Origin: Ulota crispa | Lineage: Eukaryota; Streptophyta; Bryopsida; Orthotrichales; Orthotrichaceae | Direction: 5' to 3' | DNA: 64,000 nt | Assembly (NCBI GenBank): GCA_963920765.1 | Contig: OY987245.1 | Location: forward strand, 7,456,727 to 7,520,726 | Shown: positions 1-64,000 of the stretch, piece by piece | Layout of the letters: each line of letters opens with the position of its first letter | Position numbering within the stretch: the first letter of the stretch is position 1 | Translations under genes and position numbers: made by a program | The notes under the pieces: model-generated | Seen by the model: the letters and a program-made list of their open reading frames with translations, nothing else | The model's database searches: none | What the model was told of the DNA's origin: nothing

Positions 1-970
1 TACCTTTGTTTTTCCCAATTTACCTAGTATGGCGTTGGTAGTAGAAGAATGTAAGTACTTGCAAGTTGTTACTGGGAAATTGCAAGCTATTGCAAGCTAT
101 TGTAAGCTATCACAAGCAATGTGTCACTCCATCAGCAAATGCAGTGCCCATTGGAAAAACAAGTTGGGGCACGGGAAAACGAGACAATATGCCACTTCAA
201 GAGATAGTTTTAATAAGGTCAAGTCTTGTGTTACCGTTGTGGTGGCAATGTTGGAGCCCTAAAAGTACCTATAAGGTAGAAGGCTCAAAAATTGACCATC
301 TTAGGGTTGAAACAGAATTTTGGGGAGGTAGAACTTCTTGAAATAATTTCCAATAAAATTTCCTTTGAAAGATAAGAAGAATTAACATCTAACCCAAGTT
401 ATTTCATATTTTTTAAAGTTTTGTAAAATTAGTTGTGAAATTTTGAAGTAAAAAAGTCATAAGATTCTAAAATGGTGCACCTCCTCAAATATACATGTGC
501 TGCACATTATACAAATCTATGAAAAAATACATGTACAAAATAAGAACAGTTTGGAGGGTGAGCGATTTTTGAGCCTAGACAGTTTTGGAGCCTTCTACCT
601 TAGTTCCCATTAAGGTGGCCCCACCCAAAGAATTGCAGGACCGGCCCATTCCTCAGTGCACACATTGATGATGCTCTTACCTTATTTTTGAAGCGGCCTA
701 ATTCTGTTCTCGATGCCTCCGTAGGGAAGTACACAACTGTAACTGCGCCTTCGCCGTGATGAGATTGCTTCCATCTGTGGGTTTCACCCGTCGGTCGGTG
801 GTGTGGGAATTGCGTCAATTTGCGTGCCCTGCATCCCGAGTTCCCCACTCCCGACAGTTCAACACTTCATACCTTACCTTACTTACACCGAGGGTTCTGA
901 CTGGTGCGAACACTTGATAAGTTACACCGAGCAGAGCTGAGCAGAGCAGAGCTGGAGCTAAGACTTGGCT
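1..970. other. intergenic / promoter side of the first gene
   Basis: No gene is recognised. The stretch holds one MITE (274-600, listed separately). The part from about 600 to 970 is richer in GC than the flank and is probably promoter and 5' UTR of the downstream CHI-fold gene. Short open frames here show no family motif and no splice structure I could extend. Confidence 0.5.
274..600. mobile_element. MITE family 1, copy 1 (TA target duplication)
   Basis: The ends are inverted: AGGTAGAAGGCTC at the left and GAGCCTTCTACCT at the right, flanked by TA on both sides (272-273 and 601-602). It is 327 bp and non-coding. It matches 2922-3233 along its whole length. A TA duplication suggests a Tc1/mariner-type or similar DNA transposase acting in trans; the superfamily is inferred. 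Confidence 0.85.
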
Positions 971-3900
971 ATGGCAGGAGCCCGGCGTCTGGGTGTGGTG
1001 GCCCTCATCCCTCTCCTCTCCACCCCGCACCATGCTCTTCTCTCACAGGCCAGTAGCACCCCCACCGGTATGAAAACTAACTTCCATCCAGTTCTCCTTC
1101 GTTTCTGTCAATTGGGTTGCCGTTGTTGCATTTAAAATCCTCGCAACGCAAGGCTGGAATATATTTGTATATGTAGTGTGATCTTTAAACTGGCAAAATT
1201 TCGCAGGTTTGCTACAAATAAATTATGCAGCTAAAGAACTTTTGAACTTTATAGTGTTAAATTTGAAAATTTTAGCTTTTTAGCAGTGTTTTTAGCCACT
1301 TGAGCTAATAATATATATCATGTTTGGGATCATATATATATATAGGGAATTACTACTGCAACACCCTAAATTGCTAACAAGACACCCCCTTTGAGCATGA
1401 AATTTGATAATTTAGTGCTATTTTTGATTTATTAAGTGGTCCATCATTCATTCAATCACAACATTATCACCTCTTTGAGAGAAAACATGATAAATACCCA
1501 AAAAATAGTGAAATATTATTGCACCAATACTATTTTTTGATATACTTTTGCTTTATGTAATTCAAAAGTATTATATTTTTAGTTTGAAATTTAAGCACAC
1601 TTATTATTATTTTTAGTATAGCCTTAGAATGATAAAGGTGAAACAAATATTTTGATTCAAATTAAAAAAATCAGCAAAATGAGCATTAAAAATTGCATTT
1701 TCATGTTCAGAGGGGGTGTCCCATTAGCAATTTAGGGTGTCGCTGTAGTAATTCTATATATATATATATGAAAATGAATATGAATATGAGACTCTTCTGG
1801 TTTTGCAAGGAAGGCCGGATGCCCCTGTGTACGTGGGATTCAGTTCTCACTCAATTTATCCATATCCATTCAGACATGAGGGGTTTAGGGTTTAGGACGA
1901 TGATCTAGAATGCGAATGCGAATGCGAGTACTCTCTGTGACCTAATTTCTGGAGATTCTCGAAATGAAGGCTCTGATTCTCTAAATTATTTTTTGGGATT
2001 GGGAAGGCAAGACCGAGAGGCTCTTGAAAAACGCGTGGGTGCATAATACTCCCTCTGTCCCTCTGTCCCTCTAAAAACTTCCAAAAAGCTTTCTTGTCAA
2101 TTGTGTTTTTAGTCTTTGTGCTAATGACACATGTATTCTAGAATCAATATTATACCATCTACCAAATGTATGCAAAATTTTCAGCTTTGATGTGACCGTT
2201 TGGGCACCTAAATTTCATGCAAAAAATATCATATTTGTGCATGTTGCCAGCTCCTCTCATTTATTGATGATTTATAGATTAGTAGCAACAATGGTACCTC
2301 ATATGGGCAAGACCAAGCTTGCTAGGACAGGAATGCTCCCTAATTGCTTAAATTACCCCATGAGATCATTGAACATAACAAACAAACGCTTTCTCAGCAT
2401 TTGAAATCAGCAAAAGGGAGCTTCTTCTTTTTATTGTAGTGGTACAAAAAAATGTCTCTGATTTGGACGTTTTGAGAGGGATAGAGGGAGTATGTGACTG
2501 CAACGACCCGTACATTGCCCTGGACTTGGATGAAATGGTGAATAGCATGGTTCAATGCAGACAAATAGAGGTTCCATGCAGTTTGGATTTGACGACATGG
2601 ATTTGGCATAGCAGGCAAGGTTGTGATGGAGCCTTTTACTGGCATCGAGTTTGAGGAGCAGAAGCAGATCGATAACAATGACTATCATTTGCATGCAACT
2701 GCAGTTCGTTGCATGTTGGGCCAGGTATCATGATCTACATAAATCTTGTTGTTAATTGATGGCTAAGGTGTGACCAACTGACCATGTGTAGAAAACTGGT
2801 GCAGGAAGTAAAAATATTTCAAATAACCTCAATGAACCGTTCAGTTGCAGGAATGCAAACGAAGGTCTCAGAGCTGAGTGATGACTGAAAACTTTTCCCC
2901 AAGGTTTGCAGATGCGTGTTAAGGTAGGAGGCTCATGAATCGTCCATCTAAGGGCTGAAACTGAATTTTTGGGAGGTGAAACTTTTTGAAATATTCTTGA
3001 AAGACAAGGAATTGACATCTAACCCAAGCCGTTTCATATTTTTTGAAATTTTGTGGAATTAGTTATGAAATTTTGAACTTGAAATGGCATAGGGCTCTAA
3101 AACCACCCACCTCCTTAAATGTGCATTGCATGTCCATTGTTGAAAATTATGAAAAAGAACATGTACAAACAGAGTACATGTAAGGAGGAGGTGGGCGGTT
3201 TTAGAGCCTGAACGCAATTAGAGCCTCCTACCTTACTGCTATTCTCTCTACTTACATCCTAGTCAGTATTATTTCCCTCAACCTATCAGACGGATGATAA
3301 GATGGACAATGAATCATGCTAATTAATATCTTATGGGATGTTGGGGCAACAGTGCAAGATGGCAATGGCCAGGGCTTACGCAGTTGGGCTTTACACGGAT
3401 GACAAACAACCTGTGAGTAACAAATTCACTCTTTGGCTGTACTTGACTTTGGTGTTGCCTAAATCATGATTGCTGCAAGAACACATGATATTCGTTGATT
3501 CGGGAAAAATACTTTCCCGAAACGGATACTAAATTTTGTATTTGTGAGAATATTTTGGTGTTCTAAAGTGAGTTTTTTTTTTGATAAATCCTTCAAGATA
3601 CTTCATCATTGATAGCAAGGTCTTGGAAGAAATCATCATAAAGTTCATTCTTAATCACCTAAAAACCCTTAAAATGAAAAATTCAAGAGTCCCAAAACTT
3701 GGGGTTTTCCCCAAATTAACGAATATCGCCATCAAGAGATCATTACCAGTTATTAGAATCCCTGTTCTTACTTAATAGTAACATGTTTGTTTTATTAGTA
3801 TCGAAGCGGAGTTCATGCGTTTCCCTTTTTTTTCATCATGGAGGCAAAGAGAATCTTCTCTTTCATCGAAGTGTTGGTTACTGCACAAAGTCTGCCCCTT

Positions 3901-5596
3901 TTGCTATTTTATGATCACATGTAACTTAGTCCGTGCGAAAAAAGATAATTAGGCGCTTGGTTTTGATGGCTCAGTTGCTATGGTATGTGTTCCAAAGAGT
4001 CTTTGAATTGTATTTCGAAATCTTCAGAAACTCATGAAAGGTAAGTCTGTGAACAGGTCAACGAAGCTGCAGTGCTCACTGGGGCGATGCGGCGCAGTCT
4101 TGTCCTTGTAATGGACAAGGATGTTGCAGGCCATCATATTGCCAAGGTGTAGTTTTCACCTATAATTCAAGCTCAAGGCTTCTATATACAATTTACAAGA
4201 ACGATGCTTCAAAATCCAGAGAAGTGAATGCATGACTGATTATTCCTGAAATTTATTATTATTTAACCTCGATCCTTAGTAACTTGGTTCGGCTGAAAAA
4301 CATGCGGTGGTGGGATGCCTTAACTTACTTGAGTCGTGGACTGTGAACAGGGCTTTGACAAGTCATTGTTGCCAAGAATTCGAAAAGCACAGGCTGGGTC
4401 AAAAAGAGGAGCTGGCAAAGATGCAGTAAGTGGACGACTTTTACTGAGCGTACTAGCTAGTTGATGCCCCTAGTTCATGAAATTTGCCAGACTTTAATGT
4501 CTTTTTAGACTTAAAACTGTTTCTTTTTTTGCGCTTTCTCCCTCTGAATTTCTAGGAGACCTCAGCAGGATGTGATTATGATCATTTTATTAAGCTAGTA
4601 TTTTGGAAATCAGTTGCGAGACTTCACAAGTTGTTTCAACCGGCAGAAGACATTGAAGAAGGGTTCGGAAGTTGCTCTGGTTTGTAAAGTTAACCCTCCT
4701 TTAGGACGAACACCAACATCTCTCTCTGATTGCCGTAGTCAGATTCAGTATGGTGAAGCACGCATTTTGAGATGTGTCATATGCATGAGTTTTTATTTTC
4801 TACGTTTCTTGTAAGAAGAGAGGATTTGTCGATGTGCAAATAAATTTGCTGAATAACATTTGGAATCGTTGATGTTTGATGTGGATATTGAACAGCTATG
4901 GACGCCAGACAACAAGCTTGTCGTCTACATTGATAATCGGTTGGTTTCAATTTCCTCTGCTCTCACGTGGTAGCTATCATGAATTAACTTGTCCTTAGGG
5001 AGGAAAGTCAGATGCTTGTTTAGTAGTAAGAGGCAACTTGCTCAATTAATGAGAATATATATATATATATATATATAAAATAAAATAATACATGCTCATT
5101 TTGATTGGTTGAGAGAGTGTCATGGTGCAACTTTCAATGAGAGAGTTCATGGTGCAATTGTCAGAGACTTGTTTATCCTTTTACAAAGGAGAGAGGGGTA
5201 CATGCATAAAATGGTTTACAATAAGGCTTTTTTTCGAATTAAGTTAATGGCGTTTGTGAGTTAATTGGTCTCTCTTGGTTTAAAATTTTAAATTGGCCAC
5301 ATTTTGTAATAAATTTGGTAGTGCAAAATATACTTATTGCAAGGATATACTTGTTGCCGGGTACCTAAACTTGTGTTGATATATTATATTTCTTGGCTTC
5401 TAATCGAAATGCGTGGGTCGTAGTGTCATGTTGGAGCCTAACATGATTTGTATGTGTGTGCAGGGTGCAGGCAGTGATAGATTCACCCATTTTGTGTAGA
5501 TCTGTGTTTGACATGTACCTAGGTTTGGATTCAGTTTTCCGAAAATACCGGAACATGTCATTTACTTTCCATGACAATGCCACCTCTGATACGTAA
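971..5596 (+). CDS. chalcone-isomerase-fold protein, fatty-acid-binding-like
   Basis: Eight exons: 971-1067, 2615-2724, 3353-3412, 4057-4146, 4351-4425, 4614-4679, 4896-4939, 5464-5596. Joined they give 675 nt, 224 aa, all at GT-AG sites. The first 32 residues are hydrophobic and basic, ending in Ser/Thr/Pro, and may be a targeting peptide. CHI-fold hallmarks follow: EPFTGIEF (38-45), an Arg (64) before a Y-A-V-G-x-Y strand (78-83), TLKKGSEVAL near residue 145, and SVFDMYLG close to the C-terminus, which is the usual last helix of the fold. Arg64 and Tyr78 lie where fatty-acid-binding proteins (FAP) place their ligand residues; that assignment is inference. Whether it binds fatty acids in plastids, helps flavonoid synthesis (CHIL) or isomerises chalcone is not decidable here. 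The TAA stop lies inside a strong donor-like ACGTAAGT, so one more exon is possible. Intron 1 and intron 2 each contain a MITE. Confidence 0.72.
1345..1754. mobile_element. MITE family 2, copy 1 (in intron 1 of the CHI-fold gene)
   Basis: It is bounded by GGGAATTACTACTGCAACACC and the inverted GTCGCTGTAGTAATTC, with about 60 bp of inverted terminal sequence that includes ACACCCTAAATTGCTAA, and TA on each side. It is 410 bp and non-coding. Homologous copies lie at 8494-8890 and 40238-40641. Confidence 0.85.
2922..3233. mobile_element. MITE family 1, copy 2 (in intron 2 of the CHI-fold gene)
   Basis: The inverted ends are AGGTAGGAGGCTC and GAGCCTCCTACCT, flanked by TA (2920-2921 and 3234-3235). 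It is 312 bp and homologous along its length to 274-600. It lies wholly between exons 2 and 3. Confidence 0.85.
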
Positions 5597-5652
5597 GTTA
5601 TTCTGATCAATTTTGTACTTTAGGCTGACAATTTTTTTGCTAGTATGCATTA

Positions 5653-5905
5653 CACTAAATAATGAAATTAAGGTTGCCCCTGACTAATTTCTCAATATTT
5701 GACACTATATAAATATTTGCTTTTAATGCACAAGAATGCACTACTTTTGAATTAGATATTGTTGTGATTCAAACTCATGAACTTCCATGTGTACAAATAG
5801 AAACATCTATAGAAGTATTTGATGATTTTGATGGCTTGTGAAGTTACTTTTGGGGGTAAGGCAACCTAATTGGCAATCTAATTTCATTAATTTCATTATT
5901 TAGTG
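5653..5905. mobile_element. MITE family 3, copy 1
   Basis: The ends are CACTAAATAATGAAATTAAG and the inverted CATTATTTAGTG, flanked by TA (5651-5652 and 5906-5907). It is 253 bp and lies just past the CHI-fold gene stop, probably in its 3' flank. Related copies are at 46351-46669 and 56110-56403. Confidence 0.8.
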
Positions 5906-8493
5906 TAGGGCTCAATTTTCTATTTACTCACTCCAAGTATCTCTTGTTGATCTAGAAGATTGACCTCTAATGCCATTGTTGACGTTCCATTCTCTAATGA
6001 ACCCTTTGTGACATTTTTTTGTAATGTTCTTTTTCATAATGTATGCATGCATATTATGTTGCTAAAAGTGTTTGTACTTTTAATGTCAAGGATTGGTTTG
6101 GTCTTTCTTGCTTATCATGTTATGCTGAGGCTTTAAATCTCATAACAATTCAAAGGTTGCATCTTTCTATTCTTTCAAGAATTCAAACAATGCGTTATTT
6201 TTTAATTTGGGACAAGGCTTACAAAGTGGGACTTCTGGCTTTTTTGGAAGAGAATGCCATGTTTATTAAATTGGGAATCTGTTGACTATTTTCTAATGAA
6301 ATGAGATATATATTTTCCAAAAAGATGCTTTTTTTGGACAGAAAATTCATTAACATCTAAAATTTTGGACAAAAAGTTCATTAAGTAGGTTTCAAGAGGC
6401 CTCCTAAATTTAACAAATATGGTTCTACATAAATTAAGGTGACAATCTCATATTCAGGTGAGTACAAAATGGGATCCCTTGTTGTCCCAAATTAACAAAT
6501 AACGCATTACATGCTTGAAGGGTCAAATCCAAATTTTGTATAATTCTTGCTTTTAAAAGCCTTTGTGCTTAACTTAGTTCCAGTAACTTGCACTTTGTAT
6601 TTTAAATTTTTCTTCAAAATTGTTAAAATTGTTAAAATGTTAAAATTGTTAAAAATGTTATTTTTGTGACATTTTGAAAGTAAAATCCTAAAAGCTTAAA
6701 ATACACCACATTTGAACTCTTCTATTGTATTTCTCCTTGAGCAAAGTTCAAAAAACTCACCAGTTATACCATGATGTTTATTCTTGTCATCTACAATTTT
6801 TCTAAACAAATTATGCTATTTTAAGCATTTTTGTAATTACTATAAGTTTTACAAAGATATTATATTATAATATTGCATCAAGTTCATTTTTATGTTTTTA
6901 ATTATGAAAAGTCAAAGATTTTTTTTGTATATATCACAACGAACTATAGAGTGTATAGAAGAATGGAAAAAGAAATTGACAACGTTTTATGCATTGGTTT
7001 CATGATGTTGGAAGAGTCTATAAATTTATTTTTTTGGAAGAAAATAAGGCTATTGTTCAAAAATGTTGAAGAATGTCGTATTTGTTCTTTGATCTCAATG
7101 ATCTCAATCCACTAGTTTCTTCTTTCTGGAAATTACTCAAGACCACTAAGAATGTACAACTTTTAACTTATGAAATGTTGTAATTCAATTCTTAATCTTC
7201 ATAAATACTCTAAATATTAAATTAAAAAATATTTTTATAAAAATGCTATATATTACTCATGAATCTCTTTTTCTAGATGTCCAACCAATTAAATACATAG
7301 TTTTTATAAATTTTCATAACACACCATATTTTTGTCACTTCCAATCATATCTTTGACATTTTTAAATTAGAGTTACCCATATGAATTCAACATTTGCAAG
7401 TGCTCCAATTGCACATATCACTGGAATCACAAAAAGGCAAGAAACTTAAAGCACTGCATATCAAACTTAATGACAAGCCTCCTTCAATGACAAACCTTTT
7501 TAGATAGAGTTGTATTGGCACCTCCTAGGATAGTAGCCACGGCAAAGAAAACAAAAAGTATTGAAAATCCAAATATCTCAAAATCCTTTATTTAAGGGAT
7601 TATATCTTTAGCATTTTTATAAGCTAGTAACATCCTATTAGGATAAAGAATAAAAATCCTAGCATCTAGTCACAAATCACATATAGTGAATGGATGGATG
7701 CAACTTCTTAGGATAAATGCAACTTTATTGTTCAATGGCCACATTTGATGTTTAGATTTAGCCCATACATGGTTGCGTTATGAGCCTCCTCCCTTACCTT
7801 GTCAAGAAGAAGAGCTCATTCTACAAAAAAGTGCAATTTAAACCACTAACACTTCGTTGTACCAAATTTTCCACTCCCAAATAATATTAGATGTTGATCA
7901 AGGTTTCAGTTTTTTTTAAATGAAATAAAATTTGTTCCAAAACTTTAATAAAGCGTTACCTAATTTAGTGCATTATTAATATACAAGTCAACTCATTATG
8001 ATCTTGAAAACACATTGTTTGTTCTTGATGAAACTTCTTGAAGAAATGTAAAAAATGATTATTTTGATGATCCTACCATTCCTACATATGTTATGTTTGA
8101 CTTCAAATTGCTTACCTCCTATGGCTACACGGCATAATTACTATAACCACTCTAATAGGCAACTCATTCACATTGGTGAAAACTTACAATTTATATTCCT
8201 TCTTCTTTTCCAATACAATAGTCTAAAATTAATAATCTAAAATGCACATAGACTCTAGGAAAAAATATTAGAAACTTGAGAGGAATGAAATATTTTCACC
8301 TTTAGGAATTAATTTGCAAAAGATGAGTATTTCATGATTCTCATAGTAGTCAAGCCAATTATGAGCAAGTACTTACTTACCATGTCTATGTGGCCTAATC
8401 ACTAGAATCATCCTAGTAGGCTCTTCATTCTCTTCATTCACTTGAATGTAAACCTATCATTTTCCATTCCTTTTTTTTCAATAGTATTTTTTA

Positions 8494-8890
8494 GGAAATT
8501 ACTACCACAACACCCTAAATTGCTAACGAGACATCCCTACGAGCATGAAATGTGATTCTTAATGCTGATTTTTTTAATTTGGATCAAAATATTTGTTTCA
8601 GCTTTATCATTATGAGGCTATACTTAGAAAAAAAGGTGTGCTTAAATTTGAAACTAAAAATATAGGACTTTTGAGTTACAGGAAGCAAAAATACATCAAA
8701 AATTAGTATCGATGCAATAATATTTCAATAAAAATTTGTATTTGTCATGTTTTCTTTCAAAGAGGTGGTAATGCTGTGATTGAATGAATAATGACCACTT
8801 GAATATATTAAAAATAGCACTAAATTATCAAATTTCATGCTCAGAGGGGGTGTCTTGTTAGCAATTTAGGGTGTCGCTGTACTAATTTCC
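8494..8890. mobile_element. MITE family 2, copy 2
   Basis: GGAAATTACTACCACAACACC at the left and GTGTCGCTGTACTAATTTCC at the right form the inverted ends, with TA on both flanks. It is 397 bp. The interior matches 1345-1754 in inverted orientation. Confidence 0.85.
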
Positions 8891-9062
8891 TATTATTTAA
8901 TGTAAGCAACTACAAAGCATTTACAATATTAAAAAAAAAAAATGTAGAGGAATGAAGCATTTCCATCTCAATGGAGGGATAAAAACAATCCCACTACCCC
9001 ACTCCAAATCTCAAACAAAATAATTCTAGCCCTCTCAAGTTTGATATATTTTAACTTATGCC

Positions 9063-9469
9063 CATTAGAGGAAAAATGAGCTCAAGAGAAGGCCCCTACA
9101 CCTTAACAAACCACTCTATTTATTGAGGTAGGAGAGCATAGGTAAGGTACCTACACAAGAGTCTCTACCTTGTGTGAAGTACTCAAATGTACCATGGTAC
9201 ATAACAAAAGGATTGATGATGGAAAACAATATCATAGCATGATAATGACAAATGCAAGTACCTTTAGTAGGGCACAAGAATAAATTAGGACTAAAATTCC
9301 CAATCAACTCATCAAACAAAAAACATATGATATATGATATTGTATAAAAAAATTACTGATCTAGAATATTAGTATTTGAAAAAAACATTACATTTAAATG
9401 CTTTTAACCCCTCCAACCGATTACCATAGGGGCCTTCTCTTGAAGCTCATTTTTCCTCTATTGAATGTG
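9063..9469. mobile_element. foldback / MITE-like element upstream of SCYL1
   Basis: A near-perfect inverted repeat of about 40 bp (ATTAGAGGAAAAATGAGC... at 9063-9102, its complement at about 9430-9469, sharing AGAGAAGGCCCCT) encloses about 320 bp of AT-rich non-coding DNA. It ends some 400 bp before the SCYL1 start codon. No clear target duplication was found. Confidence 0.6.
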
Positions 9470-9775
9470 CCCTAAAGACTAATTTTTTCCACACGAGGCG
9501 TTAAATTTTAAATCACTACGTGCGAAGCTTTACCGTCGAAGCTGTTCACTGGCGCCGTAGAAGGCGGGGTTTCGAGGACGACCGGAGCTTTTGTCTTCGG
9601 AGAAAGCTGGCCTCGCGCATCCAACGCTCCCACCGATCGCCTCGCCCACCATCTCCGCCATTCGAGATTCGCATTGTCTCCACCACTCGAGATTCGTGCT
9701 ACAGATCCTACTCTCTGCAACATCCGGAGTGGATTTTCATTTCAGCACTTGAGGTTCCGTATCGAGTCCAAACCG

Positions 9776-9788
9776 ACGATTAGGGTTT
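9776..9788 (+). promoter_or_regulatory. telo-box-like motif in the SCYL1 leader
   Basis: ATTAGGGTTTGG (reverse AAACCCTAAT) lies about 100 bp before the start codon. Telo-boxes are common near plant housekeeping transcription starts. The regulatory role is inferred from position only. Confidence 0.35.
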
Positions 9789-9888
9789 GGCCGGTAGGAG
9801 AATCGAGTATGAAGCCCGAGGAGGTGGCGTTGTCGCTGCAGCACTTGTAGATCGAACCGGCAGGTGGAGATCTGGATCGAAATACACG

Positions 9889-12800
9889 ATGCTGAAGTTT
9901 TTGAAAGGCGTGGTAGGGTCTGGTGGCGGTATCAAGGATTTGCCGTACAATATCGGGGAGCCTTACTCGACTGCGTGGGGTGGATGGACGCATTGCCGTG
10001 GCACGTCAAGGGTGAGTCGCTTGTTTTGATGTTCTGGTGCTCAGTTGTGTTGGATTCAAGTCACGTTCGAGCTTTCTAGCTTAGCTTCAGTTCGAACAAA
10101 TTTTCCAAGGTCTCTTAATTAAGTCTGAGAGATTAGAGCGGAAGAACGCAAAAATAAATAGAGGAAAACGCATAATCGCAATCTGAGAGGAACTTGAATC
10201 TGAGATATTGGATTGTTTGTTGTAGCAAGCTTAGTGGCTGCATTGCACCTAATATTTCGGGTTGGCTGTTTAATAGTTTGCATTACGGTTTTGAGCTTTG
10301 TTGTGTTTTGTGCTGGAGCTCAGTTTTGTTGGGTTCAAGTCACTAGGAACGGCATTCGAGCTTTCTAGCTTAGTTTCAGTTTGAACAAATTTTCCAAGGT
10401 CTCTTAATTAAGTCTGAGAGACTAGAGCGGAAGAATGCAGGACGTTGAAAATAAATAGAGGAATACGTATAATCGCAATCTGAGAGGAACCAGAATCTGA
10501 GATATCGGACGTTGAGGATAAATGGAGGAAGACGCATAGTCGCAATCTAAGAGGAACTTGAATCTGAGATATTGGATGTTGAACATAAATGGAGGAAAAA
10601 GCATAATCGCAATCTGAGAGGAACTTGAATCTGAGATGTTGGATGTTGAGAATAAATGGAGGAAATCGCATAATCGCTATCTGAGAGGAACTTGAATCTG
10701 GCATATTGGATTGTTTGTTGTAGTAGTGGCCGCATGGCACTTAGTTTTTCGAGTTGGCTGTTTGGTGGTTTGCATTACAGTTTTGAGTTTTGTGGTGTTT
10801 TGGGTGCAGGATGACAACTCCCCTGTTTCCATCTTTTCGTACAGTGGGAGCAACGCTCAGGACGCTAGATTAGCTGCTGCTCGAAATGGAGCGAAACGTC
10901 TCCGTGTGGTAAGATTCTATCTATTTCCCGGTGGTTGTGCGTTTAGTCTAAGATAATTGAACCTCAAACCGATATTTGTTCTAATCTCACTTTATCAGTG
11001 AGTTAAGTAAGGTATGGTTTCATAATGAAACAGAATTACAATGCAAGTCGTTTCAGATTTTTTGGACACTCACAATATGTTCTTAAAATATTAAAGCTGA
11101 GATTAAAGGAGAACGTACTCCTAGTGATATTAAGCTTCCCTTGATCGGACACCCTTGCTATGAACTGTTCCAACTCGTATTTGTTGCTTGAAAATACTGT
11201 TTGATTTTACTTTTGAACCGTGTGCTAGGTCTAGAGAATATAGAGTTTTCATAGTGCTGTTCTAAAGCCAGTTGTTGCAAAACGAATGGTGTTACAAATG
11301 GGTGAATTTACATAAGTGAACGGATAGTTATTTGGAGACTCTGTTGAGCGTGGACGTGGGATATGGCAGGTGCGGCATCCCAACGTGCTAGTGTTCTTGC
11401 ACAGTACTGAAGCGGAAGTCATGGATGGGGGTGTGTTGAAACCCACGATATACCTCGTGACAGAGCCGGTCATGCCTCTGGCTGAGAAAATCAAGGAGCT
11501 GGACTTGCAAGGCACCCAAAGGTACACCATGGTTTCAGACCACGTCAAATAAGGGATAAATTGTCACATGTATCATTTAAACCAGGTGCATGGAAGATCA
11601 GCGTACTTCTAGAATCTGTCACCAAATGTAGACAGCTTGGTGTCACATTTGCAAGTCGTCTATTTATCGCAGTTTTGAGCGGATCCATGTTGTACATCTT
11701 TCAGTCCTTGACCTAGAAGTATAGTCAAGCCCACGCTTTGCCGTTGTCTACGGAACCTTTTCACTATTTGTGTGGTATCGGCTGTGTTGCCTGCCACATT
11801 ACGACTTTGTTCATCTTTTAACAAGGTTTTCATTTAAACTAGATTCTTTCTGGAACTTGTAGAACCTTTAGTAAGTACCTCAAACTGAATCTTCTCCACA
11901 GGGCGGTCCTTTCTGATTGTTCCATTGGGAGACCTCTCTTGGATCATAGAGAAGATTCTTTTTATGACGATGTCTAAAAGTTCCTGAAACAGTCAAACTT
12001 TGCTGAAAAATTGTTTCTTTGATATGATGGAATGGCGAATGATAATTTAAGACACTTCAATTAGAGTGTACGCAGTTAGAATTAAATCAAGGACCAGAGA
12101 GTTGATCTTCGAAAGCACACTCTGCTTGCCATTCGGGGGTTTTTGAGGTGATATTCCTCAATGACGATGGAGGTTTTGGCAACTTTGTATTTTTGAACTG
12201 TCGTGCATGCATTGGACTGAGTTTAGAGAATCTCAGGGAGGAGTATTATGCATGGGGGCTTAATCAAATTGCAAGAGCGGTTAGCTTTCTCAACAACGAT
12301 TGTAAACTGGTAGGGTGGCTGTCTACTGTTCTCCCTGTCTTCTTTTTATTTGAACAATGTGTTATCATTTGACTTTTTGTTGAGGGACATACTGTGTGAG
12401 TTTGGGAGATCTCTCATTTTTAGGGCCGTTTTATTGAGGTTTGTTATTACTCCTTTTCAAGTCTAACACGATGTCTCCACTTAATTGCAGGTGCATGGGA
12501 ATGTCTGCCTGGCTTCAGTGGTTGTTACTCCTACTCTAGATTGGAGGCTGCATGGACTGGATGTGCTGTCTGAGTTTGATGGTGCCAATCCAGCAGCTAC
12601 TGGCCCTATGCTTGTGAGTACACCTATTTCGTTGGCTTAATCTATAATGTTATCTTCAACACTTTCCAGACAGTAGAGGTACAAGGTATGATTTCAAGCT
12701 GAATTACTTGAGGTGAACGTTTTTGCAGCAATATGAATGGCTTGTGGGAACTCAATTTAAATCACTGGAAATGGCAAAAAGTGATTGGGCTATCATACGC

Positions 12801-15800
12801 AAATCTCCTCCCTGGGCACTGGACTCTTGGGGATTGGGTGAGTTCACTACTTCGCTCTATTTGTAAGTGGATACCTGCATGGAGTTACGTAGGGCAATAA
12901 AGTGGATAATTTTTATCATTGTGGACTGGTATCTTTACTTACGTTCTACACATGGATATCTTGTACTCTCATGCAAATTGTTGGCAGTTGGAGCTATTCA
13001 CAGTAGGTCCATGGGTTGTGAAAGTCATGAAGTCGTCTTAGGAATTTTTTGATTTTGCCATCAACAGGATGCCTTATTTACGAACTTTTTTCCACTACCA
13101 AGCTTTTGAAGACGGAGGATCTACGGAATACGGCTCACATTCCGAAGGTAACAGTTGTGGACTATATTCAGTTCTATGCTTTATCAACCTTATATTGTGC
13201 AGAGTACAACAATGCTTATGCCTGTAAATTCTGATGGGAAATTATTGATGGAAGTGCTTGTGTTGTGTTTTACAGGCTTTGCTTCCAAATTATCAGAAGC
13301 TCTTAGCTTCTTCTCCAGCAAGAAGATTAAACTCTGCTAAACTGCTAGAGGATAGTGGTGAGTGTGGATTTTGTCCGGGTACCAACCTACTAGTGGTGTT
13401 AATTGAATTTTCTGTTCTGGGTTTTGGGTTGATTAGTTTCAGCACGTGGTAGTGTGCTTTTCTTTTAGGATTTTCTGGCTACTTGCGCGTTTAAATTGCA
13501 AAAAGGATGACAATCTTCTTCCAATGACGAGCAGAGTTCTTTCACAACAAGCTCGTGGAGACTATACAATTTATGGAGGTCCTAAATTTGAAGGACAGTG
13601 TAGAGAAAGACGTTTTCTTCCGCAAACTCCCTGCTCTTGCGGAGCAGCTTTCTCGACCTATTGTCACAAAGAAGGTTCTATTCTGTTTTCTTGGATTTTT
13701 ATTAAATCCTTTGTTACAAGCATTGATTTGTTCACATTTCTCCAAATTTTTCCATGGAAAGCTCGGGAAACTTTGTTGAATCACCGTTCCATTTCATGCG
13801 CTTTGCAGCTGCTCCCTTTGCTTGCATCTGCGCTGGAGTTCGGGGCTGCTGCTGCACCTGCTTTAATTCCTCTACTGAAGATAGGGTCATGGCTGCCTCA
13901 AGATGAATTCAATGTGAAGGTGGGAACTTCTTAACCAGTAGTTCATAGAACTTCTTAATCAGAGTAGTTCATAGAACTGTTCTTACTATGTAATGTGACT
14001 TCTTGTCTCTTCGTTGCTTTTGGTTTGATTTCTTTGAAGTATTTAAAATCTTGTGTGACCTGGTTTTGCTGATGTCGCTGTTTTGACTTTCAGGTTCTGC
14101 CCACGATCGTCAAGCTGTTTGCTTCAACCGATAGGGCCGTTCGGGTTGGATTACTGCAACATATTGACTCTTTTGGGGCTGGTCTGTCCACACAAGTGGT
14201 TGATGAGCAGGTTCGCAAACATACTAAGCCTGTGATTTTTCTGGCTGCCTTTGAGGCATTGTGCACCTGGATGAGTGTACGTCTTCTTTAATTAACCTTT
14301 TTTTTTATTGGACGTAGATTTTTCCGCATATTGCGACAGGCTTCGCAGACACATCTGCTTTCCTTCGAGAACTCACCTTGAAGTCAATGCTTTTACTTGC
14401 TCCCAAGGTAAGTTTATGGATCCCTGTTCTAGTACGAGTTCGTTTGTTCTGGATGAAGTTACGAAGCTCTCTGATATAGCTGCGGATAGGTGTTTGTTCA
14501 ATTTTTTAAATTTAAAAAGCGTTGGATGTTGTAGAATATGTTTGTAATTGACCAAGTTCTAATTGCCATTGAAGTAGTACGCTCATATATTGTGCTGTGC
14601 TACTAACATCTTTTAGTGTTTCCAGTTGCTTTGTTGTAAGGTAAATATGTTCACTCTGGCACACATTAGGCGTCGTTGTGAACTATCTCATTGTACACCA
14701 GCTAATCGTTACTCTGGGTTTGTTTTCTTTTGCAGCTAAGCCAACGCACCATCACAGGTTCGCTCTTGAAGCATCTCTCAAAACTTCAGGTTCGTGCTCC
14801 ACTTAATCAACCTTTTCGGTAACTTCACATTCACGAATTGTCCTGTTTTTTGAAGAAAGTATATCTTATTGGTGCTTAATGCAATTTGATTGGCTTCAGG
14901 TAGATGAAGAACCAGCTATCCGTACCAACACTACAATCTTGCTTGGCAACATTGCTAGCCATCTCAATGATGCGGTAAGACTTTTCTGTCTTGTAACTCT
15001 ACTTTCCACCTTGGTTTACTAACCATATGCTGGGGTGTTTTGTAGTGGATTGTTTCTGGAACTGGTATTGATTAAGGTAGTGTTTCTGTGTGCAGACTAG
15101 GAAGAGAGTTTTGATCAATGCGTTTACTGTGCGGGCTTTACGAGATGGTTTTCCTCCTGCAAGAACTGCTGGTACATCAAGGCCTGCCGTCTTTCTAAGC
15201 TGTTTTTCAACAATTGTAGATTATAATTTTCCATTTACTCTGGAATGTATGTCAGGTCTGGGAAATAACGTAGATGTCCTATACTCAATGACTTTGACGA
15301 CTTTTCAACGATGTTAAGCGTGACGATAATTTCTTATTATTCTGTAGGGAACATGCATTTGTGTTGCGAAGAGCACCATTAGAAAGCCAGTTCAATTCTG
15401 AGCCTAGCAAGCCTTAATATGCCTTTTTAAAAGCTTCCCGGTGAATGATAGAAATGGTTGAATATGATGAATTGGACTCACGAATCCTGCATAACATTTA
15501 TGGTTAAATTTCATCGGCAAGCACTTCACAGGGTAGACTGGACACGCATGTGAGTGCACGGTTGCGAGTTGAGGTCTTTTCAGCCCTGTATTTTTAGTGT
15601 TATCGATGGCTACTTAGCAGCACAAACTTATTCAAATTGTGCGTCCACATTTGCAGGAATTATGGCTCTCATGGCAACTGCTGAGTATTACGATGTAGCA
15701 GAAATTGCCACTCGTATTCTACCGCATCTCGTGGTTCTAACAGTTGATGCAGATGGGTACATCCCCTCATCTGCATATTTTCTACTTCATTTGTTTCTGT

Positions 15801-18368
15801 GCTGTACTGTGACTTAGCCTCTCTTCTTGTAACATGTAGCCTTTTGAAGGTTTTACTGCTCGTCTTATTCTCATTCAAGTTCTATTTCGCACGGTGATTG
15901 GGCCTGATGATAGAGATTGTGTGCAGTGATGTACGGACAAGGGCTTTTGAGGCCACAGAGCAGTTTGTGCAAGCTGTGAAGACTTTTTACGCCAAGGTAT
16001 AGCATTGTAAATATGCTCTTCTATCTGAATAGACAGATTTGCTGTTTGCGGTTGATTCATGTGGTTCTGATTGCCAAGTGGCAGTGGTCTATAAGATTGG
16101 AACATTTTCCACTTGACCCTACGTGATATTATGATGCCATTATTTGTATAACCATTTTTCTAAAATCTTTTCAATGTTTCCTCTCGTGGTCTAACAACTG
16201 GTGCACATAACAGCAACAATCAGGAGATTATACTGGAGGTGTTGCTCCAGCTGCAAATATATCTGCATCTACCGGCTCAGGCCTATTAGGGTATGACCTT
16301 TTCTGACCTGAGAAGGACCCATTCACTTCAACCATTTGTCAGTGTGCATAACTTGTTACCTTATTAATGAACGTCAGTTATTGACAACTTTAAGTAGGTG
16401 GGGCGATGCTCTCAAACTGCACTCCAGGAGTCCCCTCTTTCTCACTGAATCATGAATTGGAATTAAAAAAGGAACTGTGTGCCGCATTCCTCACACTGTA
16501 TATATTCCCCTAAAGGTGGCGTTCCAATGTTTGTCACTAATTTTTTATCTAGTCACTACATGAAATAGTATTAAACGTAGCTCTTTTATGTACCCCCATA
16601 GGTTTCAGGGTACCATAGGACTTTAATAGATTTTAATTTTTATATTCTTGCAACAGGTGGGCAGTGGGCTCTCTGTCTGTGAAACCCAAGGCTTCAGACC
16701 TTTCATCTGCTGCTTCTGCTGAAATTTCTTCCGTCTCCTCAAGTTTGACAGGTGGGTTTGAATTACCTGTTCAGTTGAATGGAGGTCTTTTGGGTGCAGT
16801 TTCTTATTTTGATGGTGTATTTGTTTCATGCTCTTGACATTAGGAAACAGTTTCTATGGGTGAACTACTATTTTGAGTGTGGGAATTGTTCAGAGATAAT
16901 GTGATGGTCTAGTTAGAGGTGGTTTGTTCATACTCGGAATCCTTTCATGTTGAGTCCATTGTCACCTAGATCATGGCTTTCTCGTCATAACTATCATTTT
17001 CCTCCATGCTTTCATAGAGCTTTAGGTCTCTAAAATTCGATAGTTCTGACAACTATCTTGGGCCTACCGACCCTCGACTAGTTATCTGGTACATAAAATA
17101 GGTCTCAGTGATAACACATGTGGTTGACTGTTTTTCTCTCTTGCAACTACGCAACTCAAGTTCACATTCATGTCTGTTTATTACAGCTTCAGTTCCGCAA
17201 GGCGTAAGTGCTCCTCCATCTGTCCCAACACACACTGGTGCCCAGCTCCGCCTTCACGCAGACGAGCCTGCCTCAGCATCTCCCACGTCAACAGAGGGGT
17301 GGGGAGACGCACAGGAACAGGCTTTTGCAAACGACGACGAGGAGAAAGATGGATGGGGAGACATGGATTTACCTGCAGAACCAGCACCAGCTTTAGCAAG
17401 AATACGAGCCGCGCAGCAGAAACCCGTCACAACACAGCAAAAGCCTGTTGCACTGCAAAAGCCCGTTTCCACAACAACATCCACCACCACAAGAGTCGTG
17501 ACAAAACCTGGTGAGTTAAAACTTCCTTTATTTCCCAGATTCAACCCTTCGTAGATTTGCTAGGCCTCGCCAGCTCTAACTAAGTTGCGCCAATTTGCTA
17601 AATGGAATTAGCTACTAAAATACCCGACGTACTGTCAGTTAGAAAAATGTTGCTAATTCCAACCAACTAACTTGCACCGAATTCACATTCATTTCTCTCA
17701 GTTAGCTCCCTGATTTTGGACAATTAAACCAACTGTGCCTTCACTAATGGCTGAAGCGCTAAACTTACCTGCATCAACCAAATACATCATCTATTCTGTC
17801 CACTGTATGATGCATTTTTAATATAGGTCTATGATCGCTACGATTAGTGTACCCATTGATAACCACCTGTCATTGAGCCATAACAGCCACTTGTGGGTAG
17901 AGTGACTATCTACTCACAAGTTCTTAACTGTGGTTCCAATGTACGCAATTTAACAAATAGAAAATTTTCAGATGTTTTAGTGTTGCTTTAAATCATGGAG
18001 CACACGTAATAATATAAATGATATAGCTGAAATTAATTACTTGTCTAGCTAACTCGTTTGTGCGGACCGCTTTGTGGGGGATGTTGACGTTGGTGATGGT
18101 TTTTGCAGGTGGAGAGAGAGTAAAAGAAAGCAATACCAAAACTTCGGATGGTTGGGCAGACGATGATGATGATCCGTGGGCAGCCATTGCAGCACCTGCG
18201 CCTTCTTCCTCGGTGCGTGCCTTAAATCCCTCTGCACCGAAACCCAGTGCTCTTGGTGGACCGAGACAGCAAGCGCAGCACGTGTCAATTGGTGGTACGT
18301 CTAGAGGTCGAGGTAGAGCAGCGCCTATGAAACTCGGGGCTCAACGTATTCAACGGAGTGCAGAGTAG
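9889..18368 (+). CDS. SCYL1: SCY1-like pseudokinase (SCYL1 homologue)
   Basis: Twenty-one exons: 9889-10011, 10810-10908, 11370-11521, 12237-12309, 12491-12613, 12729-12837, 13068-13147, 13276-13357, 13535-13674, 13809-13919, 14094-14210, 14318-14407, 14736-14789, 14900-14974, 15096-15171, 15657-15756, 15927-15996, 16214-16290, 16657-16751, 17187-17510, 18109-18368. They sum to 2,430 nt, 809 aa. The start [10 protein letters not shown] and the [11 protein letters not shown] motif are characteristic of the family. The kinase fold (about 1-300) is catalytically degenerate: HGN replaces HRD, there is no DFG, and the VAIK lysine is missing. HEAT-type repeats follow (about 300-560, for example LLGNIASHL and FPPARTAG). 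The tail is low-complexity with acidic tryptophan motifs (EGWGD, DGWGD, DPWA). SCYL1 proteins act in Golgi/COPI trafficking in animals. The tail here ends in SAE and lacks the basic COPI-binding terminus of the animal protein. It is convergent with the CDKG-like gene, 552 bp away. Confidence 0.93.
10040..10809 (+). repeat. nested tandem duplication in SCYL1 intron 1
   Basis: A 279-bp segment starting CTCAGTTGTGTTGG (10040) is repeated from 10319. In the second copy an internal 67-bp unit (ataaatggaggaa...gaggaacttgaatctgagat) is expanded to four tandem copies at 10442-10508, 10509-10575, 10576-10642 and 10643-10709. The first copy has only one such unit (about 10148-10210). The duplicate ends at the exon 2 acceptor, so intron growth came from local duplication rather than transposition. 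Confidence 0.9.
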
Positions 18369-18920
18369 TATCTTTCGTGTTCATATGTTTCATAGAGTGA
18401 GGCCATTGCCTCTCGGTTGAGGAATAAAGACCGCTACAGTTGGTGGCATTATCTTTATTCTTAGCACTCCCCTAGCTGTCCCTTGTCTGCAACGTTTCCT
18501 TTCTGGTTTTGTTGCATCGTCTTTATTCTTAGCACTGAGTGTAGGTAAAGAGGTGAATGTAGCTTTTTTGAGGTTCATGGTCACAGTTTTCTTATTCCGG
18601 GTGTCCCACTATTAAAAGCGCCTATATGTGCAACGGCTTTACTTCACTTCGATCTAGTTCCATATCAGAATCCTTGATTTCACACTCTTTGCTTTTCTCT
18701 AGTTTCGTTTCCTCATTCTTGGCATTCCTTTGTGGAGATTTATTGGTTTCTAAGGAGTGGTTTAGGGTTTGGGCCCATGTACTAATTTGTAAGTCTAAGA
18801 TCCACTTCATACCCTAACTTGGCTGAGTTGTGAAGGACAAAAGGAAATACCACTGTGTGCTAAACTTGAGTCCTTTGTGCATAACTTGATGGAAATAGGC
18901 GCCTAAGCTGGATTTCTGTT
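18369..18920. other. tail-to-tail spacer between SCYL1 and the CDKG-like gene
   Basis: The 3' flanks of two convergent genes. It contains AATAAA-like hexamers on both strands (for example 18422-18427). A 62-codon Lys/Glu-rich open frame on the minus strand (18622-18810) has no recognisable family and is not called as a gene. Confidence 0.45.
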
Positions 18921-20003
18921 TCAGTTGGACCCACTTCCCTCAATACTAATGGGAAATGTTGGCATGAACTCTTTTGCCTTTGGCAATGGAACCTCTTGGA
19001 ACCATGGATGATTGAGAGCTTCATTCACATTGATACGCTTCAATGGATCATATGTAAGGAGTCGATTTAGTAAATCAAGGCCATTTAGAGTTATGGTAGG
19101 TTCTGCATTAAAAGCTGTGCCTGGGAAATGCTCACTTAGCTTATTAAACGGTTGGCTAATCATATTAGTTGGTACTCGGGCTAAATTACCAAAACTTGGC
19201 CAAATTCTCTCACTTGGTGTTCCAATAACTTTGCAGATCTTATGGATTTGATCAAGCCTTGAAAATCCTGGAAATAGAGGCCTTTTTAATAACAACTCCG
19301 CCGCAATGCATCCTAGAGACCACATGTCAATAGCAGTTGAATATTCTTTTGCTCCAAAAAGTTCTGGTGCTCTATACCACAATGTAACAATCTCATATGT
19401 ATGCTCCAAAGGTTGACTTCCAAACCAACGTGCCATTCCAAAATTGCATATCTTCAATTCTCCACAATTATTAAACAATAGATTTGATGGCTTCAAGTCC
19501 CTATGAACCACTCCTTTGTTGTGCAAAATTTTTACACCATCAAAAAGTTGCAGCATCAGACATTTCACTTCACTTTGGCTAAATGGGTGTACCATAGTCC
19601 TTTCCATAAGGCCTTGCAAATCATGGTCTATGTACTCCATGACCATGAACTTGGTGGAAGGCATGCTTTTGTTGACCGCAATTTCTTTGACATTAACAAT
19701 AGATGGATGATGTATTGATGATAATATTTGGTACTCCACCATTAAAGTAGTGTCTTCTTTCCCTCGTTCTATCTTGAATTTTTTCAAGGCCACTATTTCT
19801 CCGGTCTTCTTGTCACGAGCACGGAACACTACTCCATGTGACCCATGGCCTACCATATTCAACTTTTCAAATTCATGTACAGATCTACACTTTGCAAATA
19901 CAACACCCTCTGTATCTTTATCAACAATTATCAATGGGGTGTCCAAAAATTGCCCTTTTTCAATCTCTTCTTCTGTATCTGGAATCCCCCAAGACATTTC
20001 CAT
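18921..20003 (-). CDS. intronless CDKG/CDK11-like kinase, probably catalytically impaired
   Basis: A single 360-codon frame. It matches plant CDKG (CDK11/PITSLRE-type) from about residue 39 (CRSVHEFEKLN) to MPTFP near the end. Seen: glycine loop GHGSHG (52-57), VALKK with Lys74, alpha-C Glu90, HRDLKPSN (167-174), activation-loop Thr202, TLWYRAPE (207-214), DMWSLGC (226-232), LLTYDP (315-320). The DFG aspartate that binds magnesium is Asn187 (ICNFG). The PLTSLRE-type cyclin-binding helix is replaced by DTTLMVEYQ, and one leucine is missing after APEL. The long basic/acidic N-terminus of CDKG is reduced to about 40 residues. CDKG kinases normally have many introns, so this looks like a retrocopy. 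No poly(A) tract remains. An intact 1,083-nt frame argues for past or present selection. Activity as a kinase is doubtful; a scaffold role is possible. Confidence 0.85.
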   Translation of the reverse strand: MEMSWGIPDTEEEIEKGQFLDTPLIIVDKDTEGVVFAKCRSVHEFEKLNMVGHGSHGVVFRARDKKTGEIVALKKFKIERGKEDTTLMVEYQILSSIHHPSIVNVKEIAVNKSMPSTKFMVMEYIDHDLQGLMERTMVHPFSQSEVKCLMLQLFDGVKILHNKGVVHRDLKPSNLLFNNCGELKICNFGMARWFGSQPLEHTYEIVTLWYRAPELFGAKEYSTAIDMWSLGCIAAELLLKRPLFPGFSRLDQIHKICKVIGTPSERIWPSFGNLARVPTNMISQPFNKLSEHFPGTAFNAEPTITLNGLDLLNRLLTYDPLKRINVNEALNHPWFQEVPLPKAKEFMPTFPISIEGSGSN

Positions 20004-20918
20004 TTCTCTATTTATTTTCTCTATAGATGTACCAAATACGTTACTGTGGCAAGAGTTTTATGCTAGGAAGTCACAAGGTTTATTTTGCAAAAAGTTTGAT
20101 CATGAACATTAAATAATGAATAATAAATAATATATGAATGAAGAAGTTAAAGCTCTCAACATACATATATATATATGTGTATTATTTCATCATAAACATA
20201 ACATAATACTCACATGATAATAATGAACACCTTCCCTCTTACCTTTATAGTCATAGTCTACTTTACTTTTTCCTTTTACCTTTCTTTTATTTTTTTCTAA
20301 TTATACTACCGTGGTACTAAGGATAACTTTCAGAAACTTCCATGTTTATTGCCATGTAGACTTGTGTTGCTCAATACACCAGTGGTAAATAGCAGTTACT
20401 GAATTAGAGATTTGGCATCAAATAGAGGAGCGAAAGAAGAAGACACTCTATATGATGAGTGAAACTGATTACCTCACAGCTCTTCAAGAAGAAAAATAAA
20501 CCCAGGAATCATATAGTTAAAAAATTTATGGTTCCGAATCTATAGAAGTTACAAGAATCAATGCACGAACCTCTAAAAGTTGGACAAAGGCAAGTCCAAC
20601 CATCGATGAGGTACTTCTGCACTTTTCCTGCGGTAACTTACAAGGTGGTAGATGCTGTGAAGGAATTAACACGCCTCCCGTATTCATCGTTTTTAAAACC
20701 GAGCTGCAGATAATCAATCCCATCCCGACTGCTTTGACCACCAATATGTAATTACATGTGACTGTACACGCTTGAGAAAAATACTCACCGTCAAATTTTA
20801 TCAGTCGATACATTATCTAAAAACCGCCCATCAGATTACTAGTAGTCTAATTTTACCCGCTGCTTGATTGTTTGATTTGTTATCGTACTGGGAAAAACCT
20901 GGAAAGCAGAGCTAGTCC
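20004..20918. other. spacer between CDKG-like and GST genes
   Basis: The promoter side of the kinase and the 3' side of the GST, both on the minus strand. It is AT-rich near 20104-20330, including a short TATATA tract. A 95-codon minus frame at 20526-20813 has no recognisable motif and may be 3' UTR of the GST. No other gene is seen. Confidence 0.4.
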
Positions 20919-23503
20919 TCAGTTGACAGCTGCTGGTGTTTCACTAGATACAATACCAATTCTTTTGAAATAGTCATTTTCCTGCAAGCTCAAGCAAGAA
21001 TATATCAGACCCTTAGTGTACTGTACAAACGGCTTTGTGCTTCGCATATGATTCAGAGGCAGCTTATTGACATTATGAACGTAAATATCCAGAACTAAAC
21101 ATGAAGCTCATTGTAGCAATGTTAACACGAAGTACTTTTAACCATTACATAATAACGACATAATTTATTACAATCTCAAACACGGGTATTACCAGCATTC
21201 TTTTGTACAGATCGAGCAAGGTTTCGCGCTCAACCTTGGTGCTGGCATATCCCTCCACCTTGTCCATGGCCTGCTCAAAGTCACAGCCAATATTTTCAAC
21301 CAATTTCTATCGCTGGAGACACTTACGACGCAACTTAAAAGGCGGAAGACCAACATAACTGCTAATCCATTAAGCAGACTTAACATATGGACATGAGATT
21401 TAAAGTTGGAGCTTCTCATTCCGAGATAACTACTCCGTACATGTACTTGAACATAGTCAAGGTATGTTACCTCAAACCATTTTGAAAGTTTTGGTCGGTC
21501 AGCTGTGATGTTGTAGCCTCTAATTCCGCTAAATGCGATTTCAAATCTTTCGAGAAAAGGAACATACGCGATGTCCACCTGTTTGAAGAACAAAAATGAA
21601 TTTAACTCCAAAGAACGACAGAATAAAATTTATTATTGTGCCACACTTCAAACTGAAAGATTGAAGAAAAAAAGGTCAACTCACTAGTCCGAAATTTCCC
21701 AAAAGGAAAGGCCCTTCACTTGAGAATTTTGCAAGAGCGTTTTCCAGGTAATCGAATGCAGGAGCTGTACAAGCCAAAAATCGAAATATATATCAGAAGC
21801 AAGCAGGGCCGCTTCAATTCAATTACTATTCTCACCGACACCTGCAACTGTGCTGTGAACTTCGGGTGTGGGGATGCAGACAAGCAATCATACCATATTC
21901 TTGGATGCTACGGAGTAATTGACGTCAGATAACATACCTACAACTGCACCGATTTCATCTGGAGTTGAATCCTTCATGCTCAATCCTGTGAAGCCTAGTT
22001 TGTTAAAAGTATCAGTGTACTCTAAAAGCTCTGCAGCTGCCTGTTTCTGGCTCTCTTCCTGCTCACATTTCACGTCGACAAACATACCATCAAAAGTAAA
22101 CACTGCCAGATCAATAAAAGATCCATGAAACCTGCAGAAGTAAAGAACCAAGATAAGCTCAGGTTTCGAAGATTGCTTACAGTGGGTGCAAGTTTCGGCC
22201 CGTCAAAGTGTTCATCCAAGTAATTAAGCAAATCCATACTCTCACCAATGACTTTACCATCGTGCTCCAGGGCTGGAACCTGAACGCCCCAGCCACATAT
22301 TACGAAGTAAGCAATGAACCGTTCAAACAAGGGTGCGAGGTTCTTTGATACAAAAAACAATTTCCTGAATCCGAGATCACTGAACACCATCAAAAATGAA
22401 AAATGAAGAAACCAAGGATGCGATCCTCACTTTACCAGCGGGATAAACCTTTTCTTTATACCATACAGGCTTATCAGAGAGGCTAATTTCAACGCACTCT
22501 ATTTTATCCAGACCCTGCACCCATCAACCGAATGTGAAAGAAAATGTCGAGATTTTGTCAGACAAGAAATCAAGTGACTACATTGAATAACATTCTGTGG
22601 AATATACCAAAGTCACGATATATGAGGCATCTGATATCTTAAAACATGAAAATCAATGACAATCATCAAAATTAGAGTGCCGGTTGTGACCTAATTAAGC
22701 CCATGTCAGATATTGCATTGTTGAACATGATTCGCCTCACAGGAAAACACCGTGTCACAACTTTCCTACCGTATCAGAACTAATCAGGTCTTTTAAGAAT
22801 GAAGACAACTCAACCATATTCCACACCAATTTCGCTTTTACTACCAGGAAAGAGGATGCCAAAAATCACCTTGTATTTTACAGCAGCCCAAACTCGCTGT
22901 GCGTACGGGCATCTGGAGCTGAAGTACAGCCTACATTCAATCACCCGGAAAAATATCGAATTAACCAGACAAACAACAAACCACACGCATCCCAGAATAT
23001 TTCATGAAAATTCCACCTAATAAAGCAATCACAAATTGCCTATCTCATTTTTCCTCATCACAACTGCTGGCAAAACTTTACAGCTCACGAGTCTAAATGG
23101 AGCATGACAATCTAGTGAGGCACAAAAGAGGAGAAAAAGGCACACCTAGTTGTACCGTCGAAAAGTGCCGGGCTCGAGGATTTCGAATCAAGTATTCCAG
23201 AGTTCTCGAAGCTGCAATTCCCCAAAATGAGACATCAGAGAGCACACAACAGTCGTAAATTAAACTCATTCAACCATTTAGTGCCACTAGCAAGGTCATT
23301 ACAACAATAAAGTTCAAATTAACACGCTCTAAGATCTACCTGGATGCCACAATGCGCGTTGCAGACACAAACTTTCTTCCTGAGTTCGTGCTCAACCTCG
23401 AAACTCTGCCTGACAAGGATGAACAGCGTCTCCCAATCCTCTCAAAGGATGGCGAAATGCGAATGCTCGAAACATCTATACGTTGTATCCTGCTTCGACA
23501 CAT
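20919..23503 (-). CDS. GSTL: lambda-class glutathione transferase, organelle-targeted
   Basis: Ten exons read on the minus strand: 23340-23503, 23146-23211, 22870-22930, 22431-22514, 22181-22279, 21938-22058, 21685-21764, 21471-21578, 21193-21270, 20919-20981. They sum to 924 nt, 307 aa. Residues 1 to about 60 are Arg/Ser-rich with almost no acidic residues, as in plastid or mitochondrial transit peptides. The thioredoxin-like domain begins at DGTTRLYFSSRCPYAQRVW; Cys84 is the lambda-class catalytic cysteine. Then come KPVWYKEKVYP, the cis-proline strand KVPALEHDG and GESMDLLNYLDEHFDGP. The helical domain holds LLEYTDTFNK, APAFDYLENAL, VDIAYVPFLERF and TADRPKLSKWFE. Lambda GSTs reduce glutathionylated small molecules such as flavonols rather than conjugating them. 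An upstream in-frame ATG at 23533 would add ten residues. The start codon lies at the edge of a triplicated segment. Confidence 0.93.
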
Positions 23504-24333
23504 CACAGCCAATGAAATTATGTATTCCAACACATAGTTGACAGCATCCTCTGTTCACTTTTCTAAATAATAAAGTCCTCCATAAATAAGAAAATCAATA
23601 ATACCGCGATCTCGGCAAGCCATCAGTCCTTTAATAAACACAATATGTATAACTAATCACCACTTCAAATCAATTTGTACATCCTATTGCTACGATTCTG
23701 AAACATGTTTCAAATTTATTCCTTACACCTGCAAGCTTCAGCATCAGCGAAGAAATTCCGTTATATCAATCTCATCACAGCCAATGAAATTATGTATTCC
23801 AACATATATCCTCAGTGTCGGCAACATCCTCTGTTCACTTTTCTAAACTAATATATTCCTCCATAAATAAATAAAATCAATAGTACCGCGATCTCGACAA
23901 GCTATCAGTTCTTTAATAAGCACAATATGAATAACAACTCACCACTTCAAATCAATTTGTACATGCTATTGCTACGACTCTGAAACATGTTTCAAATTAA
24001 TTCCTTACACCTGCAAGCTTCAGCATCAGCGAGGATATTCCATTCTATCAATCTCATCACAGCCAATGAAATTATGTATTCCAGCACATATCCTCAGTGT
24101 CAGCAACATCCTCTGTTCACTTTTCTAAACTAATAAAGCGCTCCATAAAATAATAATCAATAGTACCGCGATCTCGGCAAGCCATCAGTCCTTTAATAAG
24201 CATAATATGATTAACAACTCACCACTTCATATCAATTTGTACATTCTATTGCTACGACTCTAAACGTAACTCAAACTAATTCCTTACACCTGCAAGCTTC
24301 AGCATCAGCAGAGATATTCCGTACTATCAATCT
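23501..24333. repeat. three tandem ~275-bp copies upstream of the GST
   Basis: Units start at 23501, 23773 and 24055 with CATCACAGCCAATGAAATTA and run to about 24333. Lengths are 272, 282 and 279 bp. Each includes CACCTGCAAGCTTCAGCATCAGC near its end. The unit boundary falls at the GST start codon, so copies 2 and 3 also begin with an ATG on the minus strand but run into a stop within a few codons. They probably form the promoter or leader. Confidence 0.9.
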
Positions 24334-26295
24334 TGCTCTTATTATAATGACGAAAGAACATAATTCTACGGCGGAACAGGTGGAAGTCGAGGCTTACGAG
24401 CGGTTTTGGCCACTGGAATTGGCCGCGACAGTAACAGAATTCCACGCACGAGGAAATGATGTCATCAGCGTCGCCATATCTGCAAATCTCTGTCAATCCT
24501 GGTGATTCTTGTTGGCGATGGAGCGGCGACGGAGCTACAATTGATTGTCGCAACAAAAATGAAACATACGGCACTTGCTTTTCAAGAGTTTTGATGCTGC
24601 TGTGGTGCACTGCTCGCCATTGCATTCCCCGCTCAAGCTCTCTATTGGAGACAAGCCTGGATGAATATCATCCCATCTCAGCTAGGAGTCTAGGACAGTC
24701 CAGGATATGGATGGTAAAATGTGGGATGAATGACATTTTCTTCACCGCTCTTCAGTGACGATGACGGATAGTTGGGAAGCCACCTAGTCTCTGGTCAGGT
24801 GGTTCGACTGATGTACCTAAAGATGATTATCATCCATCTTTTGTATGATAACTTTCCGGTGGAAGGCTTCTCATTCTTACGGATGAGGTTAGTTTCTTTC
24901 CTCCTTCACTTTCTAGAGGAATATTCACACTTGGTGTTAAGAGTGCTAGTAACTAAGGATAATTAGATGCGTTTGGACACACCTTTTTCAGTAAAAATTC
25001 TACATTTATTATTTTTAATTGGTTTTTTTAGTACATGCATTGGATAATGCCTTTATGCTTAGGTTATAATTAGAAGTTTTCAAAAAAATTAAGTCGGTTT
25101 TTAGCCGGTTGATTCAGATTTTAACCCATGAACATCTATGGTCGATTATGGGGGTGGGCAATCCTTTGTATGGCCATTTGGGGCAAATTTTAAAACTATT
25201 GAATACAGATGTCTACCACAGATTTGATCGTACAGATGGAAGTATCTTGCAAGGTTTAGTGTTATGCATCATGAATTATGCTCACTCTCTAGTTGGTATG
25301 GCCATCCTTTTGCATTTATTGGTGTATTTTCAGCCAGTACTCTTTTAGTTTTTTCAACCGTCTAGCCACATGCCACCTTTGATTGGTCTGGTTATTGTCC
25401 TAAACTCTTCACTTTCCAATTCCCTAAACCTGTCCCCTTTGCCATGTCATCAAATTCCTTGACATGCTCTCTTTACAAATTGAAAAGAGCCAAAATTGAC
25501 CAAAAAATAATCGAAGACATTAATGGGTTAATTGGTTTATTTCACATTTCATTCGGCTGACTTTCTATTGTTTTTCGGCTCTCCCCATACATTGCTTTAG
25601 ACTACATTCATATTCCTAATATCCCTCCTAACATCAAGTGTGAACTTACCTTAGCTATTTTTTTTTATTTTCATGTATATGAAAATCATCCAGTTTGCGG
25701 AAGGAGTATGGATGAAGTCGTCGAGGAACGGATGATATATGTTAGTGAGTGAATATCTGTTCGTTATGGAGAAGGTGGACAATCTCGGAGAGAGATCTGC
25801 ACGAGGCCTTCCTTCGACGTTTCTCCCTTTCAAGAAAGGCTTTTGCTTTTTGATTAACTTAGAGTCGACTTTTTGTTTGTTTGTATAGAATCGGAGGAGA
25901 GTTTGCGTTCTACGGCGAGCAAGACGGTCAATTTGCAGAAGTTTTTTACATTTCTGGGTTTTTTTTGCTGTTTTGAAGCTGCCTGTATGTAATGGAAGTG
26001 AACAAGCATGTTTTACGTTGAGCATTCTAGGAGATAGCCAGGCGCCTAAGTTGAGAACCGGAGACTTCAGTATCGGTTTTTGATTCAGAGAATCGGAGTG
26101 GAGTTTCTATTTTACGGCAAGAAGGCTGGTCGATAATTGAGAGATTTGTCGACTTTAGGTTTTCTTGCTTGTTAAGGTTGTGTGTAAAGCCTTCCTTGAG
26201 TGTGATGGAACTGAAATAGTATACTTTATGTTGAGCATTTCGGGAGGCGTATGATCGTCTAGGGTTAGAGCCGAAAGGCTGAGATTTCTTTAGCG
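24334..26295. other. intergenic region between divergent GST and LENG1-like genes
   Basis: It serves as the upstream region of both genes, which are transcribed away from each other. About 24334-24760 is GC-richer and may hold GST promoter or leader sequence. About 24960-25610 is AT-rich and shares stretches (for example TTCATTCGGCTGACTTTC) with 57080-57270, so it is a dispersed repeat. A two-copy tandem duplication lies next to LENG1 (25887-26275). Confidence 0.5.
25887..26275. repeat. diverged 202-bp tandem duplication before the LENG1-like gene
   Basis: AGAATCGGAGGAGAGTTT at 25887 recurs as AGAATCGGAGTGGAGTTT at 26089. Both copies continue through TTCT/TTTTACGGC, a GTCGA/GTCAAT block, a TGGAA block and TTGAGCATT. 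Copy 2 abuts the start codon at 26296 and is probably 5' UTR. Confidence 0.75.
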
Positions 26296-28074
26296 ATGGG
26301 CGGCCATGGTGGACTCAACATTCTGCCGCAGAAGCGGTGGAATGTGTACAATTTCGACAACCGGGAGAAGGTGAAGCGGGATGAGGAAGAGGCGGCTCGT
26401 CAGGAGGCGATCGAGAAGCAGCAAGATCGGCAACGAGAGGCAGAATCTCGTCTGGAGAAGATGCGTGAAGCTGCTCAAGCGAAGAAGCGAGATCCAAGTG
26501 AATTACGAATAACCGAAGGAGCAGAGCAATCACTTCCGGAAAGTGAACGTGAGGATGAGGATTCTGAGGCTGTTGTTGTTGTTGAAGCTGCACGACCGCA
26601 ACATTTCAACCTCTTTGAAATTGCTGCTGCTGATTCAAGTGAGAAAGCCAAGGGTAGTAAGGATTGGATAAACGACCTGAAAGTGCACAACAGAGGAGGT
26701 CTTGATAAGCAGGACATTCGCGACCTCAAAAGGATGGAAAAAGCGGTGCGTGCTCCTGAAGACGAAGGATACGAATTCGGTTGTGGATTGGTTGGAAAGA
26801 GTGGGAAGAAACCTTGGTACTCTACCAAACGTTTCATGGTCGATAGAACGAGTGGCCAATCCGACAACAGAGTGCGCAAACGAAGATCAAACAGCCCTGG
26901 TATCTCTTCTTCACTTCTTCAATTAGGGTTTTGCCTCAGATTGTGTTGAATTTTCTTTCTCACAGCATTGGAATATCCTGGGATCCGACGTTCTTTATCT
27001 TTTTCCAGTGCATGTCTTGAAACTCTAAGGCCCATAATCGTCAAATTAAGGGTTTTGAACATGATGATTATTTAATAAACATCTAGCAAATGATAGGATC
27101 CTATTAACAAGAGAAAAATGATGAGTTTGCATTTTTGAATGTGTTATTTGGATACTGTGAGAATAAGCTGTGAATTTTTAACGAGCCTACTGCAATTGCA
27201 GCTAATACCAACACTAAGGTTTCATGTTCACATGTTGTACATCCTTGTAATTACATCTATTCATTTCCACAGATTTTCCAAGATTGTAGAGGTGATGGTT
27301 ATGGATACAGTGATGGTTCTGGGTGTTGCTACCTAAACCTTACCCATCCCGTCCCATCCCGTCCTATCCAGTCCTATCCCGTCCACTTTTCAGCTGTCCT
27401 GCCAATATGTAGTGCTGTGATTTCTAGTAGATCACTGTTTATCTGCAGAGAAACTTTAATCACAAGAGCCAAATCTGTGGAGACCAATTTTTTCGCTGTA
27501 TGAGTTTCTTATACAATTTTAGAGGAGGTGGTTGTAGACCACTGAAAGTGACAGTAGACAAACCTGTTTATATTCAAAGATCAGTGACCAGAGACGTTTA
27601 GCCAAGTCATGCGTACTCTACTTGCTGATAAGCCAAATCAGGTGTTTGAGTGGGTGTTAGTAACAAGAGTCAGTAGATGATTCCAAACAGATTTAGTACC
27701 CTCTCCCGTATGTTCAATATAGCTGGCTGGTATAGCTCGCGGTCATCCCATATGTGTTGAGAAGATAATTTTTTCCCCTGTATGCTGATAGATCAGTTTC
27801 ATGTGCTGCAGATGAGGAAAGATCTGAGAAGCGAAGCAGGAGAAAGGAAGAGAAACTTGAGAAGCATGCGAAGAGGAAAGATAAGAAAGCAACGACTGGA
27901 CGCAAGACGATGGAAGAATTAAGAGCTGAGAGGGTGCAACGGGAGAAGCAGGAAAGAGATAAAGCTCGCAAGGTGGTAATCACCAACAGGAACATGAATG
28001 GTGGCAATGAATATGGCCATGTTAATCCCAGTGGTCGCCCATACTACCATCAAAGCTTCGGCAATGCAAGGTGA
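26296..28074 (+). CDS. LENG1-like protein with Cir_N domain
   Basis: Two exons, 26296-26899 and 27812-28074, give 867 nt and 288 aa. The N-terminus MGGHGGLNILPQKRWNVYN followed by NREKVKRDEEEA is the Cir_N motif shared by leukocyte receptor cluster member 1 and CBF1-interacting co-repressor proteins. The rest is highly charged and predicted coiled coil, with a conserved GKKPWY segment around residue 175 and a very basic second-exon start (KRSRRKEEKLEKHAKRK). It ends in a Gly/Asn/Tyr-rich tail. Such proteins are nuclear and associated with spliceosomes in other eukaryotes; a splicing-related role is inference. The single 912-bp intron contains a family 4 MITE. Confidence 0.9.
27028..27334. mobile_element. 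MITE family 4, copy 1 (in the LENG1-like intron)
   Basis: It is homologous over about 310 bp to 46711-47037. The right end is GGTGTTGCTACCT; the left end (AGGCCCATAATCG) has lost part of the inverted terminus. TA precedes it; the right flank reads AA, so the target duplication has decayed. It contains GATTTTCCAAGATT and a TGATGGTTATGG repeat. Confidence 0.8.
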
Positions 28075-28734
28075 TTTAGTTGCAACGCCAGAGTAAATGG
28101 GGTTAGCAATCACTGCTTTTTCTGCTTACGCTTTGAACTGGGAGCTCTTTGGCAGGAGCAACACCCAAGGCGGGCTTCTTTTTGTACATATTGTGACATA
28201 ATGGACATCCTAATTTCAGTACTGTAACCGACATTCGGGGATCTTTTCAAGTGTTATTGTGGAATCTTACTACTGATTTTGACCATGAATGGTCCTAACA
28301 TTATTTGTTCACTTCTTTCTTCCGCTACTATTCATTTACATTGATTACTGTAGCAGCCAATTTGATTGTATGTTACAGTAACTTCGAAGTAATAGTATGC
28401 ATATGAATTTGACAAAATGAGTTGATATGTGTTGGTATTCCGTGTCGTTTAAGTCATGTTTTCGTAGTTTTTTAGTTAGCCCTTTAGCTCAGAAGCGTGA
28501 GATCTTACCGTATAGAGTGATTACGAATTTGATTTGAAGTTGAATTTGAAATCTTTGAATAAGTTGACTGTATGGAAGAATGGATGAATGGAGAAGATAT
28601 GACTATATGTATGTAGTGCCTCTGCAAGCCTTGATTCAATGTGCTTTTTTTTCGTTATCGTCTCTCTCGAGAGTTGCAATCATTTTTTCTTTCTGCAGAA
28701 AGTCTCATCTGAGATTTAGAGTTTGTGCTACCAG
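28075..28734. other. 3' flank of the LENG1-like gene
   Basis: Probable 3' UTR and AT-rich flank. No further gene, RNA gene or strong repeat is seen. Confidence 0.4.
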
Positions 28735-30560
28735 TGCACCAATGCTTTATAATATGTACATTGGGGTATATGGTGCTTACCAATTGCCTATTTCAGCATT
28801 CAGTTTTTTTCGTGAAACATGGAATATAATTGGAATATTTTTGTTAAAAAAATTATCATTGAATCCTTATATAATACCAAGCAAGTATACCAAATTTCAA
28901 ATTTCAATTCCTAAAACCCAAAACTCAATTTTTGGTGAATTGTTTTGTAAAAAATTCATGGTTTTACTTGATAATTTATTGAAAAACATTGGTGATGAAT
29001 TTTTGAGATTTGATTCCATGGATATTTAGGAAACATCCATATGCACATCTTCCATGCTAAAAAAATCCCTTAACCCTTTAAGGACCACACGACCATATTT
29101 TGGTCACTGGGAGTGGTTTTTGGCCTGTAGGTTGAAATCACTCAATACTTTGGAATTTGGTCTTGAAGTACGCATGTGATCACAAGAATTTTGCATCCAT
29201 CTAAAAAAATAACAATGCAATCAGGTATGTCAGTTGACAAATAATGATGTTTATACGGCATGGCTTCAAAATATGTATCCAATTTTTGTCAAAGATGAAT
29301 CAAAGCAACAATACAATACATCAAGTATGCAAGAAGAATGTCAAATTTCAATTGCACAATTCTAAAAAATTTCAAATTGCTTAAGAAATATGCTTGTGTT
29401 GTTTTCATATACAGTAGTACTATAATTGTAGTATTTGAAGATCTAATGAAAAATTGTTGTCATTTTGGTTTTAAAATTTGTCATCCTACATTTAAGGCCA
29501 ATTCTTGATTGTTTTCACCAATTGGATTTTTGGGAATAATTATCAAATTTCTTGTAGAACCATTTTAGGGTAGCAAAGAAAGCGGGTTTTTTGACCCTTT
29601 TTGTCCACTTTGCTACACCTTGTGATTGCTATTTTTGTCTATTTTGTGTGAAACTAGTCTTGTTGGAAAGGTGGAAAACCCTACTTTCTAGAAATGTAAG
29701 GCTCTTCTCAATCAAAGTTTGCATGAAAGGTTAACATTCAAAACTAAACAAGAATGAAACACAAGAGATTTTCTGCATACGGCTCACTCAATCATTATAA
29801 TGTTTCACCTCCAACGATAGATCTAGCTGAAATTTTGGTGCTTTACAACAAACAAGGTGTACTTCCCATTTGTACGGTTGGATTATTGAAAATGGGTCCA
29901 TATTTGAATCAATTCCAAATCTAAGCTTACAGCCTTTGTTTTCAGTGGATTCTGTGAAAATGGGTGCGGTCATTAAAGGGTTAAAGAACAAATACTTTAT
30001 CTACAAAAGATTCAATGAAACTTGTGATAGGCCCAAGTTTTGTAAAATATATATTTTTATTTTTTAACTAGGTTCTCATCAAGAAAACAAAACATCATGT
30101 TTGTAGATACAAACTTAGTTACAATATTTAAGTCAAACAACAAAATTTGATTTTCATAGAAAAACATATATTTTACAAAACTTGGGCCTATCACAAGTTT
30201 CATTGAATCTTTTGTAGATAAAGTTTTTGTTCCTTAAGGGGTTTTTTTTTAGCATGGGAGATGTGCATATGGATGTTTCCTAAATATCCATGGAATCAAA
30301 TCTCAAAAATCATCACCAATGTTTTTCAATAAATTATCAAGTAAAACCGTGAATTTTTAACAAAACAATTCACCAAAAATGGAGTTCTGGGTTTTAGGAA
30401 TTGAATTTTAGTATACTTGCTTGGTATTGCATAAGGATGCAATAATAATTTTTTAACAAAAATAATCCAATTATATTCCATGTTTCACCAAATAAACTGA
30501 ATGGTTGAAATAGGCAACTGATAAGCACCATGTACCCCACTGTACAAAATCCTGCAAAAT
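28735..30560. mobile_element. large foldback element split by a TTAA element
   Basis: Two arms of about 400 bp are inverted copies. The left arm runs from about 28745 to 29073 and resumes at 29981-30058. The right arm runs from about 30165 to 30555 without interruption. Shared blocks include GATTTGATTCCATGGATATT (left) and its complement, and CTTTATCTACAAAAGATTCA. The loop is only about 105 bp. No transposase is present and no outer target duplication was identified. Confidence 0.85.
29074..29980. mobile_element. TTAA-flanked (piggyBac-like) element A, 907 bp
   Basis: TTAA at 29070-29073 and 29981-29984 flanks ends CCCTTTAAGGACC and GGTCATTAAAGGG. The interior is AT-rich and non-coding. The uninterrupted opposite arm of the foldback element has a single TTAA at the same place, which confirms the insertion and the TTAA duplication. 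Confidence 0.88.
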
Positions 30561-30624
30561 AGCATAATGAATACAAAGAACTGAGTATCTTGGGGACCAA
30601 GTGACTAATGTCCCTTTCATACTA

Positions 30625-30762
30625 AGGTAGCACCACCCATTCCCGACCATGTAACAAACTCGACCCCCTGGTACACAAGGTTTTCATTTCAGAATTGAAA
30701 TGAAAACCTTGGGTACATAGGGGTCAGGTTTGTTACATGGTTGGGTATGGGTGGTGCTACCT
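30625..30762. mobile_element. palindromic MITE, relative of family 4
   Basis: 138 bp, almost entirely a perfect inverted repeat. AGGTAGCACCACCCATTCCC at the left and its complement at the right, flanked by TA (30623-30624 and 30763-30764). The centre is GAAATGAAAACC/GGTTTTCATTTC around AGAATT. The termini resemble those of 46711-47037. Confidence 0.88.
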
Positions 30763-31675
30763 TAAGTGATTTTAAAAGTTCAAAGACATGGAGTTTGTGC
30801 TATTGGGTACCAAAAGTGACATGGCAATAATTTTGATAGTTCATAGCTCTGCTACTGTTGGTGGAACTACTATGGTGCAATTAACAAGAGTAGGAATTTG
30901 CAATTTTTAAGGAAAAAGTCCACCCCAGATTAACCCCTAAATGTCCCTAGGGCTTTGTATGCATCGCTGCATACATTATGTTTACGGTGGCATATGTCAT
31001 TTGGGAGGTCAAACCAAGGATTCTCATGAAAATCAAACCATGCCAATGCATACGCATTTGGTTGGCAACGTGCTTGCAAGATTTATAGGAAGATTGACCG
31101 CATATTTTGCAAAGCCACGGATGCATTTGAGGTTTACAAAACACTAGGTGACCCAAAGAACAATAGATTACAAGACAAAATACTTGCCACCGTGTCTGCT
31201 ACTTGTGCCAAGGACCGTACTAGAAACGATTGGAAAAGTGTTGTTATCGTGGAAGATGGCGGTTAGTGCATCTACTATAGACAACGTGGGCTACCTCGTT
31301 GGACAATTTTGAATCATTAAGCAAGCAAAATATAAAACCAGCTTGCACAGGATAGTCTACCGTGCTAACTTCCAACAAGAGCGAGTATCCCCTACAGGGA
31401 CTGACTTTGACCTCCACACGTACACTAGTAGAAAATTCAGCACAAAATCAACAGAATTTCAATAAAAAACTGTTGATTTTTTTTGTGAATTTGGTCAAGT
31501 TGATTTGGGTACTTTTCTGTTGATTTTCTGTTGATTATTTACAGTTTTTTGTTAATTTGTTGTTGATTTCTATTACGTCTTTTATGTTGTTCAATTCTTT
31601 TTTTTTTTCATTTTTAAATTTTTTTTCATAGAATTTGTTATTATTTTTACGAAAATGTGAACTTTTTAGGGGGAT

Positions 31676-31800
31676 GGGCAGCTGCCCAAACTTTTGGGCA
31701 GCTGCCCAAACTCCCGGGCAACTGCCGGTAGCGGGGTTTGAACCTTCCACCTCTCCTCTCACACTCCACAACCTTAGCACATTCTCAAAACCACTAGAGA
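31676..31800 (-). repeat. palindromes and a possible tRNA-derived (SINE-like) fragment
   Basis: GGGCAGCTGCCC, a perfect 12-bp palindrome, occurs at 31676-31687 and 31696-31707, followed by a half copy. On the minus strand GGTTCAAACCCCGCTACC (around 31730-31750) resembles a tRNA T-arm / B box, with a candidate A-box-like stretch about 40 bp upstream. It is too degenerate for a tRNA gene call. Confidence 0.35.
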
Positions 31801-32319
31801 ATGTGCAAATGCACATGCATACATTGGTATCTTGATTCTATTTGTACATTAAATGTTCATGTCTTTAGTAATCCAGTAGACTTTGGAGGCTATTTCCGCC
31901 CATTAAAGGACTTTCTTTCAAAAAACTTAGAACCAAGAAAAGTTGGTAAATGTATTTTATTTTTACCTCCATCAATTTTTTTTGGATTTCAATCTTTTTA
32001 TCAAAAGTTATGAGCTAAAATCAGAGAAGGTGTTTAGAAATTTTAAATAAATTGTTTATTTCCATCTTTTTTATTTTGTTTATAAATTTTTTTTGGAATT
32101 TGCAAATCTCATAATGATTATTGCAGGCACAGGTTGGATTCATTAATAATTATTTTTTAGTGCTAGTTTTTTTGTAAAAAGAACCTTCTTTTGTTAAAAT
32201 AGCCTCCATAGTTTGATAGCTTCAAATAACATGAAGTCGTGAAAAGTTACGGAATTAAAACCTTGCAATTATAAAATCAAAATTCTATTGACTTTTGAAT
32301 AGTTTTGGATATTTTGTAA

Positions 32320-32718
32320 GGGCATTAATATATGAACCACACCGTACCACACCTTTGGAGTAAATTTTAGATTTCTACCATCAAAAATTTGAGTTTGAGA
32401 ATTTTGAATTCAAACTTGGACTTAGAGACCATGGTATTGTCTAGGACCATAAAAAAAGTTGCAATTCAACAACACCCAATGAAAAAGCTTATCTTTTTTT
32501 ACAAACAAAAGTAAAATTAACAATTTTCTCCGTAACTAAACTTTTCATTGGGCGTTGTTGAATTGCAACTTTTTTTATGGTTCTAGACAATACCATGGTC
32601 TCTAAGTCCAAATCTGAATTCAAAATTTTCAAATTTAGCTTTTTGATGGTAGAAATTTAAAATTTACCTCATAGTGTGATATAGTAATTGGAAGAGTGTG
32701 GTACACATGTCAATTCCC
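32320..32718. mobile_element. palindromic MITE inside the CACTA element
   Basis: Long inverted arms share TTCTACCATCAAAAA and CTTAGAGACCATGG, with centre AACACCCAATGAAAA / TTTTCATTGGGCGTT. The outer ends are GGGCATTAATATATG and CATGTCAATTCCC. It is homologous to 50286-50697. The target duplication is not clear in this copy. Confidence 0.75.
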
Positions 32719-33339
32719 ATCTTTTAAAACTTATAAAAATATTTTATAAGATTGTTTTTTTTAATTCATTTGGTTAGTAATAGAAGGAAAATTACTAAAA
32801 ATACCCTTTAAGTCTTTCAAAATATCAAGTTTACGCCGAAAATATGTGAAACATAAAAAATAGTCCTTACTTTTTGTAGGAATATCAATTATACTCCTAT
32901 TATTTTGGAAAATTAATAAAAAACTCTTCTATTTTGAAGTGTTAAATATATCCTTGTGTTATTTGAAATGTAAATATCACCTTTGGTTTCTTGTAAGAAT
33001 TTGCATTAAACTATACACTTGGTTATCATGTAACACAAAGATATTTTTGGTACTTTTAATCCTTAAGGGACATTTATGATTTCTTCAAAGAATTGAGGAG
33101 CATCATTTATATTTGTTTGTAAAGAAATTTTGGTATTAAAAACAACAAAATGTTGTACTTTTTATATAAAATTTTGTTGAATTAATGAAGTTGTGTCCAA
33201 AAGTATCTAGATCAACAAAAAACTGTTGAGTTTTTTGTTATTATGGTCATGTGTTTACTTGACTTTAAAGGCTGCTAATTTTAAATCTTACCAAATTGTG
33301 AAAAGTAAAGAAAATAAAACCAGTCAATGTACACTCAAA

Positions 33340-34065
33340 CTTCTAAAAGATTCATTTTTTTTGAAAACTTCTTTTATTTTTGAAAACTTCAAAAAAATTT
33401 AATGAGGTCCAAAAAGGTTTTAGAAAGATTTCAAAAACAAACCTAAACTATTGTGATAGTTTTTTTGAAAGTATTTTGATGATTTACAAAAAGATTCCTA
33501 AAGGATTCTAATTCAGTCTAAGAGATTCTATTTCTATAAGTATTTTGAAGTACTTTAACAAATTCCATAAAGATTTTAAAAAGATTCTCAAAGATTCCAA
33601 AAAGGTTCTTGAAAATTCTTAGAGATTTTCAAAGATTTTTTGAATTTCAAAAAGGATTCTCAAAAGATTCCCAAAGATTCTCAAAGATTCTCAATTGTTC
33701 TCAAACATTCTCAAAGATTCCAAAATACTTAAAAAGATTCTCAAAGATTTCAAATGATTCTCAAAGATTTCAAATGATTCTCAAAGATTTCTAAAAGATT
33801 CTCAAAGATTCTCAAACATTCTCAATTGTTCTCAAAGATTCTCTAAGATTCCAAAAAAACTTGAAAAGATTTCGAAAGATTTTCAAAGATTCATGAAGAT
33901 TCCTAAAAGATTCTCAAAGATTCTAAAATCTCAAAAAGATTCTTAAATATTCTTAAAAATCATGAAAAGATTCTCAATGATTCCTAAAAGATTCTTGACA
34001 ATTCTTAAAGATTCACAAAAAATTCCCAAAAGATCTTCAAAAGATTCCAAAATTTCTGTTGATTT
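33340..34065. repeat. degenerate AAAGATTCTC-type short-unit array
   Basis: Dozens of imperfect 9-12-bp units of the form CTCAAAGATT, with interspersed CTCAATTGTT and CCAAAAGATT variants. The array lies near the right end of the CACTA element. Confidence 0.85.
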
Positions 34066-35032
34066 AGATAATGGTGTCCAAATCAACAGAACGTATTTAG
34101 TTTTTTACAGAATTCTGTTAAATTAATCTATTAGCGTGGGCAAGTGCCCAAATCAACAAGAAACTGTTGGTTTTCTGTTGTTTTGGAAGGGGTTTTCTAC
34201 TAGTGGTAGATTCAACGAGTTTGTCATGAATGATGGGATTTCAAAAACTTTGAGGTACAAGAATTCCATTTTCCTGAGTAGAAACCATTGTCAATGTTGT
34301 CAAGATGTTCATGGAGTTGCCAGCTTTGGGGCTCAATGTAGCAGTTTGTGCTCGGCAGTTAGTCATGCATGAACAAGAGATTACATTGCAATACGTCTGG
34401 TCTTATGAGGTGAGCTTCTATGCTTGACCGTAACATTACTTCAATCAGCATTTTGACTTGAGGAAGTGCTTGCTATCGGGTTTAGGTTCATGGCCGACAT
34501 CTTCCAAAAACCCCAAGTTGCCACATGGTGTCTCCGTTGGTTTAGATTGTAGCAACGCATGACATATCATTTTGCAAAACAGAAGCTCAAGTGAAATGAA
34601 CAATTGAACTAATCGGGGTATGGGAAAAACCCCAAGCTGCAACATGGTGCCTTTGTCGGCCGAGCTTGTACATGCACACGGCTTGTCCACTCCCGCCATT
34701 ATCCTCGCACCCAATGTCCACTCTTGCCATCATACTCACACGCAATGGCAGCGCAGATGGAAGCAGTCCACATCTCCACCTGAAGACCCGATTCTTCTCC
34801 GGGCTTGACCCCTTTGGCAAATATACATACACCATAGAGTGTTCAACGTATAATCTCCTCTCAATCTATGCAGACTTATTGGTTGCAAGCTTTGAGCATC
34901 TCAAAACGTTGAGGAGAGCGCTAAGACAAGCTCTAGAAATTGCTACCCAAAATCGTCAATCCAAACACCTCCAAATACGCAATAAACCTCTTGTATTGGT
35001 CACAGTGGCACACTAGGACGTTTAAGGGTTAA

Positions 35033-36220
35033 CCTAAAATGACCAAGAGAATGTTTTTTTGTCGCTTGCATAACAAAAAATACTCTGTAAATGGGAATAA
35101 GCAGTTTTTCATTGGAATTCTCTTAAGAACTGACCATAGCATGGTGCATTGTGGAAGGCAGAAAACAACCTCACCAAATGTACTCATATTTTTAGGTAAC
35201 CCTAATTTCTGAGAAGATTCAAATACCAAGTGTTGGGTCCCATGTTGCACCTCTTGCAACTTTCATGAGGTTAACATGTACTGTTGACTTTTGTAACTTT
35301 TAGAAACAATATTATGATGGGTGTGCACTTGCCACATTGTAGAGCTACTATAAAGGGACAAATATGGTGACTGGCTGAGTGTTCAATGGTTTAAGTATTT
35401 CATAGTACTAGAAAGTCAAGTTACAAAGCATTGGTTGGTATTAGGGGAGATTTTGAGCTCCTTGGTAATAATCCTATGTTTCTCATTTTCACCTGGTTTG
35501 TACCCAGTATTGTCAATACATTTTTATATAAACTAGTATAGGCACCTGTCAATCTGACGGGAGGCAAAATCATTTCAAGCCCAGTTATGCAATACAATTT
35601 CCCCCTAAGAAAATAATTCCTACTTTATATGCGCACTTCAATTCCAAACTTTATCCATGCTTTAAAACATTTTTCTTTGACAAAACATTCCTTTGCAATA
35701 AAGCATTTTTTGTTTAATACCCATAGAATTTTTTACTCATGCAATAAAAGGAACATCATTGCTTTCACACATAGAATTTTTTTGTTTTTTTTCACCTAAA
35801 CAAAAAAATTACCCACATAGTAATTATTCAGGATTTTTTTTTGTTTTTGTTTTTTACCCTTGTAGTTTTGTTACATTTATTATTATTTACCCAATCATTT
35901 TTTACACATACAATTTTTTCCCCGTACATTTTTTCTCATGCGGATCAATACTTATGCAAATTTTACGTGCGCAAGTTTTTCACCTATGCAAGTTTTTACC
36001 CATGCAAGTTTTTATCCATGCAAATTTTATTTACCTGTGCTATAAAAGGACCATGGTAAAAGGATTGCCATTGTATTAAATCATATTCTGTTATACAGAT
36101 AGATAGATAGAAGTTTCTCAAGAATCTAGCCAAGTTTTATGAGCTGATTTAAATTTCAACTAGTTTTTTTGACATTTCATTTGACCAACTTTCTGTTATT
36201 TTTTGGATCTACTTGTTCTA
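35033..36220. other. AT-rich gene-free region
   Basis: No gene is recognised. Around 35930-36040 there are degenerate repeats of a CATGCAAGTTTTTACC-like unit. The rest shows nothing I can name. Confidence 0.45.
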
Positions 36221-36525
36221 GGCTCAATTTATTGCACATACTTTGATGTGGGGCCAAGGCAAAAAAGTTCAAGTTTTCCACCGGCCAGAAAATGTCCAAA
36301 AAATGTGAGAGTTTAGATATTTACCATTGGGGGACTGAATTTGAGAATTTTGAGTTTATATTTGGATTCAAGGACCCTGTTCTAGTCTGGCAACCTAGAG
36401 GGATATACAATTGAACAACAACAAAAAATAGCGGCAAATTATTACTACTACTAATCCTTATTTGGAAAAAAACTTGAACTTTTTTGTCTTGGCCCCACAT
36501 TGACATATGTGCAGTAAACTGAGCC
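36221..36525. mobile_element. foldback MITE
   Basis: Inverted ends of about 55 bp: GGCTCAATTTATTGCACATA (36221) and TGACATATGTGCAGTAAACT then GAGCC (to 36525). Both arms share TGGGGCCAAG and AAAAGTTCAAGTTT. It is non-coding. Confidence 0.8.
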
Positions 36526-37700
36526 AATGTTTAGGGAGAAGTTTTAGTTTCACCAATTGAAATCTAGCATTTCTCAATTTCAACTAGATTTTTACTAATA
36601 CACACCAATTTTTTTTGTAAAAATTCTAAATATATATGGTAAAATATAATATTTAGGTTTTGTAGAGAAATGAACCAATTTTTCATCCGATAGTTTGAGG
36701 TTGCAACCGGGTTTTTTGCAATTTCAACCGACTGTTACTACACAAACCGTCGGTTCTCCCTGAACTCTGAATTGAGCCATCCCACAATCCCACTCTCTAG
36801 TGGGCTCCTCATAGGTGGTCGTTTTGGGATTGGACTATCCCACATATGTTGATGTGGGGTCACAGTGCAAAATGTGGGGCCATGGTGGAAAGGCTCAGCA
36901 GCTTTTGTTACAAATAAGGGTACAATGTTACAAACAAGGATATAAATAATAAGGGAATTGATATGTGCACATCAAATGGGGCAGATTTTGGATATTTATC
37001 ATTAACAAGTTGAATTTGGGAAAAATGAATTTAGATTTGGTTTTAGAGACTTTGATTTTGATCAGAATCACAAAAGAGGTTAGGGTTAAACAAAACCTAA
37101 TAGAAAAGCTGAGCTTTTTTTATAAGCAAGGGGAATTTATCAATGATTGGGATTCAAAAATGTATGTATGGAACAATTTGTACCCTAGAGTATGTATTCA
37201 TCTGCAATACATCAAGCAAGATTTAAGCTAACATTTAAGTCTCTATTGTGACATAAAAGAAAGCCAACCATAACAAGTGCTTGAATGAATAATTAATCTA
37301 TCAAAGGAAAATGACATAGACATTATGAAACATTAAAGGTGCCGATTGATCATACCTAGAGTTCAATACGTGTTGGCTCTTTAGGCAAGCTATTCAACTT
37401 TTCCAATGTCGGAAACAAGTATTACTAGTGACTAGTGTCTCTCTAAGTACCAAATAGGAATAGTAAAAATAAAAGAATTGTAGTAAAAGGATTGACATTG
37501 AGCCAAATTGTATTCTTTTATAAATGTAGATAGATATTCATCAAGATTAGACTTGCTAGAAACTAGGGTACTAATTGTATTTGGGATCAAGAAACTAGCC
37601 CTTTTGCTAGAATATAGAACTCCAACATCTCAAGAGAAAAATTCAAAAAGTGTACTATTTTTTCTCTAGCCTAGTATGTGCATTTGCATCAACGCTCGTT
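36526..37700. other. AT-rich region with a half-copy of the hAT-like MITE
   Basis: From 36956 to about 37140 the sequence GGAATTGATATGTGCACATC and what follows match the left arm of 50286-50697; no right arm is present. No gene is seen in the rest. Confidence 0.5.
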
Positions 37701-37721
37701 TCTAGGCGGTTTGTCCATTGA

Positions 37722-37868
37722 GTCAAACTATGCACTCCAAGAGTCAAACCGCTTGCCCCAAGAATCAATCTGTGTGCCCCAAGAATCAATTTGCGCGCCC
37801 CAAGAGTCAAATTGTGCACTCCAAGAATCAATTCGCTCGCAACAAGAGTCAAATTGCGCTCTCCAAGA
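37722..37868 (+). repeat. seven 21-bp tandem units
   Basis: Seven copies of a 21-bp unit (consensus like GTCAAATTGTGCACTCCAAGA). Because 21 is a multiple of three, forward frames read as heptad-like repeats such as SNCALQE and SICAPQE. The surrounding frame is short, with no other coding sign. Confidence 0.85.
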
Positions 37869-38708
37869 GTTGTGGAAAAACAACACTCCCAATGATTGTT
37901 GTTGAGACAATTGATGCACCTATAATAGCACCAAGCATTGCCTCTGAAAGTTAGATATGGATACTCCCTCCAAGGTTGCTTTCGATGGTGCCTCCTTTGA
38001 TGAAGTCCAAGCTTGCTCTTTCAAAACCTGCAAAACCTTTGACAATGCTTGCTTCTCAAATTTTGCCTCTGCAGTGTCAACTTTCTTCTATATGGTGGAG
38101 CTAAGAGCGCTTAAAGAATACAATTTTTTTTAGAATGAGAGTAGTTTATTGGGACTAGAGCCTTTTATTTATTTTTAATCAGTAAATGACGGGCCTACTA
38201 CGACTAGGTTTAGATGACATACTGTATGATGGGACCGGAATGGCAAATTCTCCGTAATTGCTTTTGCAAATTGAATTGAGAGTAATATAAACCTTGGGTG
38301 TTGTGCAGTGGTACCTTTCTTCTTTGGGGTTGTAGACTTTAGACTTTGTCCCATGTCCCAATACTATGTTTCACGTCCCAAAACACATTATAATCTAAGA
38401 ATCTACTTGGTGTAAAGCCAAAAGTTGTGTTACAAACCTCTCTCAATTTGTAACCTAAATCACCAAATATATTTAATAAATTAGATCAAAACATAGAGCT
38501 CAACCACCTGAACATAGAGCTCAACCACTTGACCATAGAGTAAGATTAATTCCTAAAAAGAATTAAACTCTTCATCCTCTGAGTCTCATTTTTTATCTTC
38601 AAAACTAGTATAGGTACCCATTGTACCAACGGAGGCAATAGCAATGTCCTTGCAATAAACAAATTCTATGCTAGCAATCTTATCACAAATTATGGTCAAT
38701 TTCAAAAT
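37869..38708. other. AT-rich gene-free region
   Basis: No gene, RNA or strong repeat is recognised between the 21-bp array and TTAA element C. Confidence 0.4.
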
Positions 38709-38712
38709 TTAA

Positions 38713-39648
38713 CCCCTAAAGGCTTTTGACTATGTTATCATCAAAATTGCCCCAAAATTGCCATTTGTAGTGCAAGTATCAAATTTTAGATAAAAGTTAT
38801 TTTTGAACACATCTAACCGTAAGATTTTATAGTACACTAGTATCCAAAGATGTGGAAAAAATTCAGAAATTTTGCGATGTGGATTGTTAGGTGATTGAGT
38901 TTGAATTGACAAAAAGTCGTTTTTTGTCCCTGCAAAAATCCGGGCAGCTGCACTTCACAAGGTCATGTTTGTATGAAAAAAGTTTCAAAATGGTTGTAAT
39001 TTTTGGATTCATTCTTCAGGGCAAGTTAGGTACACACTTAAAAATTTTCAAATCATTTGGAAATGCATAACACATAGAAAAAAATAGTAAGTAAAAAGAA
39101 GTAGAGAATGATACAAAACACTAAATTGTTGAGAATTTAGTTATGAAAAACAAAAATTCCAATCCCAATGGTCAAAATGTTGTAATAAACAATCTACATA
39201 CTTTAGCTTTATTTTTTTTCCAATATATTAAAAATTGAGTAAAACATAGGACTTAAAAGTTTTTTTTAGAATAGGGAATCCATAATTGCCCGCAAACAAA
39301 ATCTCCTCATAACTTTCATCTCATTGATGGAAATTGAATGATTCAAAGCTTTCCACGGATATATTTATTTATCTAAAGAAATAATTTCAAAACATAAAAT
39401 TCAAAAAATGTAATCTTTAAAGAAGTTATTTGAGCTGCTTGGGCTGCCCCCCGAACAAAGGAAACTACATATCATGCAATAAGTTTTGAACCATGAAATC
39501 AAAAGTTATGAAATTTTTTGGGCCTTAAAGCTACTCCTTGGACACATCATATGTGAAAATTTCAAAGAAAAAAAAATGAAAAATACATTTGTAGTGAGCT
39601 GTCCAAAATTGCTATGTTGCCAAAAATCACTATTTGGGCCTTTAGGGG
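38713..39648. mobile_element. TTAA-flanked element C, 936 bp
   Basis: TTAA (38709-38712 and 39649-39652) flanks CCCCTAAAGGC and GCCTTTAGGGG. The interior is non-coding. It is homologous along most of its length, in inverted orientation, to element D at 42861-43777 (shared blocks GAGTTTGAATTGACAAAAA, ATGAGATGAAAGTTATGAGG or its complement). Confidence 0.88.
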
Positions 39649-39954
39649 TTAAATCATGGGTGACTAGTTAATTGACAAATGCCATCAACTTGATTCAAAG
39701 TAAAGCCGCAACTTAAACCAATTTATGCATGTACCCTCTCTCTACTTTATGCATTCCAAAACTGTTCAACCCTACTCACCAACCAAGGTTTTAAAAGCAT
39801 TTAAAAAATTAAGCAAATCACCTTGTTGCAGTCAAGTACCATCAAAAGACAAGGTTTCTTGAAGGTAGCATAGCAAATGCTAGGCTTGCATCCCAAATAA
39901 ACTAGCCCTCCTTCTCCTCATCAAATTTCAATGCATGAACCATTCTCAAAATAG

Positions 39955-40830
39955 GGGATTATTGGAAGTTGCACCTTTTACATTCTCTTTTGACCAATCA
40001 AAATGAGAAGCTCCATGACTCATGTAGTGGTTAACAATAAAGTATAATGGTTCATTGGAAGTTACACTACAATACTTTCTCTCAACTAATTAGGTTGAGT
40101 TGCTTCACTGGCCATTAACAATAAGTCACTAGAAGTTCTACTACAAAACTCTTTCAACTAATCAAAATGAGTGGCTCAAAATGTTGTATATAGAAAGGGC
40201 TGCATTTTTGGTTGTATACTTATATATATATAGATAAGGGAATTACTATAGCAACACCCTAAATTGCTAATGGGACACCCCCTCTGAGCACAAAATTTGA
40301 TAATTTAGTGCTATTTTGATTTAGTAACTGGTCCATCATTCATTCAATCACAACATTATCCCCTACATGAAAGAAATCATGACAAATACAAAAAAAATGA
40401 AATATTATTGCACCAATACTATTTTTTGATATATTTTTGCTTTATGTAACTCAAAAGTCTTATATTTTTAGTTTGAAATTTAAGCACACCTTTTTTTTTC
40501 AATATAGCCTTAGAATGATAAAAGTGAAGCCAACCTTTTAATCCAAATTAAAAAATGAGCAAAATCAGCATTAAAAATCACATTTTCATGCTTAGAGGGG
40601 GTGTCCCGTTAGCAATTTAGGGTGTTGCTGTTGTAATTCCCTATAGAAAATATTGTATTCTATTACATATAACGATAAGAAAATAAGGTCACTGGCAATT
40701 GCTCCACGATTTTCTCTTGCACTCTCTTTTGACCAATTAGATTGAGTTGCTTCACAAAACGTTAACAACAGGTCATTGGCAATTGCACCACAACTTTCTC
40801 TCAACCAACCAAAACGCTCATGTATCTATA
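39955..40830. repeat. degenerate ~85-bp satellite-like array interrupted by a MITE
   Basis: Units containing CACTRGAAGTTnnACTACAA, CTCTCAACTAATnnnnnTGAGT and GTTAACAATAAGTCA recur three or more times at 39955-40200 and about twice at 40675-40830. The family 2 MITE at 40238-40641 sits between them. Confidence 0.6.
40238..40641. mobile_element. MITE family 2, copy 3
   Basis: GGGAATTACTATAGCAACACC at the left and GTGTTGCTGTTGTAATTCCC at the right. It is 404 bp, with near-TA flanks. It is the least decayed of the three copies at its ends. Confidence 0.88.
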
Positions 40831-41014
40831 TATTGTTATAAATAATAGAGTACAATCTTTTCTATATATAAGAGAACACAATCAAGAATAGAATACAACC
40901 TTTTTCTATATCTCATCATTGTATATATAAATGAATCCCATAGTGGATGTAAAATAAAATAGAGTAGAGTACAAGTTTAACTAAATTTATAAATGGAATA
41001 AAGTAAAATTTGGG

Positions 41015-41465
41015 AAGCATGGGAATAAGAGGAGCACGTGGATAAGGAGAGCACGGGGATAAGGGGGCACGGGGATAAGGAGAGCACGGGGATAAGGGGG
41101 CACGGGGATAAGGAGGGCACGAGGATAAGAGGGACACATGGGTAAGGGGCATAGGGATAAAGGGCATGGAGATAAGAGGGCATGTGGATAGGAGGCAGAT
41201 GGATAAGAAGGGCAGAGGACTAAGAGGGACACAAGGATAGGGGGGGCAGCGAGTAAGGGGGCAAGGGGCATGGAGATAAGATGGCATGTGAATAGGAGGC
41301 ACATGGATAAGAGGGACATAGAACTAAGAGGGGCACGAGGATAAGGGGGCAGCGGGATAGAAGGCACAAAGATAGGGGCACGAAGATAGGAGGCATGGGG
41401 ATAGGGGGTAGTGGAATAGGAGGCACGGAGATAGGGGACACGAGGATAGGAGGCATGTGCCATAA
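41015..41465. repeat. G-rich minisatellite
   Basis: Imperfect 13-17-bp units built on GGGGATAAGGGGGCAC and GATAGGAGGCAC run for about 450 bp with strong purine bias on the plus strand. The minus-strand open frames here (Pro/Ser/Cys-rich, up to 197 codons) are only translations of the repeat. Confidence 0.9.
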
Positions 41466-42856
41466 AAGGAGATGTGGCATGGAGTTGATGCATCACCTCA
41501 TCAACCCATTGGTACAACGGGTAATGTATAAGTTTAACCAAAGTATAAAATTTGGAGAAAAGTAAAAATACAAAAGTCATAAATGAATCAAGTTGCTAGC
41601 ATTTGAGAGTTAACTAGATTGCATTTTTTCTTAATTGGCCAAATTTTGTGACAAGATTGCAACTGCACCCATTGATACAACCAGTACATATACTAGCATA
41701 TAATAGAATACACCTCAAAAGTGTCCTTGGTGGTAGTCCTTGACAATTTTGCAACTAAAGACAACAAATCCGTAATCGAATTATGAGGATGTGAGTGCAT
41801 GAGGTTTTGTAACCAAATTGTAGGGATGTAGGTGCATGCAGTTTTGTAACCAAATTATAGGGATGGGGGGCATGGACATTAAAGGCACGGGGATGGGGGG
41901 CACCAGTGTTTTATCTGAGTGATAGAGCCCGCTTCCGTGTCCTCTTCCGATTGGAAGATATCTAGAGGGAAGGGTAGTGAGTGGCCAGAATCTATCGGAT
42001 CTGGCAAAAGATCGTCAGAAAAAAAAACGTTGGGGGGCACAAACATGGGGGCACGAGCATGGCCGGTGCATTGTGAATTTGATGTTTTCTATCGTATTGG
42101 GTCTCTGTGTTTCTCAAATTTTGAAATTCAAGAACAAAAAAAGGAGAGGCCAAGGTACAGAAAGAAAGACAATTTGTGTGGAGGTCCATTGGTACAATAG
42201 GAAGGAGGACTTGTTCTTTTATATATATAAGCAACTCTAGAAGCAACAAAAGAACTTTTCTATGTATTGGATTGTGTTTTTAGGTGTCAATAACTAGAGT
42301 CAAAAGTCATCCAATACCATAACATTCAGTAGCACTAGTAAAGGCTGCCCTCCCTCCAAGAGAATGGTGTGGAATATTCCACACCCTTCTTTAGCTATGG
42401 GGACACTTAGTTGAATTTGTTAGAGTTTATGAAAATGAGGCTTAACTCAGTGCACACATGTCGAGGGGGCCAAACATGTCAGAAAATTATTAAAAATAAA
42501 ATAAAATAAAAATAAAACTTTTTTTTTTGTCAAGATGAAGTTCGTGGATGATACCTAAAGAGAGTGAAAGGCAACCTCTCTTCAGGCTACTGAATGTTAT
42601 GACACTTGGCAAAAGCACACAATGACTGCACATTGAGCAAAAACCTACTGGTATGCTATATCTAATAGTGCATCAAGATTGCCGCAGTGGCTTAACATTA
42701 TGATGCAATACTGCAATAGTATAGAAACGCTCTACTATGACTGCAATATTGATAATATATCAAAAGAATATTGTATACTACCTATTAAAGCAATAAGAGC
42801 ACTACTGCTATAGTCCTGAAAAAGTTTTATTCCAATATTGAATAGTGTTTAACCCA
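41466..42856. other. gene-free region between the minisatellite and TTAA element D
   Basis: No gene is recognised. A patch at about 41925-42070 is GC-richer but lacks motifs. The rest is AT-rich. Confidence 0.4.
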
Positions 42857-42860
42857 ATAA

Positions 42861-43777
42861 CCCCTAAAGCTTTGAACACCCTTTTTTGATAACATAGCAA
42901 TTTTAGGCAGTTTATTATCAATGGGGTTTTCATTTGTTTTCTTTGAAATTTTCACACATGATGTCTCCAAGGAGTATCTTTATGGCCCAATAATTTTCAG
43001 AACTTTTGACTTCATGGTTCAAAAGTTATTGCATGTTATGTTGTTTTTGTTGAGCAGCCAAAAAACTTCTTTAAAAATTACATTTTTTGATTTTTTTTTT
43101 TTGAAATTGGTTATTTAGATTTATGTATACTTGGAAAGCTTTAAATCCTTCTATTTTGATCAATGAGATGAAAGTTATGAGGAGATTTTGTTTGCAAGCA
43201 ATTATGGATTCTCTACTTTGAAACAAATCTTCAAGTCCATTAATTTACTCAATTTTCAATATTTAAGAGGAAAAAAACAAAACCAGAAGATGTAGATTGT
43301 TTATTACAGCATCATAGCCATTGGGATTGGATTTTTTCATTTCCATAATTGAGTTCTTAATAATTTAGTGGTTTGAATCATTCTCTACTTCTTTTTACTT
43401 ACTATTGTTTTTCCATATGTTTTACAGTTCCAAATTATTTGAAAATTTTCAAGTGTATACCCAACTTGCTTTGAAGAACAAATCCAAAAAAACACAACCA
43501 TTTTAGAATTTCTTCATACAAATATGACCTTGTGAAATGCAGCTGCCTAGAATTTTTGCAAAGACAAAAAATGGTTTTTTGTCAATTCAAACTCAACTAT
43601 CTAACAATCTACATGGTGAAAACTTCTGAATATTTTTCCACATCTTTTGATACTAGTGTAGTACAAGATCTTATGGCTACATTTGTCAAAAAAAAATTCT
43701 TCTAAAATTTGGTACTTGTACTAGACATGGTAGTTTTAGAGTGGTTTTGGTGAAAATTGAGCTTAGCGCTTTAGGGG
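42861..43777. mobile_element. element D, relative of C, with ATAA target duplication
   Basis: CCCCTAAAGC and GCGCTTTAGGGG ends are flanked by ATAA on both sides (42857-42860 and 43778-43781). It is 917 bp, non-coding and inverted relative to element C. The variant target site shared by both flanks implies insertion into ATAA. Confidence 0.85.
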
Positions 43778-43781
43778 ATAA

Positions 43782-45423
43782 GGTCTGTGGTCAATTCTAG
43801 GGGTGGGCAAGGCCTTTTTTGGTGTTTTGGAAAAACTCATAGTAACAAAGAATACAAATGCGTACAAAAGATCCAATTGTACAGATGGCAATGTCATGCA
43901 TGGTTTACTCGAGGGGTGCACTATACAAGGTTTACATGGGTAGCGTTGGTGCAAAGCCCTATTAGAGGTGGGCTATGTAGGTAAATTTTTGTCATTTACA
44001 TAGGGCTGTATTTACCTAAATTTCTAAAGTCTAGTAATTTAAGGTACCCTATGCTTTATTTGAAAAAAATTGTGTGATAATTTAGGATACCCCATGTTTA
44101 TTGTAAATACATGAGGACATGAATAAAAGTGCATACACCTAATTAAATACCAAAAAAATTGGATTAGGTTGGTTGAGACATGCAAAATGTGACTGTTCTT
44201 TTGTATGGTAAAAATGTTGTTGTTTAGGATTTAAAATACGTTGGAGTAATTGGGGGTATTGTAGAAGAAATTATACTTTTAGAACAAGGCATCATACATT
44301 TGAAACAAGAATTTTGAGTAATCACAAAACATGTACAACAAGAAAGTGCAATGAAACACAAAGCATGTTACTTAATTGCAAAAGCACATAAAGACATACT
44401 CTCCTGCAATCTCACAAGAAAACACTTGTGAAACCCTCAAACGCTGCTCTCACAAAAGGCAACGTCATCAAACTAAAATGCCCTAAGCCGCGTTCATTAG
44501 TATAGTGGTGTGCAAATTTTTGCTTCTCATCCATCCCCTGCAACAACACGTGTCCTGTCTATATATCTCTGTCCATATTACCAATCTTCATCCCATACTT
44601 GAATGATACGTATCCTATATCATAACCCCCCTTAGAGCTTTGCAATAGCTAGATGTAAACATGCATGGGATCTTGCTTTGAATACTCCACAAAGCTTGAA
44701 TACTAAATACTAACTCGAGTTATACTGCAATTAAATTCATTGATTTTTAATTTTAATATTTGCAAGGCTATTGTAGAAATAAAATAAACCTAAATCTCAC
44801 TAATAAACTCTACCCTTCATTATTTACAAAGACTCCAAACACATTACAACAATGGTAACTTATTTCCAAGTCATGTCAAAAATTTAGGACCAAGGCAATT
44901 AAAATAACCCTTCGTTTGATTGCATGTGTACCCAAAAAAAAGTGGGAGTGCGCCCCTCGAGATGGTTTATGGGGATGCATCATTTTTTTATGTTAAATTT
45001 TGTTTGCAAGTAGGTTTAAATGTGCATGTGTGCGCTTTTGTTCAAATATGGTGGTCTCTATGGTGGTGGATTGTGTTTCTTTATGAATTGTTCTTTCTTG
45101 TTGCGTAATGGACCACGTGGCAATTCTTTAGGGTGTGGTGGGTTTAGGAAAAACCTGGAATTTTGGGAAAGTGTACAAGTATTTGATCTTTATTGATTAT
45201 GACCATCTTTCTACCTTCATTCCTGTATTTTGGCAACCAGTAGTTCTTGAGTTTTTTCAATGCCTTGACCACGTGGCAGCTAAGCTAAACCCAAATTTTG
45301 TTCCAAGCTATGGAGTTCCTAATTGCCTATAGCCACCCCTTTGCCGCATTCTCAAATTCCTTAACATGCTCTCCCTACCAACTAAAAAGAGCCAAAATCA
45401 ACCAAAAATTAGTCAACCGGACT
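43782..45423. other. AT-rich gene-free region
   Basis: No gene is recognised. The part at about 45240-45420 resembles 25330-25500 (shared blocks such as AACATGCTCTC and AAAGAGCCAAAAT), so it is a dispersed repeat adjoining TTAA element E. Confidence 0.45.
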
Positions 45424-45427
45424 TTAA

Positions 45428-45674
45428 CCCGTAAGCGCCCCAACGACGGGATCATGTCAACGACGAGATCATGTCGTTGGGGATCCCAAGTTTATCTCAC
45501 TTTTTCTCTCAATCCATATTGTGAAAAAACACGTGATTGGTCCCCATCAGCAAAGAAGATAATTCTTTTTCAGACCCTACGGTCACTTTTTCTGGATGTA
45601 ATTTTCCAAGCTATGGTGGCCATTAAACCCCTCATTTTCTCCTAAACCCTAAAACAACTCTGGGCGCTCCGGGG
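45428..45674. mobile_element. TTAA-flanked short element E, 247 bp
   Basis: TTAA (45424-45427 and 45675-45678) flanks CCCGTAAGCGCCC and GGGCGCTCCGGGG. It is homologous to 52708-52937 (shared TTTTCCAAGC and GTGGCCATTAAACCCC). It contains AAACCCTAA at 45644-45652, upstream of eL6. Confidence 0.88.
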
Positions 45675-45718
45675 TTAATGGATTAAATGGCAAAAGTACG
45701 CATCATTGCACTTGTAAA

Positions 45719-45870
45719 GAGACTCCATCCACTGCACTTGTCGGGATCATTCATCCAGTGCACTTGTCGGGAACTTGGGATCATTCATCCAGTGTACTTG
45801 TCGGTATCATTCATCCAGTGCACTTGTCGGTATCATTCATCTAGTGCACTTGTCGGTATCATTCATCTAC
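45719..45870 (+). repeat. 26-bp tandem repeats upstream of eL6
   Basis: About five to six units of TATCATTCATCCAGTGCACTTGTCGG, with small insertions in the first ones. The array ends about 150 bp before the eL6 start codon and may be promoter or leader sequence. Confidence 0.9.
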
Positions 45871-45910
45871 CGCTCCGGCAACAGCATTCATCCAGCTCCT
45901 CTCTGATCAG

Positions 45911-45922
45911 AATTAGGGTTCC
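45911..45922 (+). promoter_or_regulatory. telo-box-like motif near the eL6 start
   Basis: AATTAGGGTTCC (reverse GGAACCCTAATT) lies about 100 bp before the start codon. Plant ribosomal-protein promoters commonly carry AAACCCTAA-type motifs close to the transcription start. The function is inferred. Confidence 0.4.
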
Positions 45923-46020
45923 AGCAATGACGACAAGAGCCTGGAGCACCACGGCTCCGTCCTTTCCCTCGACAGACTTGCACTGCTGTTGTCGAAATCC
46001 GAAGTCACCGCGCCAGAGCG

Positions 46021-48593
46021 ATGGCGAAGCCAACGAGAGCAAGCAGGAATAAAGACCTGGTGCGTGGCATCGGTCGCAATGGCAGATCCAAGACTTATCA
46101 CAAGCGAGGACTTTGGGCAATCAAGGCCAAGAACGGTGGCACCTTCCCTTCTCACCAGAAGGCCGCTGTCGCTGCGGCTCCAGCTGTTAGAGCGCTGAAG
46201 TTCTACCCCGCCGATGATGTTCCCAAGCCTCTGCATAAGAACAAAGTCATCAACGCTCCCAAGCTAAGGTACAATTTTCTCGTGCAATCTCCACTGGTGC
46301 TATTAAATTCTAGGGTTTTGTAAATCCGATGCATCTCGGCGAGTTCCCTACACCAAATAGTGCGTTTAGGTTGCCCCACACTAATTTCTCAACATTTTAC
46401 ACTAGTTAAATACTTACAGCTGCTACAATAATTTTCAGCAATAATTATTATAATATAAGCAACTTTTAAAGGCCTTGGCAAAAACAGCACACCTACAAAA
46501 AGATAAATTAGGAAAAGATAAATTAGCTGTGTCCATGTGATAAACTATATAAAATCTTAATATTTAAAGAATTACATGCACCTCCAAGTGGCCAAGCCAT
46601 GAGTCATGAGATAACTCTTCATCATAAGCCAACCTGATTGTTAAGGCAACCTAAATGCACTATTTAGTGTACTTGTTTCATTTATTTATGAATCTTTTTG
46701 AACCCTTTTAAGGTAGCAGCACCCATAACCATCAAATTAAGGGTTTTGAACATGATGATTATAAATAAACATCTAGCAAATTAGAGGATCCTATTAGCAA
46801 GAGAAGAATGATGAATGATGAGTTTGCACTTTTGAATGTATTATTTGGAAACTGTGAGAATAAGTTGTGAATTTTTAAAGAGCCAACTTCTATTGCACCT
46901 AATACCATCACTAAGGTTTTATGTTCACATTTTATACATCCTTGTGATTACATCTATTCACTTCCACAGATTTTCCAAGATTTTAGAGGTGATGATTATG
47001 GGTACAGTGATGGTTATGGGTATGGGTGTTGCTACCTTATTCTCCGAGTTACCAGCTGGTAGCTATGAGATTTTTTAGGGTTTTGAAAACTTCCATGTAT
47101 TTCATGTAGATCATTGAATGCTTCGCTCGTCGTACTTCTTTATAAATTCATGTGAAACGTTTCCATTTTAAGAAAACTTCAACGATTCATTAAAAATTAC
47201 GAGATCCATCAGATAGGGGCATCCTAAATCACCGCTTTTGCTGTTGAGCATAAGGTCCTTCTACCTCATTTGTTAACGTTTTATTGATATTCTTATGAGC
47301 GAATCAAAGAGGCTTTCAATGCACCACAGAGTGCGTGATTTGGATACCTTTTATATACAGCCAAACTTTTGTTGTTAGATGTTCTTTAACAATCCGTATG
47401 CATTAATGAAGGGGATGCATACCAGCTGAATATCTGATCAAGTTGTGCTTTGGAATTGCTGATGATATCGGGTGTTCCTACCTTATGATTTAACTTGGTA
47501 TTAAATGTGTTCGTGAGGCTCATTTCGGCACTGTTTCAATGTGACCTGCGGATAGAATCTGCCACTGTTAAGCAGGATTTGAATCAAGTAGTTATGTTTT
47601 TGCTACGCATACTGGTATCGTTACTTTTAATAAGCCCAGTTGGGCTAAACTGTGCTAACCTTATTGAGGCCGGATGAATTTTGAACTAGAATATATTTTA
47701 CTTGTGCAGGACAAGCATTACTCCGGGGACTGTTCTCATCTTGTTGGCTGGTCACTTTAAGGGCAAGCGTGTTGTCTTCCTAAAGCAGTTGGAATCTGGC
47801 CTTCTCTTAGTTACTGGTGGGCAAACATCACTCTCACATGTCTAGGCGTTAGTAGCTTGTCATTTCAATTCAAAACACATGCCGTGGTTTATTGCCTATT
47901 TATGGTTTCACCTAGTTTTAATAACCCTTTAATTAATGTTTCTATTCCTGGTGGTAAACTCCAACATATTCGTTGATGATTTTTCTCTGAAATCTCAAAT
48001 TGTTGTTTATGAATTTTGGATATTTACTGAGCTAATATTCGGAAGTTTGCTATTTTATAGTAATACGGATCTAGGCATCCATTTGGACTCGTGTTTGAAG
48101 CACTGTGATAGCAGTACATAATTTAAAAATAGAAAAACTGCGTTGACAGGTCCATTTAAGGTCAACGGTGTTCCTTTGAGAAGAGTGAACCAGGCCTACG
48201 TAATCGCCACCTCAACTAAGATTGACATCTCCTCCGTCGATGTTGCCAAGTATTCTGATGCTTACTTCAAGCGGGCGGTAACGAAGACAAAGAAGGGTGA
48301 ATCTGAGTTCTTCGAAGCTGAGAAGGAGGTACGCATTTGTGACAGGCTGATTCATGAATTTTGTAAATTCAATGCAAATTCTTTGTCAAATCCATTAAGC
48401 CAGTCAAATTTGACACTCGGGTTCGCCATTGTAGAAGGAGGAGGTGCGGTTGCCGGAGGAGAAGAAGGAGGATCAGAAGGTTGTTGATGCCAAGCTGATC
48501 CCTCTTGTTGAAGCAATTCCTGAGATGAAGACTTACTTGAGTGCCAGGTTCAGTTTAAAGTCTGGTGTGAAGCCACATGAGCTTGTATTTTGA
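46021..48593 (+). CDS. RPL6: 60S ribosomal protein eL6
   Basis: Four exons, 46021-46268, 47710-47816, 48150-48328 and 48435-48593, give 693 nt and 230 aa, the normal plant length. The protein is a component of the cytosolic large ribosomal subunit. Seen: basic N-terminus with [17 protein letters not shown], a Lys/Ala linker, the SH3-like core with [19 protein letters not shown] and [27 protein letters not shown], and the conserved end [16 protein letters not shown]. The last acceptor is TTGTAG. Intron 1 (1,441 bp) holds two MITEs (46351-46669 and 46711-47037), only 41 bp apart. Confidence 0.97.
46351..46669. mobile_element. MITE family 3, copy 2 (eL6 intron 1)
   Basis: CACCAAATAGTGCGTTTAGG and the inverted CCTAAATGCACTATTTAGTG, with TA on both sides (46349-46350 and 46670-46671). 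It is 319 bp. Confidence 0.87.
46711..47037. mobile_element. MITE family 4, copy 2 (eL6 intron 1)
   Basis: AGGTAGCAGCACCCATAACC at the left; the right end ends in GGGTGTTGCTACCT. TA target duplication at 46709-46710 and 47038-47039. It is 327 bp and matches 27028-27334. Confidence 0.88.
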
Positions 48594-50277
48594 GCGGTGA
48601 GTGAGTAGTATTTCATCAGATTTTTCTCGTGAGGAAGTTCGTCAAGCGGAAGCTTAGATTACCTCCTGGAGGAGGTTTTTGATTCTTAAATTTGTAATAT
48701 GAGTGTTGCAATTCACATATCAGAGACTGCAGAGAGTTGGTGTAGCATTTATGCATATTCTTATAGCACGACATGTTGAGTATTGAAAACGTGAAATATC
48801 AATAACTCTACTTGGTCTTTGTCTTTCCGTCTCTTGTAAAATTTGAAGGCTTTTAAGTATGACCTCAACTTTTGCCCTCAGCTCTCAACATAGCAAGAGA
48901 AAAGGTCCCATTCTACTCTATTTTTTATTTCAATGTGAGCTTGCCGCAGTCTGCGAGACCGTATGTACTGAAATTTGATTACAACCAGCTTCTGGTTTTG
49001 AGTGCATAGTGGCCCTAAGCTATCTTGCTTCTTGCTTCTGAAATTAGCTTGTTTGAACAAAACCTGTTTGTGCTGTTATGGTCCCCACTCCCCACTTTAT
49101 GGGAAGATGCCTTTATCTTAAAAGCTATGTGATCACTGGAAAAAAAGAAAGTCAATTTGCATGATTTGTACTGGAGTAGTTACTATAGCTTCAAGTTTTT
49201 CTCAGAAGACCTTATTTTAAATCTCGTGGATTTGGCTGTATGATTGTATTGTGTTGGGGCCTGTAAAATTTGAAAGTACTTATGAATAAGCGAACAAACC
49301 CTATCCAATATTGTTATTGTTGTTTGCTCATAGATATGAGCATACTCATAATATTGTTGTTCTCTGCTGAACACTTGATGTTGATTTTCAACTTCCTTGT
49401 TGCTTGTTAATAAATTTTGACTAATGGTATTTTCAAGAACCCCTCATTGATAATGCCACTCACATTTGCGGGCATTGGATATTTTCTTGCCACACTTTCC
49501 ATAACATATTTGATAATCAATAACAATTTCTCATAGCCTTGTAGGCAAACCTTCTTTGACCAACCAACCTATCAAATAATAAGAGTTACAATGTTGTAAG
49601 TATGCCCCCATATGTAAGTACTTCCAAATTGTACCCTAATTTATAACTGTTTTTGTGATTTCATGCCTCTTCTGTAAATCCCGCTCCCTCCCCCTTCTGT
49701 ATGGATGTATCGTGTTGGAAAGATATATTTTTCAAATCTTAGAGAGTTGTGGGACAAATGCAGTGAATAGTTACTATAAATATAAATTTGAAACATGTAT
49801 ATCTGAAATGTGTACATTTTATATCGGGGTCATCTACTTCGTGTACGGGTACACATGTTTATATTCCAAGAGTTTGTCCAAATTGAGTCCATTATATTGT
49901 TACAGTAATTCAGCTGGATTACTTTGCCCATATTTCCACTACTACACCAATAATAATTTTTAGTGTTATGGTACTTATAGTGTTACTTATAGTGTTATTT
50001 ACACTATCATTTGACTCACTTTGTCATCACTAAATATTATTATTAGTGAATTGGGAAGTGTGGAAATGATACTTGGGATTAGGTCTTTTTTTTTTTTGGC
50101 GACAGAGTGCCAGTTGTCCCCTCCACATTAGAGCAAAACTAGAGGGATGGAAGTCCAGTGGCAGAAACTGGCACCAGAAAAGAAAGCGGTGCTTGGAACC
50201 ACATGTCTCTTTTTGAATGTATGATGAGCCATCCTCTTGCAACAAACACAATGGGTCAAGGAATTGCAATTGAGTCA
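48594..50277. other. 3' flank of eL6 and gene-free region
   Basis: Probable 3' UTR, then AT-rich sequence. A short inverted repeat (AATAATAATTTTTAGTG and its complement) lies at about 49948-50047. No gene is recognised. Confidence 0.45.
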
Positions 50278-50285
50278 TTAATTTG

Positions 50286-50697
50286 GGGAATTGATATGTG
50301 CACACCGGGGGTTGATATTTGCACACCCCCTTGTGAGGTAAATTGTAAATTTCTACCATCAAAAATCTAAATTTTGAGAATTTTGAATTTAGATTTGAAC
50401 TTAGAGACCATGGTTTATTTTGGAACCATAAAAAATTTGTAATTAAACAACACCCAATGAAAAGCTTATCTATTTTTACAAACAAAAGTAAAAGTAACAC
50501 TTTTTCCCCTAGCTAAGCTTTTTTAGTGAGTGTTGTTTAATTGCAACTTTTTTTTATGGTTCTAGAGTAAACCATGGTCTCTAAATCCAAATCTGAATTC
50601 AAAATTCTCAAATTCAGATTTTTGATGGTAGAAATCTATAAATTACTTTGCACGGGGTGTGCAAATATCAACCCCCTGGTGTGCACATATCAATTCC
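50286..50697. mobile_element. hAT-like palindromic MITE with 8-bp target duplication
   Basis: GGGAATTGATATGTGCACACC and its complement form the ends. TTAATTTG is duplicated exactly at 50278-50285 and 50698-50705. The element is nearly palindromic over 412 bp. Eight-base duplications are typical of hAT transposons; the termini are not the classic hAT CAGGG type, so the superfamily is inferred. Confidence 0.88.
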
Positions 50698-50705
50698 CTT
50701 AATTT

Positions 50706-51654
50706 GTTGCAATTTAAGTTGGGTTTGCTTAGATAGATGTTGAGAAGTTTAGATTGAGGAATAATAGATGGTCCAACTAAGTTGTCAAATAGGTGATTGT
50801 ATCTCTCTATGTACATATGTTTAAATATCTAAAACTGTTTACAATATATAAAAAGATGCACCTTGTAAAGGGCTTCTATCAATACAAAAGTCTCAAAGCA
50901 TACTATTTTTGAATACCATACCTTCTTGTACTCTCATGGAGAATTCCAAAGGACAAAATCTTTGCACTCTTAGAGTCTTACACATTTTCTAAAACTACAC
51001 TCTTTAATCATGACATAGCTATGATCTATTTGTGCAATGCACAACAAAATTTCCAACTCCTATTGTGCTTCAAGATTGTGCTTTATGACATACTTTTTTA
51101 TTCTTAAATTTGAACTATCCAAATTTGGTTAACGTGACGTGAAGTCTTTTTTTAAGTTTTTTTTAGTGAAATGGCATTTGTAGAAAACAAGGCTCAATCA
51201 TCAAACAAGTCATCAAGTGATCCTAGTAAAAAGAAATATGTCCTCATTGACAAAATTATGTACAAAGCGCCCAAGGCAAGACATCCAAATTAGCAAAGTA
51301 GTGATGATTTGAGTTTTGATTTCTAGTAGTGTGGCATATTAAAAACACCATTGTATGACACTCTCTACAAGTGTCTATCATTGTAGGATATTTTCTAAGT
51401 AGAAAAAACAAAAACCCTTAGCATTGTTTTATTTTATGCAATATTTTGCTCAATAGTTTCAATTTTTGTTTTGAGAGAACATTTGGCAACAAATTCTTCC
51501 TTTCCTAGTAGATAGAATTGCTAAAATGTTCCACAATCTTGAGATGAGGTCACTCCTTTTGGATGAGTGTGGACTATTTTGACAAAGAGGTGAATTTTCA
51601 TCCATATTTTGCATATGGCATAGTCACATCCATGGATGTAAATAGCTTTGTCAC
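50706..51654. other. AT-rich gene-free region
   Basis: No gene, RNA or clear repeat is seen. Confidence 0.4.
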
Positions 51655-51658
51655 TTAA

Positions 51659-52626
51659 CCCCTCATTGCCTAAGGTCCAAAGAGGCCTAAATGCATCTTT
51701 GTTTTTCAAGTGTTGTAAGCCAAAATTCAAGTGGAGTATGAAAATCTCAACCATACAATCGTGTAGTGTGTATGTTGTAGATGATGTGCATCAAATTTGG
51801 GGTCATTTGACCACATAGATTGGAAGATTATAATGTTTCAGTGTTGAAAAAAGATGTTGAAATTTTCCTAAAACACACACTTAAAGGTGAATTTTGATTT
51901 CTAAACCTACTCAAATGAAAAAAAATCAAAATGTGAATTGATTCAAACCAACACACAAACACATTGGTAAAAGAAAATATCAATCAATATAATCACTTGG
52001 TTTGCAAAAATTTTTGAAATGTCAAAAAGCAGTGGAAAAAGTAGCAAAAAAGCACATCTATGGCTAAAGCTCCATCTACAAAAATGCTTCTCATTCACTC
52101 ATAACTTCTTGGATTGATATGAAATTTTAACCACAACAACTAGACTAGTATGTGCAACTTTTCCAATAACAAATGTTGAATACAAAGTTTTTATGAAAAA
52201 GTTATAAGCCACAAAAGTTCATTGTAATGCAAAAATGTGTAGATTTTGAACTTTGAGTTGCTCCCAAACATTCAAGAAAACTTGGATTGACATGAAAATT
52301 CTACTACAATTACTAGATTTTAAGGGGAACAAAACCCAACAAATTTTGTTGAAAACAAACATTTGATCAAAAAGACACAAGCCCCAAAAGTTGCAACCAT
52401 CACAATTGTGGTGAACTCAATTTGACCTTGTGAACTTTGAATGACTTTCACAAATTGAATATGTCTTAGATTGATCTGAAAATTATGTCATAAAAACTAA
52501 ACTAATTTGCTCAACTTTGCTGACAAGTTTTATTGTATTTGGATAATTTTCACAAAAACTACAGCAATTCAAAATTGCTTGATGGACTACTAGGGGATGG
52601 AAACCGTCCCCTTAGGCAATGAGGGG
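51659..52626. mobile_element. TTAA-flanked element F, 968 bp
   Basis: TTAA (51655-51658 and 52627-52630) flanks CCCCTCATTGCCTAAGG and CCTTAGGCAATGAGGGG, a perfect 17-bp inverted pair. The interior is AT-rich, with diverged internal repeats around CTAGACTA/CTAAACTA and AACTTTTCC/AACTTTGC blocks. No transposase is seen. Confidence 0.92.
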
Positions 52627-52707
52627 TTAAGCACAAGATTGTGTTTTTGCACTACCAGTAATTATGTGAAAAATAGAATTAAAAGGCTGAATTGCATTGG
52701 GCAATAA

Positions 52708-52937
52708 CCCTTAAACGCCCCAGCAACAGGATCCTGTCGTTGGGGCCCACAACTTTACCTCAAATTTTTCTCTTAATTTGCACAGTGAAATTAGTCATGA
52801 CTGGTCCCCATTAGCAGCGAAGGTAGTCATTTTTCAAATCCTATGGACACTTTTTCTAAATGTAATTTTCCAAGCAGTGGTGGCCATTAAACCCCCATTT
52901 TCTCCTAAATCCTAAAATAACTTTGGGCGCTCAGGGG
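52708..52937. mobile_element. short element G, relative of E
   Basis: CCCTTAAACGCCC and GGGCGCTCAGGGG ends; the flanks are ATAA at the left and TTAA at the right. It is 230 bp and homologous to 45428-45674. It has CCTAAATCC where E has the CCTAAACCC telo-box. Confidence 0.85.
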
Positions 52938-52941
52938 TTAA

Positions 52942-54690
52942 TTCCAAGCTATAGTGCCCAAATGTACAACCCATTATTTCTTTGGCTATGCCTAGTTTGC
53001 CAAGATTCATCAGGAGGAAATGCACTTGCTTTGTGGCTCCTCAAGCATCCAGATTCATTTGATAAAAATTTTAAACTTTTTTTGGTTTTTATTACTTCGT
53101 AAAGCAATGTACATCCTTGAATGCATGTCGTTAAGGATAAAGTGGATAGAACCATCCACATGTGCAAGGAAATCCATTATTTTTTTCGTTTTTAACAATT
53201 TAATTTAACCTTATAAGTAGAATAATTTTTTCTTTAAGAGAGATTAGGTGTTTTCACCCATTTTTCCCAAATTTTTATGTTAAAGTCTTTAAATATTTCC
53301 ACAATTTTAATGCTAAAAACTCTTTTGACCAAGCATGTTTGACAAGTGTTGTATATCAATATTTATTACTTCTCTACGTAGGAGAAAAAGACTAAGACAA
53401 AGTTTGAAAAAAGTACAATTAGATGAATGTGTCTGAGACAATTGTGTGTGTCACTTTTTTTGGTAAGACCTTCTACAATAATCCTCCTCAAGGATAATAA
53501 ATTTAACTTTGCATCCAAGTTACTTATTTTGGAGCACATGTTTCCACAAGAACAAGTACAAAAGTCAAAGAATTGATTCTTGCAACCAACATTTTCTTGG
53601 CAGATTTTTGATGAATCATAGAATTGTCTCCATATCATAGGTGACTTTATAAGCTTTGACATTCAAGCTTCACATTGACAAATGACTTTGAAAGAAGCTA
53701 GGTAAATAAGATAATTTCTTTAATTAGCTTGTACTACATTTTCAAAGATATGTGGCACGAACATATAGTAGATAATTTGATTTGTACTCATACGGGCGTT
53801 ATTTTATGGAGTGTTGAAGAGAGCTATCAATACAAATAAATGAACATCTTTGAGATATTAGGTTTTGATAAGAGTCTCTCATTCTATTCTAGACAATTTG
53901 TTTATGGAAGGGGAGGGAAAGACATTGAAATTGGACATGAAATTTTGAATTTTTTTTTTTATGATTACAAGATAACCATTACAAAAGAGTAAGAGCAAGC
54001 CATTTAAATCTTAGGACCAAATGCATTTAGATGGCAGTGGAACCAAGAAATTGGTAATCATTTGTGTGGGTTATATTCTAAAGTTATATGCGCTTAGACT
54101 TGTTTTATTATATAAACTCAAATGTTGCAAACATTACTACACAAGCTAATTTCAAATACAGCACCTAGTACCAAATGACATTAATTTGCACTGATTCAAG
54201 AAACAAGTGAATTTGCAAGGTGCACAGACAACGTAACTTGCAACATTGTGAGTTATAGTCTTTAAGTAATGTTTCAAAAATTGTGAATCAAGTGGCTAGA
54301 TTTTGAAAACATTTTGTGAGCATGCACCAAACTAGAGAGTGCATGAAAGATATTGCATTACATGGGTTGCATCTCTAAATCACTTTTCAAGGAGTGGCAA
54401 AAAGTTGTGACCAATAGCTCTATTCAAAGAATGACGGTGGGAGGCATGGCTTGGTACACAACACATACATGTTTGTGGGCTACAAATGGAAAAGCTCAAA
54501 ATTTTCACCTTAATAGGAGGGAAGGAGAAGAAAAGGCATTAACAAGGAGGATGACAAATTGTTGGAAATTCAAATTTTTTGTATATGTTTCAAACTCTCT
54601 ATAGCATTGGGTGTCTCTACATTCCTCAAAATTTTGATATTCAATGAAGAGGGAGGGAGAGGAAAAGGTAAGGAAAGACTGATACAAATT
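52942..54690. other. AT-rich gene-free region
   Basis: No gene, RNA gene or clear mobile element is recognised. Confidence 0.4.
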
Positions 54691-55734
54691 CACATAAAAA
54701 AATCACGCTCAAAGTGACACGTAGCAAAGAGCGTGCAGACTGCAGAACATACTCGTTGCAATAACCTGTGTTCAAATTTTGAATACAAAGCCATGGAGGT
54801 ACAGGTATACATTTGATTTGGAGCCATGAAAGAGATGTGATGCGATCGGCCGCAGACGTTGAATAGAGTCATAGAGTCATAGACCACCTTTGCCGCCATC
54901 TCTGTTGCCGGTGGAGCGCACTTTCTGAAGACGGCAAGGCCACTTGGTCTGCTGCAAGTCAAGGATACTGTGGTGCTTCAGTTTGGCTGGCCATCAATTC
55001 CTTGTGGCTACCGAGTTCTTGGCCAATCCAGCACAAAGCTTCCCGGATTTAGCACTGCTTCGGTGCTTCCACAGTTCCACGGCTTCATTCTCTCTCTATC
55101 CATTGCTGCCAATTGATTTGATTAGCTGTTGCTCTGGCGCTGCTAATCTCCCGTGTTGAAAATAAAATATGCTCCTATGCTTTGCCAGTTTGCCCTCTGC
55201 CCAATTTAGATCAAGTTTGAAATTGCCGTTGCCAATTTAGGTTTCTGGTTGAGCAAAGTTAATTGTGCAGCCACTTCATTATTTGGCGATGCAGGCCTGC
55301 CTGTTTGAATGGCAAATAGCGCAAAGGCAACATGATGCAGTTGATGGGAAATTTACCTTGGATTTTTGCATCGACCTACGGTTCCAATATTGCATTGACA
55401 AGTTTACACTCTCTGCTAGAGAGCAATATCCTGCTTCAATTTTTGCATGTAATACTTAAGTATGTTGTAAAAAGATAACGATTAGGGTAATGCTTGATGA
55501 GGGAAAAAATGGGCAGACATAAATAGCAAAGACTAAATCGTCAACTTATGTTTTCTTGTGATCCTTGCTTCATGACGCATTACCTGATGTAAATTGCTGC
55601 AAGGAAATGGTTGAACCCATGGACTTCTGGATGTAGAATTAGTAGTCCTCAATTACGCAAGTTCTAAAAAGGCGGGTTTTCAATTTTGAATCTAATTCTT
55701 TTGCGATATATTTTGTTCATTTATCATTCTGTTA
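54691..55734. other. GC-richer unassigned segment, possible gene fragment
   Basis: About 54690-55460 has higher GC than its flanks. A plus-strand frame (about 54886-55110) is open for some 75 codons without an ATG and reads like ordinary protein (LLQVKDTVVLQFGWPS, then CGYRVLGQSS), ending in TGA. I do not recognise the family. It could be an exon of an unannotated gene, a pseudogene fragment or chance. Confidence 0.3.
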
Positions 55735-56984
55735 AGGGCAGTGAGTTGCACCCCATATGCAAGAAAAACCGGCTGCTAGTTCATTGTTAGCCGGTGGAAT
55801 TGGGAAAACACCGGTTATATTTTGAAATTGCTGGCAAAAAACCAATTAGATTTTACTAAAAATCTAAATATAGCATATCACTATGTAAATTTAGAAAAAA
55901 TATCTGTCTGGAAGACAACGGGTTGAATGTAGAAAACGGCAATTTTAGCTAGTGAAGGCCAAAAAATTTCCCAAACACTAGTTGCACCTTCACTGACGTC
56001 CAATTCCTAATTTTTGCACATGGTCATAAGCACTTTATGTTGAAACTCCTCTATACAAAAGAGATAGAAAAAACAGTTGTTTTTAAAAGTTTCATATTTA
56101 TAATTTCTACATCAAATAGTGCATTTAGGTTGCTTTACTTTGGCAAAGTTATCACATGACACACCCTTGGGCACTTGGAGGGGTATGTAGCTCTCTTTAT
56201 GCTATAATATTTTCTAGATTTGTCCAAGGTTCTAGTTTCCCTACTCCCTAGCTTTGACGCTTATTGTTATGCCCAACCTTTGCTTACTTTCACCATTATT
56301 TACCATGGTGATTCTTGACAAAAGTTATTGTAACTTTGATAAATATTTAAAGTGTGAAATGTTGAGAAATTAGTATTGGGCAACCTAAATGCACTATTTG
56401 GTGACTTGTGTACATGAAATCCTATTTTTGCCCTTTTCATATCCACTTGCAGCATGTTTGTCATCCACTTGAGAGCGTGTTTAGACTGTATCTATCTTTT
56501 CTGCATGGACTCCATGCAAATAATACTGAATTAGGTGTTAGGCGAGTACTTCGGGGGACCTTTAGCATTCTTTGGATAAACGATGACTCATGCCTTAACT
56601 TAGGCGAAAGCAAGGTTTGTGCCTGCACTGCTGAGCACGTGCATCAGTTCAATGCATCTGTTCGCTGTTCTATCCACTGCTTTGGAATTGGATACTGTAG
56701 TACGAAACGCCACTTTCATGTTTCCCCCCGATCAGTGTTCGGGAAATTTTTTGGACTTCACCAGCTAAAAACCGGCATTTAAAAACCGGCATTTTTGTAC
56801 TCAACCGGTTTTTTTTGCCATTTTTTAAAATTTACATAACAATATACTACAATATATTACATTTAGATTTTTTAGTAAAATCTAATTGGTTTTTTGTCGG
56901 CAATTTCAAAATGCAACCAGTTTTTTTCCCAATTCCATTGGCTAACAATGAACTCGTAACCAGTTTTTTCCGTACATTGCCCCT
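55735..56984. mobile_element. foldback element with ~165-bp inverted ends
   Basis: The left arm from AGGGCAGTG (55735) and the right arm ending CATTGCCCCT (56984) are inverted copies; both contain AGTTCATTGTTAGCC and AAAACCAATTAGATTTTACT or complements. The interior holds a nested family 3 MITE (56110-56403) and a GC-richer patch at about 56410-56770. No transposase is present. Confidence 0.75.
56110..56403. mobile_element. MITE family 3, copy 3 (nested)
   Basis: CATCAAATAGTGCATTTAGG and the inverted CCTAAATGCACTATTTGGTG. TA precedes it and the right duplication has decayed. It is 294 bp, inside the foldback element. Confidence 0.8.
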
Positions 56985-57561
56985 GATATAAATGCACCTT
57001 TAGGGGTGAAAAGGCAATGGCAAAATCTATTATTGATACGAAACTGAGCAATGTGCAAGAAGATTTTGAGCTTTTTTGATTAAAAATCTACATTTCTTAT
57101 TTTATCCGATTTTTTCAGTGAATGCATTGGCTATTCACCATATATTTACACTATACTATACTTGAAAATTTTCCAAAAACTTAACTTGGTTAGCCGATTT
57201 ATTTAGATTTCAATCGGTTTTTTGCACAATTCATTCGGCTGACTTTCTATTGTTTTTCGGCTCTCCCCGTTCATTGGAACCGAGTCACCGAGTACTAGGC
57301 TACTAGCTAGGCGGTACAACATGTGCATTTCCAATGTCAACGTCTGCAGCCTCGCTGTAACGGTGTAACCCCGTGTCAACGCGCAGTTCCACGTTTCCCC
57401 TCATGAAACTTGTTGCGTCGGAAGCTAAGAATCGAACAAGAGCTCCATTAACTGCGCTTTGTCGGCTAATTGTAGATGTCCGTGCTGTGGAATCTGTGAT
57501 CAGCTCGCAAAGTGAGCTTATTTCTGCACGTTAAAAGTTGCAAGGATTGTGGAGTCCGTTA
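56985..57561. other. upstream flank of the GRDP gene
   Basis: About 57080-57270 is a dispersed repeat shared with 24970-25110 and 25500-25590. After 57275 the GC content rises and the sequence is probably promoter. Confidence 0.45.
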
Positions 57562-57927
57562 TTTATTGTTAGTCTCCATGACTGGAAACCGAATTAATGG
57601 AAGCTGTGGTGATTGATACGTTTCGGGATGTTAGAGCCATTACGAACCTGGCGTCGATCGGTGATGGAGCTAAATATGGCGGCCGATTCGAGTGACGTGA
57701 AGTGAACATCGAGAGCGTGGCTAAAGAATAGCAAACTCCGGTGGTTTATTGTTAGTCTCCCTGACTGGAAACTGAATCAATGAGAGCTGTAGTGATTGAT
57801 ACGTTTCGGGAAGTTATAAGCATTACGAACCTGGCGTTGATCGGCGTTGGAGCTGAACATGGCGGCCGATTCGAGTGACGTGAAGTGAACATCGAGAGCG
57901 TGTCTAAAGAGTAGCAAACTCCGGTGG
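57562..57927. repeat. 183-bp tandem duplication before the GRDP gene
   Basis: TTTATTGTTAGTCTCC at 57562 and 57745 begins two copies. Both continue through GATTGATACGTTTCGGGA, ATTACGAACCTGGCGT, GGCGGCCGATTCGAGTGACG and end GCAAACTCCGGTGG. The second copy ends at the GRDP start codon. Confidence 0.92.
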
Positions 57928-57929
57928 AA

Positions 57930-60900
57930 ATGACGATGGATGAGGAGTTGCGCGTTTCTTTGGCGAAAGAGTGGAGAAGAGCACAAGCTATCACGTTCAC
58001 CATCCCTAACCTCGTCGCTGCCGCCAAGCAGCAGCTTCGTTTCCTCGCTCGCGTGAATCAACACCCCGAGCTCACACAAATAGGACCTGTGCTTGATAGC
58101 GCCATTCGCAGGTATTGATAGATCTCGATCGTTATACCAAATCAGGTTTGTTGCGTCGTTTCTGAGGTGTATTTTACTGACATCGGTTGTTCAACAGATA
58201 CGAAGAGTGCTGGCTTCCATTGCTCGCAAGTCAGGAGGATGGCGGAAGTGCTCTCGTTCCGCCGCTGGATTGCGCTTGGATTTGGCACTGTCACCGCCTT
58301 AATCCCGTAAGTGAACTGACGCTCCATCGCTTGTCCTGAATTTTTTTTGAGGATTTTTCTCTGATATGCTACAGTTGCACAGATGCGGTACGCAGAGGAT
58401 TGCACGGCGGTGTACGGGGAAGTGTTAGCCGCCGCAGTGCCAGAAGCGCGGTTCATGGTGGCCGCTACGAAGAACACCGTGCAGCTATGGCAGAAGCTGT
58501 ACCCGACCGTGCCCTATCATCATAATGGAGTCTCCAGCTTCGGACGGACGGGGAACACAAGCCGACGACGCATTAGTTACAATCTTGTGGAAGCCGTTCT
58601 GAGGCAGAGCTCGTTTTACTACCAGGTGAGCGCTCGCTCGCATTCATCGCAAACCTGAGTACCGCTTCTTTCTGCCTCTCTTCCCATGTCCGTAGCACCG
58701 ATTTCTAATTCAGCATCAATTTTAATGTTTCTAAACGTTGTTCAAGTGTTATATGTGTACTTTAAGCTTAAGAACGGAGTCTTTAGAAACAAAATCGGGA
58801 AAGGTAGTGTACGGCAGTCAAAAACGCAGTAAAAAAGATTAGTATGAGAACTTGCTCGCTCTCATCGCAACATCAATTTTCTGCATCCGTAAACATTCTC
58901 GTTCTCCGGTTATTAATTCAGGAGCACATTGAACGTTTTGTAATTGTGTTTCAAGCTTTGTATAAGTAGTTGCGTCTTATGATCAGAGCACTTAACGACA
59001 AAGTTCAAAGAACGCCGTGCAAGAAACGCAATCGGAAAATTGTGAGAAAACGGATTAGGTTCGTTTGCCAGTGACAAGAAGTGTTGCGGCCCGTTTTGTG
59101 TTGCTATTTGACGGACGTGCACATGCTTAAATTGTAGGTTTCCGAGCTCCATGTTCGGGAGGAGTCCTTTCTCCATGCAGCTGAGCTCCGGTACAAAGCT
59201 TTTCTCCACCTGGCCGCGAAGTCGAAAGGGAAGCTCTTCTTAGTCCCGACCTACGACATCGATTTGATGTGGCACGCGCATCAATTGGACGTAACGGCGT
59301 ACCGAATCGACACACTGCAAATCCTCGGGAAACTGCTGGATCATGACGACACAGGCACAGAGTCGAAGCTGAGCCTCTGTTTTCAAGAAACGAAGCAGCT
59401 CTGGGAGGAGACCTACAGCCTTCCGTTCGAGAAAGCCGGTGCAATGTATCGAGGCGAGGCGCCGACGTTGCTGGAGCTCACGTCTCCAATAGACTTGCGT
59501 CAATATGGAAACAAGACTTCCAGCATTTACAAGCGAGAGCAGGAAGCGCAATACAGTAACCTAACAGCGCGAGAGTCCATGCAGCTTTATTTGAACATTT
59601 TAGGAGCTAAGAATGTCAAAAGCGGTTCTCGCGTCTTTGTCCGATTGAAGGGAATGAAGAACTGCGGTAATTTTGAGCTTAATACAACCGAAGTGGAAGC
59701 GGAGCCACCGTGGTGGAAACAATCGGTGCAGTGGAGGTTGACGTTGGCGAAGTCCGTGGAAGGTATCATTCTGGAGCTGAGAATGCGCAAGTCGTGTCTG
59801 GGGTTGAAGAAGAAGTCTACAATTCTCGGCGAGGTGCACGTTCCTTTTCATATGCTTCTGGCATCGCCGACTCTGTCTGCTCACGATTGGTTGCCGCTCC
59901 ATAATGATGATCAAATCTGGGACTTGCACAAGAAGCCTCCTGCTCTCGAGATTGCCGCTTCTGTTGCTCCTCCTGTTCCTGCGCCTTATCTTTTGCGAGC
60001 TATCAATGCCAAGACCACGGATGATGACTTTCGGGAGGTGCTGGAACGACGGAGTCACACGCAAACGGGCCGCTGGTTGACGAGAACTGTTTTGGATCAC
60101 CGCGGGACCGCCGTTTATACCGTGCGCATCCGGTATACCTTCAATTGATGCCTCCTTTGAAACCTTTGCTGCATGTTTCCTGGAAAAGGAATTATTCCTC
60201 TTGTAAAACATTCTGATTGTGTCCTTCGCTGTCTCACTGCTTCTTCTTTTTCGAAATTCAAATTTTCAAATTTTGTTCGTCAGCTGAAATTAGAGTTACA
60301 AAAGACCTAAATATGTTAAAAATCGTTCAACTTGTTGTTGGATTAGAAACTGGAGACCGAGAATGTTCCTGCATGTCGTAACGAAGTTTTGCTGTCTTGA
60401 TTCGATTTTTTGTTATCTATTGTTAGCACGTCTCTGAAATGCAGAGTGTTCCCCGAGCTAAATTTCGGTAGTCACCGATTGCGACTGATTGTTTGCAGGA
60501 AGTTGAAAGGCTCCAGAAGAGCAATCCCAGTGGCCGAGAATGAGAGAGTTGTGGATGTTTACCGACCGGAGCAGGATGGAAATCCCGGAGATCCTCGTAA
60601 GAAGCTTTGTTCTTAACTTGATTATCATCGTCGTGAGGTTCCAATTGAGGTGTTCTTGTGCAACGCTTGCTCTATCCAGGCTTCTAATAAGTGTTCTCCT
60701 TGCAGTTACGCTTGCCGCATCGGCGATGCAGCTGATGGACTCAAAGGATCGGATAGAGAATGCTACGCTGCAAAGACAGTGGACATTGTTTGAACCGAGC
60801 ATCATCTTCACGGTGAAGAAGAACCGCGACCCTGAAATGGACGAATTCCCTGAGCTGACGGTGGCGGGGAGTGTGGGCTACCCCGTGGGGTTGATTTCCG

Positions 60901-61719
60901 GGCGGTGGCTGCAGTATCAAGTTGAGGACAGCCAACCTGAAGACGAGCGAGGATTTGTTACTGTCGTTCGCTACACTCCCGAGTGTCCCACGGGCAAAGC
61001 TACGGCCCTCTTCAACTGGATGTCTGCTGCCATGGAGGTACAAATCAGCTCGTTCCTATCCACAATGTTTTGCAAGTTTCTTTTTCTTAGAGCATTTTGA
61101 TGAAGAAGCGCTTGGTTGAGGGCTGTGTCTTGATATGTGAGAGCCTCTCTGCAGGTAACTCCAGGAGAGAATGCAACATTTGTGCTGCTCTTATCGACTG
61201 TCACCACCTTAGCTGTTCACGACTTACTTGGCACGATGAGCAGTAAACCTACAAAGGTGGTCAAGAAAACGATGCTGCCTAATCAAGAGGAATGGGGTAT
61301 ACTTGCAACTCTTTACCTATATATGTCTTCGCTTCAGGCTTAATTCATGCACATCTCAGTTTTTGTCCATCTGGTCAAGGAGACCACCACATGCTTAAGC
61401 AACGTTGATTGCACACTCTGTCCATTTCCATTATATTGCCTTTTGGTTGTCATCAACAAAAATCTCCTAAAAAAACCGCTTTCGTTCTAGAACTCAACAT
61501 GTGAGAGATGTTTGTGCAGGAGCTGTAAACTTTGAAAATGGAACTCAAGGCCAAGTTGAGCTTTGTCGCTCAAGTTCGGCCAACCGATTCTGGTGGACCA
61601 TGAATGCTCAAATCTTTGCACAGGAAATTTACGGTACCGCACCAGCTGATTGTGGAGGTGCGGGCGCATGCGGAGGAGGAGCGAGTACAGCTGGCGGAAG
61701 TGACGGTAGCAGTGGTTGA
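57930..61719 (+). CDS. glycine-rich domain protein (GRDP, DUF1399 family)
   Basis: Eight exons: 57930-58111, 58198-58306, 58383-58625, 59138-60132, 60499-60596, 60706-61037, 61155-61296, 61520-61719. They sum to 2,301 nt, 766 aa. Family signatures: CAWIWHCHRLNP (86-97) and the second repeat VPTYDIDLMWHAHQL (214-228), which together define the DUF1399 region; WEETYSLPFEKAGAMYRG; a C2-like segment with ILGEVHVPFHMLL; PPVPAPYLLRAI; and a later GFVTVVRYTPECPTGKATALF domain. The tail is glycine-rich (ADCGGAGACGGGAS). Arabidopsis GRDPs affect growth, auxin and stress responses and may bind RNA; the molecular role is unclear. The protein is likely cytosolic or nuclear, with no signal peptide seen. 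Retaining intron 4 would truncate it five residues after exon 4 (RYTFN-stop). Confidence 0.93.
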
Positions 61720-63415
61720 CTGGCAGCTGGTGGAGCCACCATCTCCGCCTCCTGATATTTCCTTTCATGTACCATGTTGTACAAATACACCGCAGGGCCT
61801 CCTTCCATGTGCTCCCGGTGAGCAAAACCTCGCACGACACGTCAATATTCCAACAAGTGAAAACCAAAGGCGTCGCTACTGATGCTCGGCGTGGTAGGCC
61901 CAACGATTGGTTGAAACCCTAACTTTCTCTTACATTATGTTCTGCAAACAGCTCGCTGGTTTCACATGGAAGTCGGCTTGGGCAGCCGGCGTTGGTGAGG
62001 TTGGTATTCCAGTACTGTCTGATGGTCACATGGAAACTCGCCCTTCTGTTATGACTATTAACGCTACAGGGCCTTTTTACGAACTGAAGGAGTTTATGAC
62101 CTGCAAACAGACGTGCAAAAGACAGGGACAACAAGGCAACGAGATGATTGTCAGTAGTTTTATCTTGGTGACGCTCTTTGATGAGAATGTCGCAGGTAGT
62201 GTTCCTCTGAAATGAAATACAGTCGATGTTGTATACACAAGGCTGACATTCTGCACCCATAGAGAAAAAGTGACATAGAACTATTCATTACCTTTCTTGC
62301 AGTGATTGCATTGCAATTGTATAACATTAAGTCGCTTTGTAACATACAAGGATTCTTACCATGGATAAGCCTAGTTTTGCAAATCTGTATTCTGGATTGC
62401 TGTATTAATGTGAGTTTTGAAAAGGATAGAGGAGAAGGAAGAAAGGGGTAGTTGGTTGTTATATACTTGTTGGTATGAATAGATGGATAGATGGTTGGTT
62501 GTCATAAAATTGCAACGTCATTATTGCCTAATGGTGGTTCTCCTATTTGATCTCCTAGCTTTAGCTTTACATTATCATTGAGAAAATCAGCTAGAATTTA
62601 GACGGTGCATAACATTTTTGAAAATCACGGTTGAGCACCCTTTGAATTGGTATGAAAAAGAAATATATAAGCACCTTGCTTTGCAAACTTGTCTCAATAT
62701 GGAGTGAAACTTTTTCAAGCTTAGGATCCACCATCTTCACGTGTTGTTAAGTCGGAGCACTACTTTTGCTCTAAATAACTCTGAGTTGGTAGTCTTCTCA
62801 AAAAGTGCCACGATATCCAATTGTTACTGTTATACAAAGATGCATTGAATCGAAACTAAATTGCAATTGCATTTGGGATGACCCTCAACACAAACCCAAC
62901 ACAAATGGCATGCAAACATGACAAGCCTCAATCCAAAGCTCACAGCATGCATCAACTCCCAGTCAATGAACTTTTTTGCACCAGCCATTTTACCAAGTAT
63001 CTAGAAGAGAAGGTTTTTGATTAATTTCAGGAAAGGAGCTTCTGGAGGCAATTTGCTACAAAAATTTATAAAACGAACCAAGAATGTACCAACTCTAGCA
63101 AATATTTACAAAATTATCAAGATGTCCAAAATACTCTACAATAAAAGGCTGCTATAAGCTAAAAGTTGCACCAATTTTGCAATTTTGCAAATTTGAAAAC
63201 CCGTAAAAACATAATCACATGACTATTCCTGGGTGAAAAAAAATGGTCCACTGTCACTATTCTCTAGCTCTTGTTGAAACAATAAATAAACAAAATAAAC
63301 CCTAAACCTGCTGTGCACAGTGACTTGCAACTACCCCTGCTTGAAGCTTGTTGCCCAGGTGATTGTCAAACTTCACAACACTGAGACCAAGGGTGGCGGA
63401 CATTGCAAGGCTGAA
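61720..63415. other. spacer between convergent GRDP and MurD genes
   Basis: 61720 to about 62220 is GC-richer 3' flank of GRDP with open frames but no motif; it may be 3' UTR. From about 62400 it is AT-rich, with a GATAGATGGATGG-like stretch near 62480. No gene is seen. Confidence 0.45.
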
Positions 63416-63522
63416 TCAATTTGATACCACTTTAGCAAGATCGGCAAAGACTTGGCCTCGGTGCTCAAAATTTTTGAACTCGTCAAAGCTGGCACAGCCA
63501 GGACTCAACACAACAACATCTC
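63416..63522 (-). CDS. murD: MurD (UDP-MurNAc-Ala-D-Glu ligase), last exon, partial
   Basis: On the minus strand, after a TTGCAG acceptor at 63523-63528, 107 nt encode 34 residues plus TGA. The peptide has [12 protein letters not shown] then [13 protein letters not shown], which is the highly characteristic C-terminal motif of MurD (E. coli form LLSPACASLDQFKNFEQRG). MurD adds D-glutamate to UDP-MurNAc-L-alanine in peptidoglycan synthesis. In mosses and other non-seed plants nuclear mur genes act in plastids and are needed for normal plastid division. The family alanine in SPAC is Gly here. Upstream exons and any transit peptide lie beyond the right edge; 63523-64000 appears to be intron. The reading frame continues from a split Gly codon. 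Confidence 0.87.
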
Positions 63523-64000
63523 CTGCAAACATCAGGTCAACACAATTGAATCAATAACTACTGTAGCCCTATGTAAGAATTTGTGGGCAGTTGACAATAG
63601 AGGACAAATTAACATAAAAGTCAGGTTTGCATTTGTCCAGACGAGCCTTGGAGACACAACATGTAAACGCATTGTGATTGGTCAAAATTTAGAGAGTGAA
63701 GAGCTTTACAATGTATAGATGATCATGAAGAAAGAATCTCACTAACGGATAATAAAATGACTTGGATGCAGACAAGTTCATTCAAGACTAGTTTGTGATT
63801 AAAATGTCTTGTTGTCTTGGCCCATGGACTTCAAATAGTTATCTCTCGGCCTCAACTCTTTGCTTGTACTAAAATTGATTTGAGAAGTGTAAACCGACCC
63901 TTAAATTCATTACAAGTAAAACAAAACAAATACAATACTTTATAGGGGAAAAAATTACAAATAGGGGCACAAAAATGAAAAATATTACAGATAGGGGCAC
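63523..64000. other. probable MurD intron (to window edge)
   Basis: AT-rich, with no further MurD-like coding found on the minus strand. The last 60 bp contain two copies of an ATAGGGGCAC-ending unit. Confidence 0.45.

Follow-up and report, generated by a model that had tools for sequence, protein, structure and literature searches.

The short exon at the right-hand end of the window, by which we mean the whole 64,000-nucleotide stretch of DNA analysed here (G000:C4:7456727-7520726), raises two questions: whether it belongs to a nuclear gene for the peptidoglycan enzyme MurD, and what such a gene would say about the plastid. The exon lies at 63416..63522 on the minus strand and has 107 bp encoding 35 residues plus a TGA stop, the first codon being split by the intron. 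A canonical acceptor (gatgtttgcag) precedes it, with 63523 as the last intron base, and this intron fills the rest of the window on the same strand (63523..64000), extending to 64369 on the continued scale for a full length of 847 bp. The 35-residue peptide matches positions 410-440 of the 441 in the NCBIfam murD model (TIGR01087, E 3.5e-12), and the 11 distinct PDB sequences that it retrieved at E up to 10 are all named MurD (best 3.7e-9). It has one match in the whole genome (274.8 Mb, 157 contigs searched). The open frame of this exon alone found no match in Pfam, because in the whole protein Mur_ligase_C matches only up to residue 493, 8 residues into the exon.

A MurD profile search of the genome revealed more pieces, likewise on the minus strand, immediately beyond the right-hand end of the window, and the gene was assembled in a 30 kb region from the reading frames and the DNA, with splice sites set by reading frame, motifs and homology. 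The contig piece L002, which overlaps the window, agrees at every position with the window's last 2000 bases, and coordinates past 64000 continue the window scale (L002 position + 62000). The gene comprises 14 collinear exons that join in frame, from 70439 to 63416, totalling 1563 bp including the stop, or 520 codons with no internal stop. Its 13 introns range from 175 to 847 bp, 12 of them GT-AG and one, after exon 6, GC-AG. Of the gene, the window contains no more than exon 14 and a portion of intron 13. The upstream exons that the earlier note expected in the flanking contig were found there, all 13 beyond the window end, including exon 13 (64490-64370), exon 5 with the P-loop (68687-68571) and exon 1 with the ATG (70439-70397), all on the minus strand. 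For the junction between exons 3 and 4, a microexon model (7-bp exon, 35-bp intron) and a model using a weak donor (gtctgc following a T, giving 527 aa) were dropped in favour of a phase-0 junction with better sites. The murD score went from 307.5 bits in the 527-aa model to 311.8 in the 14-exon, 520-aa model; the PDB search with the whole protein, the 44-row alignment, the two MurD trees and the searches of the G001 and Acidobacteria phyla described below are based on the former.

The GTNGK motif and the transit peptide expected upstream by the earlier note are both represented, the motif in the assembled gene and the transit peptide by an N-terminus that looks like one by eye. The first ~40 residues, ahead of the bacterial start, are rich in Ser and Arg, with acidic residues absent before position 27, and this N-terminal segment probably directs import of the precursor into the plastid. 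Taken together, TIGR01087, the PDB matches and the whole-gene model confirm the initial reading of 63416..63522 as the terminal exon of a nuclear, spliced MurD gene.

Two MITE-like inverted-repeat elements are located in the introns. The one in intron 13, at 63939-64276 (L002 1939-2276; 63939..64000 in the window), has arms of 97 nt that are 89% complementary, and the one in intron 9, at 65842-66281 (L002 3842-4281), has arms of 55 nt at 84%. Both have TTACAAATAGGGGCA-like ends; allowing at most one mismatch, the window contains two copies of this end motif, where 0.01 would be expected. Tandem arrays were found at 23501-24333 (282 bp x 3), 33580-34051 (10 bp x 46, AAAGATTCTC), 41016-41457 (GCACGGGGATAAG-type unit) and 57562-57927 (183 bp x 2). 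The window also holds a protein kinase in a single 378-aa frame at 18924-20057 on the minus strand (Pfam Pkinase, 3.6e-62), CDK-like by eye, and a glycine-rich domain protein (GRDP) gene at 59138-61097 on the plus strand, with PF07173 and PF25334 at 59138-60145 and PF25335 at 60507-61097. Further open frames indicate that the GRDP gene may extend to about 62.2 kb; it stands tail to tail with MurD.

The spliced protein scores well above the equivalog cut-off of TIGR01087 (211.95 bits), over profile positions 2-440 of 441, while the runner-up family reaches 99 bits. Three Pfam domains follow in order, each above its gathering score: PF21799 (MurD-like_N, 52-142), PF08245 (Mur_ligase_M, 163-348) and PF02875 (Mur_ligase_C, 373-493). 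Against the PDB, the 527-aa model has its best match in 7sir (2.1e-50), and it also matches 2jff (3.7e-48), which we take to be E. coli MurD. An alignment of the 527-aa model with 44 bacterial rows has 50 columns with at least 85% conservation among the bacteria and a residue, not a gap, in the plant, and in all 50 the plant carries the bacterial consensus. This count is biased upward, the bacterial loci having been picked by plant peptide patterns including FDEFKNFE, which favours C-terminal columns. The conserved motifs TG.NGK.T, GN.G, E.SS.Q.E, DH..R, Y...K, NDSK.T, GG..K and the C-terminal SP motif are all present.

Nine core enzymes of the pathway besides MurD were searched for in the genome; eight gave clear pieces by profile matches and Ddl a weak one. 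These genes are known here as exon pieces, MurC by one exon (C6:9011350-9011529). MurA is at C1:18511195-18514329, MurB at C7:14630161-14632943, MurE at C6:10538267-10538914, MurF at C1:16559426-16562738, MraY at C7:7072007-7073843 and MurG at C5:13615551-13617135. The class A PBP (C2:31130083-31135049) is represented by eight pieces of the transglycosylase and transpeptidase parts, collinear on a single strand over less than 5 kb, and both halves have their catalytic motifs (EDRRFFEHRG, GGSTITQQ, RPPGSTFKP, SLN and AGKTGTSDGHRDAWFAGF, with AGKTGT). The weak Ddl candidate consists of four pieces at C2:4947356-4952316 (E 3.6e-4 to 0.04); the strongest genome matches of the Ddl model (E down to 3.7e-7) fall at other places and look like other ATP-grasp enzymes.

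Some side observations were made on these genes. A second, weak MurG-like match is present at G000:C3:12118972-12119384 on the minus strand (model positions 242-281 at E 3.9e-4 and 286-330 at E 0.64), possibly a paralogue or another glycosyltransferase. The MurE frame (L005 3-1046) has a long acidic N-terminal stretch with Asp/Glu runs, resembling the acidic region that PMC9434261 describes in streptophyte MurE. Ahead of the MurF match, the frame with the N-terminal half of MurF (L008 784-2028) contains about 9 copies of a 7-residue repeat (VSENHGQ, VLKNHVQ etc.), perhaps a young tandem repeat in a leader or untranslated region.

Could the protein be another enzyme of the Mur fold, such as folylpolyglutamate synthase, MurC, MurE, MurF or cyanophycin synthetase? 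These share the P-loop and the central domain with MurD, and the MurC and MurE models do reach 81-82 bits against the spliced protein. However, the MurD model passes its equivalog cut-off at 311.8 bits and was never outscored by the folC or murC/E/F models, every PDB sequence matched by the exon 14 peptide is a MurD, and MurC, MurE, MurF and a folC-like exon sit elsewhere in the genome, which leaves this explanation with a negligible probability. Folylpolyglutamate synthase, the competing family mentioned by the earlier note, is excluded: the folC-like exon is at a separate place, on contig C8, and folC is absent from the 20 families that match the 527-aa protein at E up to 1e-3. An equally far-fetched explanation is that exon 14 is a piece of bacterial murD left by contamination or recent insertion. 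Bacterial relatives show up to 55% identity with the plant MurD, and in the MAG locus L016, 24 of 27 residues are identical over VVVLSP...FADL. Nevertheless, the gene carries 13 spliceosomal introns, which a misassembled bacterial contig would lack, whereas the 25 bacterial MurD loci examined are single-frame matches without stops; moreover, it sits on a 25.7-Mb contig beside the GRDP gene, about 2.3 kb away. The claim that an intron before the C-terminal motif argues against bacterial contamination is thus borne out. We consider it very probable, from sequence evidence, that an intact nuclear MurD gene, coding for a plastid-targeted protein of a non-flowering streptophyte, has its 3' exon at 63416-63522. 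At 275 Mb the genome is much smaller than conifer genomes are, which makes a seedless plant or a streptophyte alga the most likely source.

What this MurD says about plastid peptidoglycan depends on the other genes. According to PMC4815162, the complete pathway including PBP is present in mosses and Selaginella and, PBP excepted, in several vascular plants; Arabidopsis retains only MurE, MraY, MurG and Ddl. PMC12681378 reports potentially all ten genes in Marchantia, Klebsormidium, Selaginella and the conifer Thuja, and nine genes in Citrus and Asparagus, where the bifunctional PBP is absent. Since Citrus and Asparagus carry nine Mur genes without this PBP, MurD alone is not diagnostic and the PBP serves better as a marker. 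The proposal that MurD implies plastid peptidoglycan therefore stands as far as the pathway goes, which is supported by the PBP and the gene set, and falls as a deduction from MurD alone. A different fate for the gene would be retention with a new role and without peptidoglycan, as has been suggested for flowering-plant MurE, whose knockouts in Arabidopsis and maize point to a part in plastid gene expression and not in division (PMC9434261). The weak Ddl would fit such a loss, but eight of the nine other core enzymes are clear, among them a PBP with its catalytic motifs, and MurD retains 50 of 50 conserved columns (pattern-selected bacterial rows). We regard re-purposing as quite unlikely, and plastid peptidoglycan as supported by the enzyme set including the PBP.

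Working as an enzyme of this pathway, the protein would be the UDP-MurNAc-L-alanine:D-glutamate ligase, made as a precursor and imported into the plastid, where it would use ATP to add D-glutamate onto UDP-MurNAc-L-Ala, between the MurC and MurE steps. The likely product of the pathway is a thin peptidoglycan layer, which may function in the division of plastids, a role reported in the moss Physcomitrium, since clear pieces of eight other enzymes and a weak Ddl are found in the genome. This genome joins the plant genomes whose set of plastid peptidoglycan genes is nearly or fully complete, here with the bifunctional PBP that flowering plants are reported to lack.

The earlier note had also drawn attention to an Ala-to-Gly change in the SPAC motif, which probably was not made in the plant. 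Among the 25 best MurD loci of the closest bacterial phylum, SPGCAS is present in 13, SPACAS in 9 and SPAGAS in 2, with no pattern found in 1, and the 13 SPGCAS loci (L099-L111) are the 13 best-scoring of the 25. A broader set of 50 pattern-selected bacterial loci has SPACAS in 15, SPGCAS in 7 and other letters in 18, no pattern being found in 10. Because many of the closest bacterial MurDs have SPGCAS, the Gly was probably inherited and would be ancestral rather than derived; the idea of a functional oddity was rejected on these counts.

Regarding the bacterial donor, most plant Mur enzymes are described as not cyanobacterial in PMC8227023 and PMC6946739, and moss MurD and MurF as closest to the Fibrobacteres-Chlorobi-Bacteroidetes (FCB) group in PMC9434261. 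Our comparison used bacterial loci from searches with the plant sequence, as the sole plant row, in a sample without Gemmatimonadota, Bacteroidota, Chlorobiota and cyanobacteria; the best named MurD relatives in it are four 'Proteobacteria' MAGs (L016-L019) with 44-47% identity. In a tree built from the plant and 44 of the 50 pattern-selected loci, after removal of the six that scored below 85 bits, plant MurD groups with these four at 100/99. In the phylum of the 'Proteobacteria' MAG G001, 372 of 377 genomes have a MurD match at E up to 1e-5, the top one with 387 bits and 55% identity; other identity figures against MurD of this phylum are 53.6% over 435 aligned positions and 49.9% by BLASTP. 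Two control phyla were searched at E up to 1e-30. That of an Acidobacteria MAG has matches in 287 of 297 genomes (top 232 bits, 40%; highest identity among the matches listed 43%, at 202 bits), and that of a Neomarinimicrobiota MAG, through which alone the published FCB origin is compared here, in 103 of 120 (top 203 bits, 36%). A quick tree of the plant, the 25 best G001-phylum loci and 19 loci hand-picked from the earlier 50 places the plant inside a 26-row clade of the G001 phylum (SH-aLRT 99, no bootstrap).

The other enzymes were compared within the bacterial loci collected by these searches, which contain hardly any MurA, MurB or PBP. MurF behaves similarly to MurD: its pieces have a top match of 53% in the G001 phylum and 41% outside, and in a tree of the plant and 36 of these loci (support 99) the plant branches off at an unresolved split where the clade of that phylum begins. 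The G001 phylum is not favoured for MurE (top match 142 bits outside and 141 inside) or for MraY, whose top matches are in Neomarinimicrobiota-group and Acidobacteria loci, and the MurC piece, of only 75 residues, is too short to place (67 vs 65 bits). The NCBI label 'Proteobacteria' and genomes of up to 13.4 Mb suggest that the G001 phylum is Myxococcota. MurD of this phylum gave the highest score found and shares the SPGCASFD motif with the plant protein, although the bacterial gene is intronless and the plant gene has introns. Three MAG loci have the order murF-mraY-murD-ftsW-murC (names by eye), whereas the plant MurD, MurF and MraY are on different contigs.

One tentative scenario, which we hold to be somewhat less probable than its negation, is that land plants obtained their plastid MurD and MurF jointly from a single large-genome bacterial phylum, presumably Myxococcota, where murF, mraY and murD are neighbours, with MurE and MraY coming from elsewhere. 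As MurF is reported as cyanobacterial in the glaucophyte Cyanophora (PMC6704402), such a joint donor could hold for the green line only. If true, the plastid wall would be a patchwork traceable to particular donors, contrary to the published FCB placement of moss MurD and MurF, and the origin of the non-cyanobacterial plant Mur enzymes could be tested gene by gene. The joint donor may be new to the literature: among the papers listed in a literature search that did not cover Sato and Takano 2017, the main paper on the subject, the one containing the word myxobacteria was PMC1586193, on rooting the tree of life.

Compared with bacterial MurD (TIGR01087; PDB entries such as 2jff), the plant protein has the same three domains, P-loop and conserved columns, and the alignment is nearly full-length. 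It differs by the introns, the transit-peptide-like N-terminus and two inserts relative to most of 11 bacterial rows aligned, one of 11 residues after position 90 and another of ~6 in GGLAKARAGGKG. Physcomitrium patens and other non-flowering plants likewise have a nuclear bacterial-type MurD and a Mur set with class A PBP, as stated in PMC4815162, PMC12681378 and PMC9434261. The MurD described here is an ordinary, well-formed member of a known family, a real finding of a kind already known from these plants.
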